The notes under the pieces are model-generated. The model was not told the origin of the DNA and ran no database searches. It was given only the letters and a program-made list of their open reading frames with translations. A stretch of 64,000 nt of DNA, taken from positions 434,001 to 498,000 of the forward strand of contig NZ_JACVCU010000004.1 of NCBI RefSeq assembly GCF_014518425.1, read 5' to 3'. Made by a program: the position numbers and the translations under genes. Shown piece by piece: positions 1 to 64,000 of this stretch; positions within the stretch are counted from its first letter, which is position 1, and each line of letters starts with the position of its first letter. The DNA comes from Terrabacter sp. MAHUQ-38 (GTDB lineage: Bacteria > Actinomycetota > Actinomycetes > Actinomycetales > Dermatophilaceae).

Positions 1-1
1 G

Positions 2-322
2 TACGTCGACATGACGACCGAGCCGGTGTGGCAGCGTCGGGACGCGTCCGACGGCGGACCCGAGTGGGAGGTCACGATGGTCGACCTCGACCTCGATGTC
101 GTCCTGACGCGGGAGGGCGACCTCTTCGTCGACGACGAGGACGAGTTCGCGGAGCACCGGGTTCAGTTCGGCTACCCGCCGGAGGTCGTCGCGCTCGCGG
201 AGCGGTGGCGTGACCTCGTCCTGGCCGCCGTCGCGGCCGGGGACGAGCCGTTCGGGTCGGTCGGGCACGAGTGGCTGCGCCGCGCGGACGCCGCTGCGTC
301 GGCCGGAGCGTCCGGGCGCTAG
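2..322 (+). CDS. DUF402 domain protein, C-terminal part (5' end outside window)
   Basis: The frame is open to the left edge (Y-V-D before the first Met at 11), so this is the 3' part of a longer gene and the Met at 11 is probably internal. The visible part has the DUF402 signature: a YVDMTTEPVW strand, VTMVDLDLDVVL, an acidic DEDEFAEHR stretch and a GYPPEVV helix start. DUF402 folds resemble the nucleotide/phosphatase FomD-like family; the substrate of this member is unknown. It ends 9 nt before the next gene and its last codons contain a -10-like TAGGCT that probably drives that gene. Confidence 0.75.
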   Translation, partial: YVDMTTEPVWQRRDASDGGPEWEVTMVDLDLDVVLTREGDLFVDDEDEFAEHRVQFGYPPEVVALAERWRDLVLAAVAAGDEPFGSVGHEWLRRADAAASAGASGR

Positions 323-325
323 GCT
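320..325 (+). promoter_or_regulatory. -10 box, probable leaderless promoter
   Basis: TAGGCT lies exactly 6 nt upstream of the ATG at 332, so transcription would begin at or next to the start codon. No Shine-Dalgarno sequence is visible for that gene. The same spacing recurs at several other genes in the window. Confidence 0.5.
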
Positions 326-331
326 GGCCGC

Positions 332-550
332 ATGTCTGATCGTGTCCTCGCACTCGTCACCGAGGGGGAGGAAGCCGCTCGCGAGCTTCCCATGCCGGTG
401 ATCGCCTACTTCTTCATCACCTTTGCGCTCTTCCTCGTCGCGCTCGGTGTGACGTGGAGCTTCCGCAACACCGCCTACAAGGTGCAGGCGCCCCGCCACG
501 GTGAGGGCACGCACGGCCCGGCGAGCGAATCCGACGGAGCCCACCACTGA
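332..550 (+). CDS. Small single-pass membrane protein, unknown function
   Basis: A 72-residue protein with one clear transmembrane segment (about residues 21-44, [18 protein letters not shown]...) followed by a short basic and then His/Asp-rich cytoplasmic or external tail. I do not recognise a named family; short membrane proteins in this position upstream of nadD are common in actinobacteria. It is followed 2 nt later by nadD, so it is probably co-transcribed with it. Expression is likely from a leaderless promoter ending 6 nt before the ATG. Confidence 0.65.
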
Positions 551-552
551 CC

Positions 553-1218
553 ATGCGCCTCGGCGTCATGGGTGGGACGTTCGACCCGATCCACCACGGC
601 CACCTCGTGGCCGCGAGCGAGGTCCAGTCGCTCTTCGACCTCGACGAGGTCGTCTTCGTCCCGACCGGCGAGCCGTGGCAGAAGGCCGACCGGCATGTCT
701 CGCCCGCCGAGGACCGCTATCTGATGACCGTCATCGCGACGGCGTCCAACCCGCGCTTCACCGTCAGCCGGGTCGACATCGACCGACCCGGGCCGACCTT
801 CACGATCGACACGTTGCGCGACATCCGGGCCGACCGGCCCGACGACGAGCTGTTCTTCATCACCGGCGCCGACGCGCTGGCCGAGATCCTCTCGTGGAAG
901 GACGCCGAGCAGCTGTGGCAGCTCGCGCACTTCATCGGGGTCACCCGTCCCGGGCACGAGCTGTCCGACACGGGGCTGCCCGAGGACCGCGTCACGCTCC
1001 AGGAGGTGCCGGCCATGGCGATCAGCTCGACCGACTGCCGCGCGCGGGTTGCCGGCGGTGAGCCGGTCTGGTACCTCGTGCCCGACGGTGTCGTCCAGTA
1101 CATCAACAAGTACCACCTGTACGCACGGGGAGCTGTTTCCCCCGTGGACCTCACAAAGAACCGCGTGGCTGAGCCCGTGGACAACGCCAGGGCACCCATG
1201 CCACAAGGAGACTCGTGA
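553..1218 (+). CDS. nadD: Nicotinate-nucleotide adenylyltransferase
   Basis: Transfers AMP from ATP to nicotinate mononucleotide to make deamido-NAD in the cytosolic NAD synthesis pathway. Evidence: a Rossmann-type nucleotidyltransferase start with [11 protein letters not shown] at residues 7-17 (the HxGH motif is H14-H17) and the family motif ISSTDCR at 157-163. Length is 221 residues; the conserved core ends near YINKYHLY and about 40 extra residues follow as a tail without family signature. Its stop overlaps the rsfS start (GTGA), an arrangement (nadD-rsfS-phosphatase) that is common in actinobacteria and supports the assignment. Confidence 0.97.
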
Positions 1219-1634
1219 CCGCAGCAGACCGTTCGCTCCAGCTCGCCAAGGCCGCTGGCCTGGCCGCGGAGGAGAAGCTCGCCGAGAAGGTCCTGGCCAT
1301 CGACGTCAGTGAGCAGATGCCGCTGACCGACGTGTTCGTCATCGCGTCCGCTCCGTCGGAGCGGCAGGTCGGCGCCATCGTCGACGAGGTCGAGGACCGG
1401 CTGCGCGAGCTCGGCAGCAAGCCCGTGCGGCGCGAGGGTGAGCGCGAGGGCCGGTGGGTCCTCATCGACTTCGGCGACATCATCGTGCACGTCCAGCACG
1501 AGGAGGAGCGCGAGTACTACGCGCTCGAGCGCCTCTGGAAGGACTGTCCCGAGATCGACCTGTCCACGGTCGACGCTGCGGCGCGTACTGGTGACGCCAC
1601 GGTCTCTCGGGCCGCCGAGGTCGACGAGGCGTGA
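1215..1634 (+). CDS. rsfS: Ribosomal silencing factor RsfS
   Basis: Binds ribosomal protein uL14 on the large subunit and blocks joining with the small subunit, slowing translation in starvation. The 139-residue protein has the Iojap/RsfS fold signature: [34 protein letters not shown], then a [28 protein letters not shown] segment, which is the most conserved part of the family. GTG start at 1215 overlaps the nadD stop; its own stop overlaps the next gene (GTGA), so the three genes are probably translationally coupled. About 20 Ala/Asp-rich residues extend past the usual end. Confidence 0.97.
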
Positions 1635-2293
1635 CGGCCGGCTCCGCGAAGGCCGATGGCCCCCGGCGCATCGTCCTCGTCCGTCACGCCGAGACCGTCG
1701 ACAACGCCGCCCGGGTCTGGCAGGGCCACAAGGACACCGCGCTGTCCGACCGAGGCCGCGAGCAGGTGGCCGCCGCGGCCCCGCACCTCGCCGCGTACGC
1801 GCCCGTTCTCATCGTCTCGAGCGACCTGCAGCGGGCGGCGTCGACGGCCGATGCCATCGCCGTCCTCACCGGCGTCGAGGTGCGTCTCGACGCCCGCCTG
1901 CGCGAGGTGCACGTGGGGGAGTGGCAGGGCATGCACGCCGACGACGTCCGTGAGCGCTATCCCGAGCTCGTCGCCGCGCTCGACCGCGGCGAGGACGCCC
2001 CGCGCGGCGTCACGGGCGAGACGCACGCGCAGGTGGCCGAGCGTGCCGGTGCCTGCCTACGGGAGGTCGCGCGCGAGCTGCTGCCGGGTGAGACGGCCGT
2101 CGTCGTCGCCCACGGTGTATCGAGTCGGGTGGCGGCGAGCGACCTCGTGGGGCTCGACCAGGAGGTGTCCGACGCGGTCTTCAGGGGGCTCGACAACTGC
2201 CACTGGATCGAGCTCGTCGAGGTCGGCAAAAGCTTCTCCGAAGTGACCCGCTGGCGCATCAGCGGCTGGAACCTGGGGCCCTGGAACGTCTGA
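1631..2293 (+). CDS. Histidine phosphatase family (phosphoglycerate mutase-like)
   Basis: A 220-residue 2-histidine phosphatase. The phosphohistidine motif is R18-H19-A20-E21-T22; the acid/base region LREVHVGEWQG follows, and the second catalytic His is H161 in VVVAHG. It lacks the longer insertions of true glycolytic phosphoglycerate mutases, so it is more likely a broad or small-metabolite phosphatase. In related genomes the gene after nadD-rsfS is often annotated as a glucosyl-3-phosphoglycerate phosphatase or simply histidine phosphatase; the substrate cannot be read from this sequence. GTG start inside the rsfS stop. Confidence 0.9.
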   Translation: MTAGSAKADGPRRIVLVRHAETVDNAARVWQGHKDTALSDRGREQVAAAAPHLAAYAPVLIVSSDLQRAASTADAIAVLTGVEVRLDARLREVHVGEWQGMHADDVRERYPELVAALDRGEDAPRGVTGETHAQVAERAGACLREVARELLPGETAVVVAHGVSSRVAASDLVGLDQEVSDAVFRGLDNCHWIELVEVGKSFSEVTRWRISGWNLGPWNV

Positions 2294-2314
2294 CACGGAA
2301 GGCCGCCGCCGATT

Positions 2315-2343
2315 TTGGCGAAGGGCTGGGGAACCGCTATGGT
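2315..2343 (+). promoter_or_regulatory. Sigma70-type promoter for tRNA-Ala
   Basis: TTGGCG (2315-2320) and TATGGT (2338-2343) separated by 17 nt, 33 nt before the mature tRNA. Good match to the housekeeping consensus in spacing and sequence. Confidence 0.6.
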
Positions 2344-2376
2344 TACGCAGTCGCTTCACCGAGGCGGCACCCGTAC

Positions 2377-2449
2377 GGGGCTGTGGCGCAGCTGGTAGCG
2401 CACCTGCATGGCATGCAGGGGGTCAGGGGTTCGAGTCCCCTCAGCTCCA
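2377..2449 (+). tRNA. tRNA-Ala, anticodon GGC
   Basis: A 73-nt cloverleaf. The acceptor stem GGGGCTG pairs with CAGCTCC with one G-T wobble. The D arm is GCGC-AGCTGGTA-GCGC. The anticodon stem is CCTGC/GCAGG around loop ATGGCAT, which gives anticodon GGC. The T arm has the invariant TTCGAGT loop. The discriminator is A and no CCA is encoded. A promoter lies upstream and a strong hairpin 3 nt downstream, so it is a single-gene transcript. Confidence 0.97.
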
Positions 2450-2452
2450 CAT

Positions 2453-2495
2453 TGCGAAGAAGGCCGGACACGCTTCACGTCCGGCCTTCTTCGCA
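2453..2495 (+). terminator. Terminator after tRNA-Ala
   Basis: Perfect 17-bp inverted repeat (2453-2469 with 2479-2495) around a 9-nt loop, followed by TTTCT. One of the strongest hairpins in the window; also usable from the minus strand. Confidence 0.85.
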
Positions 2496-2546
2496 TTTCT
2501 GGACTGCGGCGTGGGGACGCGGGAGGAGCGAGGAACGAGCGACGGC

Positions 2547-2569
2547 TCCCCTCAGCTCCCCTCAGCTCC
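2547..2569 (+). repeat. Two overlapping copies of the tRNA-Ala 3' end
   Basis: TCCCCTCAGCTCC, identical to the last bases of the tRNA (2436-2448), occurs twice in overlapping tandem at 2547-2559 and 2557-2569. A duplicated tRNA 3' end about 100 bp downstream is what an attachment site leaves behind, but no integrase is visible nearby. Confidence 0.5.
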
Positions 2570-2618
2570 CCGGTACCGGTAGGGCCTTGCACACCTACTG
2601 GCTGGCCTTGACAGCACG

Positions 2619-3740
2619 TCAGGCCGATCCACCGGCGAGGGGCCGGCCGGGCACCGAGGCCGTCACCCCGGCGCCGAGGACCGTCCGGTAGACACGTTCG
2701 TAGCCCCGGCCCATCACGTCGAGACTGAAGTGCTCGCCGACCCAGGCACGGCATTCCGCGGCGTCGAGCTCGCCTGTCCGCAGGATCGCCGGGGCCAGCT
2801 CGTGGGGCCGGTCGACGACGAAGCCGGTCCGTCCATGAGCGACCACCTCGGGGACGGCGCCGCGCGCGAATGCGACGACGGGGGTGCCGCACGCCATGGC
2901 TTCTGTCATGACGAGGCCGAACGGCTCGTCCCAGCACACTGGGAAGACGAGGCACCGGGCCCCGGCGAGGAGCCGACGCTTCTGCGCGGCGTCCGCGACG
3001 CCGACGTCCACGACGTCGTCGCCGAGCCGGGGTCGGATCTCGCGCTCGTAGTACTCCTGCTCGTGCCTCTCCTCGCACTTGCCCGCAAGCAGGATCCGCA
3101 AGCCGGCGGCCTTGGCAGCGTCGATGGCGAGGTGAGGCGCCTTGTGTGGATGGTGCCGGCCGAGGAACAGCACGTAGTCGTCCTTGCGGGACCTGAAGGG
3201 GAAGCTGTCCACGTCGATGCCGTTGGGCACGGCGCCGACCCAGTTGAGCTCGGGCGCCTGCTCCATCTGGGAGCGTGAGATGGCCACGAGCTGCACGGCG
3301 CGTCCCAGGGGCCGGTAGACGTCCGCCAGCTCGTCGACCGGGCCGTGGACGGTCACGACCGTGGGCACCCGACGCGAGGCGGCAAGCAGTGGCCCGGCCA
3401 GCGTGTGGTCATGGACGAGGTCAACCCCGTCAAGCCGCAGCCCGGCCAGCACCCGTGCCGCGTTGATCACTTCGCCCGTGCTTCCACCGAGGAGGTGGGC
3501 GGGTGGGTCGGGCCAGGTCTGGACGAACGCCTGGGCGCGTGTGCCGTTGCGTCCCGCGGCAACGAGGGTGACGTGGTGACCGCGCGAGACGAGCGTGTCG
3601 ACGATCCCGGCCACGACGGCCTCGACCCCGCCGTAACCGTCCGGGGGAACCGAGAAGTACGGCGGCGCGATGACCGCGATGCGGAGTGGACGCGGCACGA
3701 CGACGATCCGTCGCACGGCATTCGAGGTAGACGTCGACAT
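2619..3740 (-). CDS. Glycosyltransferase family 4
   Basis: A 373-residue GT-B retaining glycosyltransferase. The N-terminal domain begins RIAVIAPPYFSVPPDGYGGVE, the GT4 acceptor-side signature with a glycine-rich loop; the C-terminal domain has FLGRHHPHKAP and the nucleotide-sugar motif EPFGLVMTE at 272-280 (E-x7-E). It should be cytoplasmic and use a nucleotide or phospho-sugar donor; the product is unknown. The ATG at 3740 is chosen over one 20 codons upstream because GGGGGGCAG sits just before it. It follows the debranching-type gene on the same strand after 93 nt, suggesting a shared carbohydrate role. Confidence 0.9.
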   Translation of the reverse strand: MSTSTSNAVRRIVVVPRPLRIAVIAPPYFSVPPDGYGGVEAVVAGIVDTLVSRGHHVTLVAAGRNGTRAQAFVQTWPDPPAHLLGGSTGEVINAARVLAGLRLDGVDLVHDHTLAGPLLAASRRVPTVVTVHGPVDELADVYRPLGRAVQLVAISRSQMEQAPELNWVGAVPNGIDVDSFPFRSRKDDYVLFLGRHHPHKAPHLAIDAAKAAGLRILLAGKCEERHEQEYYEREIRPRLGDDVVDVGVADAAQKRRLLAGARCLVFPVCWDEPFGLVMTEAMACGTPVVAFARGAVPEVVAHGRTGFVVDRPHELAPAILRTGELDAAECRAWVGEHFSLDVMGRGYERVYRTVLGAGVTASVPGRPLAGGSA

Positions 3741-3833
3741 TCTGCCCCCCACGGCACGTCCGACGGCCCCACACCGTCGCCCAGGACGACCACAGTGCAC
3801 GTACCCCGGGGCGTTCGCCTCAAGCGGACCAGG

Positions 3834-5951
3834 TCAGTGCCGGTCCGCCTCGCCGCTGACGTGGACAGGCGCGTCGACGACCGCGTGACCGGTCGCGTCG
3901 ACCTCGATCCTGATCGTCTCGGTCCCCACGTGCAGCTGGTCGATCGAGAACGGCAGGAACCTGGCAGAAAGGTCGGGTTCGCAGTTGATCCCCGTCGCCG
4001 GCAGGTCGGGCTCGAGCCCGAGCAGCGATCGCAGGAGCGAGAAGGGGGCCGCGGCCGCCCAGGCCTGTGGCGCGCAGGACGTCGGATAGGGCACCGGCTC
4101 GGGGAACTCGTCGCGGCCGAACCCGCAGAAGAGCTCGGGAAGCCGGTCGTCGAAGCTCGCGGCCGCGTCGACGAGTCCGACCGCCACCTGCTTGGCCCCG
4201 TCGACGAAGCCGTAGCGGCGTAGCCCGGCGACCACGATCGCGTTGTCGTGGGGCCACACCGAGCCGTTGTGGTAGCTCATCGGGTTGTAAGCCCCCATGT
4301 TCGATCCGAGGGTGCGCACGCCGAAACCGCTGAACATCTCCTCGCTCAGCAGCGCGGCCGCGACGGACCGAGCGTGCTCCGGCGCGGCGATCCCCGTCCA
4401 GAGGCAGTGGCCCATGTTCGAGGCGAGGCTGTCGACAGGTCGCTTGTCGCAGTCGAGCGCCAGGGCGTAGTAGCCCTGGCGCGGGAGCCAGAACGCCTCG
4501 TTGAACCGTCGCGCCAGCTGTGTCGCCCGCTCTTCGCAGTGACGAGCGCGCTCCTCCTCACCCATCGCGCGGGCCAGCCTCGCGCGCGCCAGCCAGGCGG
4601 CATAGACGTAGCCCTGCACCTCGGCGAGCGCGATCGGCGGCTCTGCAGTCAGGCCGGACGCGAACGTGACGCCGTCGAAGGAGTCCTTCCAGCCCTGGTT
4701 GAGCAGCCCCCGGTCGGTGGCGCGAGCGTACTCGACGAACCCGTCACCGTCGCGGTCGCCGTACGCGTCGACCCACTCGAGCGCACGGTCCGCGTGTGGC
4801 AGCAGCGGTTCGAGGTCGGTGAGTGGTGCGCCCCACCGGTGCAGCTCCCCCAGGAGCATGACGAACAAGGGGGTCGCGTCGATGCTTCCGTAGTAGACGT
4901 CGTCGGTACCCGGCGTCTGCCCGGTGTCGAGGCCGGACCTGATCTCGTGGAGGATCCGGCCGGGCTCCTCCTCGCGGGTGGGGTGCAGCGTCGTGCCCTG
5001 GTGCTCGGACAGGGTCTCGAGCGTGCCTCGGGCCACGCGGGAGTCGACCGGGAGCAGCATCCAGCTCGTCAGAAGGGAGTCGCGGCCGAAGATCGTCATG
5101 AACCAGGGCGCGCCAGCCGCCATCACGATCCTGCTCGGGTGCTCGGGATCGTCGATGCGCAGGCCGGCGAGGTCGTCGGTGCTGTTGCGGACGAGCCGGA
5201 CGAGATGGATGTCCGGCGAGCGGACCGAGGGGCTGCGTTGACGCCAGCGCGCGTGCCGGATCGCCGGCGGACTGTCGTGGTGTGGCTCGCCCGGCACGTA
5301 CGGCGTCGTGAGCGGGACGCCGTCGAAGAAGGGCACGACACGAACCGTGAGGGTGGCCGTCTCCCGTGCGCCGACGACGAGGTCCCATGTGTGCAGTCCT
5401 GGGCGGACGTCGGGACCGCCCGATCCCGTCACGTCGACCGAGCGTGACTCGGCGCCACGCTGCTGGCTCTGCGACCACCCGCTCCCGGTGACCGACGTGG
5501 TGATCGCCGCCTGGTGCAGGGGACGACCGTCCTTGACCTCGAAGAGCCCCGCGAAGTCCGTCGCGGCCGAGAGGCTCAGCCTCAGGGCCGTCGTCTCGCG
5601 TCCGAGGTTGGCGACGGAGATCTCTTCCACCATGCCGTTGCCCACGTAGCGCCGGCGCACGACGAGGAGCGTGCTGTCGGCCACGCCGTCCCGCGGTCGC
5701 CTGCGGGTGACGTATGCCGCCGAATGCGGGTCGATGCGCTGGACGTCCAGGCACTCCAGCGGCTCCCCGTCGACGCGCAGCTGGAAGTTCGCGAGGAAGC
5801 GGGTGTCCTTGACGATGAGCCCGTGGGCCCTGGCGGGATCCATGTCACCGCTCGCGTCGGAGATGCAGAAGCTGCGGCCCTCGACGAGCGTGACCTGCGC
5901 GGTCGCTCCCGCTGACGGCGTCGGCCCGGTGAACACCCAACCATCGGTCAT
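3834..5951 (-). CDS. Glycogen debranching-type amylo-alpha-1,6-glucosidase
   Basis: A 705-residue protein with an N-terminal beta-rich debranching domain (SFCISDASGDMDPARAHGLIVKDTRFL, the usual start of the bacterial GDE N-terminal family) and a C-terminal (alpha/alpha)6-barrel with GWKDS, AEVQGYVYAAW, NMGHCLWTG and YHNGSVWPHDNA. These are hallmarks of GH63/GH133-like glucosidases that remove alpha-1,6 or terminal glucose residues. No signal peptide, so it is cytoplasmic. First gene of a two-gene minus-strand unit with the GT4 gene; such pairs are often tied to trehalose or glycogen turnover under stress, but that link is inferred. Confidence 0.88.
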   Translation of the reverse strand: MTDGWVFTGPTPSAGATAQVTLVEGRSFCISDASGDMDPARAHGLIVKDTRFLANFQLRVDGEPLECLDVQRIDPHSAAYVTRRRPRDGVADSTLLVVRRRYVGNGMVEEISVANLGRETTALRLSLSAATDFAGLFEVKDGRPLHQAAITTSVTGSGWSQSQQRGAESRSVDVTGSGGPDVRPGLHTWDLVVGARETATLTVRVVPFFDGVPLTTPYVPGEPHHDSPPAIRHARWRQRSPSVRSPDIHLVRLVRNSTDDLAGLRIDDPEHPSRIVMAAGAPWFMTIFGRDSLLTSWMLLPVDSRVARGTLETLSEHQGTTLHPTREEEPGRILHEIRSGLDTGQTPGTDDVYYGSIDATPLFVMLLGELHRWGAPLTDLEPLLPHADRALEWVDAYGDRDGDGFVEYARATDRGLLNQGWKDSFDGVTFASGLTAEPPIALAEVQGYVYAAWLARARLARAMGEEERARHCEERATQLARRFNEAFWLPRQGYYALALDCDKRPVDSLASNMGHCLWTGIAAPEHARSVAAALLSEEMFSGFGVRTLGSNMGAYNPMSYHNGSVWPHDNAIVVAGLRRYGFVDGAKQVAVGLVDAAASFDDRLPELFCGFGRDEFPEPVPYPTSCAPQAWAAAAPFSLLRSLLGLEPDLPATGINCEPDLSARFLPFSIDQLHVGTETIRIEVDATGHAVVDAPVHVSGEADRH

Positions 5952-6029
5952 AGCCTCTCAGCCCACGCCCCGGAGGCGGCGGTGTCAACCAGCAACGTGG
6001 GGAGAATTTTCACCGTCGGCGATGTGTCC

Positions 6030-7982
6030 CTATCCACGAGGTCGGGAGGTGACCACGAAGACGGAGTCGGTACGCCAGTCGGCCACCGCCGCGGCAGCCG
6101 CGCTGGGGCCAAGACGTCGCGTGCGGGTGCCGCCGAGGGCGCGTTCGAGGTTCGAACGCAAGGCGATCGGGACGTCGGCGCTGCGCAACGCCGGGCTGTT
6201 CGGACCGGGCACCGCGCTGACGTCGAGCTCCTCCTGCTCGAGCGAGCGCGGGTCGAACTCCAGCGTGCTGGTGACGACCATGAGCTGGTCACGCAGCGAG
6301 ACCGTCCCCGCCTGCCACAGCGCGTCGGAGAGCTGACCGACGAGGTCCACGCTCGTCGACTCCCCGGGACCGAGCGCCACCGAGCCGGCGGGGAAGGCGT
6401 CGGTGAAGATGCCGTATGTCTCCGTCAGGTCGAGCAGCGCCGCCCAGAGGGGGGTGGAGGTCGTGTTCGCGAGGCGCACGGTGAATCGTGGAGGGTCCGT
6501 GCCGGCATACGCGATGGTGATCGTGCCTCCCGCGCCGACCCGGCCGGTGCCCGCGTCCACCTCGACGCGCACCGCGTCGCCGGGCAGGTGCGTCGCCGGG
6601 TTGGTCAGGGCGCAGAGACGCAGCCAGCGGGCGACCCGTTCGAGGGCATGGATCGTGCGCTCCTCGCGGCCCACACCGGCGACGACGGGCACCAGCGGAC
6701 GGGTCACGCCGGGCCTGGTGATGATGAAGCCGTCGGCGGTGGCCTCCACGAGCAGGTCCGCGTCGGTGGTCGCGTCGGGGTCGGCGAGCTCGACCAGGGT
6801 CTCGTCCGCTGCGTCGGCGGCCGCACGCAGCGCTGCCGTCCCGACCGCGTCGCCGACGACCCCGACGAGCAGCGGCTTGAGCGGGATCGACGTGACGACG
6901 GCACGGTAGACGTACGCGTCGTCGAGCTCGGGGGTCAGCATCACCAGGCTACGGTCGGGAAGCACCTTCGTCACGGCGGCCGTCGCGAGGGGCGAGCCGG
7001 ACGTCTCGCCCGTCAGCGGGTAGACGGCCAGCTCGGTCGTGTCGTCTCCGAGGGGCTCGGGTACGCCGTGGACGGCGCCGGAGTCGATCGACCAGCCGTC
7101 GGGGAGGTGGCTCAGCGTCAGCGGTCTGGGGGTCGCCGGGATGGCGCCACCGAGGAACGGGCGGTCCAGCTCGGTGGCGTCTGCCGTCTCGACCTGCGGG
7201 TGCTGGTCGCGGACGCGGCTCGCGACGTCGGCCGTGACGATGCGCAGGACGTCGCGGTACGACGGCCGCCCGTCGGTCCCGGTGAGCGCCGCCTCGAGCG
7301 CGGCCGACATGGCCCCGCGCTGGCGCCCCATGACGGTGACCTCCTTGGCCTTCTCGGACGACCGGCAGGCGGCGAGCAGGACGTGCCGCCCGACCGGGGT
7401 CCAGCGTGCGGTGCTGCGCTGCGTCGAGGCGACGTGACCCGGGTCGCCCACGGTCACCCCGACGAAGCTGCTCGCCGGACGGGGGCGCGGGTCGGCGGGC
7501 GCGAGCCGGACGACCTCGTCGGCGTCACGCGTGCCGTCGCCGGCGTGGCAGCAGTCGAGGACGACGAGGGTGTGGCAGCCGGACGACGAGACGTCGTCGA
7601 GCAGGCCCGCGAGCTCCTTGTCGGCAAGGTCCCAGCTGCCCGGCGATCGGCTGTCGAAGCAGACGAGGGTCTCGTTGCGGTGGTCCGGCTCGATCGTCCA
7701 GAGCGCCTGCGGCGTGGCCTGCTGCGAGCCGTGGCCGCTGTAGTAGAAGAGCGCCACGTCAGCGCTGTCAGCGCGCCCGAGGTGCTCGGCGAGGCGGGCC
7801 GTGACGGCTGACCGGGTGGCGTCGGCGTCGGTCAGCACCACGAGGTCGAGCGCGTCCGGCGTGACGCGCTCGCGGAGCACCTCGGCGATGCTGGTGACGT
7901 CGTTGACGCAGCCGGACAACCGCGGGATCGGAGCGGGGTATGCGTCGATCCCGACGAGCAGCGCATAGAGGCGGCCGGCCAT
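6030..7982 (-). CDS. Caspase-like (peptidase C14) protein with long C-terminal region
   Basis: 650 residues. The first 280 or so form a caspase/metacaspase p20 domain: YALLVGIDAYPAPIPRLSGCVNDV, catalytic His in YYSGHGSQ (H84) and catalytic Cys in VLDCCHAGDG (C145, with C144 next to it). The remaining 370 residues are not a known protease part. A stretch near the end (RFTVRLANTTSTPLWAALLDL...GIFTDAFP) resembles DUF4384-type beta domains often attached to bacterial caspases. No signal peptide or membrane segment. The start is the ATG at 7982, two bases after the stop of the CHAT gene, so the two are almost certainly translated together. A longer in-frame extension runs inside the CHAT gene and is not real. 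Confidence 0.9.
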   Translation of the reverse strand: MAGRLYALLVGIDAYPAPIPRLSGCVNDVTSIAEVLRERVTPDALDLVVLTDADATRSAVTARLAEHLGRADSADVALFYYSGHGSQQATPQALWTIEPDHRNETLVCFDSRSPGSWDLADKELAGLLDDVSSSGCHTLVVLDCCHAGDGTRDADEVVRLAPADPRPRPASSFVGVTVGDPGHVASTQRSTARWTPVGRHVLLAACRSSEKAKEVTVMGRQRGAMSAALEAALTGTDGRPSYRDVLRIVTADVASRVRDQHPQVETADATELDRPFLGGAIPATPRPLTLSHLPDGWSIDSGAVHGVPEPLGDDTTELAVYPLTGETSGSPLATAAVTKVLPDRSLVMLTPELDDAYVYRAVVTSIPLKPLLVGVVGDAVGTAALRAAADAADETLVELADPDATTDADLLVEATADGFIITRPGVTRPLVPVVAGVGREERTIHALERVARWLRLCALTNPATHLPGDAVRVEVDAGTGRVGAGGTITIAYAGTDPPRFTVRLANTTSTPLWAALLDLTETYGIFTDAFPAGSVALGPGESTSVDLVGQLSDALWQAGTVSLRDQLMVVTSTLEFDPRSLEQEELDVSAVPGPNSPALRSADVPIALRSNLERALGGTRTRRLGPSAAAAAVADWRTDSVFVVTSRPRG

Positions 7983-7984
7983 CG

Positions 7985-10300
7985 TCAGCCCGAGTCGCCC
8001 AGCGCGACCGTCTGCCACCTGGCGGGCAGGTTCTGGTTGCTGCCCGAACGCTGCGCATTGCTGCTGAGCATCGTGCGTAGGGCCCAGTCGGCTCCCGCCC
8101 CCCTCGCGTCGCTGATGTTGACGTTCATCCCGAGGACGTCGCCGCGCTGGGGAGCGACGGTGCGGCCCACCTCCGACCACGGGATGCGGGCTTCGAGCTC
8201 GTAGCCGCCCTCGCTCACGCGGGCAACGACGTCGATCGCGGAGCGCCGGCTCCCCGTGGAGAAGACGAGCTTGTTCTTGGAGTTGGGGCCGACGGTGTTC
8301 ACGTCCGCTCCCGCGCGCCGGTCCGTGTCGGAGAGGAGGGCGAGGATGACGTGGAAGTCCTGACCCTTGCGCAGTGGCGCCGTGCGGGAGAGTCCGCGCG
8401 GGTCGGGGCCGACCTCGAACGAGACGGCGTCCCCGTTCCACCACTGCGGCGGCTTGCCCTCGGCGGGAGTGACGACGGGGTCGACCACGACGGTGTGCAG
8501 GTAGAGCCCGTCGCCGTCCCACAGCCCCTGCCAGGTCGCGGTGAGGCCGGCCCGTCGGTTCGCGGCGCCGAAGACAGCCGCGTCGACGTCGTGTTCCGGA
8601 ACCGAGCGCCAGTCGTCGAAGGAGCCGTCGATCGTGGGGGCGATCGGCGCGCACCCGATCGTGAAGTCGGTCGTCCCGGGAGCCGCCGTGCTGGACCCGC
8701 AGGCCGCGGCGACGAGTGGGTCGGCCTTCTGGAGCAGCGAGGGCAGGAACCGCCACGCGGACCAGCCACCCACGAGGACGGCGAGGAGCACGGCTGCGCG
8801 GATCCACGTCGCAGTCCGGCTCCTGCGCCCCCCAGGGCGGTCCGACACGGGCGCGGGCTGAGGCGTCGGCCGGACCCTGGGCGGTGCGCTGCCGCCGTCG
8901 AGGGCGGGCCCCGAGGGGGTGTCGGCGCCGGCGTCGGGACCTCCGGTCGCGATCGGGCTGGTCGGCCCGGTCGGCCCGGGCGGTGCCGGGCGCCGAGTCA
9001 CGGCGATCGGCGCCGTCCGGGCCGACGGGCGCACGCGCTCGAGCAGCTCGGTGACGTCCTGGTAGTCAGGCCGCTCGGCCGCGACCTGTTCGAGGAGCGG
9101 CAACGCGGTGGCCGTGGCACCGGCCTGGAGGGCGCCCTGCGCGGCGTCGTAGAGGGACTCCAGCCGGCCCTCGGGCCGGGTGGCGGCCGTGGTGGCGCTC
9201 GCGGTGAAGCTGAACGGCTGGTCCGAACCCGACCGCAGCAGCACGGCCGTGCCCCACTCGGACGCCTCGTCGGAGACGGCCATCGCCTTGCGCACCTCGC
9301 ACATCGCGGCGTCGATGCCGAGCCCACGCGTGAGGAAGTAGTAGAACTCGTGGCTGAAGACGATCGCGGCCCGGTCGGAGATCTCGGTCTGCATCGCGAC
9401 GACGGCCGGCAGCCCCTGCCGGACGAGGGCCTGGCCGACGCCGGAGAACGCGTCACGGCCCGACGTGCGCGCGCCCTCACAGGCGTTGAGGACGGCCAGC
9501 TGCATCGCGCGGGCGTCGTGGAGCAGCGTGCCGAGCCGCGCGCCGGAGACCCGATGGGCCGTGCCGTCCTCGCGCTCGAGCACGAGGACCCCCTCCTGGG
9601 CCTGCTGGTCGAAGCCGCCGTGCCCGATGAAGTGGAAGACGTGGTAGTCGTCGAGCAGGGCCCGCTGCAGACCCGTGAGAGTCGCGTCCTCGAGCACCGT
9701 GATCGCCAGCCGGCCGCTCGCGACGAGGTCCCCGGTCGTCGCCCGGAGCAGCTGCTCCTCGCGCTCGACGGCGAGCTCGGGCATGTCCGTCGGGCTCGAG
9801 ATCATGACGAGGACCTTGAGCGGGGCGTCGACCGTGACGACGGGCGGGCGCTCGAGCGAGTCGAACAGGCGCACGATCGGTGTCTCCTGCGACAGGGTGA
9901 GGAACCGGCCGAGCCTCGAGTCGTAGAGGTACTCCCACGGGACTGGGTCGAGGTCGGGCACCGCCTCGAGGCGCAGCCGCAGACGCAGGTCCTTGCCCTG
10001 GCCGGTGGCCGTCGAGAGGCTCGCCCGGAACGCCTTCCCGACGTCACCCGAGAGCAGCGCGTCGCCCAGCCGGCGTCCGTAGTCCTTGACGTCCACGACC
10101 CGTGCCTCTGCGGGCGCCAGCCTCCGGGAGGCGACGCGGGGTGGTCCGACCGCGATCATGAACTGCGCCAGGTCGACCGGTGCGAACGGCAGCGTGAACG
10201 GTGCTGACGCCTCGCCGGCGGGCGAGGCGACGACGTGAGCGGCATACCCCTGGCCCTCACGGGTGACGGCGACGTCGAAGTCGAGATAGTCACGGCTCAT
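7985..10300 (-). CDS. CHAT protease with membrane anchor and CBM9-like external domain
   Basis: 771 residues in three parts. Residues 1-360 are a CHAT (caspase HetF-associated) protease: the catalytic His is H227 in FHFIGHGG and the Cys is C274 in LNACEGA, followed by the typical AVVAMQTEISDRAA and FSHEFYYFLTRG segments. Residues 430-495 are a Pro/Gly/Thr-rich linker. A single membrane helix (about 503-523) follows, then residues 555-765 resemble carbohydrate-binding family 9 / DOMON sugar-binding domains (IDGSFDDW, DGDGLYLHTVVVD, WWNGDAVSFEV, YELEARIPWSEVG). The protease would sit inside and the binding domain outside. ATG at 10300 has AGAGGA 5 nt upstream. It is the first gene of an operon with the caspase. 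Confidence 0.88.
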   Translation of the reverse strand: MSRDYLDFDVAVTREGQGYAAHVVASPAGEASAPFTLPFAPVDLAQFMIAVGPPRVASRRLAPAEARVVDVKDYGRRLGDALLSGDVGKAFRASLSTATGQGKDLRLRLRLEAVPDLDPVPWEYLYDSRLGRFLTLSQETPIVRLFDSLERPPVVTVDAPLKVLVMISSPTDMPELAVEREEQLLRATTGDLVASGRLAITVLEDATLTGLQRALLDDYHVFHFIGHGGFDQQAQEGVLVLEREDGTAHRVSGARLGTLLHDARAMQLAVLNACEGARTSGRDAFSGVGQALVRQGLPAVVAMQTEISDRAAIVFSHEFYYFLTRGLGIDAAMCEVRKAMAVSDEASEWGTAVLLRSGSDQPFSFTASATTAATRPEGRLESLYDAAQGALQAGATATALPLLEQVAAERPDYQDVTELLERVRPSARTAPIAVTRRPAPPGPTGPTSPIATGGPDAGADTPSGPALDGGSAPPRVRPTPQPAPVSDRPGGRRSRTATWIRAAVLLAVLVGGWSAWRFLPSLLQKADPLVAAACGSSTAAPGTTDFTIGCAPIAPTIDGSFDDWRSVPEHDVDAAVFGAANRRAGLTATWQGLWDGDGLYLHTVVVDPVVTPAEGKPPQWWNGDAVSFEVGPDPRGLSRTAPLRKGQDFHVILALLSDTDRRAGADVNTVGPNSKNKLVFSTGSRRSAIDVVARVSEGGYELEARIPWSEVGRTVAPQRGDVLGMNVNISDARGAGADWALRTMLSSNAQRSGSNQNLPARWQTVALGDSG

Positions 10301-10433
10301 GGCGATCCTCTGTCCGCAGGAGCGTGCCTGCAACTGACAGTACGCCGGGCCGCCCTGTCTGATACGGCTTTTCGCCTTTTAGTCCAGGACGCCACGTGTC
10401 GCTAGGATCGTCCCGAGCGCGCGTGCCGCGCTC

Positions 10434-10473
10434 GCGGACGAGGGAGCCGTACCCGCACAGCGACAAGACGGCC
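10434..10473 (+). ncRNA. Guanidine-III (ykkC-III) riboswitch
   Basis: The order of conserved blocks GGACGAGG, GCCGTACCC and GACAAGACGGC matches the class III guanidine aptamer as I recall it. An H-type pseudoknot is possible: GCGG (10434-10437) pairs with CCGC (10453-10456), and GCCGT (10446-10450) pairs with ACGGC (10468-10472). P1 differs in sequence from the published Thermobifida RNA but keeps pairing. The Shine-Dalgarno GGAACGG follows directly, so ligand binding probably acts on translation of the SMR pair. Confidence 0.88.
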
Positions 10474-10486
10474 GGAACGGAACCCC

Positions 10487-10801
10487 GTGCACTGGCTCGT
10501 CCTCATCCTCTCCGGCGCGCTCGAGGCCGTCTGGGCCACGGCGCTCGCCGCGTCCGACGGCTTCCGCCGCCCCAGGCCGACCACCCTCTTCGGCGTCTCG
10601 CTCGTGCTGAGCGTGGTGGGCCTGGCGTGGGCGATGACGGCACTGCCGACCGGGACGGCATACGCCGTGTGGGTCGGGATCGGCGCCGTCGGCACCGTCC
10701 TGCTCGCCGTCGTGCGGCGCGAGGAGCGTCTCGGCGCGGCACGCGCTGCGCTGCTCGTCGTCCTCGTCGGCTGCGTCGCCGGGCTCAAGGCGGTGGCGTG
10801 A
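10487..10801 (+). CDS. SMR-family transporter subunit 1, probable guanidinium exporter
   Basis: 104 residues, four membrane helices, typical of small multidrug resistance proteins. It starts MHWLVLILSGALEAVWATALAAS, with the membrane-embedded Glu (E13) that couples substrate to protons, and carries the GTAYAVWVGIGAVGT motif of the Gdx/SugE branch. GTG start at 10487 sits just after the guanidine riboswitch and its Shine-Dalgarno. The stop overlaps the next SMR gene by one base (TGATG). Two adjacent SMR genes usually form a heterodimer; the riboswitch makes guanidinium the likely substrate. Confidence 0.92.
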   Translation: MHWLVLILSGALEAVWATALAASDGFRRPRPTTLFGVSLVLSVVGLAWAMTALPTGTAYAVWVGIGAVGTVLLAVVRREERLGAARAALLVVLVGCVAGLKAVA

Positions 10802-11160
10802 TGCCGTGGGTCGTCCTGCTCGCGAGCGCCGTTCTCGAAGCCGTGTGGGCGTCGGCGCTGGCCGCGTCCGAGGGCCTGAGCCGTCCCGGGCCCGCCGCCC
10901 TCTTCGTCGTCGCGGGCGCGCTCAGCATGGTCGGGCTCGCGCACGCCGTGCGAGTCATCCCGATCGGTACCGCGTATGCCGTGTGGACCGGCCTCGGGGC
11001 CGCGCTCACGGTGACGTGGGCCATGACGACCGGCGGTGAGGCCTTCTCCGTCGTCAAGGTCGTCCTGCTCGCGGGCATCGTCGCGACGGTCGTGGGGCTG
11101 AAGCTCGTCGGGTACGAGGCGCGTGGGATCTCCGATCCGGGGGACGCCCCCGCTAGCTGA
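10801..11160 (+). CDS. SMR-family transporter subunit 2, probable guanidinium exporter
   Basis: 119 residues, four helices, paralogue of the preceding gene: MPWVVLLASAVLEAVWASALAASEG has the same embedded Glu (E14), and GTAYAVWTGLGAALT matches the partner's motif. A 15-residue hydrophilic tail extends past the fourth helix. The start codon shares one base with the previous stop, so the two subunits are made in step. Together they form a paired SMR exporter, inserted in the inner membrane in opposite topology in known examples. Confidence 0.92.
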   Translation: MPWVVLLASAVLEAVWASALAASEGLSRPGPAALFVVAGALSMVGLAHAVRVIPIGTAYAVWTGLGAALTVTWAMTTGGEAFSVVKVVLLAGIVATVVGLKLVGYEARGISDPGDAPAS

Positions 11161-11238
11161 GACACCCCGCACCGTTCACGCGGATATGCGGTGTTTCGGG
11201 GGTCGATGTCGCCCTCGGCGGTGATGATGGGGCGCGTC

Positions 11239-11259
11239 GCCCCCGCACCGGGCGGGGGC
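11239..11259 (+). promoter_or_regulatory. GC hairpin in the leader of the metallopeptidase gene
   Basis: Perfect 8-bp stem GCCCCCGC / GCGGGGGC with a 5-nt loop, ending 21 nt before the GTG start. No T-tract follows, so it looks more like an mRNA-stability or translational element than a terminator; role unknown. Confidence 0.35.
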
Positions 11260-11280
11260 ACGACACCGAAGGAGCTCTCA

Positions 11281-12519
11281 GTGCGCAGGACCACGACCAG
11301 GACGATCGCTCTCGTCACGTCGCTGGCCATCTCGGGGGCCACAGGGGCGGCGGTCGCCACGGCGGCCCCCACCACGTCGTCGGCCGCGTCGGCCAGCTCG
11401 GCCGCAGCGTCCGTCGCGACAGACGGCCACACCGACGACGTCGTCGCCGGGACGACGAGCGACCCGCGCGCGGCCCGGCTGCTCGCGTCGGCCCGCGCCC
11501 GGCTGCCCGCTGACTGGCGCGCTCGTCAGGCGGTGGCGCTCCAGCGCTTCGGGATCGAACAGTCCACCGCCCGGGACGCGCTGGAGCGGGCCATCGACCC
11601 GACGCAGTACCCATGCGCCCCGACCCGGCTCGTCGCGTACGTCCACGATCTTCTCGCGGGGGTCGACCCGTCGAGCGTCGAGCTCCTGACGATGCTCGGG
11701 GCCTTCGACTTCCCGAGCTTCGACGCCGTCCTCTCCGGCACGAGCGGCGACCCGAGGTACGCGCTGGACGAGGCGCACCGCAGCGAGCTGACCAGCTCGT
11801 TCCGGGCGGCCCAGCGCTTCTGGGACACCGACGGCTCGGACATCGCGCTCATGGGCATGCACGGAGACCTCATGCGCGACCCGGCACGGCTCACCCCGCT
11901 CATCGGCTTCCTCTACGGCATTCCCGAGTCGGAGGCCGCCGAGTGGGCCGCGCTCGTCGTCGAGGTCGTCACGGGCGACCCGGGTCTCGCGGACGGTGAC
12001 AGCCCCCTCTTCACCCTCAACGCGTTCGCGTGGAGCGGGGAGGGCGACCCCATCCTGTCGTCGCTGCCCGACAAGCTCGTCTTCGGCGACGGCATGCTCG
12101 ACGCCCTCGGCGCGATCGGCGTCGGTGACGTCGGTCCCCGAGCGATCCTCGGCCACGAGTACGGCCACCACGTCCAGTACGACCGGGACCTGTTCGACTC
12201 GCCGCTCACGGGGGCGGAGGCGACGCGTCGTACCGAGCTCATGGCCGACGCCTTCGGCACGTACTTCGTGACGCACAAGCGGGGTCTCGCGCTCAACACC
12301 GCGCGGGTCCTGCAGGCCGAGCAGTCCTTCTACGAGGCGGGAGACTGCAGCTTCACGAGTGCGGGGCACCACGGCACCCCCGACCAGCGGCTGCGTGCAT
12401 CCACCTGGGGCGCGTCCGTCGCGGCCGACGCCCACAAGCAAGGACACGTCCTCCCGTCGCTCACCCTCGACGCGCAGTTCGAGGCGCAGCTGCCGGTGTT
12501 CGTCGCACCCGACGCCTGA
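11281..12519 (+). CDS. Secreted zinc metallopeptidase-like protein
   Basis: 412 residues. The N-terminus (VRRTTTRTIALVTSLAISGATGAAVATA) is a Sec signal peptide with a cleavage region near residues 28-30. The C-terminal half carries HEYGHHVQYD, an HExxH zinc motif, and a downstream ELMADAFGTYF helix whose Glu is the likely third ligand, as in the putative neutral zinc metallopeptidase family. The GTG start is preferred because AAGGAG lies 7 nt upstream and the signal peptide begins here; a longer ORF upstream reads through the leader hairpin. Substrate unknown; expected outside the cell. A hairpin follows the stop. Confidence 0.82.
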   Translation: MRRTTTRTIALVTSLAISGATGAAVATAAPTTSSAASASSAAASVATDGHTDDVVAGTTSDPRAARLLASARARLPADWRARQAVALQRFGIEQSTARDALERAIDPTQYPCAPTRLVAYVHDLLAGVDPSSVELLTMLGAFDFPSFDAVLSGTSGDPRYALDEAHRSELTSSFRAAQRFWDTDGSDIALMGMHGDLMRDPARLTPLIGFLYGIPESEAAEWAALVVEVVTGDPGLADGDSPLFTLNAFAWSGEGDPILSSLPDKLVFGDGMLDALGAIGVGDVGPRAILGHEYGHHVQYDRDLFDSPLTGAEATRRTELMADAFGTYFVTHKRGLALNTARVLQAEQSFYEAGDCSFTSAGHHGTPDQRLRASTWGASVAADAHKQGHVLPSLTLDAQFEAQLPVFVAPDA

Positions 12520-12531
12520 GCCGGCCGACGT

Positions 12532-12567
12532 CGCGGGCCCCGCTGACTCCGGTCGGTGAGGCCCGCG
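12532..12567 (+). terminator. Hairpin after the metallopeptidase
   Basis: CGCGGGCC (12532-12539) pairs with GGCCCGCG (12560-12567), 13 nt after the stop. Long loop and no T-tract, so an imperfect terminator. Confidence 0.4.
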
Positions 12568-12634
12568 GCGCGCGGGTCACCTGATGCGGAGCTCGTGGCT
12601 CGAGCCGGACGGGAAGCTCGGGTTGGACCGAACC

Positions 12635-12652
12635 GGGGGCGCCTACGCCCCC
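12635..12652. terminator. GC hairpin between convergent genes
   Basis: GGGGGCG-CCTA-CGCCCCC, a 7-bp stem with a 4-nt loop, 28 nt past the stop of the minus-strand thioesterase gene. Probably serves both converging transcripts. Confidence 0.45.
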
Positions 12653-12680
12653 TGACGCGTGGCGCGCCGTGCTGGCCTGC

Positions 12681-13055
12681 TCAGAGCGTGCGCTGGCACT
12701 TGCTCATGAAGCGGTCGGGGTCGACGACCGCGCGGTGGACCTCACCCTTGGCGAGCTCCTCGCCGTCGGGGTCCTGGACGGTGACGTGGCACACGAGGCG
12801 GCGACCGTCGTTGATCGGCTCGGCGCACAGGACCGTGACGTGGGAGCCGACCGGGCTGCCCTTGACGTGCTCGATCTTGATCATCGTCCCGACGGTCGTG
12901 TGGTCGGCGTCGATCATCTGCTTGCAGACCTGGAACGAGGCGTTCTCGCACCACGTGATCAGACGGGGTGTCGCGAGGACGTCGAGGTCACCGCTGCCGA
13001 CGACGACAGACGTGTCGTCGGCGGTGACCGTGTGCTGGAACTTGCGCATGGGCAT
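12681..13055 (-). CDS. Thioesterase-like hot-dog protein (FlK-like)
   Basis: 124 residues. TVTADDTSVVVGSGDLDVLATPRLITWCENASFQVC, then TVGTMIKIEHVKGSPVGSHVTVLCAEPI, is the pattern of FlK-type hot-dog thioesterases, where TP, the Glu of the central helix and the VG..IKIEH region line the active site. FlK itself hydrolyses fluoroacetyl-CoA, but most family members are uncharacterised and this one should be called thioesterase-like only. It is cytoplasmic and stands alone. The start may be the first or third codon (MPMRKF). Confidence 0.8.
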   Translation of the reverse strand: MPMRKFQHTVTADDTSVVVGSGDLDVLATPRLITWCENASFQVCKQMIDADHTTVGTMIKIEHVKGSPVGSHVTVLCAEPINDGRRLVCHVTVQDPDGEELAKGEVHRAVVDPDRFMSKCQRTL

Positions 13056-13165
13056 TGGACGAGTCTGACAGAGAACTGAGTGTCCGTTGACCCGTCTCGA
13101 CAGGTGGGTGGGGCCTGCCGCGTGTCTACGGGGCGCGTGCGCGTTCGGGCTGGGAATGTGGCCTG

Positions 13166-13813
13166 GTGACCACCCATCTGTGGGTTCTCAGCGTCGCGCT
13201 CGGGGTGACGGCGCTGATCAACTGGGGATCGGTGCTGCGCGGCGAGTACGTCGTCGAGCGCATCACCAAGCCCCTCGTCGTGCTGCTGCTCATGGGCATC
13301 GCATGGTCGCTCTCCTGGGAGGGGCGTGCCCCGACCTCGCCGATCCTGCTCCCGGTCGTCGTCGCCCTCGGCTTCTGCCTGGTCGGCGACGTGGCGCTGC
13401 TCAACGCGACCGAGACCCGCTTCATCGTGGGGCTGGGAGCCTTCCTGGCGGCGCACGTCGCCTACATCTGGGCGCTGCTGGAGACGCCCGGTACCGGCGG
13501 CTTCCCGTGGTGGCTCCTAGGCGCCGTGCCCGCGCTGGTGCTGCTCTTCACACGGGTCGGGCGCGAGATCGTGCGGCACTCGGGGGTCCAGCGGGGGCCG
13601 GTGTTCATCTACCAGCTCGTCATCAGCGCGCTCGTCCTGGTCGCGGCCTTCAAGGGCGACTGGCTCGTACTCCTGGGCTGCTGCGTCTTCGCCGCATCCG
13701 ATGCCGTGCTCGGGCATGACCGTTTCGTCCACGAGCGCCGGTGGGCACCGGTCACCGTCATCGTGACCTACCACGTCGCCCAGGTGCTCATCGTCGTCGG
13801 CCTCTTCCGCTGA
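13166..13813 (+). CDS. YhhN-family membrane protein (lysoplasmalogenase-like)
   Basis: 215 residues with about eight hydrophobic helices. The sequence fits the YhhN/TMEM86 family: GFCLVGDVALL, a conserved Gly-Asp pair in a helix, and FAASDAVLGHDRF near the end, whose Ser-Asp is invariant. Animal relatives hydrolyse the vinyl-ether bond of lysoplasmalogen; the bacterial role is not established. GTG start at 13166; no clear Shine-Dalgarno, and it may be leaderless. It converges on the secreted esterase gene. Confidence 0.82.
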   Translation: MTTHLWVLSVALGVTALINWGSVLRGEYVVERITKPLVVLLLMGIAWSLSWEGRAPTSPILLPVVVALGFCLVGDVALLNATETRFIVGLGAFLAAHVAYIWALLETPGTGGFPWWLLGAVPALVLLFTRVGREIVRHSGVQRGPVFIYQLVISALVLVAAFKGDWLVLLGCCVFAASDAVLGHDRFVHERRWAPVTVIVTYHVAQVLIVVGLFR

Positions 13814-13831
13814 CCCCGCTGGCAGTCAGGC

Positions 13832-13869
13832 GAGGGGTTCAGGGGCTCAGGGGCTCGTTCAGGGGTTCG
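13832..13869 (+). repeat. Short direct repeats between convergent genes
   Basis: A run of related units, AGGGGTTC / CAGGGGCTC repeated about five times, covers the gap between the YhhN gene and the esterase stop and enters the last codons of the latter. Probably slippage; no function evident. Confidence 0.4.
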
Positions 13870-15223
13870 AGTACCCGAGCATCCAGGTGTAGATGTCGTC
13901 GCCGCGGCTGCCGCTGTAGGCCTGGTCCCATCCGTCGTGGAACAGGTCGGGATACACGGTCAGCCGGGCCGCGTCCGCTTCGACGCCGGGGCAGGCCTGG
14001 ACGTTCTCCATCGTCTCGATGCTTCCGAGCGGGTTGACGACGTCGTCGAGGCCGCCGTGGAAGGCCCAGAGCGGTACGTCGCCCAGGGCGCACCCGACGG
14101 TGGCCCACGCGTACCTGCCGTCGGCCGCGACCGAAACGGCCGCTGCGACCTGGCTGTCGCCGTAGGCGGCGAGGTACTCCCACGCGCCGAAACCGCCGCA
14201 GGAGAGCCCGGTGAGGTAGACCCGGCTCGGGTCCACGTTGTAGTGCGCGACGGCATACGTGATGAAGTCGTGGATCTCGTCGGGCGTCGTGCAGAAGGCA
14301 GGCGACGCGTGGTCGCGGTCGTGCTGCAGCTGCATCGCACACGAACCACCCCACTCGGTGACTCCGTCGCACGGCGAGAAGTCGAAGCCCGGGGGGTCCT
14401 CGACGTGCTGGGTCGAGAGGACGACGAACGGTCGGTCCGTCCGCCACCCGCCGACGTCGATGAACCGCGGGATGCCCGTGAGGAGAAGGTTGCTCAGCTG
14501 TTCGGCGGAGCCGTCGCCGTTCTCGCCGTAGCCGTTCGTCGCCACGAGGAGCGGGCTCTTGTCGCCACTGTGGGAGTAGCTCGGCGGCAGGTACTCGTAG
14601 TAGCCCATCCCGGCGTCTGTCGTGCCGAGCGGGCGCGGGCTCTGGTGGCTCGCCGAGTCGGTGCCGAGCAGCGGGGCCACGACCTTGCAGAGGTCCTGGT
14701 CGAAGAGCGGGTGCGGCCCCGACACGCTCAGGTCGAAGCCGACCTCCTCACCGGTCGAGAGATCGACGGTCGCCTCGAAGCGCAGCACGCCTCGGTCGCG
14801 GGCGAGGACCGTCCCCGACGAGTCGCGGACGACGTAGGGCTGCCCGGCCTGCAGGAAGGTGAAGGTCCACGTCGACTCGCCGACGCGTCGAGCGGGAAGG
14901 TTCTTGGCGACGCCCTGTCCGGTGGCCGTGAGCGACTCCCCGGCCGTGTTGGTCCACGTCTCGGTGAACACGTACTGGTCCATGAAGAGGACCTCGTCCT
15001 GGAGCCGTGGGTCCTGGCGGAGAGTGAAGACGTGCGTCAGGGTCCCGCTGACGTCGACCGGGTAGCCGCAGTCCCAGCTCACGAACTCGTAGGGCTGCTT
15101 GACCGTCTGCTCGCGCTCCAGCGGAGCCCCGTTCGCAGGAGCCCCGGCGACGAGGGCTCCGACCGAGAGCGCAAGCAGCGCCGCCCCGATCCGTGCCAAC
15201 CAGGTGTGGGTTCGAGTGGACAT
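13859..15223 (-). CDS. Secreted alpha/beta-hydrolase (esterase/PHB depolymerase-like)
   Basis: 454 residues with a signal peptide (MSTRTHTWLARIGAALLALSVGALVAGAPANGA). The N-terminal 170 residues are beta-rich without a recognised family. The C-terminal domain is an alpha/beta hydrolase: GYYEYLPPSYS start, PLLVATNGYGENGDG oxyanion region, nucleophile Ser in GLSCGGFGAWE, AFHGGLDDVV for the acid and LFHDGWDQAY for the catalytic His. This matches secreted feruloyl esterase/PHB depolymerase-type enzymes. Several Cys pairs suggest disulfides. ATG at 15223 has CGGAGG 5 nt upstream. The substrate is not predictable. Confidence 0.82.
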   Translation of the reverse strand: MSTRTHTWLARIGAALLALSVGALVAGAPANGAPLEREQTVKQPYEFVSWDCGYPVDVSGTLTHVFTLRQDPRLQDEVLFMDQYVFTETWTNTAGESLTATGQGVAKNLPARRVGESTWTFTFLQAGQPYVVRDSSGTVLARDRGVLRFEATVDLSTGEEVGFDLSVSGPHPLFDQDLCKVVAPLLGTDSASHQSPRPLGTTDAGMGYYEYLPPSYSHSGDKSPLLVATNGYGENGDGSAEQLSNLLLTGIPRFIDVGGWRTDRPFVVLSTQHVEDPPGFDFSPCDGVTEWGGSCAMQLQHDRDHASPAFCTTPDEIHDFITYAVAHYNVDPSRVYLTGLSCGGFGAWEYLAAYGDSQVAAAVSVAADGRYAWATVGCALGDVPLWAFHGGLDDVVNPLGSIETMENVQACPGVEADAARLTVYPDLFHDGWDQAYSGSRGDDIYTWMLGYSNP

Positions 15224-15354
15224 GCCGGCCTCCGTTCGCACGCCCCCGACCTGCGCCCATCGTGGCCCTACCCGGACGGGCGCGGGCAGGATCGGCAGAA
15301 CTGGGTCGCCGGCGCGAGCGCTATGTGCCGCGACACGCCGTTTGTGCGCTGCGC

Positions 15355-15360
15355 TAACCT
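15355..15360 (+). promoter_or_regulatory. -10 box, leaderless promoter of the leuS leader
   Basis: TAACCT ends 6 nt before the ATG of the leader peptide at 15367, so the transcript probably starts on the leader start codon. No good -35 is visible. Confidence 0.45.
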
Positions 15361-15366
15361 TGAGGC

Positions 15367-15402
15367 ATGGCTGGTGACCTGCTTCTTCCGCAGCCGCGTT
15401 GA
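15367..15402 (+). CDS. Leucine-rich leader peptide of leuS attenuator
   Basis: An 11-residue ORF, MAGDLLLPQPR, with three consecutive Leu codons (CTG CTT CTT). CTT is rare in this genome, which would make ribosome pausing sensitive to charged tRNA-Leu. The stop codon lies inside the first arm of a 10-bp inverted repeat, and a terminator follows 35 nt later, ahead of leuS. This is the layout of ribosome-mediated attenuation: stalling at Leu codons would favour read-through into leuS. No Shine-Dalgarno at proper distance; probably leaderless. Confidence 0.8.
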   Translation: MAGDLLLPQPR

Positions 15403-15434
15403 CGAAGGTCGGGACTCCCCGACATCAACGCGGC
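15393..15434 (+). promoter_or_regulatory. Attenuator hairpin overlapping the leader stop
   Basis: GCCGCGTTGA (15393-15402) pairs perfectly with TCAACGCGGC (15425-15434). Nested inside is GTCGGG/CCCGAC (15408-15413 with 15418-15423). A ribosome ending or stalling on the leader peptide would disrupt or permit this stem and so alter folding of the next one. Confidence 0.7.
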
Positions 15435-15436
15435 CG

Positions 15437-15463
15437 CCCCTCCTGTGTGAGGGGTTTTCTTTT
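15437..15463 (+). terminator. Attenuator terminator upstream of leuS
   Basis: CCCCTC-CTGTGT-GAGGGG followed by TTTTCTTTT, a textbook intrinsic terminator placed 74 nt before the leuS start. T-tracts this long are very rare in the window. It should stop transcription when leucine is plentiful. Confidence 0.85.
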
Positions 15464-15537
15464 GCCAGCCACAGGGGCTCCGCCCCCGTGCACCCCCGAA
15501 GAAGCCCGCACGGCTGACGCACGACACGAGAGACGAC

Positions 15538-18477
15538 ATGAGCGAGCAGAGCAACGAGACCCCGTTCCGCTACACCGCCGCGATGGCGCAGCAGATCGAG
15601 ACCGCCTGGCAGGACCGCTGGGAGGAGGAGGGCACGTTCAACGCCCCCAACCCAGCCGGCCCCTGGGCCGAGCCGGAGAAGGTCGCCGAGCGCGGCGAGA
15701 AGCTCATCGTCCTCGACATGTTCCCCTACCCGTCGGGCGTCGGCCTCCATGTCGGCCACCCCCTGGGCTACATCGCCACCGACGTCTACAGCCGCTTCCA
15801 CCGGATGCTCGGCAAGAACGTCCTGCACGCCCTCGGCTACGACGCGTTCGGCCTGCCGGCGGAGCAGTATGCCGTCCAGACGGGCCAGCACCCTCGGAAG
15901 ACCACCGAGGAGAACATGACGAACATGAAGCGCCAGCTGCGCCGCCTCGGCCTCGGCTTCGACAACCGTCGTACCTTCGCGACGATCGACGACGAGTACT
16001 ACCGCTGGACGCAGTGGATCTTCCTGCAGATCTGGGACGCGTGGTACGACACCGAGGCGGTCCGCGAGGACGGCGGGCGGGGCAGGGCGCGCCCGATCAG
16101 CGAGCTCGTCGAGCAGTTCGAGTCGGGGCGCCGTGCGGTCGTCGACGCCGAAGGCCGCGGCTGGGGTGAGCTGTCGGCGACCGAGAAGGCGAAGGTCCTC
16201 GAGGGCCACCGCCTCGCCTACACCTCGGAGGCGCCTGTGAACTGGTGCCCGGGGCTCGGCACGGTGCTCTCCAACGAGGAGGTCACCAACGAGGGCCGTT
16301 CCGAACGCGGCAATTTCCCCGTGTTCCGGCGCAACCTGAGCCAGTGGAAGATGCGCATCACGGCGTACGCCGACCGCCTGGCCGACGACCTCGACGGCGT
16401 CGACTGGCCCGAGAAGGTCAAGCTCATGCAGCGCAACTGGATCGGCCGTTCCAGAGGCGCGCGGGTCACCTTCCCGGTCGTGACCGGCGCCGGCGAGGAA
16501 GACGGCATCGACGTCTTCACGACACGTCCCGACACGATCTTCGGGGCGACGTTCATGGTCATCGCTCCGGAGCACCCGCTCGTGGACTCTCTTGTGCCGC
16601 AGGGTGACTGGCCCGAGGGCACCAAGGATGCCTGGAAGGGTGGCGATGCCGACGCGAGCGCCACGCCGAAGGAAGCGGTGGCGGCATACCAGCTGGCGGC
16701 GTCGCGCAAGGGTGACGTCGAGCGCCAGACGGAGGGCAAGGACAAGACCGGCGTCTTCACCGGCTCGTGGGCGACGAACCCCGTGACGGGAGAACGCATC
16801 CCGGTCTTCGTCGCCGACTACGTGCTGATGGGCTACGGCACCGGGGCGATCATGGCCGTGCCCGGGCAGGACACGCGCGACTGGGAGTACGCCGAGAGGT
16901 TCGACCTGCCGATCGTGCGCACCGTCCAGCCCCCGGAGGGGCACCCCGAGGACCAGCCGTTCCTCGGCGACGGCGTCGCGGTCAACTCGTCCAGCGAGCG
17001 CCTCTCGCTCGACGGCCTGCACGTCGCCGAGGCGAAGGCACGCACGATCGAGTTCCTCGAGCAGCAGGGCATCGGCGAGGGCACCATCAGCTACCGCATC
17101 CGCGACTGGCTCTTCAGCCGCCAGCGGTACTGGGGCGAGCCGTTCCCCATCATGTTCGACGACGACGGTGTGGCGTATGCCGTGCCGGCCGACGAGCTGC
17201 CGCTCACCCTGCCCGACGTGCCGGACTACAGCCCCAAGACGTTCGACCCGGACGACGCGCAGAGCAGCCCGGAGCCGCCGCTCAGCCGCGTCCCGGAGTG
17301 GGTGGAGGTCGAGAAGGACCTCGGCGACGGCCGCGGACTGCGCAAGTTCCGCCGCGAGACGAACACGATGCCCAACTGGGCCGGCTCGTGCTGGTACTAC
17401 CTGCGCTACCTCGACCCGGCCAACCACGAGGCGTTCGTCGACCCGGCCAACGAGGCGTACTGGCTGGCGCGTCACGACACCCCGGTCGATGGTGCCCCGG
17501 AGGGGACGCGCGACCCCGGCGGCGTCGACCTCTACGTCGGGGGCGTCGAGCATGCCGTGCTGCACCTGCTCTACGCGCGGTTCTGGCACAAGGTCCTGTT
17601 CGACCTCGGCCACGTGCGCAGCGAGGAGCCGTTCCGGAAGTACTTCTCGCAGGGCTACATCCAGGCGTACGCCTACACCGACAGCCGCGGGCAGTACGTC
17701 ACGGCGTCCGAGGTCGAGGAGCACCCGGGCGGCCACGGCGCCGAGCCGACCTTCACGTGGCAGGGACAGCCCGTCAACCGTGAGTACGGCAAGATCGGCA
17801 AGTCGCTGAAGAACTCCGTCAGCCCCGACGAGATGTACGACGCCTTCGGCGCCGACACCTTCCGCGTCTACGAGATGTCGATGGGCCCGCTGGAGCTCTC
17901 CAAACCGTGGGAGATCCGTGCCGTCGTCGGGTCGCAGCGCTTCCTGCAGCGCCTGTGGCGCAACGTCGTGGACGAGGAGACCGGTGCGGTCCGCGTCGAG
18001 GACGTCGAGGTCGGCCAGGCGCTCACGACCCAGCTGCACCAGACGATCGCCGGCGTCCGCGAGGACTTCGAGGGCTTGCGCTTCAACACGGCCATCGCCA
18101 AGCTCATCGAGCTCAACAACGCCGTGACGAAGCTCGACGTGCCGCCCCGCGAGGTCGTCGAGGCGATGGTGCTCATGCTCGCACCGGTCGCTCCGCACAT
18201 CGCGGAGGAGATGTGGCAGCGGCTCGGCCACGAGGGTGGGGTGACGTACGCCGCCTTCCCCGTCAGCGACCCCGCGAAGATCGTCGAGGAGCAGGTCACC
18301 TGCGTCATCCAGATCAAGGGCAAGGTCCGCGACCGCGTCGAGGTCAGCCCCGACATCTCCGAGGACGACCTGCGTGAGCTGGCGCTCGGCCGCGACAAGG
18401 TGAGGGCCGCGACCGAGGGGGGTGTCCGCACCGTCATCGTGCGCGCGCCGAAGCTGGTCAACGTCGTACCGGTCTGA
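15538..18477 (+). CDS. leuS: Leucyl-tRNA synthetase
   Basis: 979 residues; charges tRNA-Leu. Class I signature HVGH at 71-74 in [15 protein letters not shown], and the second signature is KIGKS at 752-756 in place of KMSKS, a form seen in actinobacterial LeuRS. The CP1 editing domain (about 230-450) contains [20 protein letters not shown] and [19 protein letters not shown], the proofreading pocket. The ending FPVSDPAKI...[16 protein letters not shown] is the LeuRS C-terminal domain. Expression appears controlled by the leader peptide and terminator upstream. No partner gene overlaps it. Confidence 0.98.
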
Positions 18478-18551
18478 GGCAGGCCGCCTATAGGTTGAGG
18501 GCACCCTCGGGGTCGACCTGCGGGGCGGTCGACCGGCGGAAGGAGCGCGAC

Positions 18552-19448
18552 GTGACCACACGGATCGTCACCGACTCGACGGCCTACCTGCCGGCCGAGG
18601 TCGTCGAACGCCACGGCATCGAGGTGGTCCCGCTTCACGTCGTCGTGGGTGGGCACGACCACGTCGAGGGCCGCGACATCACGCCCGAGCAGGTCGCTGC
18701 CGCGTTGCGGGAGTACACGATCGTCTCGACGTCTCGGCCGACGCCGCAGGTCTTCGCCGAGGCGTACCAGCGCCTCGCCGACGACGGGGCGACCGCGATC
18801 GTCTCGATCCACCTGTCGTCGCAGATGTCCGGGACGGTCGAGGCGGCGAGGCTCGCCGCGGCGGAGGCGACCGTGCCGGTCGAGGTGGTCGACAGCGAGA
18901 CCATCGGGATGGCGATGGGCTTCGCCGTCGTCACCGCCGCCGAGTCCGCGGCCGGGGGAGCCGAGGTCGGGGCGGTCCTCGACGCGGTGCGCGCGCGCCT
19001 CGAGCCGTCGGGGGTCCTCTTCTACGTCGACACCCTCGAGCACCTGCGCCGGGGCGGACGCATCGGCGCGGCATCGGCGATGCTCGGCTCCGCGCTCGCG
19101 ATCAAGCCGATCCTCGCCGTGCGCGGGGGCCGCATCGTGCCCGTCGAGAAGGTCCGCACGTCGTCACGAGCGGTCGCGCGCATCATCGCCATGGTCGTCG
19201 AGCACGTGGAGAAGGGGGGCCACGTCGTCGACCTCGCCGTCCACCACCTCGACGCCGCCGATCGGGCGGAGCAGATCGCCGCCGAGCTGCGCACCGTCGT
19301 GCCCGGTTCGCCCACGGTCGTGGTCGTCGAGCTGGGTGCCGTCGTGGGGGCGCACGTGGGGCCGGGCACCGTCGCGATCGCGGTCTCACCGCGCCTGTGC
19401 GAGCTCCTGCCCGCCCCGTCGTCGCCAGAGCCGGGCGCTGGGTCGTGA
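18552..19448 (+). CDS. DegV family protein
   Basis: 298 residues. DegV proteins bind a fatty acid in a cleft between two alpha/beta domains; in Firmicutes FakB delivers it to the kinase FakA. Signatures: RIVTDSTAYLPAE at the start, STSRPTPQVFAEAYQRL, SIHLSSQMSGTVEAA, and YVDTLEHLRRGGRIGAASAMLGSALAIKPIL. GTG at 18552 is chosen because GGAAGGAG precedes it. The stop overlaps the start of plsY (GTGA), an instructive pairing: a fatty-acid binding protein next to an acyl-phosphate-using acyltransferase. No FakA-like kinase is in the window. Confidence 0.93.
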   Translation: MTTRIVTDSTAYLPAEVVERHGIEVVPLHVVVGGHDHVEGRDITPEQVAAALREYTIVSTSRPTPQVFAEAYQRLADDGATAIVSIHLSSQMSGTVEAARLAAAEATVPVEVVDSETIGMAMGFAVVTAAESAAGGAEVGAVLDAVRARLEPSGVLFYVDTLEHLRRGGRIGAASAMLGSALAIKPILAVRGGRIVPVEKVRTSSRAVARIIAMVVEHVEKGGHVVDLAVHHLDAADRAEQIAAELRTVVPGSPTVVVVELGAVVGAHVGPGTVAIAVSPRLCELLPAPSSPEPGAGS

Positions 19449-20047
19449 GCATCGGCACCTGGCTCGCCTGGACGGGAGGGGTCGCCGTCGCCTTCCTCGT
19501 CGGCTCCCTGAACCCCGCGACGTCGATCGCGCGCGTCCTCGGCAAGGACCTCGCGTCGTCCGGCTCGGGCAACCCGGGCGCAACGAACGCCGGGCGGGTC
19601 CTCGGCCGCAAGTGGGGCGTGGTCGTCGGGGTCCTCGACGTCCTGAAGGGGCTCGTCCCGACCGTCGTGGCGGGGCAGGCCTTCGGTGCCCACGCGGCAT
19701 ACGCCGTCGGGGTCGCCGCCGTGCTCGGGCACATCTGGTCGCCGTTCCTGCGGGGCCGGGGCGGCAAGGGCGTCGCGACGACGCTCGGGGCGATCCTCGG
19801 CGTGCATCCCTGGGTCGCACTCGTCGTGGTCGCCGTCTTCGGCCTGGCGGTCGGGCTGACCCGCTGGGTCGCGGCCGGGTCGATCTTCGGCGCGCTCGCG
19901 ATGGTCGTCGTCGCGGTGCTGATCTGGACCGGGCGCGCTCCCGGCGACGTGTGGACCGGCTTGTGGCTCATGGCGATCGCGCTGCTCGTCCTCGGCCGGC
20001 ACAAGAACAACGTCGTCGGCTGGTGGCGCCAGCGGCGCCTGCCCTGA
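19445..20047 (+). CDS. plsY: Glycerol-3-phosphate acyltransferase PlsY-like
   Basis: 200 residues, about five membrane helices. Transfers an acyl group from acyl-phosphate to glycerol-3-phosphate, the first step of phospholipid synthesis. The three PlsY motifs are present: GSLNPATSIARVLGKDLASSGSGNPGATNAGRVLG, then GHIWSPFLRGRGGKGVATTLG, then the late GRHKNN. The GTG start at 19445 overlaps the degV stop and begins directly with the first helix; a longer start 48 nt upstream lies in the degV tail. Some actinobacteria use soluble PlsB-like enzymes instead, so this may be a second system. Confidence 0.92.
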   Translation: MSIGTWLAWTGGVAVAFLVGSLNPATSIARVLGKDLASSGSGNPGATNAGRVLGRKWGVVVGVLDVLKGLVPTVVAGQAFGAHAAYAVGVAAVLGHIWSPFLRGRGGKGVATTLGAILGVHPWVALVVVAVFGLAVGLTRWVAAGSIFGALAMVVVAVLIWTGRAPGDVWTGLWLMAIALLVLGRHKNNVVGWWRQRRLP

Positions 20048-20211
20048 CCGACCTGGGCGGGCTTGTCCGCTTCGCCCCCCGCGCAGCCGCAGACTCGGCC
20101 GGTGGGTATGCCGTGAACGCCTGACGTGCGTGCCCCGCCGGGTCTAGCGTCGAGTCGTCCAACAGGGGTCACTCGACGACCCTCGCGGGTCGTCACGCTC
20201 AGGGAGCTGCG

Positions 20212-21756
20212 ATGACCAAGATGTCTCGTCATGCTCGGCTGCTGGTGGCTGCAGGGGTTGCGGGGACCCTGCTGGTCGGCGGCCAGGCGGTAGCCGCACC
20301 GGGGGGAAACGGATGGAACTCTGCCGGTGGTGACCGGCAGAACACGAGGTACGCCGCGAGCGAGATGAAGATCTCGCCCGCCACGGTCGGGGAACTGAGG
20401 ACGAAGTGGGCGGTCACGACCGGGGGAGACGTCTCCGCGACTCCTGCCGTCGACGGCTCCCAGGTCTACTTCCCGGACTGGGCCGGGAACCTCTATGCCG
20501 TCAACCGGGTCACGGGGGCCGTGGTGTGGCAGCGGACGATCACGAGCTACACGGGGATCGCCGGCGACAAGGCTCGCGCGACGCCGGCCTTCTCGGACAC
20601 GGCTCTCGTCATCGGCAACCAGGGCCCGTTCGGTGGAGGTGGCGCGGTCATGGCCATCGACAAGGCCACCGGCAACCTGCTCTGGAAGACGCAGGTGGAG
20701 AGCCACCCCGCGGCGATCATCACGCAGTCGGCAACGATCTTCAACGGCGTCGCCTACGTGGGCGTCGCATCGCAGGAGGAGGCACTCGCGACCGTTCCGG
20801 GCTACCCGTGCTGCAGTTTCCGGGGGAGCTTTGCGGCGCTCGACCTCGCGACCGGACGCATCCTGTGGAAGACCTACATGACGCCGAGCGAGGCCTTCCC
20901 CGGCAACGCGGTCTGGGGCAGCTCTCCCGCGATCGACGTCAAGCGCGGCTCGGTGTACGTCGCGACGGGCAACAACTACGACGCACCGGCTGAAGTCCTC
21001 GAGTGCGTCGCGGCGAACAGCACGCCCGCGGGCAAGCGGGCCTGCCTTCCCGCAACGGACTACTTCGACTCGATCGTCTCGCTGGACCTCCGCACCGGAG
21101 CCGTCAAGTGGGTGACTCAGGCGCTGCCGTTCGACGCGTGGACGGTCGACTGCATCCCGTTCTTCGGGGATGGATCCAACTGCCCGCAGCCAGCCGGTCC
21201 GGACTACGACTTCGGGCAGGCCCCTGGCCTCTTCAAGGCCGCGAACGGCCGCGAGCTCGTCGGGGCGGGCCAGAAGAGCGGCCAGTACTGGGCCCTCGAT
21301 CCCAACACCGGCGCGGTGGTCTGGGTGACGCAGGCCGGGCCTGGTGGCACGGCCGGCGGCCTCCAGTGGGGTTCGGCCGTCGACGGCAAGCGGGTCTACA
21401 CCGCAAACGCCAACAGCAACCTGGTCGAATGGAACGGTGCGACCAGCGGCGTGTGGTCGGGCCTCGACGCGGCCACCGGTCAGCGGGTCTGGGAGACCCG
21501 GCCACCGGACGGCGGCAGCACGTCGGGACCGGTGACGACAGCCAACGGTGTCGTCTTCGGGTGCTCGCTCGACGCGGAGGGGCACATGTACGCGCTGAAC
21601 GCCGCCACGGGCCAGGTCCTGTGGAGCTTCGCGAGCGGTGGGTCGTGCCTTTCCGGAGCGGCGATCTCCAATGGCACGGTCTACTGGGGATCCGGCTACA
21701 GCAACTTCGGGTTCGGCACCCCGAACAACAAGCTGTACGCCTTCGGGCTGGGCTGA
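20212..21756 (+). CDS. Secreted PQQ-type beta-propeller protein (PVA dehydrogenase-like)
   Basis: 514 residues with a signal peptide (residues 4-29, ending VAA-PGG). The mature protein is built from PQQ-enzyme repeats: VYFPDWAGNLYAVNRVTGAVVWQ, MAIDKATGNLLWK, AALDLATGRILWK, VSLDLRTGAVKWV, WALDPNTGAVVWV and YALNAATGQVLWS, spaced as blades of an eight-bladed propeller. A vicinal Cys pair (PCCSF) is present, as in quinoprotein alcohol dehydrogenases where it packs on PQQ. No haem-binding CxxCH is visible, so an electron acceptor would be separate. It could also be a structural propeller without cofactor. RBS AGGGAG before the ATG; preceded by TCTAGCGT as a possible -10. Confidence 0.78.
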   Translation: MTKMSRHARLLVAAGVAGTLLVGGQAVAAPGGNGWNSAGGDRQNTRYAASEMKISPATVGELRTKWAVTTGGDVSATPAVDGSQVYFPDWAGNLYAVNRVTGAVVWQRTITSYTGIAGDKARATPAFSDTALVIGNQGPFGGGGAVMAIDKATGNLLWKTQVESHPAAIITQSATIFNGVAYVGVASQEEALATVPGYPCCSFRGSFAALDLATGRILWKTYMTPSEAFPGNAVWGSSPAIDVKRGSVYVATGNNYDAPAEVLECVAANSTPAGKRACLPATDYFDSIVSLDLRTGAVKWVTQALPFDAWTVDCIPFFGDGSNCPQPAGPDYDFGQAPGLFKAANGRELVGAGQKSGQYWALDPNTGAVVWVTQAGPGGTAGGLQWGSAVDGKRVYTANANSNLVEWNGATSGVWSGLDAATGQRVWETRPPDGGSTSGPVTTANGVVFGCSLDAEGHMYALNAATGQVLWSFASGGSCLSGAAISNGTVYWGSGYSNFGFGTPNNKLYAFGLG

Positions 21757-21773
21757 ACCCGGCCACGCACGCA

Positions 21774-21818
21774 CCGCCCCCGTGTGCTGTGAGCACGCCT
21801 CACGGCATGCGGGGGCGG
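21774..21818. terminator. Bidirectional terminator
   Basis: CCGCCCCCG (21774-21782) pairs with CGGGGGCGG (21810-21818) between the convergent propeller gene and purU. Inner bases (GTGCTGTGAGCAC) can pair further. Confidence 0.55.
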
Positions 21819-21825
21819 CCGTGTG

Positions 21826-22668
21826 TCAGAAGACGATCGTGCGACGGCCGGCCAGGAAGACGCGCGAGTCGGCGTGGTCGCGCACGGCGCGCGACAGGAC
21901 GCGGCGCTCCACGTCGCGGCCGAGGGCGACGAGCCGCTCGGGCGACTCCGCGTGCGTCACGCGGACGACGTCCTGCTCGATGATCGGGCCCTCGTCGAGG
22001 TCGGCCGTCACGTAGTGCGCGGAGGCGCCGATGAGCTTCACGCCCCGGTCGTGGGCCTGGTGGTAGGGCTTGGCGCCCTTGAAGCCCGGCAGGAAGGAGT
22101 GGTGGATGTTGATCGCGCGACCCTCGAGCGCCGTGCACAGCGAGTCGCTGAGGATCTGCATGTATCGGGCGAGGACGACGAGGCCCACGTCGTTGGTGTC
22201 GACCATGCGGAGCAGCTCCGCCTCCGCGTCGGCCTTGGTGTCCGACGTGACCGGGATGACGGTGAACGGCAGGCCGTAGTACTCGACCAGCGCGCGGCAG
22301 TCCTCGTGGTTGGAGACGACGCCGACGATGTCGATCGGCAGGTCGCCCGACTTCCAGCGGTACAGCAGGTCGAGGAGGCAGTGGTCGAACTTGCTGACGA
22401 GGATGATCGTGCGGCAGTGCTCGTCCTCGGGCCGCACGGCCAGGTGGTGGTGGGCGATGGCCGGGCTCTCGCGCACCGCGTCGAGCACCTGCTCCACCTC
22501 GGAGGCGTCCGCGTCGAAGACGGTGCGCATGAAGAAGAGGTTGGTGTCCTCATCGGAGTACTGCTGGTTCTCGACGATGTTCGCCTCGACGCCGAGCAGT
22601 GCCGACGACACGGCCGCGACGATGCCGGGTCGGTCGTCGCAGGTCAGGGTCATGATGTGCCGGGCCAT
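21826..22668 (-). CDS. purU: Formyltetrahydrofolate deformylase
   Basis: 280 residues; hydrolyses 10-formyl-THF to formate and THF, balancing one-carbon pools. N-terminal ACT domain (MTLTCDDRPGIVAAVSSALLGVEANIVENQQYSD) followed by a formyltransferase-type catalytic domain with DIVGVVSNHEDCRALVEYYGLPF, LARYMQILSD, and HHSFLPGFKGAKPYHQAHDRGVKLIGASAHYVTADLDEGPIIEQDV, which contains the Asn/His/Asp catalytic set of the family. ATG at 22668 starts directly at the ACT domain; a longer ORF upstream is non-coding. Single gene. Confidence 0.96.
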   Translation of the reverse strand: MARHIMTLTCDDRPGIVAAVSSALLGVEANIVENQQYSDEDTNLFFMRTVFDADASEVEQVLDAVRESPAIAHHHLAVRPEDEHCRTIILVSKFDHCLLDLLYRWKSGDLPIDIVGVVSNHEDCRALVEYYGLPFTVIPVTSDTKADAEAELLRMVDTNDVGLVVLARYMQILSDSLCTALEGRAINIHHSFLPGFKGAKPYHQAHDRGVKLIGASAHYVTADLDEGPIIEQDVVRVTHAESPERLVALGRDVERRVLSRAVRDHADSRVFLAGRRTIVF

Positions 22669-22811
22669 TGGAGCAGTCTGGCCCAGCCGGGCGCGGGGGC
22701 GTGAATCGACGCGCGACACGTCTCGGGGTGTGGCCGTCCACACCCCTTCGGGCCCAGGGGCCGTTGTCCCCAGCGGGCGGGCGGCCGCCGCCGGCGGCCG
22801 GACGGGCTTCC

Positions 22812-22817
22812 TACCGT
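22812..22817 (+). promoter_or_regulatory. -10 box, probable leaderless promoter of comEA
   Basis: TACCGT followed by exactly 6 nt and the ATG at 22824; no Shine-Dalgarno is present. Confidence 0.4.
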
Positions 22818-22823
22818 CGGGGT

Positions 22824-23804
22824 ATGCCGTTCCGTCCCGCCCCGAGAGCACCAGACCTCGAGCGGGTGGCCCGGGTCCTCGGGGACGAGCAGGACGCTGG
22901 GTGGGTGCCGACTCCGCCCGCGGCGGGGCTGGTGACCGAACCGGGCCCGGGCCCGGTCGTGGCCGCCGTGCGCCGCCTCGCGCCACGCGCCGCGGACGAC
23001 GACGAGGTGGCTCGGCTCGACGCCGACCTGCGACGAGCCCGACGACCGAGCCTGCTCACGGTGCCCGACGAGCTGCGCACCGGCCGCCGCGGCATCAGCA
23101 GCGCGGCGCTCGTGTCGCTGCTCGCGCTCGTGGTCGCCGTCGGGTGCGCCTTCGTCCTCCGGGTCCTGTGGGCCGAGCGGTCGGCGGTGCCGGACCTCGC
23201 GCCGGGACCGTCCCGCAGCGTGCAGGTCGAAGGCGAGAAGGCCTCGGCCGCAAAGGTGCCCAGCATGGGGGCGACGGGCGCACGTGGATCGCCGTCGGTG
23301 GCAGGCGCGTCGACGGTGGGGACCGAGGTGGTCGTCCACGTCGTCGGGCAGGTGGCGCGGGCGGGTCTCGTCCGGCTCCCACAGGGCGCCCGTGTGGCCG
23401 ATGCGATCACGGCGGCCGGTGGCGTGAAGCCCGGGTCCGACCTTTCCGCCCTCAACCTTGCGAGGCTCCTCGTCGACGGCGAACAGGTCCGGGTGCCGAA
23501 GCGGGGTGAGGCGCCGGTCGTCGGGGGAGGGGCCGGCGCGGGCGGTGGCTCGGGCGGCGCAGGTGGCATGGGTGGTTCGAGGTCGACCACCGGCGGCGGT
23601 TCGGCCGCTGGAGGCATGGTGAGCCTCAACACGGCCGACGCCACGGCGCTGGACACGCTGCCCGGGGTCGGCCCGGTGCTCGCGCAGCGGATCATCGACT
23701 GGCGCGCCGAGCACGGCCGGTTCACGTCGGTCGACGAGCTCGGCGAGGTCAGCGGCATCGGCGACAAGCTGATGGCCCAGCTGCGACCCAAGGTCACGCT
23801 GTGA
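22824..23804 (+). CDS. comEA: Competence protein ComEA (DNA receptor)
   Basis: 326 residues. A cytoplasmic N-terminus of about 90 residues, one membrane helix (about 91-116), an SLBB domain (about 168-225: VVVHVVGQVARAGLVRLPQGARVADAITAAGG), a Gly/Ser linker, and a C-terminal helix-hairpin-helix pair (266-326: VSLNTADATALDTLPGVGPVLAQRIIDWR...) that binds double-stranded DNA. This is the full ComEA layout. It sits outside the membrane and hands DNA to ComEC. The comEC start overlaps its stop (GTGA). Confidence 0.95.
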   Translation: MPFRPAPRAPDLERVARVLGDEQDAGWVPTPPAAGLVTEPGPGPVVAAVRRLAPRAADDDEVARLDADLRRARRPSLLTVPDELRTGRRGISSAALVSLLALVVAVGCAFVLRVLWAERSAVPDLAPGPSRSVQVEGEKASAAKVPSMGATGARGSPSVAGASTVGTEVVVHVVGQVARAGLVRLPQGARVADAITAAGGVKPGSDLSALNLARLLVDGEQVRVPKRGEAPVVGGGAGAGGGSGGAGGMGGSRSTTGGGSAAGGMVSLNTADATALDTLPGVGPVLAQRIIDWRAEHGRFTSVDELGEVSGIGDKLMAQLRPKVTL

Positions 23805-26368
23805 AGGTTCGGTCGCCCGGGATCGCTCGACCCCGCCGGGCGCCGAGGATGCGCGAGCAGGCCCCGCGGGGGCCGTCGCTCGTGGTCCTCACCGGCCGGC
23901 CCGCGGTTCGTCGCGTGCGCCCTCGCAGTGGTCGGCGGCTCGACCTGCGACTGCTGGTGCCGGTGGTCCCGGCCTGGCCCGTCGTGGCCTTCTGGGGACT
24001 CCTCGGCCCCGTGTGGCTCGTGGCCCTGGCCGGGGCCCTCAGCCTTGGTGGCGGAGTGCTCGCCGCGCTGGCGACGACCCGACCCGGCGCGCTGCGTGGC
24101 CGCCGTCGTGGTGCCCTGCGGGCGCTCGCTGCCGTGTGCGCGGTGCTGGCGCTCCTGCTGGGCGCCGCCGCTGGTCACCGGGCCGTCCGGTCCGCCGGAC
24201 CGGTCGACTCCCTCGCGGGCGAGCGGGCCGTCGTCACGGTGCGCGCCACCGTGGCGGCGGAGCCGCGCCCGGTCGCGGCCGGTCGCATGGGCGGCCGCGT
24301 CGAGCACGGGGACACCGAGGGCGCGGGCATCGAGGACGGAGGCACCGAGGGCGGGGGCATCGAGGACGGGGGAGCGGCAGGCCCGGTCGTGAGTGTCGTC
24401 CGGCTCGACGTGGGCCAGGTCGTCGGCCGTGGCCAGAGCACGCGCGTGGCCGCGCCGGTCCTGGTCATCGGTCGGGGCCCGCAGTGGGCCGGCCTCCGGT
24501 GGCACGACGAGATCGAGGCCGTGGTGCGGCTCGGCCCGGCCGACCCGGGAGACGACGTCGTCGCCGTGGCCATCCCCAAGGAGTCGGTGCGCGTGCTGGC
24601 CGGGGCGGGCGGGGTGTTCGAGGCCGCCGACGTCGTGAGAGACCGCTTTCGGGCTGCCACCGCATCGGTGTGGCCGGACGCGCGCGGCCTCGTCCCGGCC
24701 CTCGTCGTCGGCGACACGTCACGCACGCCGTCCGACCTGACGGCAGCGATGCTCGCGACGGGGCTGAGCCACCTGAGCGCCGTGTCCGGCAGCAACGTCA
24801 CGCTCGTGCTGGGTGGGGTGCTGTGGGCGTGCGGCCTGGTCGGAGTGCGTCGCCGTTGGCGGCCGCCGGTGGCGCTCCTGGGGCTCGCCGGCTTCGTCAT
24901 CCTCGCGCGTCCCGAGCCGAGCGTCGTGCGGGCCGCGGTGATGGGCACGGTGGGCCTGCTCGCACTCTCCAGCTCGCGCCGCCGGGCAGGGGTGCCGGCG
25001 CTGGCGGGAGCGATCGTGGTCCTGCTGGTCTGGGACCCCTGGCTGGCCCGCTCGTACGGCTTCGCCCTGTCCAGCGTCGCCACCCTGGGGTTGCTCGTGC
25101 TGGCGCCACCGTGGGGGCGAGCCATCGCTCGGCGCCTGCCCAGGCTGTTGAAGCCGCTCGGTCCGGTGCTCGCGGTGCCCGTGGCCGCCCAGGCTGTCTG
25201 TGCCCCGATCGTCGTACCGCTCCAGGGCAGCGTGTCGCTCGTGGCCGTCCTCGCAAACCTGCTCGCGGCCCCGTTCGTCGGCCCGACGACCATGGTGGGG
25301 GTGGTCGTGGCCATCGTGTCGGTCGTCTGGGTCACCGGCGCCGCCTGGCTCGCGTGGGGGGCTGCGGTGCCGGCCCAGGCCATCGCGGCCGTCGCCCGGT
25401 GGAGCTCTGAGCTGCCCTTCGGCAGCCTCGGCTGGGGCGATACCGCCGGCGCTGCGGTGCTCCTGGCGGTGCTGACCGTCGCTGTCGTCGCCGTGCTGCC
25501 CTGGGCGTGGCACCGCACCCGACACCGGCCGACGGTCGCTGTGGCAGTGGTCGTCCTCACGACCGGGTTCGGCGCACCGACGGCACCGATCGCCTGGCCG
25601 CCACCCGGCTGGGCCCTCATCGCGTGCGACGTGGGGCAGGGGGACGGTCTCGTGGCCGACAACGGTGCCGGTCACGTCGTCGTCATCGACACGGGGCCCG
25701 AGCCGTGGCCGATGCGCGCGTGCCTCGACCGGATCGGGGCAACCGCAGTCGACCTCGTCGTGCTCACGCACTACCACGCCGACCACGTCGGTGGCCTGGC
25801 GGCGGTCCTCGAGCGGCCGGTCGCCCAGATCCGCGCGTCGCCGGTACTCGACCCCCCGGCCGAGGCCGCACGCGTGGCCCGGCTGGCAGCCGGCTCCCGA
25901 GTGCCTCTCGGCGAGCTGCGCTCCGGACAGAGGCTCGCGGTCGGGGCGCTGACGGCCGAGGTCTGGTGGCCGGCCCGGCGCATCGACGCCGGCTCCGTGC
26001 CGAACAACGGCTCCGTCGTGCTCACGATGCGCGTCCGGGGCGTCACGGTCCTGCTGGCGGGCGACATCGAGCGCGAGGCGGCGGCGCAGGTGCTGCACGA
26101 GTCGCAGCTCGACCCCGCGCGCTGGGGACGCATCGACGTGCTCAAGGTGGCCCACCACGGGTCGAGCAACCGTGACGACCGACTGCTCGACCGCGTGGAC
26201 GGGCGACTGGCGGTGATCAGTGTCGGCGCCGACAACGACTACGGCCATCCCGCCCCCGCGACGATGAAGGCCTTGCAGGACAGGGGGTTCGAGGTTCACC
26301 GCACCGACCTGGAGGGTGACGTCGCGATCGTCTCGGACGGGGACGAGGTCAGAGCCGTGTCCGAATGA
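23801..26368 (+). CDS. comEC: ComEC/Rec2 DNA uptake channel
   Basis: 855 residues. N-terminal OB-like region, a central competence domain with about ten helices (GLSHLSAVSGSNVTLVLGGVLW, then SYGFALSSVATLGLLVLAPP), and a C-terminal metallo-beta-lactamase domain with HYHADHVGG (H657, H659, D661, H662) and AHHGSSNRDDR, the predicted nuclease that degrades the non-transforming strand. Forms the inner-membrane pore for single-stranded DNA. Odd point: residues 171-190 contain two tandem copies of a 10-residue unit rich in Gly and Glu, encoded by a 30-bp repeat. Translated with comEA. Confidence 0.95.
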   Translation: MKVRSPGIARPRRAPRMREQAPRGPSLVVLTGRPAVRRVRPRSGRRLDLRLLVPVVPAWPVVAFWGLLGPVWLVALAGALSLGGGVLAALATTRPGALRGRRRGALRALAAVCAVLALLLGAAAGHRAVRSAGPVDSLAGERAVVTVRATVAAEPRPVAAGRMGGRVEHGDTEGAGIEDGGTEGGGIEDGGAAGPVVSVVRLDVGQVVGRGQSTRVAAPVLVIGRGPQWAGLRWHDEIEAVVRLGPADPGDDVVAVAIPKESVRVLAGAGGVFEAADVVRDRFRAATASVWPDARGLVPALVVGDTSRTPSDLTAAMLATGLSHLSAVSGSNVTLVLGGVLWACGLVGVRRRWRPPVALLGLAGFVILARPEPSVVRAAVMGTVGLLALSSSRRRAGVPALAGAIVVLLVWDPWLARSYGFALSSVATLGLLVLAPPWGRAIARRLPRLLKPLGPVLAVPVAAQAVCAPIVVPLQGSVSLVAVLANLLAAPFVGPTTMVGVVVAIVSVVWVTGAAWLAWGAAVPAQAIAAVARWSSELPFGSLGWGDTAGAAVLLAVLTVAVVAVLPWAWHRTRHRPTVAVAVVVLTTGFGAPTAPIAWPPPGWALIACDVGQGDGLVADNGAGHVVVIDTGPEPWPMRACLDRIGATAVDLVVLTHYHADHVGGLAAVLERPVAQIRASPVLDPPAEAARVARLAAGSRVPLGELRSGQRLAVGALTAEVWWPARRIDAGSVPNNGSVVLTMRVRGVTVLLAGDIEREAAAQVLHESQLDPARWGRIDVLKVAHHGSSNRDDRLLDRVDGRLAVISVGADNDYGHPAPATMKALQDRGFEVHRTDLEGDVAIVSDGDEVRAVSE
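24311..24370 (+). repeat. Two tandem 30-bp units inside comEC
   Basis: 24311-24340 and 24341-24370 differ at only a few bases and encode (D/G)TEG(A/G)GIEDGG twice, an in-frame insertion in the region expected to be the extracellular OB-fold domain. Likely recent and length-variable. Confidence 0.7.
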
Positions 26369-26391
26369 GGGCTGCCTGCTGCTTCGGGCCG

Positions 26392-26847
26392 TCAGGCGCG
26401 ATCGGTGTCGCCGACCAGCTCGAAGTCGGCGAAGTCGAAGCCGGGGGACACGAGGCAGCTCACGAGGGCGTCGCCCCCGGACGGCTGGGTCCGCTGCCAC
26501 ACCCGGGCGGGCACGACGGCCTGGGCCACCTCTCCGCCGACGAGGTCGACCCCGACCACGACGGACTGCACCTGAGCGGGCGACGACGGCTGGGCACCGT
26601 CGCCCCCGAGCTCGAGCGCCACCGAGCCGGTGTGCGCGATCCAGACCTCGTCCGAGGCGACCCGGTGCCACGCGGACGAGTCGCCGGCGGGCAGCAGGAA
26701 GTGGATGAGGGTCGCGGTGGCACGCGTCCGCCCGTCCGGCAAGGTCACCGTCTCGGGGGAGACCCAGGTCTGGCGGTACCACCCGCCCTCGGGGTGCGGC
26801 TGCAGGTCGAGGAGGGCGGCGAGGGGCGGGCGCGCGGCCCCCGTCAC
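26392..26847 (-). CDS. DUF985 cupin
   Basis: 151 residues, cupin_5 (DUF985) family: LDLQPHPEGGWYRQTW, TATLIHFLLPAGDSSAWHRVASDEVWIAHTGSVALEL and VPARVWQRTQPSGGDALVSCLVSPGFDFADFEL are all typical. The two cupin motifs form a small beta-barrel with a likely metal site (His in WHRV, Glu in SDEVW). Function in this family is uncertain. GTG start overlaps the stop of the upstream ggt gene (GTGA), so it is probably made with it. Confidence 0.85.
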   Translation of the reverse strand: MTGAARPPLAALLDLQPHPEGGWYRQTWVSPETVTLPDGRTRATATLIHFLLPAGDSSAWHRVASDEVWIAHTGSVALELGGDGAQPSSPAQVQSVVVGVDLVGGEVAQAVVPARVWQRTQPSGGDALVSCLVSPGFDFADFELVGDTDRA

Positions 26848-28367
26848 GGAGACACCCCGACGGCGGCTTCACGGCGCGCGTCACCGGCTGCGACGAGGCC
26901 GTCGGGTCCGAGCTGGGCGGCCCCGACCCCGCCGAAGTACATGTGCGGCCCGGGGTAGCCGTACGCGTCGAGCCCGCCGGCCTCGGCAGCGGCCGCGATG
27001 TCGTCGGACGGCTCGTGGTCGACCCGCGGCGAGCCGTCGGGGAGGAACCGGACGTGCAGTCGCGGCGCGTCGATGGCCTGCTGGAGGTCGTCGCCGAGCA
27101 GCAGGCCGCGACCGAGCACCAGCATGAGGGCGGTCGTGATGCGGTCGGCACCGGGCGACCCCACAGCAAGAGCAGCGCCCGTCGCGCTCCGAGCGGTCGT
27201 CGGTGCCATGTTCGACGCAAGGCGCGTGCCGGGCGGCACGGCGTGCAGCCCCAGGCGGTTGAGCTCCGGTTCGCCCAGCGCGTTGTTGAGCAGGATGCCG
27301 GTTCCGGGGATCACCATGCCGGCGCCGTAACCGGCGGACATCGTGATGGCGCAAGCGGTTCCGTACTCGTCGACCGCCGACACGTGGGCCGTCGAGGCCG
27401 AGGTGGGCAGTCCGGCGAGGCCGTGGCGCTCGACGGCCTCGAGCAGGGCGTGGCCGTCGCCGTCGAGGTCGCGCGACCTGTCGTGCACCGATAGGCGGTA
27501 GGCGAGCACCCGACGCTGGATGTCGATGACCTCGGCCCACGTCCAGCTCTTGTGCCGCGCGAGCTCGCCGAGCATCGCCGCGAGCATCGGACCGCCGACC
27601 GACGGCGGAGGGTTGAGCGCGACGCTCCACGGGCCGACGGCGCGCACCGTCGGCGTGCGTACGACGGCCTCGTAGGCCGCAAGGTCTGCCTCCGTGATGA
27701 GCCCGCCGTTGGCGGCCATGTCCTCCGCGAGGACCCGTCCCACGGCCCCGGTCGTGAACAACGAGACACCTTGTGCGCCGAGGAGCTCGAGGATCTCGGC
27801 GAGGTCGGAGTTGACGCACGTCTCGCCGGGCTGCACCGCTCCGCCGTCGGCGCCGGTGACGAGGGCGCGGGCCTCGGGGTCGTCGCCGAACAGCGTGTCG
27901 CGGACGAGCCCGAGGTAGAGGGCGGCGGCGGCGCCTACACGGTAGCCCTCGCGGCAGGCGCGCGCTGAGGGCTCGACGAGCCGGCGCCAGGGGAGCACGG
28001 CGAAGCGGTCCCGTGCCAGCGAGAGTGCATGCACCGCACCGGAGTTCGCGACCGACCCATGGCCGGCGCCGATGGTGACCCCTCCTCCGTAGTCGGTGTG
28101 CACCTGACGGACACCTTTGCCGAACGCAGAGACGTCGAGGCCGCGTCCGGGCATCTCGACGTTGCCGTCGACGACGACGGGGTCGGAGCCGGCCGGCCAC
28201 ACGTTGACGAAGGCGCCGCCCATGAGGCTCACCACGCCGGGGTCGGTGCACATCGCGGCGAGCGCGGCGGCGATGGCGGCGTCGACCGCGTTACCGCCCT
28301 CGGCGCCCGCCTCGAGACCCGCCTCCAGCGCGGCCGAGCCGGTCGCCGCGACGGCGACCCGGGTCAC
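26844..28367 (-). CDS. Gamma-glutamyltransferase family protein
   Basis: 507 residues. Ntn-hydrolase of the GGT family: EGGNAVDAAIAAALAAMCTDPGVVSLMGGAF in the large part and the autocleavage/nucleophile Thr at about T326 in STAHVSAVDEYGTACAITMSAGYGAG, followed by MAPTTA and VGSPGADRITTALMLVL. Length and motifs fit. No signal peptide is seen, unlike classical periplasmic GGTs, so it may be a cytoplasmic acylase-like relative. Forms a unit with the DUF985 cupin. The GTG start begins right at the conserved N-terminus. Confidence 0.88.
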   Translation of the reverse strand: MTRVAVAATGSAALEAGLEAGAEGGNAVDAAIAAALAAMCTDPGVVSLMGGAFVNVWPAGSDPVVVDGNVEMPGRGLDVSAFGKGVRQVHTDYGGGVTIGAGHGSVANSGAVHALSLARDRFAVLPWRRLVEPSARACREGYRVGAAAALYLGLVRDTLFGDDPEARALVTGADGGAVQPGETCVNSDLAEILELLGAQGVSLFTTGAVGRVLAEDMAANGGLITEADLAAYEAVVRTPTVRAVGPWSVALNPPPSVGGPMLAAMLGELARHKSWTWAEVIDIQRRVLAYRLSVHDRSRDLDGDGHALLEAVERHGLAGLPTSASTAHVSAVDEYGTACAITMSAGYGAGMVIPGTGILLNNALGEPELNRLGLHAVPPGTRLASNMAPTTARSATGAALAVGSPGADRITTALMLVLGRGLLLGDDLQQAIDAPRLHVRFLPDGSPRVDHEPSDDIAAAAEAGGLDAYGYPGPHMYFGGVGAAQLGPDGLVAAGDARREAAVGVSP

Positions 28368-28507
28368 GGTCGGACCGCCGTGCCGGTCACGGCGTCGGGG
28401 GAGGGAGGTCGGGGACCGCGCGCGTCATCACCCATGGGCACACCGTATGCCGCCAGGCCGACCAACGCTCGGGGCGCCCCGCCGCGTCCGCTCGCTGGCG
28501 ACGGCGG

Positions 28508-29455
28508 TCAGGCCTTGGCGCCGACGAGCTCGGCCGCGGACGTGCGCGGGTCGGCGCCCGCGGCTTCGCACAGGGCGTCCAGCGCGGCGGCGACGGCGGG
28601 GACGCGTTGCAGGTCGGGCGTCGTCACGGCCAGGATCTGGCGCCGCGAGGCGGGGGAGAGGGGCAGCGTCGCCACCTCGTCGTGCTTGGCGGCGTTGAGG
28701 ATGAGGTCCGGCACGAGCGCGACCCCGAGGCCGGCGGTCACGAGCCCGAGCTGTGCGACGTAGTCCTCGGTCTCGAACGCGACGTTGGGTCGGAAGCCTG
28801 CGTGGTCGGCGAGCGAGAGCAGGTGGCCGCGACAGCGCGGGCACCCGGCGATCCACTCATCGCCGGAGAAGTCGGCGAGCGAGGCCGCGGAGTCGCCGGC
28901 GTGGGGGTGGGCGCCCGGGACGACCAGGCGTACCTCGTCGTCCATGAGCCGACGGGTCACGAGGAGCGACAGGTCCTCCTCGAGCTCGCCGAGATCGGCG
29001 CCCTCGTAGGCGAAGGCGACCGCGACGTCGCAGTCTCCGTTGCGCAGGGCCGCGAGAGACTCGGGCGGTTCGGCCTCGGTGAAGGTGACGGTGATGTCGG
29101 GGTGCTTGGCCTTGAGGATCGCGAGCGTCTTGGGCACGAGCGTCGCGGAGGAGCTCGGGAAGGCCTGGAGGCGGACCCGGCCCGCCCGCAGGCCGGCGAT
29201 CGCGGTGATCTCCTCCTCGGCGGCGTCGAGCGCCGCGAGCACGCCGACGGCGTGGCGTGCCAGGACCTGGCCGGCCTCGGTGAGCCGCACCTGGCGGCCG
29301 TAGCGCTCGACGAGGACCGTGCCCGTGCGCTGCTCCAGGCGGCGGACCATCTGGGAGATGGCCGGCTGGGTGAAGCCGAGGGCGTTGGCGGCGCTCGTAA
29401 AGCTTCCCTCGTCGGCAATGGCCTTCATGACCCGCAGGCCGGCAGCGTCGATCAT
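28508..29455 (-). CDS. LysR-family transcriptional regulator
   Basis: 315 residues. N-terminal winged helix (MIDAAGLRVMKAIADEGSFTSAANALGFTQPAISQMVRRLEQRTGTVLVERYGRQVRLTEAGQ) and a C-terminal periplasmic-binding-like effector domain from about residue 90. The effector is unknown. It is divergent to the sirtuin gene across 82 bp containing a T-N11-A palindrome, and has TATGCT 6 nt before its ATG, so it is probably autoregulated and leaderless. The downstream ggt-cupin pair on the same strand, 140 nt away, is a second possible target. Confidence 0.93.
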   Translation of the reverse strand: MIDAAGLRVMKAIADEGSFTSAANALGFTQPAISQMVRRLEQRTGTVLVERYGRQVRLTEAGQVLARHAVGVLAALDAAEEEITAIAGLRAGRVRLQAFPSSSATLVPKTLAILKAKHPDITVTFTEAEPPESLAALRNGDCDVAVAFAYEGADLGELEEDLSLLVTRRLMDDEVRLVVPGAHPHAGDSAASLADFSGDEWIAGCPRCRGHLLSLADHAGFRPNVAFETEDYVAQLGLVTAGLGVALVPDLILNAAKHDEVATLPLSPASRRQILAVTTPDLQRVPAVAAALDALCEAAGADPRTSAAELVGAKA

Positions 29456-29461
29456 GCATCC

Positions 29462-29479
29462 AGCATAACCTAAGATTAT
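29462..29479 (-). promoter_or_regulatory. LysR-type operator overlapping its own -10
   Basis: ATAACCTAAGATTAT (29465-29479) is an imperfect palindrome containing a T-N11-A LysR box. The minus-strand -10 TATGCT (29462-29467) overlaps it and ends 6 nt before the lysR-family ATG. The site also lies about 60 bp upstream of the sirtuin start. Confidence 0.55.
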
Positions 29480-29525
29480 GGATTGCTGAAGGAGTCGACG
29501 TGTCAGGTATGGCCCGACGCCGTCG

Positions 29526-29531
29526 TAGGCT
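29526..29531 (+). promoter_or_regulatory. -10 box, probable leaderless promoter of the sirtuin
   Basis: TAGGCT, then 6 nt, then the GTG at 29538. No Shine-Dalgarno sequence. Confidence 0.45.
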
Positions 29532-29537
29532 GGTCCG

Positions 29538-30473
29538 GTGCACCAGCCGACCGGAACAGCCGGAGCCACCAGCCGCCTGTCCACGTCACGCACGCTGCCG
29601 CTCGAGACGCACGACCTGGGCAGCTTCGACGACCTCGTCGACCTCGTCAGCGCCGGTGGCGTCGTCGTGCTGAGCGGTGCCGGCCTCTCGACCGAGTCGG
29701 GGATCCCCGACTACCGCGGTCCGGACGGCTTGCGCCGGGTCGAGCCGATGACGTACGGCGAGTTCGCCGGGTCGAGCGACGCGCGGCGGCGCTACTGGGC
29801 CCGCAGCTACATCGGCTGGCAGCGCTTCAACGCGGCGGCCCCCAACGTCGGTCATCGCGTGGTCACGGACCTGCAGCGGGCCGGCTACGTCGGGCCGATC
29901 ATCACGCAGAACGTCGACGGCCTCCACCAGGCGTCCGGCGCGACCGATGTCGTCGAGCTCCACGGCTCCCTCGAGCAGGCAGTGTGCCTCACGTGCGGTG
30001 AAGTCACGTCGCGAATCGGCTTGCACGAGAGGATGACCGAGGCCAACCCCGGCTTCATGGAGCGCTTCTCCCGGGCCGCCGCCGCCGTCGGGTCCCAGTG
30101 GGGCGAGCAGGTACGCCCGGACGGCGACATCGTCCTCGCGGACGCGCTCGTCGAGTCCTTCCACGCACCTCGGTGCCTCGTCTGCGGCAACGACACCGTC
30201 AAGCCCGACGTCGTCTTCTTCGGCGAGTCCGTGCCGAAGGCCGTCGTCGCCCGGTGCTTCGGCATCGTCGAGGCCGCCGGAGCCCTGCTCGTCCTCGGGT
30301 CCTCGCTGTCGGTGATGAGTGGCTACCGCTTCGTGCGCCGCGCCCACCAGCACGGCGTGCCCGTCGCGATCGTCACGCGTTCGGCCACACGCGGCGACGC
30401 CGAGGCGACGCTGCGCCTGCACGCGCCACTCGGCCCGACCCTCGTGGGGCTACGCGGTGCCCTCGGTCACTGA
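29538..30473 (+). CDS. NAD-dependent protein deacylase (sirtuin)
   Basis: 311 residues. Removes acyl groups from lysines, consuming NAD. Motifs: LSGAGLSTESGIPDYRG (NAD site), TQNVDGLHQASG, catalytic His H142 in VVELHGSL, zinc Cys pairs C150/C153 and C213/C216, and LVLGSSLSVMSGYR. The N-terminus and the HTHAG-like order fit the actinobacterial/SIR2 class II group. About 28 extra N-terminal residues precede the core; a later start is possible but the leaderless promoter supports GTG 29538. The next gene starts 17 nt inside its end. Confidence 0.95.
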   Translation: MHQPTGTAGATSRLSTSRTLPLETHDLGSFDDLVDLVSAGGVVVLSGAGLSTESGIPDYRGPDGLRRVEPMTYGEFAGSSDARRRYWARSYIGWQRFNAAAPNVGHRVVTDLQRAGYVGPIITQNVDGLHQASGATDVVELHGSLEQAVCLTCGEVTSRIGLHERMTEANPGFMERFSRAAAAVGSQWGEQVRPDGDIVLADALVESFHAPRCLVCGNDTVKPDVVFFGESVPKAVVARCFGIVEAAGALLVLGSSLSVMSGYRFVRRAHQHGVPVAIVTRSATRGDAEATLRLHAPLGPTLVGLRGALGH

Positions 30474-31545
30474 CGAGGCGGGCTCTGACGGGACCAGCGC
30501 CGACGAGCCGAGCCAGGAGCCGCCCTGGTATGCCACCCTCCCCGAGGACGGTCCCGGCCCGTCGGTGCGCTGGACCTCCGACGCGTTCGAGGCAGAGCTG
30601 CGTGACTGGGTGGTCGACGTGCTCGACGGCGTGGGCACCGAGCTGGTCGCGCTCGAGGCGGCGCACCAGCGGCCGTGGTCGACGGTGTGGCGAGCGTTTG
30701 CCGCTGACGGGTCGACGTACTGGGCCAAGCAGAACTGCCCGCACCAGGCCTTCGAGACCCGCCTGCTCGTCGTGCTCGACGCGATCGCGCCCGACCGTGT
30801 CGTGCCGGTCGTCGCCGCCGATCCCGAGCGTGGGCTGCACCTGGTGCCCGACCAGGGCCGGGTCTTCGCCGAGACCGTCGGGGGCGACGACCTCGACGCC
30901 TGGTGCCGGATCGCCACCGAGGCCATGCACCTGCAGCGCGACCTCGTCGGTCACGCGGCCGACCTCGTCGGGGCGGGAGTGTCTGTGATGCGCCCGGCGG
31001 AGGCGGCGGCCTACGTGCGAGCGCGGGTCGCCTCTCTGGAGGCGCTGCCCGAGGGTGACCCGCGGCGGATGGCGCCGGAGGTCGCGGACCGTCTTCGAAG
31101 GCGGTTGCCCGACGTGGCGGCGTGGGCCGCTGACCTCGACGAGCTGGCGCTTGCCGAGAACCTCGTGCACAACGACCTGCACGCCAACAACGTCTTCGCG
31201 ACGCCGGCCGGCATGCGTTTCTTCGACTTCGGCGACTCCGTGCTCGCCCACCCGCTCTCGGCCCTCTTCATCCCCCTCAACGTGCTGCTCCACCGCCTGG
31301 AGACGACGCCGGACGACGCGCGGCTGCGGCGGGTCGCGGACGCCGGGATCGAGGTCTGGAGCGACGTCGTGCCGGTGGCGCAGCTGCGCGCCGCACTACC
31401 AGCGGCGCTGCACCTCGGGAGGCTGCTGCGCGCCGAGTCGTGGCTGCGCGTGACCGCCACCCTCACACCGCCGGAGCTCGCCGAGTACGGCGACGCCGGC
31501 ACGTGGTGGCTCGGCGCACTCGGCGACGAGCCCCCACTGACGTGA
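30457..31545 (+). CDS. Phosphotransferase (aminoglycoside phosphotransferase fold)
   Basis: 362 residues. Kinase-like APH fold: TVWRAFAADGSTYWAKQN supplies the ATP-binding Lys, and LVHNDLHANNVFATPAGMRFFDFGDS contains the catalytic HND(L)H loop and the metal-binding DFGD. The substrate is unknown; many such genes phosphorylate small molecules rather than drugs. The GTG at 30457 lies 17 nt inside the sirtuin gene, in another frame, and the alternative upstream start would read through the sirtuin in a shadow frame. It converges on lexA. Confidence 0.85.
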   Translation: MPSVTDEAGSDGTSADEPSQEPPWYATLPEDGPGPSVRWTSDAFEAELRDWVVDVLDGVGTELVALEAAHQRPWSTVWRAFAADGSTYWAKQNCPHQAFETRLLVVLDAIAPDRVVPVVAADPERGLHLVPDQGRVFAETVGGDDLDAWCRIATEAMHLQRDLVGHAADLVGAGVSVMRPAEAAAYVRARVASLEALPEGDPRRMAPEVADRLRRRLPDVAAWAADLDELALAENLVHNDLHANNVFATPAGMRFFDFGDSVLAHPLSALFIPLNVLLHRLETTPDDARLRRVADAGIEVWSDVVPVAQLRAALPAALHLGRLLRAESWLRVTATLTPPELAEYGDAGTWWLGALGDEPPLT

Positions 31546-31573
31546 CTCGAGTCCTGGCGGCTGCGGCAGGTCC

Positions 31574-32299
31574 TCAGATGCGGCGCAGCACGGCTGTGAC
31601 CTTGCCGAGGATGGTCGCGTCGTCACCGTCGATGGGCGAGAAGTCGGGGTTGTGCGGCATCAGCCACACGTGGCCGTCCTTGCGCTTGAAGGTCTTGACC
31701 GTCGCCTCGTTGTCGAGCATCGCCGCGACGACGTCACCGTTGTCGGCGTGCTGCTGCTGGCGCACGACGACCCAGTCGCCGTCACAGATGGCGGCATCGA
31801 CCATGGAGTCGCCGTTGACCTTGAGGAGGAAGAGGTCGCCCTCGCCGACGAGCTGCTTCGGGAGTGGGAAGACGTCCTCGACGACCTCCTCGGCCGTGAT
31901 GGGGACACCGGCGGCGATCTGCCCGAGGACCGGGACGTAGGAGGCCTCGGGGCGGGCGTCACCCGAGTCGGTCTCCGTGTCGTAGTGGTCGCCGCGGGGG
32001 CGTGGCGGCGTCGCGGCCCCGCCGCGGTAGCCGAGCTCCTCCGCCTTCGCGTCCGGGGAGACGACCTCGAGGGCGCGGGGACGATTGGGGTCGCGGCGCA
32101 GGTAGCCCTTGGCCACGAGCGCGTTGAGCTGGTGGGAGACGCTCGACGGGCTCGCCAGCCCGACCGCGTCACCGATCTCGCGCATGCTCGGCGGGTAGCC
32201 GCGACGATCGACGGAGTTGCGGATCACCTCGAGCACCCGGCGCTGACGCACCGTCAGGCCGTCGCCGCTGTCGCGGTCGGGAAGCTCGGTCACGCCCAT
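31574..32299 (-). CDS. lexA: LexA repressor
   Basis: 241 residues. N-terminal winged helix ([44 protein letters not shown]) and C-terminal S24 self-cleaving domain: cleavage bond A130-G131 in QIAAGVP, nucleophile S165 in NGDSM, general base K202 in ATVKTF. A variable linker of about 50 residues with a poly-polar [11 protein letters not shown] segment joins them. Represses DNA-repair genes until RecA filaments trigger cleavage. A cluster of LexA boxes lies in the divergent promoter region, so it is autoregulated together with the LysM gene. Confidence 0.98.
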
Positions 32300-32402
32300 G
32301 GTGTCCCCTTCTTCGGCTCCTCAGACCCCTGAGGGCCGCCCATGGGAGGCCAGTGTCAGTGGTGGCTGGTGAGGTTTGTGGTGTGAGGAAAGACTACGCA
32401 GT

Positions 32403-32500
32403 TCGAACACAGTTGCCAAACACCTGTTCGATGCGTGTCTCGACTTCATCGAACATACGTGCTACAACTCGTACAAGCGTTCTATCGAACACCTGTTCGC
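32403..32500. promoter_or_regulatory. Cluster of LexA (SOS) boxes
   Basis: The actinobacterial box is TCGAAC-N4-GTTCGA. The best site is TCGAACACCTGTTCGC at 32485-32500, 27 bp before the LysM gene start. A second, CCAAACACCTGTTCGA, is at 32416-32431. Half-site matches are TCGAACACAGTTGCCA (32403-32418) and TCGAACATACGTGCTA (32449-32464). They serve the divergent lexA and LysM promoters. Confidence 0.9.
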
Positions 32501-32526
32501 CGGATCAGGAGCAAGGGGAGGTCACC

Positions 32527-32949
32527 ATGAGCGCCATCGTGCTCGAGGCCGTTCACCAGCCGCACGTGCGGGAGGTCGTGAGGCCACGACCAGCAGGTCG
32601 ACCCAACCTCGTGTCCGTGCCCACCGGGAGCGAGGCGGTCCGGGCGGCGCGTGCGGCCGGGTCTGCCCAGCCCCCGATCCGGCTCACCCGCTTCGGCCGG
32701 CTCGTCGTCGCCCTGCTCGTTGCTGCCGTCATCTCGGTCCTGGCCGTCGGCCTCGTGGGCCAGATCGCCTCGGCGTCGGTCGAGCCGCGCGTCGTCACGG
32801 TGCAGTCCGGCCAGACGCTGTCCGGCATCGCCGCCCGTGAGCTCCCCGACCTGCCGACAGGAGAGGGCGTCGTCGAGCTCCAGATCGCCAACGCCCTCAG
32901 CACGAGCCACATCCACACCGGCCAGCAGCTCGTGATCCCGACTCGCTGA
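32527..32949 (+). CDS. SOS-induced LysM membrane protein (DivS/ChiZ-like)
   Basis: 140 residues: a basic cytoplasmic N-terminus, one membrane helix (about 58-80), and an external LysM domain (about 88-137, VVTVQSGQTLSGIAARELPD...IHTGQQLVIP) that binds peptidoglycan. Position and layout match Rv2719c/ChiZ of Mycobacterium tuberculosis and DivS of Corynebacterium, which are divergent to lexA, SOS-induced and delay division after DNA damage. Sequence similarity beyond the LysM domain cannot be judged here, so the role is inferred from context and LexA boxes. ATG has AGGGGAGG 5 nt upstream. Confidence 0.85.
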   Translation: MSAIVLEAVHQPHVREVVRPRPAGRPNLVSVPTGSEAVRAARAAGSAQPPIRLTRFGRLVVALLVAAVISVLAVGLVGQIASASVEPRVVTVQSGQTLSGIAARELPDLPTGEGVVELQIANALSTSHIHTGQQLVIPTR

Positions 32950-33093
32950 CCCGAGCCCACGGGCTCACTTGGGCCACACCGAGGCCGTATGCCGTCCACC
33001 GGCTGCTGCTCGGCCGCCCTCCCGATCGGCCGCGTTGGCTCCACCTTCAGCGGCTGGCGCCGGCGGCGCTTCGACCCCGCCGCTCGCGCCCGG

Positions 33094-33124
33094 ACGCCGC
33101 ACCCCTGAGGAGGGGGTGCGGCGT
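33094..33124 (+). terminator. Terminator downstream of the LysM gene
   Basis: Perfect 12-bp stem ACGCCGCACCCC (33094-33105) / GGGGTGCGGCGT (33113-33124), 7-nt loop, then TCTGCTGT. The 290-nt gap before the next gene holds also a short GAGCC-CACG-GGCTC hairpin just after the LysM stop (32952-32965) and no ORF I can support. Confidence 0.75.
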
Positions 33125-33241
33125 TCTGCTGTCGCCTGCGCGGTGGCTGCCGCGCGCGTGTGACCGACAGGCCCTGTGGATGAGCGACGTCGCGCGTCCA
33201 GCGGCCGACCTAGCGTTGCTGCTCTCGGGAAGGGAGCGGGG

Positions 33242-33556
33242 ATGAGGTTCGAGGTCGACACACGGACCCTGCGCGAGAGCGCCATGACGGTCGAGGAGGT
33301 CATGGCGCAGCTCGAGGGGCTCGGGATCGCGGACGACCTGCGACCGGTCGCCGTCGCAGTGCCGGGCGGTCGCACCGCCTGGGGCCTGCACCACGTCGCG
33401 ACTGCCTGGCAGGCCCAGCTGGCCGGCACGCGCTGGCAGCTGCGCGAGCTCGGACGGTCGGTCTGGGCCTGCGCCGACGCCTACGACGCGGTCGACCGGG
33501 CCGTGCGTGACTCGTTGGCGCGGGCGAGACGGGGCGACGACGGGAGCAGTCGATGA
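33242..33556 (+). CDS. Small WXG100-like / ESX-associated protein
   Basis: 104 residues, predicted all-helical, no signal peptide. It begins MRFEVDTRTLRESAMTVEEVMAQLEGL and ends with a long amphipathic helix WACADAYDAVDRAVRDSLARAR. The overall pattern (helix, loop with WG, helix, YxxxD-like AYDAVD) resembles actinobacterial ESX-secreted or ESX-associated helical-hairpin proteins; there is no exact WXG in the central loop (it reads AWG). GGGAAGGGAG precedes the ATG. The stop overlaps the start of the DUF1023 hydrolase (ATGA), so the two are probably partners. Confidence 0.6.
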   Translation: MRFEVDTRTLRESAMTVEEVMAQLEGLGIADDLRPVAVAVPGGRTAWGLHHVATAWQAQLAGTRWQLRELGRSVWACADAYDAVDRAVRDSLARARRGDDGSSR

Positions 33557-35316
33557 CGGCGAGCGCGCTGGGCTCAGGCCTGTCGGTGCGTGACGTCCGG
33601 GCGAGCCGGCCGCAGTCGCTCGTCGCCGTCAGCCGCAGGCTAGAGGAGCAGCGGCGGCGGGTCGTCACGATGGCCCAGCTGCTGCTGTGGCGGCGCTCGG
33701 CCGCACCGCGCTGGTCCGGGGCGGCATCGACAGCGGCGGCAGAGCGCTACGGCGTGGTGGTCGCGGGCCTCGGTCAGGTCGCGCAGGGCATCGCCGTCGC
33801 CGGACAGGCCCTCGGCCTCGCTGCCGGGCGGCTCCAGGGCGCCATCGACCTCGTCGGACGAGCCGACAGGCGGGCTGCTGCCGAAGGGGCGTGGGTCGAC
33901 GACGACGGCACGCTCTTCCTACCCGTCCGCGCCACGGTCGGTGACCCGGCTGCGCAGGCCCATCGCGCCCGCCTCGACGAGCTCCTGCGTGCCGAGGTGC
34001 ACGCCTGCCTCCTGAGGGCCCGCCACGCCGCGACCGAGACCGACGAGGAGCTCGCGCGCGCCCTGCTCGCCTCGGCGCGCGGCGTCACGCCCGGTTCGGG
34101 CGCAGGTGCGGCGGTGTCGCCGGTGCTGCCAGTCCCGCCGTCGGAACGTCCGGGTGCCGGCGACGACGCCGTGTTCGCGTCCGCAGCCTGGTGGAGGTCA
34201 CTGACCGACGGTGAACGCCGCAGGGCGATCAGGGAGCGGCCCGAGTGGGTCGGCCCTCGTGACGGGGTGCCCGTGGCCGCCCGTCACGAGGCCAACCTGA
34301 CCCTGCTGGCTCGCGCCGAGCGGGTGGCCGCCACGCGAGCGCGTGACGTGGACGCTGCGGTGGCGACACCGTGGCACGCTGCCGAGCGCACCCGGTCCGA
34401 CGAACGGGTCGCCGACCTGAGAGCGATCCGCGACGTGCTCGGGCGCCGAGACGGCCTCGAGCGTCGGCTGCTCCTCGTCGACGCGAGCGAGCGCGACGTG
34501 AAGGTGGTCGTCGCGGTGGGTGATGTCGAGAGCGCCGAGCACCTGACGACGTTCGTCGGTGGGCTCACGACGACGGTGCGCGACGACCTCCCGCGCTACG
34601 ACACCACCTTCGTCCGGATGCGGGCCGACGCGAAGGCGGTGGCGCGCGGCGACGTCGCGGTCGTGACGTGGATGGGCTACGACGCACCACAGCTCGACGA
34701 GATCGTCACCTCGATCGACCGCAACGTCCTGAACGCCAAGCTGGCCAGAGACAACGCCGACGCGCTGGCCGACTTCGTCACGGGTCTCGGAGCGGCCCGG
34801 GACAGGACCGCCCACCAGACGGTGTGGGCGCACTCCTACGGCGCGGTGCTGGCCGGGTTCGCCTCGTTGCGCACCAGCGGTATCGACGACCTCGCCGTGT
34901 TCGGCGCCCCGGGGCTGCCGTTCTCCGACGTCGACCGCACGAGTCTCAGACCGGGCGCGCTCAACGTGCTCGGGGCCATCGGCGACGACGTCTTCAACTA
35001 CGGCTGGATGGTGCACGGAAACCCTCCGGCGTCCGTCGTGGGCGCGCTGCGGCTCTCGACCTTCGCTTCGAGGCAGCTCGGGGTCGGCTGCAACCACTTC
35101 CTTCACCCACGATCCGACTTCGTCGACGTCGGACGCACCTCGACGGGGCACTCCGACTACCTCCGGGCCGGCACCGACAGCGCCCGCAACCTCGTCGCGG
35201 TCGCCGCCGGGCGTCCCGACCTGCGCATCGTCCAGGGAGCCGACGAACGGGCCTGCGCGACGACCGGCCCCAGCCTGGGGATGGACCCACTGGCCTGGCC
35301 GAGGCCCGTCCCGTGA
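33553..35316 (+). CDS. WXG-like helical domain fused to DUF1023 alpha/beta hydrolase
   Basis: 587 residues. The first 190 are helical with W54-S55-G56 in the loop, like a WXG100 domain, followed by a Pro/Gly/Ala linker. From about residue 260 it is a DUF1023 hydrolase: RRLLLVDASERDVKVVVAVGD, FVGGLTTT, VAVVTWMGYDAP, nucleophile S428 in VWAHSYGAVLA, VFGAPGLPF and a late GHSDYL that supplies the His. Such proteins are candidate type VII secretion effectors or lipases/esterases. No signal peptide. Middle gene of three overlapping genes. Confidence 0.8.
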   Translation: MTASALGSGLSVRDVRASRPQSLVAVSRRLEEQRRRVVTMAQLLLWRRSAAPRWSGAASTAAAERYGVVVAGLGQVAQGIAVAGQALGLAAGRLQGAIDLVGRADRRAAAEGAWVDDDGTLFLPVRATVGDPAAQAHRARLDELLRAEVHACLLRARHAATETDEELARALLASARGVTPGSGAGAAVSPVLPVPPSERPGAGDDAVFASAAWWRSLTDGERRRAIRERPEWVGPRDGVPVAARHEANLTLLARAERVAATRARDVDAAVATPWHAAERTRSDERVADLRAIRDVLGRRDGLERRLLLVDASERDVKVVVAVGDVESAEHLTTFVGGLTTTVRDDLPRYDTTFVRMRADAKAVARGDVAVVTWMGYDAPQLDEIVTSIDRNVLNAKLARDNADALADFVTGLGAARDRTAHQTVWAHSYGAVLAGFASLRTSGIDDLAVFGAPGLPFSDVDRTSLRPGALNVLGAIGDDVFNYGWMVHGNPPASVVGALRLSTFASRQLGVGCNHFLHPRSDFVDVGRTSTGHSDYLRAGTDSARNLVAVAAGRPDLRIVQGADERACATTGPSLGMDPLAWPRPVP

Positions 35317-35906
35317 GCCGCCGCGACCGGCTCGTCGTCGGTGGCTGCGCACTGATCCTCGCGGTCCAGGCGGTGCCGCTCATCATCCTATGGGCGGTTG
35401 AGGGTCCTGAGACCGCCGGCGACGCCGCCCTCGTGGCGGTCTCGTCCCCGGCGCTGGTCGGTGTCACCGGCTTCGCGGTCGCGCTCGCCGCGGGCCTCGC
35501 GACGCCCAGGCTCGAGCCGCTCGAGCCCTCGCCCGGTCCCGTCGTCGAGCGGGGCGTCGGCGCCCCGGGGACGGGCGGCGGGTCCGGTCCGCACCGCCCG
35601 ACGTCACAGCTGCGTACCGGCCTGCGCCGCGTGCGGTGGGCGGCGATCGCCGCGCTGTCCCACGTGGCGTCCCTGGCGCTCGCCTACGTCCTCGACAACG
35701 GCGCCCGGGCCGGATCCCACGCCTTCGGCGAGTCACTCGACGACGGGTCCGCGATGTGGGGCTTCGCGGTCCTGGTCATCCACGGTCTCGTCCTGGACCT
35801 GCGTGGGCTGGTGGCGTTCGGGGTCGCCTTCGTCGTCCTCGCGCTGGCCCGGCGGCCCGTCAGGGCCGCGGCGCCGGGGCGTCCGGTATCTCGAACCACA
35901 CCGTGA
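35313..35906 (+). CDS. Membrane protein of the DUF1023 operon
   Basis: 197 residues, four predicted helices (near 9-29, 42-64, 108-128 and 145-180) with a Pro-rich loop of about 45 residues between the second and third. GTG start overlaps the hydrolase stop (GTGA). I do not recognise a family. Its place after a WXG-like secreted hydrolase suggests an immunity or anchoring role, which is inference. Its last 47 bp overlap the 3' end of the convergent histidine kinase gene. Confidence 0.7.
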   Translation: MSRRDRLVVGGCALILAVQAVPLIILWAVEGPETAGDAALVAVSSPALVGVTGFAVALAAGLATPRLEPLEPSPGPVVERGVGAPGTGGGSGPHRPTSQLRTGLRRVRWAAIAALSHVASLALAYVLDNGARAGSHAFGESLDDGSAMWGFAVLVIHGLVLDLRGLVAFGVAFVVLALARRPVRAAAPGRPVSRTTP

Positions 35907-37122
35907 TCCCAGGGCCGTCGACCGGGCTGATCCCGATCGCGCCGCCGTGGGCTTCGACGATGCGCTTGACGGTCGCGAGGCCGATGCCACTACCGTCGAC
36001 AGACGTCTCGACCCGGCTGAAGAGCCCGAACACTCGATCCCGCTCGCTGGCGGGAATGCCGATCCCGTTGTCCTGCACGGAGATCCGCCAGGACGCCTGG
36101 CGCCGCTCGGCCGAGACCTGGATCACCGGGGGAACATCTGGCCGGGCGTACTTCACGGCATTGGACAGGAGGTTGAGCAGGACGGAGTAGAGCTGCTGGT
36201 CGTCCGAGTCGACGGTCGGCAGAGGACCTACGGTGACCTGTGCGTCTCGCGCCACCAGGGTCGGCGCGAGGTCCTCCAAGACCGACGTGACGACCGCCTC
36301 GACGTCGGTCGGGATGGTCCGCAGCTGGGCTCCGACCCGGGCGTGGGCCAGGATCTGCTCGATCATGCCGGCCATCCGAGTCGCCGACCGGAACGCCGTC
36401 GCGACGAGGCGCTCGGCCCACTCGTCCTGTGCGACCGACGGTTGCTGCCCGAGCATCTCGGTGCTCGCCATGATCGCGGTGAGCGGCGTGCGCAGGTCGT
36501 GGCTGATCTGACCGGCGAACACGGAGAGCGCCTCGTTGGACCGGCGCAGCTCGTCACGGGTCTCGGTCAGCTGGGTGAGCGACTCCTCGAGCTCCCTGCT
36601 CCGCAGCCGCAGCTCGAGCACGTCCACCACGCGTTCGGCGATCGCGACGAGGGCGTCCTGCTGGGCGTCGTTGAGGTGGCGCGGCTTGAAGTCGAAGACA
36701 CAGAGGCGGCCGATGATGACGCCCATCGGCGTCGTGAGCGGGGAGGAGGCGTAGAACCGGACCTTGCTGAGGGCGCCCGACACGAAGGGGTTGTCGCGGA
36801 ACCGTTCGTCCTCCCTGGCATCGGGCACGACGACGCGTTCGGGTCGGTCGAGCACTGCCGCGCACATCGCGTCCTCGCGGGCGCAGATTGCGGGCTCGAA
36901 GCCCGTCGTCGCGAGCTGCTGTTGCGTCGTCGAGGTGACGATGTTGATCGCGGCGGTGGGCACCGCGCTGATCTGCGCCGCGATCTCGACCAGGGCCTGG
37001 AGCTCACGTCCCGGCGCGTGCCCGAACACGTCGTAGCGGCCCAGCTCGGCTTCACGGCGCTCGTCCGCAGCGAGCCGGTCGAGCTCTGATGTCCGGTTTG
37101 TCACGTTCAGAGCCTCCGCCAT
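35860..37122 (-). CDS. Orphan sensor histidine kinase with GAF domain
   Basis: 420 residues (429 from an upstream GTG). GAF domain about residues 35-175, then HisKA with the phospho-accepting His in GQISHDLRTPLTAI (H217 in the longer numbering) and an HATPase domain with LLNLLSNAVKYARP (N box), VQDNGIGIP (G1) and GSGIGLATVKRIVEAHGG (G2). No membrane helix, so the kinase is soluble and senses something in the cytosol. No response regulator is adjacent. The next gene upstream, divergent, codes for a lone cyclic-nucleotide-binding domain. Start chosen at 37122 without strong support. Confidence 0.88.
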   Translation of the reverse strand: MAEALNVTNRTSELDRLAADERREAELGRYDVFGHAPGRELQALVEIAAQISAVPTAAINIVTSTTQQQLATTGFEPAICAREDAMCAAVLDRPERVVVPDAREDERFRDNPFVSGALSKVRFYASSPLTTPMGVIIGRLCVFDFKPRHLNDAQQDALVAIAERVVDVLELRLRSRELEESLTQLTETRDELRRSNEALSVFAGQISHDLRTPLTAIMASTEMLGQQPSVAQDEWAERLVATAFRSATRMAGMIEQILAHARVGAQLRTIPTDVEAVVTSVLEDLAPTLVARDAQVTVGPLPTVDSDDQQLYSVLLNLLSNAVKYARPDVPPVIQVSAERRQASWRISVQDNGIGIPASERDRVFGLFSRVETSVDGSGIGLATVKRIVEAHGGAIGISPVDGPGITVWFEIPDAPAPRP

Positions 37123-37281
37123 CGACCCCGTCCGGGCAAGCTGGACCACGCCTGTGTCTCAGGACCGGCCACCGAAGCCAGACAGTCCGTACGAACCCTG
37201 CCTATCGGGCCCGCACCGCGGGCCTGAGGACTACGGTCGAAAGGTCGGTCCATGAGGCGGGCCGCGGTGTGGGAGGCGACC

Positions 37282-37710
37282 ATGAACCTGAAGGACTCGC
37301 TGTGCGGGGTGGAGCTGTTCTGCGAGCTGCCCGACGACCTCGTCGAGGAGATGATCGCGCGTGGCTCGACGTGGGAGGTCAGTCCAGGTGTCCCCCTGGT
37401 CAAGCAGGGGGACCCCGGCGCCGGGATGGTGATGCTCATCAACGGCACCGCTGACGTCGACGTCGACGGGCGCGCCGTGGGATCGCTGTCGGCCGGTGAC
37501 TACTTCGGCGAGATGTCGCTCATCGACGGGTCGGGCCGGACGGCCACCGTCACGAGCGGGCCCGAGGGCGCGACCGCGTTCCGGCTGTCTCCCGCAGCCT
37601 TCATGGACCTGATCCAGCAGCACCCGCACACCGCCATGCTGCTGCTCAAAGGGCTGGTCACCCGGGTGCGTCAGCTCGAGGGCCAGCTGGGCGGCGCCAC
37701 GTCCGGCTGA
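37282..37710 (+). CDS. Single cyclic-nucleotide-binding domain protein
   Basis: 142 residues, the size of one CRP-type cNMP-binding domain and no DNA-binding part. GVELFCELPDDLVEEMIARGSTWEVSPGVPLVKQGDPGAGMVMLINGTADV is the beta-roll; SAGDYFGEMSLIDGSGRTATVTSG is the phosphate-binding cassette with GE and R in the usual places, so cAMP or cGMP binding is plausible. ATG at 37282 follows GGGAGG by 5 nt. It may gate a partner protein; the neighbouring orphan kinase is the obvious but unproven candidate. Confidence 0.82.
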   Translation: MNLKDSLCGVELFCELPDDLVEEMIARGSTWEVSPGVPLVKQGDPGAGMVMLINGTADVDVDGRAVGSLSAGDYFGEMSLIDGSGRTATVTSGPEGATAFRLSPAAFMDLIQQHPHTAMLLLKGLVTRVRQLEGQLGGATSG

Positions 37711-37925
37711 GATCGGGCCAGCATCGGCCGACCGGGGCCCACGTGCGCCCAGCCGCCCCAAGATGGGGTGCGGCTCGTGGCGCCCGCCCCCAGATGTTGG
37801 GGTCGAGGCCTCGCGACACGCCCGAGACCTATGGGGCTGATGTGACGTTTGTGCAGGTCAGCGACACGACGCGCCGGACCCGGTCGATCTGCTTGCGATG
37901 GCGGTCACTCCATGCCTACAGTTAC
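37711..37925. other. Intergenic stretch before the NrdR boxes
   Basis: No ORF or RNA I can support. A GCCGC-CCC / GGGG-T-GCGGC hairpin at 37752-37774 could end the cNMP-binding gene. Otherwise nothing recognised. Confidence 0.4.
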
Positions 37926-37974
37926 CCCTACATCTAGTAGTTACACAGATGTAAGACGTCCACATGTAGTCCCC
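37926..37974 (+). promoter_or_regulatory. Pair of NrdR boxes upstream of nrdR-nrdJ
   Basis: CCCTACATCTAGTAGTT (centre near 37934) and TCCACATGTAGTCCCC (centre near 37964) lie about 31 bp apart, the spacing NrdR uses to bind both on one DNA face. The cores ACATCTAGT and ACATGTAGT resemble the actinobacterial box. The region from here to the GTG of nrdR (38145) otherwise shows no ORF. Confidence 0.7.
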
Positions 37975-38144
37975 AGGCAGATGGGGTTTACACACAGGTC
38001 ATCCCCACGTCGTCCCCAGATCCATCCCCAGCCCCGGCCGGTCCCACGAACACCGACCGGGGCGGCGGGAAGGGCGGCGGACGGCATACGGGATGACCGC
38101 CCAACGTTGAACGACTGGGTCTCGGGAAGGGAAGGTGACCAGGC

Positions 38145-38642
38145 GTGCACTGTCCGTTCTGTCGCCACACCGACTCGCGTGTCATCGACTCGCGCACCAC
38201 GGACGACGGCGCCTGCATCCGGCGCCGGCGCCAGTGCCCCGAGTGCAACCGCCGCTTCACGACGCTCGAGACCTCGAGCCTCAACGTGATCAAGCGGTCC
38301 GGAGCATCTGAGCCGTTCAGCCGGGCCAAGGTCCTCTCCGGGGTGCGCAAGGCATGCCAGGGCCGGCCCGTGAGCGAGGACGACCTGGCTCTGCTCGCCC
38401 AGAAGGTCGAGGAGGCCATCCGGTCGCAGGGCAACGCCGAGATCGAGGCGCACGAGGTCGGCATGGCCGTCCTCGAGCCGCTCCGCGAGCTCGACGAAGT
38501 CGCCTACCTCAGGTTCGCCAGCGTGTACCAGGCGTGGGAGAGCCTCGAGGACTTCGAGGGAGCCATCGCGCTCCTCCGAGCCGAGCGCGACGCGCTGGGG
38601 GAGGAGCCCACCGCTCCCTCACCGCTCGACGCACAGCGGTAA
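38145..38642 (+). CDS. nrdR: Transcriptional repressor NrdR
   Basis: 165 residues. Zinc ribbon with C3, C6, C31 and C34 ([17 protein letters not shown]...[12 protein letters not shown]) and an ATP-cone (about 46-136, [30 protein letters not shown]). Senses the ATP/dATP balance and represses ribonucleotide reductase operons through NrdR boxes, a pair of which lies upstream. It is followed by nrdJ on the same strand (138 nt), the standard actinobacterial nrdRJ order. GTG start. Confidence 0.98.
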
Positions 38643-38780
38643 CCACCCTCCACGAACAGGTCGCCGAACGGCCAAGGGGACTGTCAGACCCCGGCGAGAA
38701 ACTGACTGCAGTGAGCACGCAGGACGAGAAGCAGGCACTAGGGCCCATCAGGGCACACACGGTCAGGGAGGCCGCACGAC

Positions 38781-41711
38781 ATGACGGAGATCGGTAACCG
38801 CAGCTCACGCTCGAAGGCAGGCGCCAAGGGCGTCAAGATCGAGCGCATCTACACCACGCCCGGCGTCCACCCGTACGACGAGGTGACGTGGGAGAAGCGC
38901 GACGTCGTCCAGCAGAACTGGAAGACCGGCGAGACGATCTTCGAGCAGCGCGGGGTCGAGTTTCCCGACTTCTGGTCGGTCAACGCGAGCACGATCGTCA
39001 CCACCAAGTACTTCCGCGGCGCCGTCGGCACGGCCGCGCGTGAGGTCTCGCTCAAGCAGCTCATCGACCGCGTCGTGCTCACCTACGTCGCCGCCGGCAA
39101 GAGCAACGGCTACTTCGCCACGACCGACGACGCCGAGATCTTCGAGCACGAGCTGACGCACGCACTGCTGCACCAGGTCTTCTCGTTCAACTCGCCCGTG
39201 TGGTTCAACGTCGGCACGAAGAGCCCGCAGCAGGTCTCCGCCTGCTTCATCCTCTCCGTCGACGACTCGATGGACTCGATCCTCAACTGGTACAAGGAAG
39301 AGGGCAAGATCTTCCAGGGCGGCTCGGGCGCGGGTCTCAACCTGTCGCGCATCCGCTCGTCCAAGGAGCTGCTCTCCTCGGGTGGCACGGCCTCCGGCCC
39401 GGTGTCGTTCATGCGCGGCGCCGACGCGTCCGCCGGCACGATCAAGTCGGGCGGCGCGACGCGTCGTGCGGCCAAGATGGTCGTGCTCGACGTCGACCAC
39501 CCCGACATCGAGGAGTTCGTCGAGACGAAGGCGCGTGAGGAGGACAAGATCCGCGCGCTGCGCGACGCCGGCTTCGACATGGACCTCGGCGGCAAGGACA
39601 TCGTCTCCGTCCAGTACCAGAACGCCAACAACTCGGTCCGCGTCAACGACGAGTTCATGAAGGCCGTCGAGGAGGGCACGAACTTCGGCCTGCGCTCGCG
39701 TCTCGACGGCTCGGTCATCGAGGAGGTCGACGCGCGTGAGCTCTTCGGCAAGATCGCGAAGGCCGCGTGGGAGTGCGCCGACCCGGGCATCCAGTACGAC
39801 GACACGATCAACGCGTGGCACACGAACCCCGAGACGGGCCGCATCACGGCCTCCAACCCGTGCTCGGAGTACATGTCGCTCGACAACTCCTCGTGCAACC
39901 TCGCCTCGCTCAACCTGCTCAAGTTCCTCCGCGACGACGACACGTTCGACGGAGTGACCTTCCAGAAGGTCGTCGAGCTCGTCATCACGGCGATGGACAT
40001 CTCGATCTGCTTCGCGGACTTCCCGACCGAGCCGATCGGGGAGACGACGCGCAACTACCGCCAGCTCGGCATCGGCTACGCCAACCTCGGCGCGCTGCTC
40101 ATGGCAACGGGCCACGGCTACGACTCCGAGGGTGGCCGTTCGCTGGCCGCCACGATCACCTCGCTCCTCACGGGTGCGGCCTACAAGCGCTCGGCCGAGA
40201 TGGCCTCCGTGGTGGGCGCGTACGCCGGCTACGCCCGCAACGCCGACGCGCACAAGCGGGTCATGCGCAAGCACCAGGCCGCCAACGACAACATCAAGAC
40301 GCTCGACGCGATGGACTCCGATGTCCACAAGCTCGCGACGAAGGCGTGGGACGACGTCGTCAAGCTCGGCGAGAAGCACGGCTACCGCAACGCGCAGGCG
40401 TCGGTGCTGGCCCCGACGGGCACCATCGGCTTCATGATGGACTGCGACACGACGGGGATCGAGCCGGACTTCTCGCTCGTCAAGTTCAAGAAGCTCGTCG
40501 GCGGCGGCTCGATGCAGATCGTCAACCTGACGATCCCGCGGGCCCTGAAGAAGCTCGGCTACCAGCAGGAGTCCATCGAGGCCATCGTCGAGTACATCGC
40601 CGACAAGGGCCACGTCATCGACGCTCCCGGCCTCAAGCCCGAGCACTACGAGGTGTTCGACACGGCCATGGGTGCACGTGCCATCCCGCCGATGGGTCAC
40701 GTGCGCATGATGGCTGCGACGCAGCCGTTCCTCTCGGGTGCCATCTCGAAGACGGTCAACCTGCCCGAGACGGCCACGGTCGAGGAGATCCAGGACGTCT
40801 ACATGCAGGGCTGGACGCTCGGCATCAAGGCGCTCGCCGTCTACCGCGACAACTGCAAGGTCGGCCAGCCGCTCTCGGACGGTGGATCGACCGCCAAGGA
40901 CGCTGCTGCCGACAAGGCGGCCGCGGCCGGCGAGGTCAAGGTCGAGAAGGTCATCGAGTACCGCCCGGTCCGTCGCCGCCTGCCCAAGCGCCGCACGTCG
41001 CAGACGACGTCGTTCGCCGTCGGTGGTGGTGAGGGCTACCTGACGGCCGGCACGTACGACGACCAGCAGCTCGGCGAGATCTTCCTCAAGTTCGGCAAGC
41101 AGGGCTCCACCCTGGCCGGCGTGATGGACGCCTTCTCGATCGCGGTCTCGATCGGCCTGCAGTACGGCGTGCCCCTCGAGACGTTCGTGGAGAAGTTCAC
41201 CAATCTCCGCTTCGAGCCGGCCGGTCTCACGGACGACCCGGACGTGCGCATGGCTTCGTCGATCATGGACTACGTCTTCCGGCGCCTCGCGCTCGACTAC
41301 CTCGACTACGACACCCGCTCGTTCATGGGCATCCACACGGCTGCCGAGCGGGCGCGCCAGGTCGAGACGGGCTCCTACGAGGCGATCGAGTCCGACGAGT
41401 CGGACGAGGACCTCGAGGACGAGCTCAAGTCGCTCCAGCAGTCGGCTCCCGTTTCGAAGAAGGCCGAGCACAAGGCTGAGGAGACGGCCAAGGCCGAGTC
41501 CAAGCAGACGGCGGTCGAGGTCAACTTCGGCGCCGGCGCGGCCTCCGCTCGTGCCGCGTCCTCGGACGTGCACAGCTCGGCCGAGCTGCTGGAGAAGTTC
41601 GGCGGCATCACGGCCGACGCACCGATCTGCATGACGTGCGGCACGAAGATGCGTCCCGCCGGGTCGTGCTACGTCTGCGAGGGCTGCGGAAGCACGAGCG
41701 GCTGCAGCTGA
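38781..41711 (+). CDS. nrdJ: Adenosylcobalamin-dependent (class II) ribonucleotide reductase
   Basis: 976 residues. Makes deoxyribonucleotides without oxygen, using B12 as radical source. Contains the RNR barrel: VSACFILSVDDSMDSI, GSGAGLNLSRIRS, NPCSEYMSLDNSSCNLASLNLL (redox Cys and active-site residues), and APTGTIGFMMDCDTTGIEPDF. The C-terminal CMTCGTKMRPAGSCYVCEGCG is the zinc-ribbon tail carrying the shuttle Cys residues. A charged Glu/Lys/Ala-rich spacer of about 80 residues precedes the tail. No cobalamin riboswitch was seen in its upstream gap. A strong terminator follows. Confidence 0.98.
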   Translation: MTEIGNRSSRSKAGAKGVKIERIYTTPGVHPYDEVTWEKRDVVQQNWKTGETIFEQRGVEFPDFWSVNASTIVTTKYFRGAVGTAAREVSLKQLIDRVVLTYVAAGKSNGYFATTDDAEIFEHELTHALLHQVFSFNSPVWFNVGTKSPQQVSACFILSVDDSMDSILNWYKEEGKIFQGGSGAGLNLSRIRSSKELLSSGGTASGPVSFMRGADASAGTIKSGGATRRAAKMVVLDVDHPDIEEFVETKAREEDKIRALRDAGFDMDLGGKDIVSVQYQNANNSVRVNDEFMKAVEEGTNFGLRSRLDGSVIEEVDARELFGKIAKAAWECADPGIQYDDTINAWHTNPETGRITASNPCSEYMSLDNSSCNLASLNLLKFLRDDDTFDGVTFQKVVELVITAMDISICFADFPTEPIGETTRNYRQLGIGYANLGALLMATGHGYDSEGGRSLAATITSLLTGAAYKRSAEMASVVGAYAGYARNADAHKRVMRKHQAANDNIKTLDAMDSDVHKLATKAWDDVVKLGEKHGYRNAQASVLAPTGTIGFMMDCDTTGIEPDFSLVKFKKLVGGGSMQIVNLTIPRALKKLGYQQESIEAIVEYIADKGHVIDAPGLKPEHYEVFDTAMGARAIPPMGHVRMMAATQPFLSGAISKTVNLPETATVEEIQDVYMQGWTLGIKALAVYRDNCKVGQPLSDGGSTAKDAAADKAAAAGEVKVEKVIEYRPVRRRLPKRRTSQTTSFAVGGGEGYLTAGTYDDQQLGEIFLKFGKQGSTLAGVMDAFSIAVSIGLQYGVPLETFVEKFTNLRFEPAGLTDDPDVRMASSIMDYVFRRLALDYLDYDTRSFMGIHTAAERARQVETGSYEAIESDESDEDLEDELKSLQQSAPVSKKAEHKAEETAKAESKQTAVEVNFGAGAASARAASSDVHSSAELLEKFGGITADAPICMTCGTKMRPAGSCYVCEGCGSTSGCS

Positions 41712-41799
41712 GCTTGAACCGAGTTGGATGTCAGTGAGTTCTGATCGTGGCGGGGGACTCCCACCGCTGTGACTGACCCTGATCCACGTCGCTGCGTTT

Positions 41800-41829
41800 G
41801 AGGGCGGGCCGTTTCGACGGCCCGCCCTC
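41800..41829. terminator. Terminator after nrdJ
   Basis: Perfect 12-bp stem GAGGGCGGGCCG / CGGCCCGCCCTC with loop TTTCGA, followed by TCACG. It abuts the minus-strand response-regulator remnant, so it can work in both directions. Confidence 0.8.
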
Positions 41830-41970
41830 TCACGTGTCCTGATCCGTGCGTGGTTCGTCGACGATGCGGTATCCGAACCTCGGGGTCGTCGCCATGACGG
41901 GCGGGTCGCCCACCTTGCGTCGAAGACGGCCGATCGTCACCGTGCACTGCCTGACGAGGGGCCGGTCTCG
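41830..41970 (-). pseudogene. Response regulator C-terminal remnant (OmpR-type winged helix)
   Basis: The minus-strand frame ending at 41830 reads VRQCTVTIGRLRRKVGDPPVMATTPRFGYRI, the recognition helix and wing of an OmpR/PhoB-type DNA-binding domain, with a TGA-terminated tail EPRTDQDT. The receiver domain and the start of the DNA-binding domain are gone: upstream the frame turns into unrelated sequence. Only the 3' end of the gene survives. It lies tail-out against the nrdJ terminator, head to head with a kinase remnant on the other strand. Confidence 0.75.
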
Positions 41971-42001
41971 CTGGGCGAAGTCATCGCTCCTTCCCTGGTG
42001 G

Positions 42002-42330
42002 CGCGCGCCGCCGACCTTGGCGCTCGCGGCCTCGGCGTGGTGAGCGACCTGGGGGCGGCGGCGGGGACGACCGGCAGCTCGAGGCTGCTGTGTCCAGTCG
42101 TCGACAACCTCGTCGACAACCTCGTCGACAATGCGGTCGTCCACGCGTCGCCGGACGGCCCCTGTGGTGGTGACCGGCGCTGACGGCGAGGAGTCCGTGT
42201 CCCTCGTCGTCGAGACCTGGGGCCTTCGCTGGACCCGGCCGCGGTGGCTCGGCTCGGCCGCCCCTTCGAGCGGCTGTCATCGGATCGCACGGGGTCCGAT
42301 CGCGGCTCGGGCCTCGGGCTGTCCATCGCG
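42002..42330 (+). pseudogene. Histidine kinase remnant (HATPase part, frameshifted)
   Basis: Reads AADLGARGLGVVSDLG...LLCPVVDNLVDNLVDNAVVHASPDG, the N box of a sensor kinase, but VDNL is repeated by a 12-bp tandem duplication (42100-42123). After CCCC at about 42160 the frame is lost; the matching continuation VVVTGADGEESVSLVVET is one frame over, and after another shift LDPAAVARLGRPFERL and GSGLGLSIAAQ (the G2 box) are found. The N-terminal sensor and HisKA parts are missing. Typical two-component decay. Confidence 0.72.
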
Positions 42331-42333
42331 GCC

Positions 42334-42600
42334 CAGTGGTGCTCCTCTACGTGGTCGCTGCCGTGCCGCTACTGCCGGACGAGGTCACGCGATGGATCCC
42401 GCGCGTGACGCCGGCTGCAGGCTTCTCGGTGCCGCAGACGCTCGTCGGCCATCCCCTGGTGCTCACCCACGCGACACCTTCCGACGGGTTCTTCCCCACC
42501 CGTGGTGGGCGGGCCTTGCCGTGACCTGGCTGTATGCCGCAGCGGCGACCTGGCTGGGCATCCGGAGGCGACCGCGCCGATCGCCCCTCTCAGGCGAGGT
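42334..42600 (+). pseudogene. ABC-2 type permease C-terminal remnant
   Basis: Directly after the kinase remnant one frame reads VLLYVVAAVPLLPDEVTRWIPRVTPAAGFSVPQTL..HPLVLTHATPSDGFFP, and after a shift near 42495 HPWWAGLAVTWLYAAAATWLGIRRR. These look like the last two membrane segments of an ABC-2 type permease. Kinase, regulator and permease together recall a peptide-antibiotic sensing and export module. The rest of the gap to 42756 shows nothing more than the promoter region of the next gene. Confidence 0.5.
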
Positions 42601-42756
42601 AACTCAGGCATCGGCGCCCCTCCCGAAGCCAACACAGGAAGTCCACGGACCCGCGCTGAATTGACGACCGGGAAACCCGCCGAAGGGCTGACAGCGGGGT
42701 CCGGTCGGAGGAGCGTGGATACGTCCACTACGGCACACTCCCGACAGGGCAGCACC

Positions 42757-44661
42757 ATGCACAGACGACTCATCGTCGGCATCGTCACCGGTGTAGCGAC
42801 GGTACTGGCACCCATCGCGGTCACGGGCACGACCTCAGCCGCCCCGATGGCGGACTTCGCGGTCTCCGATGACGGCGCCTACACGAGACACGACGGCGGC
42901 ACCGACCAGGCGATCGCCCACTGCGGCAACCCCGCCACAAGCCCCGCCCCTGACGACGTCGCGAACGACGGGGACTCCGACTCCAACGACGGTGGCAACC
43001 GGCGCCAGGGCAACGAACCCACGGTGGCCATCGACCCGACCAACCCCGACGTCGTCGTCGCGGGCTGGAACGACTACTGCATGACGGACCTCGCGGCCGG
43101 TTGGATGGGCCTCGGCTTCTCCACCGACGGCGGCCGCAGCTGGTTCGACTCAGCGCTCCCGGGCTACCCGCTCGACAACTCGACCGAGGGCATGGCCTCG
43201 CCGCTCAAGGGGCGCACCGACTCGGGCGACCCGCTCGTCGCATTCGACAACGACGGCCGGCTGTTCGTCGGCGGCATCGCGTTCAACCGGGTCATGCCGC
43301 AGAACGGCTCGGTCTTCGTGTCGACCTACGCCGCGGGCCCCGGGCCGGCAGGGCCCACGGGGCAGCTCCCGAAGGACTACCTGCGCACCCGCATCATCGA
43401 CAAGGCGGGCACGCCCTCGCTCGCCGGCATCTTCCAGGACAAGCCCTCGATGGAGGTGGACCGCAGCACGGCCAGCCGGTTCGAGGACAACGTCTACTTC
43501 TGCTGGAGCAAGTTCCAGGGCAACGCCGGCCGTACGAAGATCTACTTCTCGCGCTCGACCGACCACGGGGCGACCTGGCAGAACGGCCAGATCGTCTCGG
43601 ACGGCGCGGTCCAGGGCTGCGACATCGCGGTCGAGCACGACGGCGACGTCTACGTCTCGTGGCGCAGCTTCGGCACGAGCAACCCGAACCAGCGCAACGG
43701 CATGCGCGTCGTGCGGTCCACCGACGGCGGGCTGACCTTCAGCAAGCCCGTGCAGATCGCCACCTTCACGTCCTACTTCCCCAACATCGGTGGAGCACGC
43801 GACTGCGGCGACGGGCCGTTCGTGTGCGCGGCCCCGAGCTTCGTGTTCCCGCGAATTCCGTTGGAGCCCAGGCTGACTGCAGACCAGAGCGGGAAGGTCC
43901 CCGGCGTCTTCGCGACGTGGAACGCGGTCGACCCGGCGAGCATCGTCCCGAGCCAGACGGCATACTCCTCGGCGACGCCGGGGACCGTCGGCCGCTCGCT
44001 CGTCTACGTGGCACGGTCGACGACGAACGGCACGAGCTGGTCACCAGGGGTTGCCGTCGACCCGTCACCGGGCGACCCCGGCCACCAGTTCTTCTCGGAC
44101 GTCGACGCGTATGGCGGCATGCTCGTCGCGATCTGGCAGGACAACCGGACCGATGACGCCTACTCCGTGCAGCGCCCGGTCGGGAACCGGCTCGACGCCC
44201 AGGGCCGGGCTGTGTCGTCGGGGACCGACGTCGTCGCCACCTACGCCGCGACGTCGACCGACGGCGTCACGTGGACGCCGCAGGGGATGATCTCGGCCAC
44301 GACCCACCAGCCGTCCTACGAGATGTTCGGCAGCCGCGACATCCCGTTCCAGGGCGACTACAACTGGGTCGCTGTCGCCGACGGCAACGGCGCGGCGGGC
44401 GGCGGCCTCTTCGCCTACGCGGCCTGGACCGACAACCGCGAGGTCGTGCCCGGCGTGGACCCCCGAGAGACCGAGGCGGAGGGCGGGTTCGTCGACGGTT
44501 TCGACGTGCTCCAGTGCCGCGTCGACCTGGGCCGCGCGGCGGGCGAGGTCAACCGCGACGTCCCGCTGGCGCGCGCAGACGCCCCGTACACGGGTGACAA
44601 CTGCGGCAACGGCGGAGGCCTCGACCAGGACATCTTCGGCACACGGATCCTGCTCGACTGA
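42757..44661 (+). CDS. Secreted BNR-repeat / sialidase-fold protein
   Basis: 634 residues with a signal peptide (MHRRLIVGIVTGVATVLAPIAVTGTTSAA). Repeated Asp-box-like units (GFSTDGGRSWF, YFSRSTDHGATWQ, VVRSTDGGLTF, VARSTTNGTSWSPG, AATSTDGVTWTP) mark a six- or seven-bladed sialidase-type propeller. Sialidase catalytic Arg/Tyr residues cannot be assigned with confidence, so a glycan-binding or unknown hydrolase role is equally possible. Start taken at the ATG where the signal peptide begins; an upstream in-frame extension lies in degraded sequence. A hairpin terminator follows. Confidence 0.8.
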   Translation: MHRRLIVGIVTGVATVLAPIAVTGTTSAAPMADFAVSDDGAYTRHDGGTDQAIAHCGNPATSPAPDDVANDGDSDSNDGGNRRQGNEPTVAIDPTNPDVVVAGWNDYCMTDLAAGWMGLGFSTDGGRSWFDSALPGYPLDNSTEGMASPLKGRTDSGDPLVAFDNDGRLFVGGIAFNRVMPQNGSVFVSTYAAGPGPAGPTGQLPKDYLRTRIIDKAGTPSLAGIFQDKPSMEVDRSTASRFEDNVYFCWSKFQGNAGRTKIYFSRSTDHGATWQNGQIVSDGAVQGCDIAVEHDGDVYVSWRSFGTSNPNQRNGMRVVRSTDGGLTFSKPVQIATFTSYFPNIGGARDCGDGPFVCAAPSFVFPRIPLEPRLTADQSGKVPGVFATWNAVDPASIVPSQTAYSSATPGTVGRSLVYVARSTTNGTSWSPGVAVDPSPGDPGHQFFSDVDAYGGMLVAIWQDNRTDDAYSVQRPVGNRLDAQGRAVSSGTDVVATYAATSTDGVTWTPQGMISATTHQPSYEMFGSRDIPFQGDYNWVAVADGNGAAGGGLFAYAAWTDNREVVPGVDPRETEAEGGFVDGFDVLQCRVDLGRAAGEVNRDVPLARADAPYTGDNCGNGGGLDQDIFGTRILLD

Positions 44662-44692
44662 CGTTGGGGCATCCCTCTTCGGGGGTCAGAAC

Positions 44693-44726
44693 GAGGCGCC
44701 GTCGGGCTCGTGCCTGACGGCGCCTC
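44693..44726. terminator. Bidirectional terminator
   Basis: GAGGCGCCGTCGGGC-TCGT-GCCTGACGGCGCCTC: 15-bp stem with one G-T pair and a 4-nt loop, between the convergent BNR gene and the small minus-strand gene. Confidence 0.7.
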
Positions 44727-44766
44727 CGGCCGCGACACCTACGCCACACCTACGTCACGTCTGCGC

Positions 44767-45135
44767 TCAGTCGCGCTCCCACGGCGCGTCCTCGCCCATC
44801 TTCTTGTAGTACTTCGCAAGGTGGCTCTTGACGCGGTCGACGTCCTTGCTCGGCAGGTCGACCCCGCCCCGAGAGCCCTGCATCACGGCAGCCGCCGCCA
44901 TGACGCCGCGTGGCACGGCGACGAGCCTGCCGCCGACGACGTCGGCGATGAGCAGCTTGTATGCCGTGAAGTTGTCCTTCTTGTCGGCGTCGTACCAGAC
45001 GTGGGCGTCCCGGTACCGCTCGTTCGGCTCGTCCTCCGCGCCCGCGAGCTGGCGCACGCGCTTCTCGGCCGCGTCACCGTCCCACTCCCGGTCGCGATCG
45101 GCGAGTGGAAGGTCCTGGAAGCTCGTCACTGCCAT
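44767..45135 (-). CDS. Conserved hypothetical protein, 122 residues
   Basis: A charged, soluble protein: MAVTSFQDLPLADRDREWDGDAAEKRVRQLAGAEDEPNERY, a central KLLIADVVGGRLVAVPRGVMAAAAVMQG and a C-terminal DRVKSHLAKYYKKMGEDAPWE. The last segment resembles the tail of phage prohead-protease-type proteins (HL..YY.KMGE..PWE), but there is no protease domain and no phage gene nearby. Function unknown. It stands downstream of the DUF2231-hemerythrin gene on the same strand with a hairpin between them, and GGAGCC precedes its ATG. Confidence 0.7.
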   Translation of the reverse strand: MAVTSFQDLPLADRDREWDGDAAEKRVRQLAGAEDEPNERYRDAHVWYDADKKDNFTAYKLLIADVVGGRLVAVPRGVMAAAAVMQGSRGGVDLPSKDVDRVKSHLAKYYKKMGEDAPWERD

Positions 45136-45166
45136 CGTCTCGGCTCCTTCTCGTGGACGGACTGAC

Positions 45167-45192
45167 GTCCTGCCACATACCCGAAGCAGGAC
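45167..45192 (-). terminator. Hairpin after the hemerythrin-fusion gene
   Basis: GTCCTGC (45167-45173) pairs with GCAGGAC (45186-45192), 12-nt loop, 22 nt past the stop of the minus-strand gene. Moderate stem, no T-tract. Confidence 0.4.
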
Positions 45193-45213
45193 GCGCCGTA
45201 CGACCGGGCGCGA

Positions 45214-46353
45214 TCAGGCCTGCGCCGACGCGAGGCGGCGAACCTCACCCTTCGCTGCCTCGAGCATCTCGGAGAAGCTGCCGCTGCGGGTCTGTGCCCA
45301 GGCCTCCTGCGCCGCGAACGCCCTCACAACGACCGCGGCATCAGCGTCACTGAGCTGCTCGGCGAGGCCGGGCAGCTCCTCGAGCTCCTCGGCCTGCGCG
45401 TGCCGGGTGACGGCCTCCTCGATGAGGCTGAGCTGCGTGCGGAAGGCCTGCGAGTCGACGCCCAGCTGCTCGAGCCGCTCGAGCTGCAGGGCGACCCCCG
45501 CCTCCTCGCGGAGTCGCTCGGCGCCCACATCGGCTCCGTCCACCGCAGGGACGCGCGGATGCAGCAGCTCCTCCTCCACGGCCTCGTGACCCGCCAGGTA
45601 GGCGAGCAGGTGTCGCAGTGCGGCGGCTCGGTCGTCGGTGCCGGCGGTGCCCAGCTCCTGGAGCATGAGCCGGATGCGAGCGTGCTGGGCGGTGACCGCC
45701 TCGAGCACGTCCGGTGCCGGCCGCCCGGGTACCGTCGCCGGGTTGCCGACCCCGCCGGCACCGTCGGCATCCGCTCCAGGCCCTGATCGCCCTGCTCCAT
45801 CGAATGCCGGGTGGCGGCTCGACACCTTTCGCGCCGACGCCAGGTGCCCGCCGAGGTACCCGGCTGCTGCGGCGGCGCCGGCACCAGCAAGGGCCAGCGC
45901 CGTTCCCACTCCGTGACGGTCACGGCGCCGGGCAGTCCACGAGCTCGTGTAGAGCGAGATGGCCGTGACGTTGAGCGCGGCGTGCACCACGCCGACCCGC
46001 CGCACGGGCCGCTCGGTGCGGTGCCACTCGACCCAGCCCGATGCCGCGGTCGGAGCCGCAGACAGCAACCCGATGCCGAGCAGGCGCTGGGCGGCCGGTC
46101 TCGCGGCGCTGCCGCCGAACAGGTCGAGCACGGTGGTCGCGGTCCAGAGGCCGAGAGGCAGGTCGGTGAGGCTCGGATGGAGCGCGTGCCCCATCCAGTC
46201 ACCGCCCAGCGCCGCCCGGGCGGCCTGACGGCCGAACGGGGCGGTGAGCCGGCCGAGCGTGTCGACGACCGGATCGAGGCGCGTGTCCTGCTCGAGGGCC
46301 ACGGCGGCCCTCGCGGGAGGGGGCAGCTGTCGAAGGGCGTGTCGCGAGGTCAT
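45214..46353 (-). CDS. DUF2231 membrane domain fused to hemerythrin-like domain
   Basis: 379 residues. Residues about 25-165 have DUF2231 character: GHALHPSLTDLPLGLWTATTVLDLFG, then GLLSAAPTAASGWVEWH and VVHAALNVTAISLY, with several membrane helices and conserved His/Asp that could bind metal or haem. After a Gly/Ala/Pro linker comes a four-helix HHE domain (about 220-370): AVTAQHARIRLMLQELG, LLAYLAGHEAVEEELLHPRV, AVTRHAQAEELEELPGL, which supplies His and Glu ligands for a di-iron site. The fusion suggests a membrane-bound oxygen or nitrosative stress sensor or reductase. This combination is uncommon. Confidence 0.82.
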   Translation of the reverse strand: MTSRHALRQLPPPARAAVALEQDTRLDPVVDTLGRLTAPFGRQAARAALGGDWMGHALHPSLTDLPLGLWTATTVLDLFGGSAARPAAQRLLGIGLLSAAPTAASGWVEWHRTERPVRRVGVVHAALNVTAISLYTSSWTARRRDRHGVGTALALAGAGAAAAAGYLGGHLASARKVSSRHPAFDGAGRSGPGADADGAGGVGNPATVPGRPAPDVLEAVTAQHARIRLMLQELGTAGTDDRAAALRHLLAYLAGHEAVEEELLHPRVPAVDGADVGAERLREEAGVALQLERLEQLGVDSQAFRTQLSLIEEAVTRHAQAEELEELPGLAEQLSDADAAVVVRAFAAQEAWAQTRSGSFSEMLEAAKGEVRRLASAQA

Positions 46354-46486
46354 GCAGGGCCCTTACCCCGCAGGCCCTGCCGTCTCGCGGAAGTCGTGGA
46401 TCGGCCGGGCGTGTGGGTGCGCCGTGACGGAGCCACGGGTGGAGGATGGGCGGGTCGGCAGTCCCAACCAAGCAGGAGGATCGCTC

Positions 46487-47944
<1,458 letters not shown>

Positions 47945-47953
47945 GCTCGGCGC

Positions 47954-48937
47954 ATGCAGAGTCGTCCACTGGGTCGTACCGGTCGTCAGGTCTCCGTCAT
48001 CGGGCTCGGCTGCTGGCAGCTCGGCGCCGACTGGGGCGCCGTCGGTGAGGCGGAGGCGATGAAGGTGCTCCATGCGGCCGTCGACGCGGGCGTCACCTTC
48101 CTCGACACCGCCGACGTCTATGGCGACGGTCGGAGCGAGACTCTCATCGGCCGGCTCCTCGCCGAGCGCCCGGACTCAGGGCTGACCGTCGCGACGAAGA
48201 TGGGACGTCGCGCGGACCCGCACGTGCCCGAGGCCTACACGCTCGAAGCGTTCCGGACGTGGACCGACCGGAGCCGCCGCAACCTCGGGGTCGAGCGCCT
48301 CGACCTCGTGCAGCTGCACTGTCCGCCCACTCCCGTCTTCTCCGACGACCGCGTCTACGACGCGCTCGACACGCTCGTCGACGAGGGCGCCATCGCGGCA
48401 TACGGCGTCTCCGTGGAGACGTGCGACGAGGCGCTCACGGCCATCGCCCGCCCGCACGTCGCGAGCGTCCAGATCATCCTCAACGCCTTCCGGCGCAAGC
48501 CGCTCGAGAAAGTGCTACCTGCGGCAGAGGCCACTGGAGTCGGGATCATCGCGCGCGTGCCCCTGGCGAGCGGACTGCTGTCGGGCAAGTACGACGAGAC
48601 CACGACCTTCGCGCCCGACGACCACCGTAGCTACAACCGCGGCGGCGAGGCGTTCGACGTCGGCGAGACCTTCTCGGGGGTGCCCTTCGACGTCGGGGTG
48701 CGCGCCGCACGACGGGTGAGCGAGCTCGCCGCACCCCTCCCCGCGGCCCAGGTGGCGCTGCGCTGGGTCATCGACCAGCCCGGGGTCAGCACTGTGATCC
48801 CCGGGGCTCGCAGCGAGGCCCAGGTGCAGGGCAATGCCGCCTCGGCAGCCGTGAGCCCGCTCTCGGACGACGTCCTCGAGGGGCTGCGTGAGGTCTACGA
48901 CTCCGAGATCCGCGAGCACGTCCACGGCCGCTGGTGA
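47954..48937 (+). CDS. Aldo/keto reductase
   Basis: 327 residues, (beta/alpha)8 barrel NADPH oxidoreductase. Catalytic tetrad visible: D and Y in FLDTADVYGDG, K in TVATKMG, H in LVQLHCPP. NADP pocket: STVIPGARSEAQVQGN. Begins QSRPLGRTGRQVSVIGLGCWQLGADWG, the pattern of AKR groups acting on sugars or aromatic aldehydes. The substrate is not predictable. It converges with the hexapeptide-repeat gene after a 24-bp gap. Confidence 0.93.
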   Translation: MQSRPLGRTGRQVSVIGLGCWQLGADWGAVGEAEAMKVLHAAVDAGVTFLDTADVYGDGRSETLIGRLLAERPDSGLTVATKMGRRADPHVPEAYTLEAFRTWTDRSRRNLGVERLDLVQLHCPPTPVFSDDRVYDALDTLVDEGAIAAYGVSVETCDEALTAIARPHVASVQIILNAFRRKPLEKVLPAAEATGVGIIARVPLASGLLSGKYDETTTFAPDDHRSYNRGGEAFDVGETFSGVPFDVGVRAARRVSELAAPLPAAQVALRWVIDQPGVSTVIPGARSEAQVQGNAASAAVSPLSDDVLEGLREVYDSEIREHVHGRW

Positions 48938-48961
48938 CCGTCAGGTGACGCAGCGAGCTCG

Positions 48962-49369
48962 TCAGGCTGCGCGGCGGCTGCGCGATCCGGGGCGTACGAC
49001 GGCGCCCTCGGGGAGGACCTTGTCGGTGTCGACGCGGGCGCCGTCCCAGATGTGGGCGTTGCTGCCGACCTTCGCGCGCGCGCCGATCTTCGCGTCCCGT
49101 CCCACGACCGCTCCGGGGCCGACGTGTGCGGCTGACCCGACGACCGCCGCCGCGTGGACCACCGCGCCACGGTCGATCCAGGCGCCGTTGCCGATTCGGA
49201 CTCCCGCTCCGATGACCGCCTCACGGTCGACGTAGGCGGACTCACCGATGTATGCCGTCGGGTCGACGTGGGCGTGCGACTCGACGAAGCCGCCGCCGTT
49301 GTCGTGGCGGGCATAGCGCAGCATCGTTCCGTTGTCCTCTTCGAACTCTTCGTACTTCCTTCGCCTCAT
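48962..49369 (-). CDS. Hexapeptide-repeat (left-handed beta-helix) protein
   Basis: 135 residues. From about residue 30 it is a run of [LIV]-G-x4 hexapeptide turns: HVDPTAYIGESAYVDREAVIGAGVRIGNGAWIDRGAVV...VGPGAVVGRDAKIGARAKVGSNAHIWDGARVD. These form a left-handed beta-helix, as in acyltransferases and gamma-carbonic anhydrase relatives, but the protein has too few other features to name an enzyme. N-terminus is strongly charged (MRRRKYEEFEED). ATG at 49369 has GGAGGGGG upstream; longer starts are not supported. Confidence 0.8.
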   Translation of the reverse strand: MRRRKYEEFEEDNGTMLRYARHDNGGGFVESHAHVDPTAYIGESAYVDREAVIGAGVRIGNGAWIDRGAVVHAAAVVGSAAHVGPGAVVGRDAKIGARAKVGSNAHIWDGARVDTDKVLPEGAVVRPGSRSRRAA

Positions 49370-49583
49370 GTGCACCCCCTCCATGGTTGTGGCGCGGACA
49401 GTCTGCCCGCGCGCTTCTCTCGTGCGGGTCAACGTTCAAGTGAACCTGAAGATTCCGCACAACCGGCGTCCGCCAGTCACTGAAGCAACGTCCGTACCCA
49501 CACCGACAGTTCCGCCTTCACGCGTCTCATCCTGCGACCCGGCGACTCCGGCTCACAGTGCCCGGCGGCATACGGTGGTCGGC

Positions 49584-50594
49584 ATGAACTTCCGATACCT
49601 CGGCAACAGCGGACTCAAGATCTCCGAGATCACCTACGGCAACTGGCTGACCCACGGCTCGCAGGTGGAGAACGACGTCGCGGCTCAATGCGTGCAGGCC
49701 GCGCTCGACGCCGGCATCAGCACCTTCGACACGGCGGATGTCTACGCCAACACCAAGGCCGAGACCGTCCTCGGTGATGCTCTCAAGGGTGAGCGCCGCG
49801 AGAGCCTCGAGATCTTCACAAAGGTCTACTGGCCCACGGGCCCGGGCGGCAAGAACGACACCGGCCTGTCGCGCAAGCACATCATGGAGTCGATCAATGG
49901 CTCGCTCCAGCGGCTCCAGACCGACTACGTCGACCTCTACCAGGCGCACCGGTACGACACCGAGACACCGCTCGAGGAGACGATGCAGGCCTTCGCCGAC
50001 GTCGTCCGCCAGGGCAAGGCTCTCTACATCGGCGTCAGCGAGTGGAGCGCCGACCAGATCCGTGAGGGCGTGAAGCTCTCCAAGGAGCTCGGCTTCCAGC
50101 TCATCTCGAGCCAGCCGCAGTACTCGATGCTGTGGCGCGTCATCGAGGGCGAGGTCGTGCCGACGTGCGAGGAGCTCGGCGTGAGCCAGATCGTCTGGAG
50201 CCCCATCGCGCAGGGTGTGCTGACGGGCAAGTACCGGCCGGGTCAGAAGCCGCCGGAGGGCTCGCGCGCCGCTGACGAGAAGGGCGGCGCCGACATGATC
50301 AAGCGGTTCATGAACGACGACGTGCTGACTCGCGTACAGAACCTCAAGCCGATCGCCGACGAGGCCGGCCTGACGATGGCGCAGCTCGCCGTGGCGTGGG
50401 TGCTCCAGAACCCGAACGTCGCCGCCGCACTCGTCGGTGCCTCGCGTCCCGAGCAGGTCGCCGAGAACGTCAAGGCCGCCGGCGTCACGCTCGAGCCCGA
50501 GCTCCTCGCCAAGATCGACGACGTCCTCGGTGACATCGTCGAGCGCGACCCGGCCAAGACGAAGGAGACCTCGCCCCAGCAGCGCGTCGCCTGA
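49584..50594 (+). CDS. Aldo/keto reductase, Kv-beta-like (AKR6 type)
   Basis: 336 residues. MNFRYLGNSGLKISEITYGNWLTHG, FDTADVYANTKAE (Asp and Tyr), EIFTKVYWPTGPGGKNDTGLSRKHI (Lys) and DYVDLYQAHRYD (His) match the AKR6 group, which includes the beta subunits of animal K+ channels and bacterial oxidoreductases. The NADP region is WVLQNPNVAAALVGASRPEQV. The ATG is preceded by TACGGT at 7 nt and no Shine-Dalgarno, so it may be leaderless. A hairpin built from GTATGCC/GGCATAC ends the gene. Confidence 0.92.
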   Translation: MNFRYLGNSGLKISEITYGNWLTHGSQVENDVAAQCVQAALDAGISTFDTADVYANTKAETVLGDALKGERRESLEIFTKVYWPTGPGGKNDTGLSRKHIMESINGSLQRLQTDYVDLYQAHRYDTETPLEETMQAFADVVRQGKALYIGVSEWSADQIREGVKLSKELGFQLISSQPQYSMLWRVIEGEVVPTCEELGVSQIVWSPIAQGVLTGKYRPGQKPPEGSRAADEKGGADMIKRFMNDDVLTRVQNLKPIADEAGLTMAQLAVAWVLQNPNVAAALVGASRPEQVAENVKAAGVTLEPELLAKIDDVLGDIVERDPAKTKETSPQQRVA

Positions 50595-50607
50595 CCGAAC
50601 CCCATCG

Positions 50608-50651
50608 CGTATGCCGCTCAGCGGGCACCCGTGCCAGATGGGCGGCATACG
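50608..50651 (+). terminator. Terminator built from GTATGCC/GGCATAC arms
   Basis: CGTATGCCGC (50608-50617) pairs perfectly with GCGGCATACG (50642-50651); the loop holds a smaller GGCAC-CCG-TGCC hairpin. No T-tract. Both arms are copies of the window's recurrent heptamer. Confidence 0.65.
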
Positions 50652-50686
50652 TGGCTCGGGGTTGGAACCCGCTCACGCGTCCACAA

Positions 50687-51136
50687 TCAGCGGATGCCGG
50701 TGTCGCACGGAATGTCAACGGCGGCAAAGGAGTCCGCGACCACGTGCGCATCCAACTGCTCGCAGGACATGCCTGCAGTGGCGGTCACGACGTAGTCGCC
50801 GGGAGCGACCGCGATGCGGAAGACGCCGTCCGCGTCGGTCAGGCCGCTCGCGACCGCTCTTCCGGTCGTGTACGAGTCGCCCGGCACCTGCTCGGCGACC
50901 GTGACCGCGACGCCCGACGCGGGCCTGTCGTCACACGGGTCATCGACGGTCTCGACGGGGCACTGCGGCCCGAGGTGCACGGTGCCGGTCACCCCGGAAC
51001 GTGCTGCGGCGCCAGGACCCTGGCCACCGCAGCCCACGAGTCCTGCGCTCGAGACGGACATGATGCCCACGAGGACCCACCGCGGGGGGCGCCGCGGCCC
51101 CGAGCGCCGAACCGACAGGGAGCGCGACGTGGTCAC
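50687..51136 (-). CDS. Lipoprotein with carboxypeptidase-regulatory-like domain
   Basis: 149 residues. Basic start, hydrophobic stretch and lipobox LVGC with the lipidated C36, so exported and anchored. The mature part reads SGVTGTVHLGPQCPVE...RPASGVAVTVAEQ...ASGLTDADGVFRIAVAPGDYVVTATAG, a prealbumin-like beta-sandwich typical of CarboxypepD_reg domains. Four further Cys residues probably form disulfides. Function unknown. GTG start; nearest neighbours are unrelated and divergent or convergent. Confidence 0.8.
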   Translation of the reverse strand: MTTSRSLSVRRSGPRRPPRWVLVGIMSVSSAGLVGCGGQGPGAAARSGVTGTVHLGPQCPVETVDDPCDDRPASGVAVTVAEQVPGDSYTTGRAVASGLTDADGVFRIAVAPGDYVVTATAGMSCEQLDAHVVADSFAAVDIPCDTGIR

Positions 51137-51337
51137 CCTTTCAGCGTAGGCCGCACGTGTGCTGTCACGCCGACCCGGCGACGGCTCGGCGACGTCCTTG
51201 TCGACGAACCACTGCCCTGGACGTATGCCGTCGCGGGAGGCTGCCTGGCACGCGCACGCCGAGGCCTACGGCGGCCGAGGCACCTGGACGCGTGGGCTGG
51301 GGACAACTCTGACGAGGATCTGGGCGGCGCCGTCACG

Positions 51338-51776
51338 ATGGCCGGCATGACCTTCGAAGACCTGCCCCCCCAGGGCCAGCAAGATTCCGCTCACGGACCG
51401 CCGCGTCGCCGCTGACGTCATCGACCTGATCATCGGCGACGCTGACCGGGCCACCGGCTGCGTCGGTCTGATGATCTGCGACAGCCAGCATCGCGGTCTC
51501 CAGCCACTCGTGCTGCACGACATCCAGGCCGATGCCGAGGCGAGCGAGCTGACACAGCTGCTGAGGCTCGTCCTGCCGCTCGTCACGGACAGCGGCGGCT
51601 CCGTGCTCTTGGGGCGTGGGCGACCCCGTGGCACTGTGCCCGACGACATCGACCGCGCCTGGCACCAGTGCGCCATAGACCTCTGCGGTGAGGCGGGTGT
51701 GCCCCTCCTCGGCTTCTACCTCGCCACGGGTGACGGAGTGTTCCGCCTGCCCGAGCCGCTGACCGCAGCGTCCTGA
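51338..51776 (+). pseudogene. Conserved actinobacterial protein interrupted by a homopolymer frameshift
   Basis: Two frames join into one protein: MAGMTFEDLPP from the ATG at 51338, then after the run of seven C at 51365-51371 the next frame reads RASKIPLTDRRVAADVIDLIIGDADRATGCVGLMICDSQHRG and continues to SDFYL-like GFYLATGDGVFRLPEPL before the stop at 51776. Removing one C restores about 145 residues. The 101-residue ORF starting at 51471 alone would lack the N-terminal part. Either a real frameshift, a phase-variable tract or a sequencing error. The family is a conserved hypothetical; role unknown. Confidence 0.7.
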
Positions 51777-51831
51777 TTCGGCTGGAACGGGGCTGTCGTC
51801 AGAACGGCTGTGTCGTCAGAACGGCGGAGGG

Positions 51832-52261
51832 TCATCGACTGACGGCGGTGTCGTCGTTGTGTGAGGGCGGGTCGCCGGGAGCGCATGAGTCGCCGGAGGT
51901 ATACGAGTCGTGCACGACTTCGAGCCAGTCCTTGGGCCTCGTCAGGTAGGGGCGCCAGCGAACGATGCCGTCGGACTCACGACACACACGCCAGTGGCCG
52001 TGCGTGTGGAGGCTGTGGTGCTGGCGGTGCTTGTTGGTCAGGTTGCCGACGGCGGTCGGACCGTGCGGCCCGGGGATCTCGTGGTCGAGATCCCCTGGCC
52101 GCGGGCACCGTGCAGCCCGGGCCGCGACACGTCCCGTCGACCGCCTCGACATGTGCCCGCATCGCGGCCGTCGGACGGTACGCCGTCGTCTCGACCTCGA
52201 GGGCCGTGCCCGTCCGGTCGTCGACGAGCACCCGCCGCCGCGCCGCGTCGTCGTTCGGCAT
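51832..52261 (-). pseudogene. HNH endonuclease (DUF222/13E12 type) C-terminal remnant
   Basis: The minus strand encodes RRRVLVDDRTGTALEVETTAYRPTAAMRAHVEAVDGTCRGPGCTVPAAR and then, one frame over, DLDHEIPGPHGPTAVGNLTNKHRQHHSLHTHGHWRVCRESDGIVRWRPYL, the zinc-Cys and HNH core of 13E12-repeat endonucleases. The frame is broken near 52110 and the large N-terminal DUF222 part is absent; further upstream sequence belongs to the divergent decarboxylase. Such genes are multi-copy and mobile in actinobacteria, so a decayed copy is unsurprising. Confidence 0.75.
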
Positions 52262-52362
52262 GATCTGACGCGAGTCGAGAGGACGCGCTTCGCTGTCGCG
52301 CCTCGAGCAAGGAAATGCGGGGGCACCTTGCGTCCGTACACGGAGCCGTGGAACGTTCGGGC

Positions 52363-53748
52363 ATGGACGTCGACCTGCACCAGCTGTTCACCCGCGCGGC
52401 CGCAGAGAGTGCCCGCCACCGCGCTACCGTCGCGGACCGGCCAGTCCAACCCGCACCTGATCCCGCAGCTCTCGCGTCTTCCTTCAACGGACCCCTGGCG
52501 AGGGCTTCGGCCGACCCGTCCCACGTGCTCGACCAGCTGGTCGCTGCAGCGACACCGGGGCTCGTCGGCACGGTCGGTCCCCGATTCTTCGGCTTCGTCA
52601 TCGGGGGGTCGTCTCCGGCTGCGACGGCCGCCGACATCCTCGCCGCCGGCTGGGACCAGTGCGCCTACAACGAGGTCCTGTCTCCCGCAGCTGCAGCAGC
52701 CGAGCGAGCGGCTGGCACGTGGACGAAGCAGCTGCTCGGCATCCCCTCGACGGCATCCGTGGGTTTCGTCACCGGGGCGCAGGCAGCCAACACGGTGGGA
52801 ATCGCCGTCGGGCGCCAACGGGTTCTCGCCGACGCGGGCTGGGATGTCGCACAGGACGGTCTCTGCGGAGCGCCCAGGGTCGCCCTCGTGGCGAGCGAGG
52901 AACGCCACGCCACCATCGACCGCGCCGCCCGTCTGCTCGGACTCGGCCAGGGCAGTGTGGAACCCGTCGGCGCAACCGACCAGGGCGCCATCGACATCGA
53001 GCAACTGCGCAGCACCCTCGAATCGACGGTGGGGCGACCCGTGATCGTGTGCCTGCAGGCGGGCAACGTCAACACCGGCGCCTGCGACGACCTCCGCGCC
53101 GCCACCACGCTCGCCCGCGAGCACGGCGCCTGGGTGCACGTCGATGGCGCGTTCGGTCTCTGGGCCGGAGCCAGCCCGCGCACGGCGCACCTCGTCGACG
53201 GGGTCGAGCTTGCCGACTCCTGGGGCACTGACGCCCACAAGTGGCTCAACGTCCCCTACGACTGCGGGCTGGTCTTCTGTGCCGATGCGGCCCTTCATGC
53301 GGCCACGATGTCCTACAGCGCCTCGTACCTCACCGGTTCAGGTGCTGACTCCGACTTCGTCCTCGGCGATCTGACGCCCGAGTCATCACGGCGTGCAAGG
53401 GGATTCGCGGTCTGGGCCGCCCTGCGAGAGCTGGGCGCCGACGGTGTGGCCGATCTCGTCGACCGGTCCTGCCACCTCGCGCGGCGGATGGCCGACCAGC
53501 TCAGGGCTGGAGGGGCGACCATCCACAACGACGTGGTTCTGAACCAGGTGCTGGTCAGCATCGGTGACACCTCGCGCACCGACGCGGTGATCGCGCGCGT
53601 GCAGCGCGACGGCACGTGCTGGGTCGGCGGCACCACGTGGCGCGGCCAGCGCCTCATCCGGGTCTCCGTCTCCAACGCCACCACCACCGAGGCAGACATC
53701 GACGTCTCCGCGGGGGCGATCCTCCGGGCAGCCGAGCAGGCCTCATGA
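52363..53748 (+). CDS. PLP-dependent group II decarboxylase-like protein
   Basis: 461 residues. Fold type I aminotransferase/decarboxylase: GPRFFGFVIGGSSPAATAADILAAGWDQ at the substrate side, FVTGAQAANTVGIAVGR, HVDGAFGLWAG with the PLP-pairing Asp, and SWGTDAHKWLNVPYDCG with the Schiff-base K293. Resembles the aromatic-L-amino-acid/glutamate decarboxylase family, but His at the stacking position (EERHATIDRAARLLG) and the rest do not fix the substrate; an aldolase-like activity is also possible. Start uncertain: ATGs at 52315 and 52363, neither with a strong ribosome site. Confidence 0.82.
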   Translation: MDVDLHQLFTRAAAESARHRATVADRPVQPAPDPAALASSFNGPLARASADPSHVLDQLVAAATPGLVGTVGPRFFGFVIGGSSPAATAADILAAGWDQCAYNEVLSPAAAAAERAAGTWTKQLLGIPSTASVGFVTGAQAANTVGIAVGRQRVLADAGWDVAQDGLCGAPRVALVASEERHATIDRAARLLGLGQGSVEPVGATDQGAIDIEQLRSTLESTVGRPVIVCLQAGNVNTGACDDLRAATTLAREHGAWVHVDGAFGLWAGASPRTAHLVDGVELADSWGTDAHKWLNVPYDCGLVFCADAALHAATMSYSASYLTGSGADSDFVLGDLTPESSRRARGFAVWAALRELGADGVADLVDRSCHLARRMADQLRAGGATIHNDVVLNQVLVSIGDTSRTDAVIARVQRDGTCWVGGTTWRGQRLIRVSVSNATTTEADIDVSAGAILRAAEQAS

Positions 53749-53755
53749 ACACCGG

Positions 53756-53815
53756 CCGAGCAGGTATGTCGCCGGCCGGGCTCGCGTGAGCCCGCCCGGC
53801 GGCATACCTGCTCGG
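53756..53815. terminator. Long bidirectional hairpin terminator
   Basis: Two 28-nt arms (53756-53783 and 53788-53815) pair with two mismatches around a GCGT loop. The outer part CCGAGCAGGTATG / CATACCTGCTCGG is perfect and includes the recurrent GTATG(C/T)C word. It lies between the decarboxylase and the convergent ArsR gene. Confidence 0.85.
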
Positions 53816-54163
53816 GCCACATGCCCGGGATGGGCTGAGCCTCGTGCACCTCGACCTCGCAGCAGCCCGGCATGTCGAGGTGCGGGTGGGCCTTGGCGAG
53901 CTGGTCGAGCTCGTCGGTCCAGAACCGGTCGATCTCTGCCTGCAACCGACGCAGCCCGGACGGCAGAACTCGGTAGATGCGTTGGCGACCGAGCTTCTCC
54001 GCGTCCACGAGCCCGGCATCGGCCAGGACGAGCAGGTGCTGTGAGATCGCCGGGCGCGTGACGGTGAGGTCGCTCGCGATCTCGCTCACCGTGAGTGGGC
54101 CCCTGCCCAGCAGCGGCGGATGCGGCGCCGGTTGGGCTCTGCAGCGGAGAGGGCATCCGTCAC
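53816..54163 (-). pseudogene. ArsR-family regulator with a one-base deletion
   Basis: From the GTG at 54163 the minus strand reads VTDALSAAEPNRRRIR, a normal ArsR N-terminus; after one missing base near 54115 the neighbouring frame continues LLGRGPLTVSEIASDLTVTRPAISQHLLVLADAGLVDAEKLGRQRIYRVLPSGLRRLQAEIDRFWTDELDQLAKA, a full winged helix. The second frame has no stop before the terminator and would run 430 bp antisense to the decarboxylase, so the 3' end is also damaged. A shorter protein from the GTG at 54089 is conceivable but would lack helix 1-2. Confidence 0.68.
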
Positions 54164-54316
54164 GACAGATACGTCAGTGACGACTAACGCATTCTGCACG
54201 GAATCCACCGTTCTGCGCTGTCTCAGGAGTCACAGAACCCGCACGAGGAGCCGCCGACGAGTCACCATGGAAGTGGCCGGAGCATGCGGCCCCGACCACG
54301 GCGGAAGGGGAGAGCG

Positions 54317-55246
54317 ATGAGTACGGCCACGAGCCCCACGGATGAGACCGCGGACGAGGTCAGGGACTACGGGATCGTCGTCGGCTACGACGCTTCGCCG
54401 GGGGCGCGCCAGGCCCTCGACTGGGCGGTCGAGACCGCGAAGCGTGACGAAAGGCCGCTGACGGTGCTACACGCCGTCGGCCTGACCATGACGCCGACGT
54501 TCGGGGCCTACGACCCGGCAGTGCACGCCCACGCATACGACGAGATGGCGCATGGCGTGATGAGCGAGGCGGTCGAGATCGCCGCGAAGGCGTTGGACCG
54601 CAAGGACATCCGACCGTTGAGCGTGATCGGAAGCGCCGCCGCCGAGCTGACCGAGATGTCCGACAAGGCGGATCTCATCGTCACTGGCTCGCGCGGCCAC
54701 GGCGCCATCACGGGTGGCCTGCTCGGCTCCACGTCGTATGCCGTCACGGCCCACGCGCACTGCCCCGCGGTTGTGGTGCGCGGACCCGGGGTCGTCCACG
54801 CGGGGCCGTCGCGTCCGGTGGTCGTTGCGTTCGACGACTCCAAGCACGCCCAGGCGGCCCTCGACCTCGCGATCCCCATCGCCTGTGCCGCAGAGGCGCA
54901 GCTCCACGTCGTGTGCGTCGACAACGTCGGGGGGCTCGAGGCGTGGCCCGAGACCGACACGATCCTCGGGCGCGAGGAGATCCTCGATGCCATGCACGAC
55001 CACCTGCGAGCCACGTTGACGTCGGTGGAATCCGAGACCCGGCGGGCTCATCCGGGCCTCGACGTGCACACGAACATCGTCGGCGGCGCCGTCGGCCCGG
55101 CGATCGCCGGCTACGCCGAGGACGTGCACGCCGGGTTGGTCGTCATGGGGTCACGCGGACACGGCGGCTTCGCCGGCATGCTGCTCGGCTCGGTGAGCCA
55201 CCGCGTCATCCATGACGCGCACTGCCCCGTGATGGTCGTCCGCTGA
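54317..55246 (+). CDS. Tandem universal stress protein
   Basis: 309 residues, two UspA domains. Domain 1 begins DYGIVVGYDASPGARQALDWAV and has the ATP loop GSRGHGAITGGLLGSTSYAVTAHAHCPAVVV; domain 2 begins RPVVVAFDDSKHAQAALDLAI and ends GSRGHGGFAGMLLGSVSHRVIHDAHCPVMVV. Both G-2x-G-9x-G-(S/T) motifs are intact, so both probably bind ATP. Cytoplasmic. GGAAGGGGAG precedes the ATG. Its last 96 bp overlap the 3' end of the convergent NERD gene. Confidence 0.95.
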   Translation: MSTATSPTDETADEVRDYGIVVGYDASPGARQALDWAVETAKRDERPLTVLHAVGLTMTPTFGAYDPAVHAHAYDEMAHGVMSEAVEIAAKALDRKDIRPLSVIGSAAAELTEMSDKADLIVTGSRGHGAITGGLLGSTSYAVTAHAHCPAVVVRGPGVVHAGPSRPVVVAFDDSKHAQAALDLAIPIACAAEAQLHVVCVDNVGGLEAWPETDTILGREEILDAMHDHLRATLTSVESETRRAHPGLDVHTNIVGGAVGPAIAGYAEDVHAGLVVMGSRGHGGFAGMLLGSVSHRVIHDAHCPVMVVR

Positions 55247-56611
55247 CGCGGCACCTCGGAGCAGCGCCTTGGGGGCCGACCGCGCCGACATGTCTCGAGC
55301 CAGCTCCTCGGCCAGGCGAGTCACCGTCTTCTCGGCAGCCGCCTCGGTGGTGCGGGCCTGCTTCGCGCTCGCTCCCTGGGGATACGTGAAGCGCAGCGAG
55401 ATGATGAAGGGCTGACTGACCCTGGTGCGACTCTTCCATCCGCTGAGGGTCGTATCCTCCGGCAGCCAGGCCGAGACCTCGCCGGGGAGCATGTCGATCC
55501 GCGAGCCGGTCGTCCCGCCGGCAGCGAAACGGGTCCGGACCGTCAGCCCCGTCGTCAGGGTCACGTCGGCCCTGTCGCTCGCGTAGCGGGGCTTGGTGAG
55601 CCACCACGTGCAGACGTCGTCTCCGCTGAGAGGCCGCTCGAGGACGGTTCTCGACCCCGTGACCCTCTGGATCGTGACCTTCGTGAGGGCGTGGCAGCCA
55701 TTACCAGGCGCCCTCGCTCCCGTCTCGGGTGTGGAGCCGCTCGAGGAGATCGCCGGCCCGGGGACCACGCTCTGGAGGAGATGGGGGATCACGTGCGGGC
55801 CGACGTAGACGAGCGCCATCAGGCCCAGGACGCCGACGAGGGCAGGTGCGGCGGACCGCTTACGACGGCCAGACCGCGTTCGCCGACGTGCTGTCGGCGT
55901 GCGCGTTGTGGAGCGGGAGCCGCCAGGCCGTGACGACCGTACGACGTCATTCACGGTCAAAGGCCTGGTGGCGGCTGCCGCGGTGGCGCTCATGGTCTCC
56001 TCAGCAGACGCCGGGGGATACGTGTGAGCGACCCTGCGCGCCAAGAGGTCCACGCTGATGGTGTCGGCGCCTGCAGGCTGGCCTCGCAGCCACTTCGCGA
56101 GCCGGGCGCAGGGCACGATGTCGACGCCCCTGACTCGTTGCGGGCGGAACCTCGACCCGTGGCCGCCGGCGAGCGCGACGACAGGGACTACCGGCACCCC
56201 TAGCGACTTCTCCATCTCGCCGGCGAAGCGGTTCAGTCTGTCGAGCTCGGCGCCCTTGGGTGCGCTGCGGCCCGCGTGCTGCCAGAGGTTGCCGTCATGG
56301 ACGGTCGTGCCGCCGGCCCAGTTCTTGGCGTCGACGAGGAAGATCCCGGCGGGACCCACGACGACATGGTCGAGGTTGACGCCGCTCCGGCCCGGTCGCA
56401 GCAGCCGGTCGTGCAGCACGACCCACCCGTCCGGCAGGTGCGCCAACGCGGCTGCGACGCGACGTTCGCCCTCGGCTCCCGCGTCCCAGGCCCTGGCCTG
56501 CGCCTCGAGCGACTCCGCCAGCTCGCGAGCGGCCTCTTGCTTCTCGCGCTCGACAGCCGCCCGCCCCCACAGCTGCTCGGCGCGCGCCCGCGCGGATCCG
56601 CCCTCTGCCAC
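55151..56611 (-). CDS. NERD-domain membrane protein
   Basis: 486 residues. Residues about 40-170 are a NERD (nuclease-related) domain: GAEGERRVAAALAHLPDGWVVLHDRLLRPGRSGVNLDHVVVGPAGIFLVDAKNWAGG, with the D...(E/D)xK-like DHVVV...VDAKNW core of PD-(D/E)xK folds. A basic linker RRRTRSGRRKRSA precedes one membrane helix (PALVGVLGLMALVYVGPHVIPHLL), and the last 230 residues lie outside and have no family I recognise. GTG at 56611 follows AGGGGG. TAGAGT about 30 nt upstream is a possible -10. The unusual 96-bp overlap with the USP gene suggests the tail is loosely constrained. Confidence 0.75.
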   Translation of the reverse strand: MAEGGSARARAEQLWGRAAVEREKQEAARELAESLEAQARAWDAGAEGERRVAAALAHLPDGWVVLHDRLLRPGRSGVNLDHVVVGPAGIFLVDAKNWAGGTTVHDGNLWQHAGRSAPKGAELDRLNRFAGEMEKSLGVPVVPVVALAGGHGSRFRPQRVRGVDIVPCARLAKWLRGQPAGADTISVDLLARRVAHTYPPASAEETMSATAAAATRPLTVNDVVRSSRPGGSRSTTRTPTARRRTRSGRRKRSAAPALVGVLGLMALVYVGPHVIPHLLQSVVPGPAISSSGSTPETGARAPGNGCHALTKVTIQRVTGSRTVLERPLSGDDVCTWWLTKPRYASDRADVTLTTGLTVRTRFAAGGTTGSRIDMLPGEVSAWLPEDTTLSGWKSRTRVSQPFIISLRFTYPQGASAKQARTTEAAAEKTVTRLAEELARDMSARSAPKALLRGAASADDHHGAVRVMDDAVAHRAEQHAGEAAVSA

Positions 56612-56756
56612 TCCATGCCCCCTGTGCCTGTCGTCGGCGACTCTAGGCAGGTCGCGGCCGGCCGCGGGCCGGAATCGGCACAACTGACGCCTGATGCCGG
56701 AGGCTGGGCCGAGCCACGCGGCATACGTGGCCGGCCCGTCGCGACGGGCGCGATGC

Positions 56757-57629
56757 TCAGTCGCGCGTGTGCAGCTCGGCGGCGATGGCGTCGGCGGCGG
56801 CCCTCAGCGGTCGCACCGCCTTGTCCACCATGCCGTCGCCCATGCGCGTGAGCGGTCCGGACATCGAGACCGCGAGCCGACTGTCGCCGGGGACAGCGAC
56901 TGCCACGCAGCGAACGCCGAGCTCCTGCTCCTCGTTGTCGAGGGCGTAGCCGCGGCTGCGGGTCCGCTCGATCTCGGCGATGAACTCGTCCGGCGTGGTG
57001 ATCGAGTGCTCGGTGCGGCTCGCCATCCCCGTGCGGCTGAGCAACCCACGGATCACGTCGTCGTCGCACGAGGCGAGGATCGCCTTTCCCACTGCCGTCG
57101 TGTGCGGGTCGACGCGGCGGCCCACCTCGGTGAACATCCGCATGGAGTTCTGTGACGGCATGACCTGACCGACGTAGACGACCTGGTCACCGTCGAGCAT
57201 GGCGAGGTTGACCGACTCGCCGAGCTCGGCGACGACAGCCGACAGGTGCGGTCGAGCCCAGCTGGCGAGGCGCCGGGACGTGGTCTCGCCGAGGCGGATG
57301 AGGCGCGGGCCCAGGGCGTACTGGCGGGATGGCTCCTGGCGCACGTACCCGAGGTCGACGAGCGTGCGTACGAGCCGGTGGATCGTCGGCAAGGGAAGGT
57401 TCGTGGCGGTCGCCAGCTGCGACAGGCCGATCACCCCGCCGGCGTCGGCGATCGTCTCGAGGATGGCGAACGCGCGGTCGAGCGACTGGACGCCGCCCGC
57501 GGCCTTGGTCCCGTTGCCCGTGCCCGATCGGGCGCCCCCGCCGGAGGCCGAGGAGCTCGCGCTCGATGCGGCGCTGGAGCGGGCACTGGAGAGGGCAGTC
57601 GATCGCGCTCCGGTCGTCCGTGCGGGCAT
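56757..57629 (-). CDS. IclR-family regulator, probably AllR-like
   Basis: 290 residues. After a 48-residue Ala/Ser-rich leader comes a winged helix (GGVQSLDRAFAILETIADAGGVIGLSQLATATNLPLPTIHRLVRTLVDLGYVRQ) and a GAF-like effector domain (LGESVNLAMLDGDQVVYVGQV...TAVGKAILA...EFIAEIERTRSRGYALDNEEQELGVRCVAVAV). Divergent from aceB over 187 bp with a perfect palindrome. In E. coli IclR controls the glyoxylate shunt; in Streptomyces AllR (IclR family) controls allantoin genes including aceB. The purine-degradation genes downstream favour an AllR-like role with glyoxylate or an ureide as effector. Confidence 0.88.
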   Translation of the reverse strand: MPARTTGARSTALSSARSSAASSASSSASGGGARSGTGNGTKAAGGVQSLDRAFAILETIADAGGVIGLSQLATATNLPLPTIHRLVRTLVDLGYVRQEPSRQYALGPRLIRLGETTSRRLASWARPHLSAVVAELGESVNLAMLDGDQVVYVGQVMPSQNSMRMFTEVGRRVDPHTTAVGKAILASCDDDVIRGLLSRTGMASRTEHSITTPDEFIAEIERTRSRGYALDNEEQELGVRCVAVAVPGDSRLAVSMSGPLTRMGDGMVDKAVRPLRAAADAIAAELHTRD

Positions 57630-57687
57630 GCGTCCTACCTGTCGGCTCGTCTCACGACACAAGCATGTTTGTGAGAAGTATTTTCCG

Positions 57688-57702
57688 TATGATGAAATCA
57701 TA
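57688..57702. promoter_or_regulatory. Palindromic operator between iclR-family gene and aceB
   Basis: TATGAT-GAA-ATCATA is a perfect 6-3-6 palindrome in an AT-rich island, 115 bp before aceB and 59 bp before the regulator start. TTTTCC just upstream and GAAA inside it echo IclR-type half sites. Confidence 0.6.
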
Positions 57703-57816
57703 ACCCAGCGAGGTCCTGATACTGGCTGGACCGTCCGCCTCGGACCAAGTCTCTCAGGGAGAGCGGCGACGCCTCCGGAGCGGGACCGCGTGTCCGACCA
57801 GCAGCAAGGAGCGAGC

Positions 57817-59427
<1,611 letters not shown>

Positions 59428-59439
<12 letters not shown>

Positions 59440-59463
59440 GCCGGGACCGGCCCAGGACTGCTC
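59428..59463. terminator. Bidirectional terminator of aceB and guaD
   Basis: GAGCAGTCCTG (59428-59438) pairs perfectly with CAGGACTGCTC (59453-59463). It includes the aceB stop and touches the guaD stop, so both genes end within one hairpin. Confidence 0.7.
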
Positions 59464-60753
59464 CTAGGCCTTGAGGCGGTCGCCGCCCACCCAGACCCCT
59501 GCCAGGTCGGACGCGCAGGCGAGCGCGAAGGTCTTGGCGAGGGCGTCCTCCGCGCACGCCGCATGACGCATGCCCACGTCGAGAGGGTCACCCACGCTGG
59601 GACGCAGCCAGACGGCGTCGAACTGCTTGCCCACCGACAGGTCGCCGACCTGGTCGTCCAGACCCAGCGCGAGGGCGCCTGCCCGGGTAGCGAGGTGCAA
59701 CAGGTCCGGAGCCGTGAGTGGCAGGCCGTCAGCTCCCAGCAGCTGCTGCATGAAGTAGGCCTGCAGCCCCTCCTTGAACAGCGAGAAGCCGGTGCCGGCG
59801 CCCACGTCCGAGCCCAGCGCGACACGCACGCCGTGCTCGGCGTGGGCCCGCAGCGGGAAGAGACCGCTGCCGAGAGCGGCGTTGCTCGTCGGGCAGTGCG
59901 CCACCGCGGCTCCCTGCGAGGCGAGCAGCGTCAGCTCACGTTCGGTCGCGTGGACGTTGTGCGCGAGGACAGTGCTCGGACCGACCAGGCCGTGGCGGTC
60001 GTAGGTGTCGACGTAGTGCTCGGCATCGGCGAACAGCCGGGCCACGGCCGCGACCTCGGCAGCGTTCTCGTTGACGTGCGACGTGAACCACGCGCCCGAC
60101 ACGTCCTTGAGCACGGCTCGGCACGAGTCGAGCAGGTCGTCGCTCGCGGAGTACGAGAAGCGCGGGGTCACGGCATACCTCGAGCGGCCGCGCCCGTGCC
60201 AGCGCCCGGCGAGCGCCACGGCCTCGTCGTACGACCGCTCCGGAGTGCTGAGCAGCACGTCGGGCAGCGAACGGTCGCTGACCACGAGCCCGGCGGTGAC
60301 GCGTACGCCGACCCGCTCGACCTCCTCGAAGAGCGCGTCGACGGCGCTCGCGAAGTGCGAGCCGAAGACGAGCGCGGTCGTCGTGCCCGCGGAGACGAGG
60401 CCGGCGACGAACTCCGTCGCCACCTCCCGCGCGTAGGTGACCGACGCGAGCCGGGCCTCCTCCGGCAGGGCGCTCTGGTCGAGCCACTGGAGCAGCGGCA
60501 TCCCGAGGGCGCCGATGGCGCGGACCTGAGGGAAGTGGACGTGCGTGTCGACGAGGCCGGGGAGCACGATGCCTTCGCGCAGGTCCACGACGTCGTCGTC
60601 CGGGTGCCGGCCCCGGACGTCCGCGTCGGCGCCCCGTTCGACGATGGTGCCCTCGACCACACGAAGGGCGATGTCTGCGTCGGCGCGCAGGACGTTGCCT
60701 GTCGGGCCGTCCGAGTCCGGGGTGTCGAGGAAGGTGCCGCGGTAGATCGTCAC
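59464..60753 (-). CDS. guaD: Guanine deaminase
   Basis: 429 residues, amidohydrolase. Converts guanine to xanthine. Metal ligands HVH in VLPGLVDTHVHFPQVRAIG, His in SHVNENAAEV, His in TVLAHNVHATERE and the Asp in VALGSDVGAGTGFSLFKEG; FAHCPTSNAALGSG-like AHCPTSN is typical of guanine deaminase. Third gene of the xdhB-xdhC-guaD order; its start overlaps the xdhC stop (ATGA). Its product xanthine is the substrate of the neighbouring dehydrogenase. Confidence 0.94.
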   Translation of the reverse strand: MTIYRGTFLDTPDSDGPTGNVLRADADIALRVVEGTIVERGADADVRGRHPDDDVVDLREGIVLPGLVDTHVHFPQVRAIGALGMPLLQWLDQSALPEEARLASVTYAREVATEFVAGLVSAGTTTALVFGSHFASAVDALFEEVERVGVRVTAGLVVSDRSLPDVLLSTPERSYDEAVALAGRWHGRGRSRYAVTPRFSYSASDDLLDSCRAVLKDVSGAWFTSHVNENAAEVAAVARLFADAEHYVDTYDRHGLVGPSTVLAHNVHATERELTLLASQGAAVAHCPTSNAALGSGLFPLRAHAEHGVRVALGSDVGAGTGFSLFKEGLQAYFMQQLLGADGLPLTAPDLLHLATRAGALALGLDDQVGDLSVGKQFDAVWLRPSVGDPLDVGMRHAACAEDALAKTFALACASDLAGVWVGGDRLKA

Positions 60754-61621
60754 GACGTCGCCTCCGAACGGTCCCCGGCCGGGACGGCCGACGCCGCCGC
60801 CGACGATGACGATGCCGCCGATGACGTTGAGGATGCGGCGAACCTGCGCAGCAGGTCGGCGGCCACGCTCACGGCGATGGTCGCCGGGTCCTTGCCGACG
60901 ACGTCTGGCAGCCCGATGGGAGTGGTGATCCGGGCCAGCGCCGCGTCGTCATGGCCTTCGCGGCGCAGGAGCACCTCGAAGCGACGCCACTTGGCCGACG
61001 ACCCGATGAGCCCGATCGAGCCGAGGTGGCCGCTGCGCAGGGCCATGTCGCACAGCGCGGCGTCCTCGGCGTGGTCGTGGGTCATGACCAGCACGTGCGT
61101 GCCGCTCGGGACCTGGCCCAGCACGACCTCGGGCACGGGGGAGTGGTGCACGTGGATCCGGGCGACCGCGTCACCGAGTACGGTGAGCCGGCGCGGCTCG
61201 ACGTGCTCGGCACGCGAGTCGACGAGGTGCAGCTCGAGGTCGTGGCGCGCGAGGATGCGGGCCAGCTCGAGCCCGACGTGCCCGACGCCGAAGATCGCGA
61301 CGGCCGGCACGACGGCCAGCGGCTCCAGCAGGAGGGTCACCTCACCACCACAGCACTGCTGCCCGTACTGGCTCGGTGCCTTGTCGCTCAGCGACATCGT
61401 CATCGTCTGCGGCACGGTCTCGCCGCCGGCGATGAGCGCCCGGGCGCGCTCCACGGCCGTCGCCTCGAGGTTGCCGCCACCGATGGTGTCCCACACCTCG
61501 TCGGCGGCCACGACCATCTTGGCCCCGGCCTCGCGGGGTGAGTGCCCGCGGACGGCGGTCACGGTCACGAGCACGCCGGCGCGCCGCTCCCGGCGCAGCG
61601 CCTCGACGGCGCGCACCCAGT

Positions 61622-61625
<4 letters not shown>
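60750..61625 (-). CDS. xdhC: Xanthine dehydrogenase accessory protein XdhC
   Basis: 291 residues. Binds and inserts the sulfurated molybdenum cofactor into xanthine dehydrogenase. N-terminal XdhC/CoxI domain: VLVTVTAVRGHSPREAGAKMVV, WDTIGGGNLEATAVERA, and QYGQQCCGGEVTLLLEPL with a Cys pair; C-terminal Rossmann domain VAIFGVGHVGLELARILA and GLIGSSAKWRRFEVLLRREG. The tail is Ser/Ala-rich. It overlaps both neighbours by 4 nt, so xdhB, xdhC and guaD form one tight operon. Confidence 0.95.

Positions 61626-64000
<2,375 letters not shown>

Follow-up and report, generated by a model that had tools for sequence, protein, structure and literature searches.

A CHAT protease gene with a membrane helix and an outer CBM9-fold domain, paired with a caspase gene at a fixed chromosomal site in Terrabacter and its relatives

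Bacterial caspases and CHAT proteases have been linked to cell death and defence, and their best described triggers, such as CRISPR RNA and cyclic nucleotides, are intracellular. Two adjacent genes in the 5.16 Mb genome of Terrabacter sp. MAHUQ-38, whose closest relatives are Terrabacter-like Intrasporangiaceae, raise the question of whether proteases of both kinds could respond to a signal from outside the cell. The genes lie in a stretch of 64,000 nucleotides (G000:C13:434001-498000), referred to here as the window. A single-pass CBM9 receptor linked to a CHAT protease, with a caspase next to it, would amount to an outside-in protease relay, arranged like an animal death receptor. The reading put forward here, to which a probability of about one half is given, is that the pair acts as a receptor at the cell surface whose signal feeds a relay of two proteases, from CHAT to caspase.

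Two coupled genes and their domains

The receptor-type gene P0001 and the caspase gene P0002 are both encoded on the minus strand and separated by 2 nt, with P0002 downstream (Table 1), and they are presumably co-transcribed. This two-gene layout, its gap and the domain order, as given in a preliminary description made from the sequence, were confirmed in detail by profile searches and structure models. Overlapping ORFs on the opposite strand (5982-7811 and 8351-10207) were set aside, because domains, conservation and purifying selection are found for the minus-strand genes. A three-gene operon including the glycogen-debranching-enzyme-like gene was also rejected, since this gene occurs just at the loci of the window, L012, L017 and L020 among 18 (the contig of L022 stops about 0.9 kb past the caspase and is uninformative on this point). 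At these loci, it is paired with a glycosyltransferase gene downstream of the caspase (2619-5951 of the window, minus strand).

Table 1. Features of the pair and of its downstream neighbour, in window coordinates
Feature	Residues	Position	Strand	Basis or remark
P0001, CHAT - linker - membrane helix - CBM9 protein (gene 1)	771 aa	7985..10300	-	ATG start
CHAT protease domain	73-346	9263..10084	-	Dyad H227 (9620-9622), C274 (9479-9481)
Helical hairpin, weakly TPR-like	379-423	9032..9166	-	TPR_19 17.1 bits (cut-off 25); helices in model
Disordered Pro-rich linker	426-493	8822..9025	-	pLDDT <50; sliding identity to relatives collapses here
Single membrane helix, N-in/C-out	495-524	8729..8818	-	Prediction
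Outer CBM9-fold domain, apparently swapped between lineages	548-771	7988..8659	-	Pfam, fold comparison, trees
P0002, metacaspase-type protease with tail (gene 2)	650 aa	6030..7982	-	
Caspase core	1-280	7143..7982	-	Dyad H84 (7731-7733), C145 (7548-7550)
Large-small subunit linker; candidate cut after R189 (7416-7418, TQRS)	170-199	7386..7475	-	pLDDT <50 at 176-197; Arg motif of homologues
Beta-rich tail, tentatively Ig-like	284-581	6240..7133	-	Structure model
Second disordered linker; candidate cleavage after R600 (6183-6185, ALRS)	587-633	6084..6224	-	pLDDT <50 at 582-633; Arg motif of homologues
C-terminal strand ADWRTDxVxVxTxRP	634-646	6045..6083	-	Modelled as strand despite preceding disordered linker
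Glycogen-debranching-enzyme-like gene, downstream of caspase gene		3834..5951	-	Not a fixed partner (4/18 loci)

The CHAT domain of P0001 (PF12770, 109.8 bits in Pfam) carries a His-Cys dyad, H227/C274, that is invariant in all 17 aligned rows; this dyad and H84/C145 of the caspase had been placed at the correct positions from the outset, and both are invariant in the alignments. The Pro-rich linker and the one membrane helix proposed for P0001 were likewise recovered, by the structure model and the topology prediction. Selection on the CHAT part is strongly purifying, with dN/dS of 0.02-0.12 in 10 of 12 pairs and of 0.20 and 0.25 in the remaining two, and over residues 1-360 the ratio lies below that of the caspase in 11 of the 12 pairs (the exception is L015/L019). 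No phage-family match was found for P0001. In P0002, a Peptidase C14 domain (71.6 bits in Pfam) forms a metacaspase-like core with a His-Cys dyad. The long tail, described before as 370 uncharacterised residues, is indeed present and can be detailed as a beta-rich part, a disordered linker and a C-terminal strand, and its assignment to a Pfam family was rejected, as no match appears up to an E value of 10. The phage-family search with P0002 gave one weak match, of unknown function.

The outer region of P0001 had been proposed to be CBM9-like, a claim on which the preliminary description made its reading depend, and structure comparison gives it a CBM9 fold, in agreement with its match to CBM9_1 (PF06452, 51.8 bits). 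Of the CBM9 binding site, one aromatic position is retained by 19 of 21 sequences; this position, which we take to be a platform residue of the sugar site, is the sole binding-site position seen retained, and no second platform residue was located. As CBM9 modules bind sugar ends, glycan fragments or a surface polysaccharide would fit as the ligand. The CBM9 modules of xylanases (1i82, 7nwn) are part of a glycanase, whereas that of P0001 is the outer receptor-like domain of a protease and a candidate sugar binder; DdvA (8rw5, 8rot), on which no papers were found, is a transmembrane anti-sigma factor according to its entry title, unlike P0001. A loss of the outer domain in L017, L019 and L021 was considered and rejected: the first tblastn matches ended at about residue 430 because the linker there is variable, and the protein alignment shows the domain present.

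Searched against Pfam, which presumably holds an EACC1 model, P0001 gave neither an EACC1 nor a SAVED hit up to an E value of 1, and P0002 scores 50.3 bits against the EACC1-associated caspase model NF047832, below its cut-off of 140. In the membrane-linked EACC1-caspase two-gene systems, a 5′ protein with one helix is proposed to trigger the caspase, which would free its C-terminal effector by self-proteolysis, and the pairs are proposed to be conflict systems (PMC7159879). These systems share with P0001 and P0002 an actinobacterial two-gene unit, in which the product of the 5′ gene spans the membrane once and that of the 3′ gene begins with a caspase and continues into a C-terminal extension (PMC7159879). 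P0001 differs from their 5′ protein by having a CHAT protease and a CBM9 outer domain instead of EACC1 and, unlike in those systems, it is the outer domain of the 5′ protein that varies. Among PADLOC models, SAVED_CHAT matches P0001 (51.1 bits, residues 201-422 only) and a caspase model matches P0002 (113.7 bits). The SAVED-CHAT cascade of CRISPR systems senses a cyclic nucleotide, where P0001 would use its membrane helix and CBM9 domain (PMC11229360, PMC11417357). Compared with metacaspases and the MALT1 paracaspase, P0002 is bacterial, has a tail that ends in a disordered linker and a strand, and its gene has a CHAT receptor-type gene as its partner. Sensors of the lectin type near CHAT or caspase effectors are an earlier proposal, made for DGR-diversified conflict systems (PMC10907252), as is the combination of NPCBM domains, which have a lectin fold, with death-like domains (PMC8195603). 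No described bacterial system with CHAT, caspase and CBM9 was found in the literature searched, outside of which most subscription papers lay. The earlier statement that no such system had been described holds in this literature for the exact order, but not for the kind, which is represented by EACC1-caspase, HetF and SAVED-CHAT systems. The unit would work like these three and is not a member of any of them; its architecture is real and conserved, and new in the literature searched.

Apparent exchange of the outer domain

When the window is compared with seven Terrabacter-type relatives, identity reaches 85-91% over the CHAT part (residues 1-420), with 73-83% for the caspase core, 81-89% for its tail and 41-42% for the outer domain. 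In the same order, the values are 79, 69, 76 and 69% for a more distant species, L021 (Intrasporangium flavum), and 88, 76, 79 and 80% for L007. Between the window and L008, dN amounts to 0.044 inside, 0.581 outside and 0.103 in the caspase. The outer-domain tree groups the window, L007 and L021 (95/94) and rejects a group of the window, L007 and the seven relatives (p 5.6e-5), whereas the caspase tree supports the latter group (100/99) and rejects the former (p 6e-4), the clades tested having been named after the trees were seen and the outer tree carrying a long-branch warning. In the AU test on the inner CHAT tree, the grouping of the outer tree is not rejected (p 0.162). The exchange analysis used one genome per species; L044 and the second copy of L015 were left out of the trees, L044 also out of the caspase tree, and alignments A1, A2, A3 and A4 comprised 15 of 18, 17 of 20, 13 of 19 and 15 of 21 of the rows collected up to that stage.

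Because the change of identity begins in the linker, the membrane helix moves with the outer domain in the sliding comparison, and the outer and caspase trees conflict, a cassette of helix and outer domain has apparently been replaced by recombination. Values of dN/dS above 1 in the outer domain were not seen in 12 pairs (0.12-0.69), so that the signal is read as exchange. An apparent swap of this kind would suit a sensor. Paralogues in G006 and G101 combine a retained CHAT part with a different outer region, for which no Pfam family scores over the cut-off. In two genera, the CHAT paralogues at L048 (5011-7491, minus strand) and L094 (5342-7870, minus strand), whose different outer region is without a Pfam match over the cut-off, lie beside the same neighbour genes, as judged by eye.

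Distribution and genomic site

Homologue loci were collected from the contigs of 84,980 species via six peptide patterns, a method that finds close relatives only and that yielded 19 loci. Seventeen of them contain one or more CHAT-TM-CBM9 genes of full length, the CBM9 part being recognised by alignment, and in each the caspase gene immediately follows one of these; the remaining two are distant CHAT genes. At the loci of I. calvum (L016) and H. xanthopallidus (L015), there are two receptor-type genes and one caspase. The pair is present in 21 distinct genomes (the window's, L007-L023, G078, G020 and G139), for which G001-G007, the genomes of L007, L011, L009, L017, L012, L008 and L014, and G079, G084, G091 and G101, those of L018, L020, L021 and L015, were not double-counted. 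Within the home family, represented by 40 genomes with one per genus, full-length caspase and CHAT-TM-CBM9 genes occur in the same six (G000, the window's own, with G078, G079, G084, G091 and G101), and adjoin each other in every case; seven of the 40 matched at E <=1e-20, with G095 as a core-only caspase match, and seven at E <=1e-30. At the level of the order, four of 24 genomes matched at E <=0.001 (G000, G020 and, as core-only matches with 59.7 and 19.2 bits respectively, G028 and G011), and among 99 genomes at E <=1e-45 the pair is carried, besides the window's genome, by G020 and G139, which belong to another family and have the two genes divergent. No match beyond the window's own genome was found among 36 genomes of the class at E <=1e-20. 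The co-occurrence of CHAT-TM-CBM9 genes with an adjacent C14 gene, proposed beforehand as a check, is thus what was found, as the genes travel together even where their orientation changes. G070 of the home family has a CHAT-TM-CBM9 gene without this caspase, divergent from another CHAT gene and a DUF7379 gene (L093, G070:C98, 3000-9315), neighbours that suggest an alternative partner set. As for plasmid copies, 27 records showed a partial match and none covered 80%.

In 14 of the 17 relatives, the locus has the same flanks, leuS at one end and a histidine phosphatase gene at the opposite end; L007 and L022 show one of these flanks and L013 shows neither. None of the ten neighbours tested, out to about 22 kb of the window, matches a PADLOC model at 1e-5, and neither neighbouring defence genes nor a mobile context was found among them. 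Pfam scans of 13 proteins of the window gave no hit to a gasdermin, Cas7-11 or CRISPR family. The unit occupies a constant place in the chromosome and, as far as tested, not a defence island, so that the plain defence context looked for after the preliminary description was not borne out. Varied extra genes lie between the caspase and the histidine phosphatase gene at L016 (9128-16000) and L018 (14264-16400), including BioY-like and transporter ATPase genes (by eye) and a DUF222-HNH gene (Pfam), and their differences indicate that the site downstream of the caspase takes up other genes.

The alternative that survives best is that of a HetF-like envelope regulator, a vertically inherited control of wall or division in which the CBM9 domain would read the state of the cell's own wall or glycans, with no killing and no defence. 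HetF of Anabaena has a CHAT domain and a single membrane helix in one protein, as P0001 does, and acts in the divisome, although in the part of the source consulted its figure legend gives a TPR domain and no CBM9, and the text no caspase partner (PMC8406250). The constant site, the lack of PADLOC matches among the ten neighbours and the strong purifying selection inside would all suit such a regulator, and HetF is the best NCBIfam match of P0001, but with 70.5 bits this match stays far under the equivalog cut-off of 1200. Moreover, the pair is patchy, being present in 6 of 40 genera of the family, and its outer domain appears to have been replaced separately from the caspase, which makes it unlike a sensor of the own conserved wall; the regulator is therefore considered unlikely. 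An abortive-infection defence, in which the outer domain would sense phage adsorption or the breakage of glycans by phage enzymes and the relay would kill the infected cell, appears improbable. It could draw on the PADLOC matches of both proteins, on the apparent exchange of the sensor and on the proposal that membrane-linked caspase pairs are conflict systems (PMC7159879), but it has to face a fixed site, which within the neighbourhood tested is no defence island, and a receptor-type protein without phage-family match. A role in defence is possible and is not favoured by the context.

Candidate cleavage sites and a possible relay

Both disordered linkers of the caspase are highly variable in length and letters, and most of them keep an Arg in [TV]R[GS] or a near variant. 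The strict motif is present in 13 of 22 first and 16 of 22 second linkers (shuffle means 2.8 and 4.4, maxima 9 and 11), and the loose motif [TVAS]R[GSDN] in 18 and 19 of 22 (6.6 and 10.8, maxima 13 and 18), in shuffles that ignore the relatedness of the sequences. The density of the strict motif, 19.5 and 17.6 per 1000 residues in the two linkers, is about 20-fold that of the rest of the proteins (0.84), and the pair of the other family keeps PGTRGLG/RSRGL and PATRG/ASRGL. The window's own linkers (TQRS, ALRS) match neither the strict nor the loose form; the strict form is missing in 9 of 22 first linkers, including that of the paralogue P0004, and in 6 of 22 second linkers, and the first linker of L023 has no Arg. 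Since metacaspases cut after Arg or Lys, these conserved motifs make it probable that the caspase is a zymogen, processed at two Arg sites either by CHAT or by its own activity. A specificity of P0002 for Arg or Lys is itself predicted from homology and from the motifs, and the sites would fit self-cleavage of the caspase at least as well as cutting by CHAT. The same motif was sought in the CHAT linker and rejected (0 of 21 sequences, fewer than in shuffles).

P0004, from G101, has the same tail and motif, and behind them comes an alpha/beta-hydrolase of the DUF7379 family, which is lipase-like. Its second-motif site, ATVR/G, lies between the caspase and this domain, so that cutting there would free the lipase-like domain. 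The window's own pair has no DUF7379-type domain. DUF7379 recurs fused to a CHAT protein beside a caspase in the window's genome and beside the receptor-type gene of G070; one DUF7379 gene over the cut-off is located elsewhere in the window's genome, and no direct link between it and the P0001/P0002 pair was seen.

That the caspase might be the only working protease of the relay, with the CHAT protein as a scaffold or a caspase substrate, would agree with Arg sites that match the caspase's own predicted specificity and with a CHAT linker devoid of the motif, as an uncut scaffold might be, yet it is hard to reconcile with a dyad H227/C274 invariant in 17 of 17 rows and with a CHAT dN/dS lower than that of the caspase in 11 of 12 pairs, and is improbable as well.

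The receptor-coupled relay, the preferred reading, would start with the binding of a sugar-like or envelope ligand by the CBM9-fold domain of P0001 on the outer face of the membrane. A signal given by binding, clustering or loss of the ligand would be passed via the single helix and the long flexible linker to the inner CHAT domain, which would switch on P0002, either by a direct cut or by gathering copies that cut each other. Activation would imply cleavage after Arg in the two disordered linkers of P0002, the first cut between the large and small caspase subunits and the second ahead of the C-terminal strand, freeing this strand. Finally, the active caspase would act on cell proteins, and the outcome may be growth arrest, death or a surface-triggered response. 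A receptor relay had already been suggested in the preliminary description; the fold, the co-travelling genes and the apparent exchange of the sensor speak for that reading, while the fixed site and the ten neighbours without PADLOC match speak against a plain defence reading.

A bolder version of the relay, more doubtful than the envelope regulator, sees in the pair a death receptor with exchangeable recognition cassettes, in which helix and CBM9 domain would be swapped like alleles at one constant locus while the inner relay is kept for the recognition of non-self, and in which Arg cleavage, freeing a lipase-like effector in the paralogue, would lead to membrane attack or programmed death. 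If so, non-self would mean the glycans of competitors or of non-kin, or glycans altered by phage. Three parts of the outside-in relay lend themselves to direct tests, by way of the conserved Arg sites, the apparent exchange of the outer domain at a constant locus and the lipase-fused paralogue.

Other CHAT and caspase genes were noticed in the genomes analyzed. The window's genome has a second CHAT and caspase pair (L045, G000:C11:842000-857000, 6643-11234, minus strand), whose first gene encodes a 1217-aa DUF7362-DUF7379-DUF7363-CHAT protein and is followed by the caspase, and G028 has a DUF7363-CHAT gene followed by a caspase gene (L049:8130-12758). The gene of the caspase paralogue whose tail, shared with P0002, is fused to a DUF7379 alpha/beta-hydrolase (L065, G101:C2, 4199-7615, minus strand) adjoins a different CHAT gene, without CBM9 match. 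Finally, a further CHAT protein of the window's genome (L046, G000:C1:1260000-1276000, 6185-8512, minus strand) has a TIR_2 domain (29 bits against a cut-off of 28) and, as judged by eye, C-terminal membrane segments.
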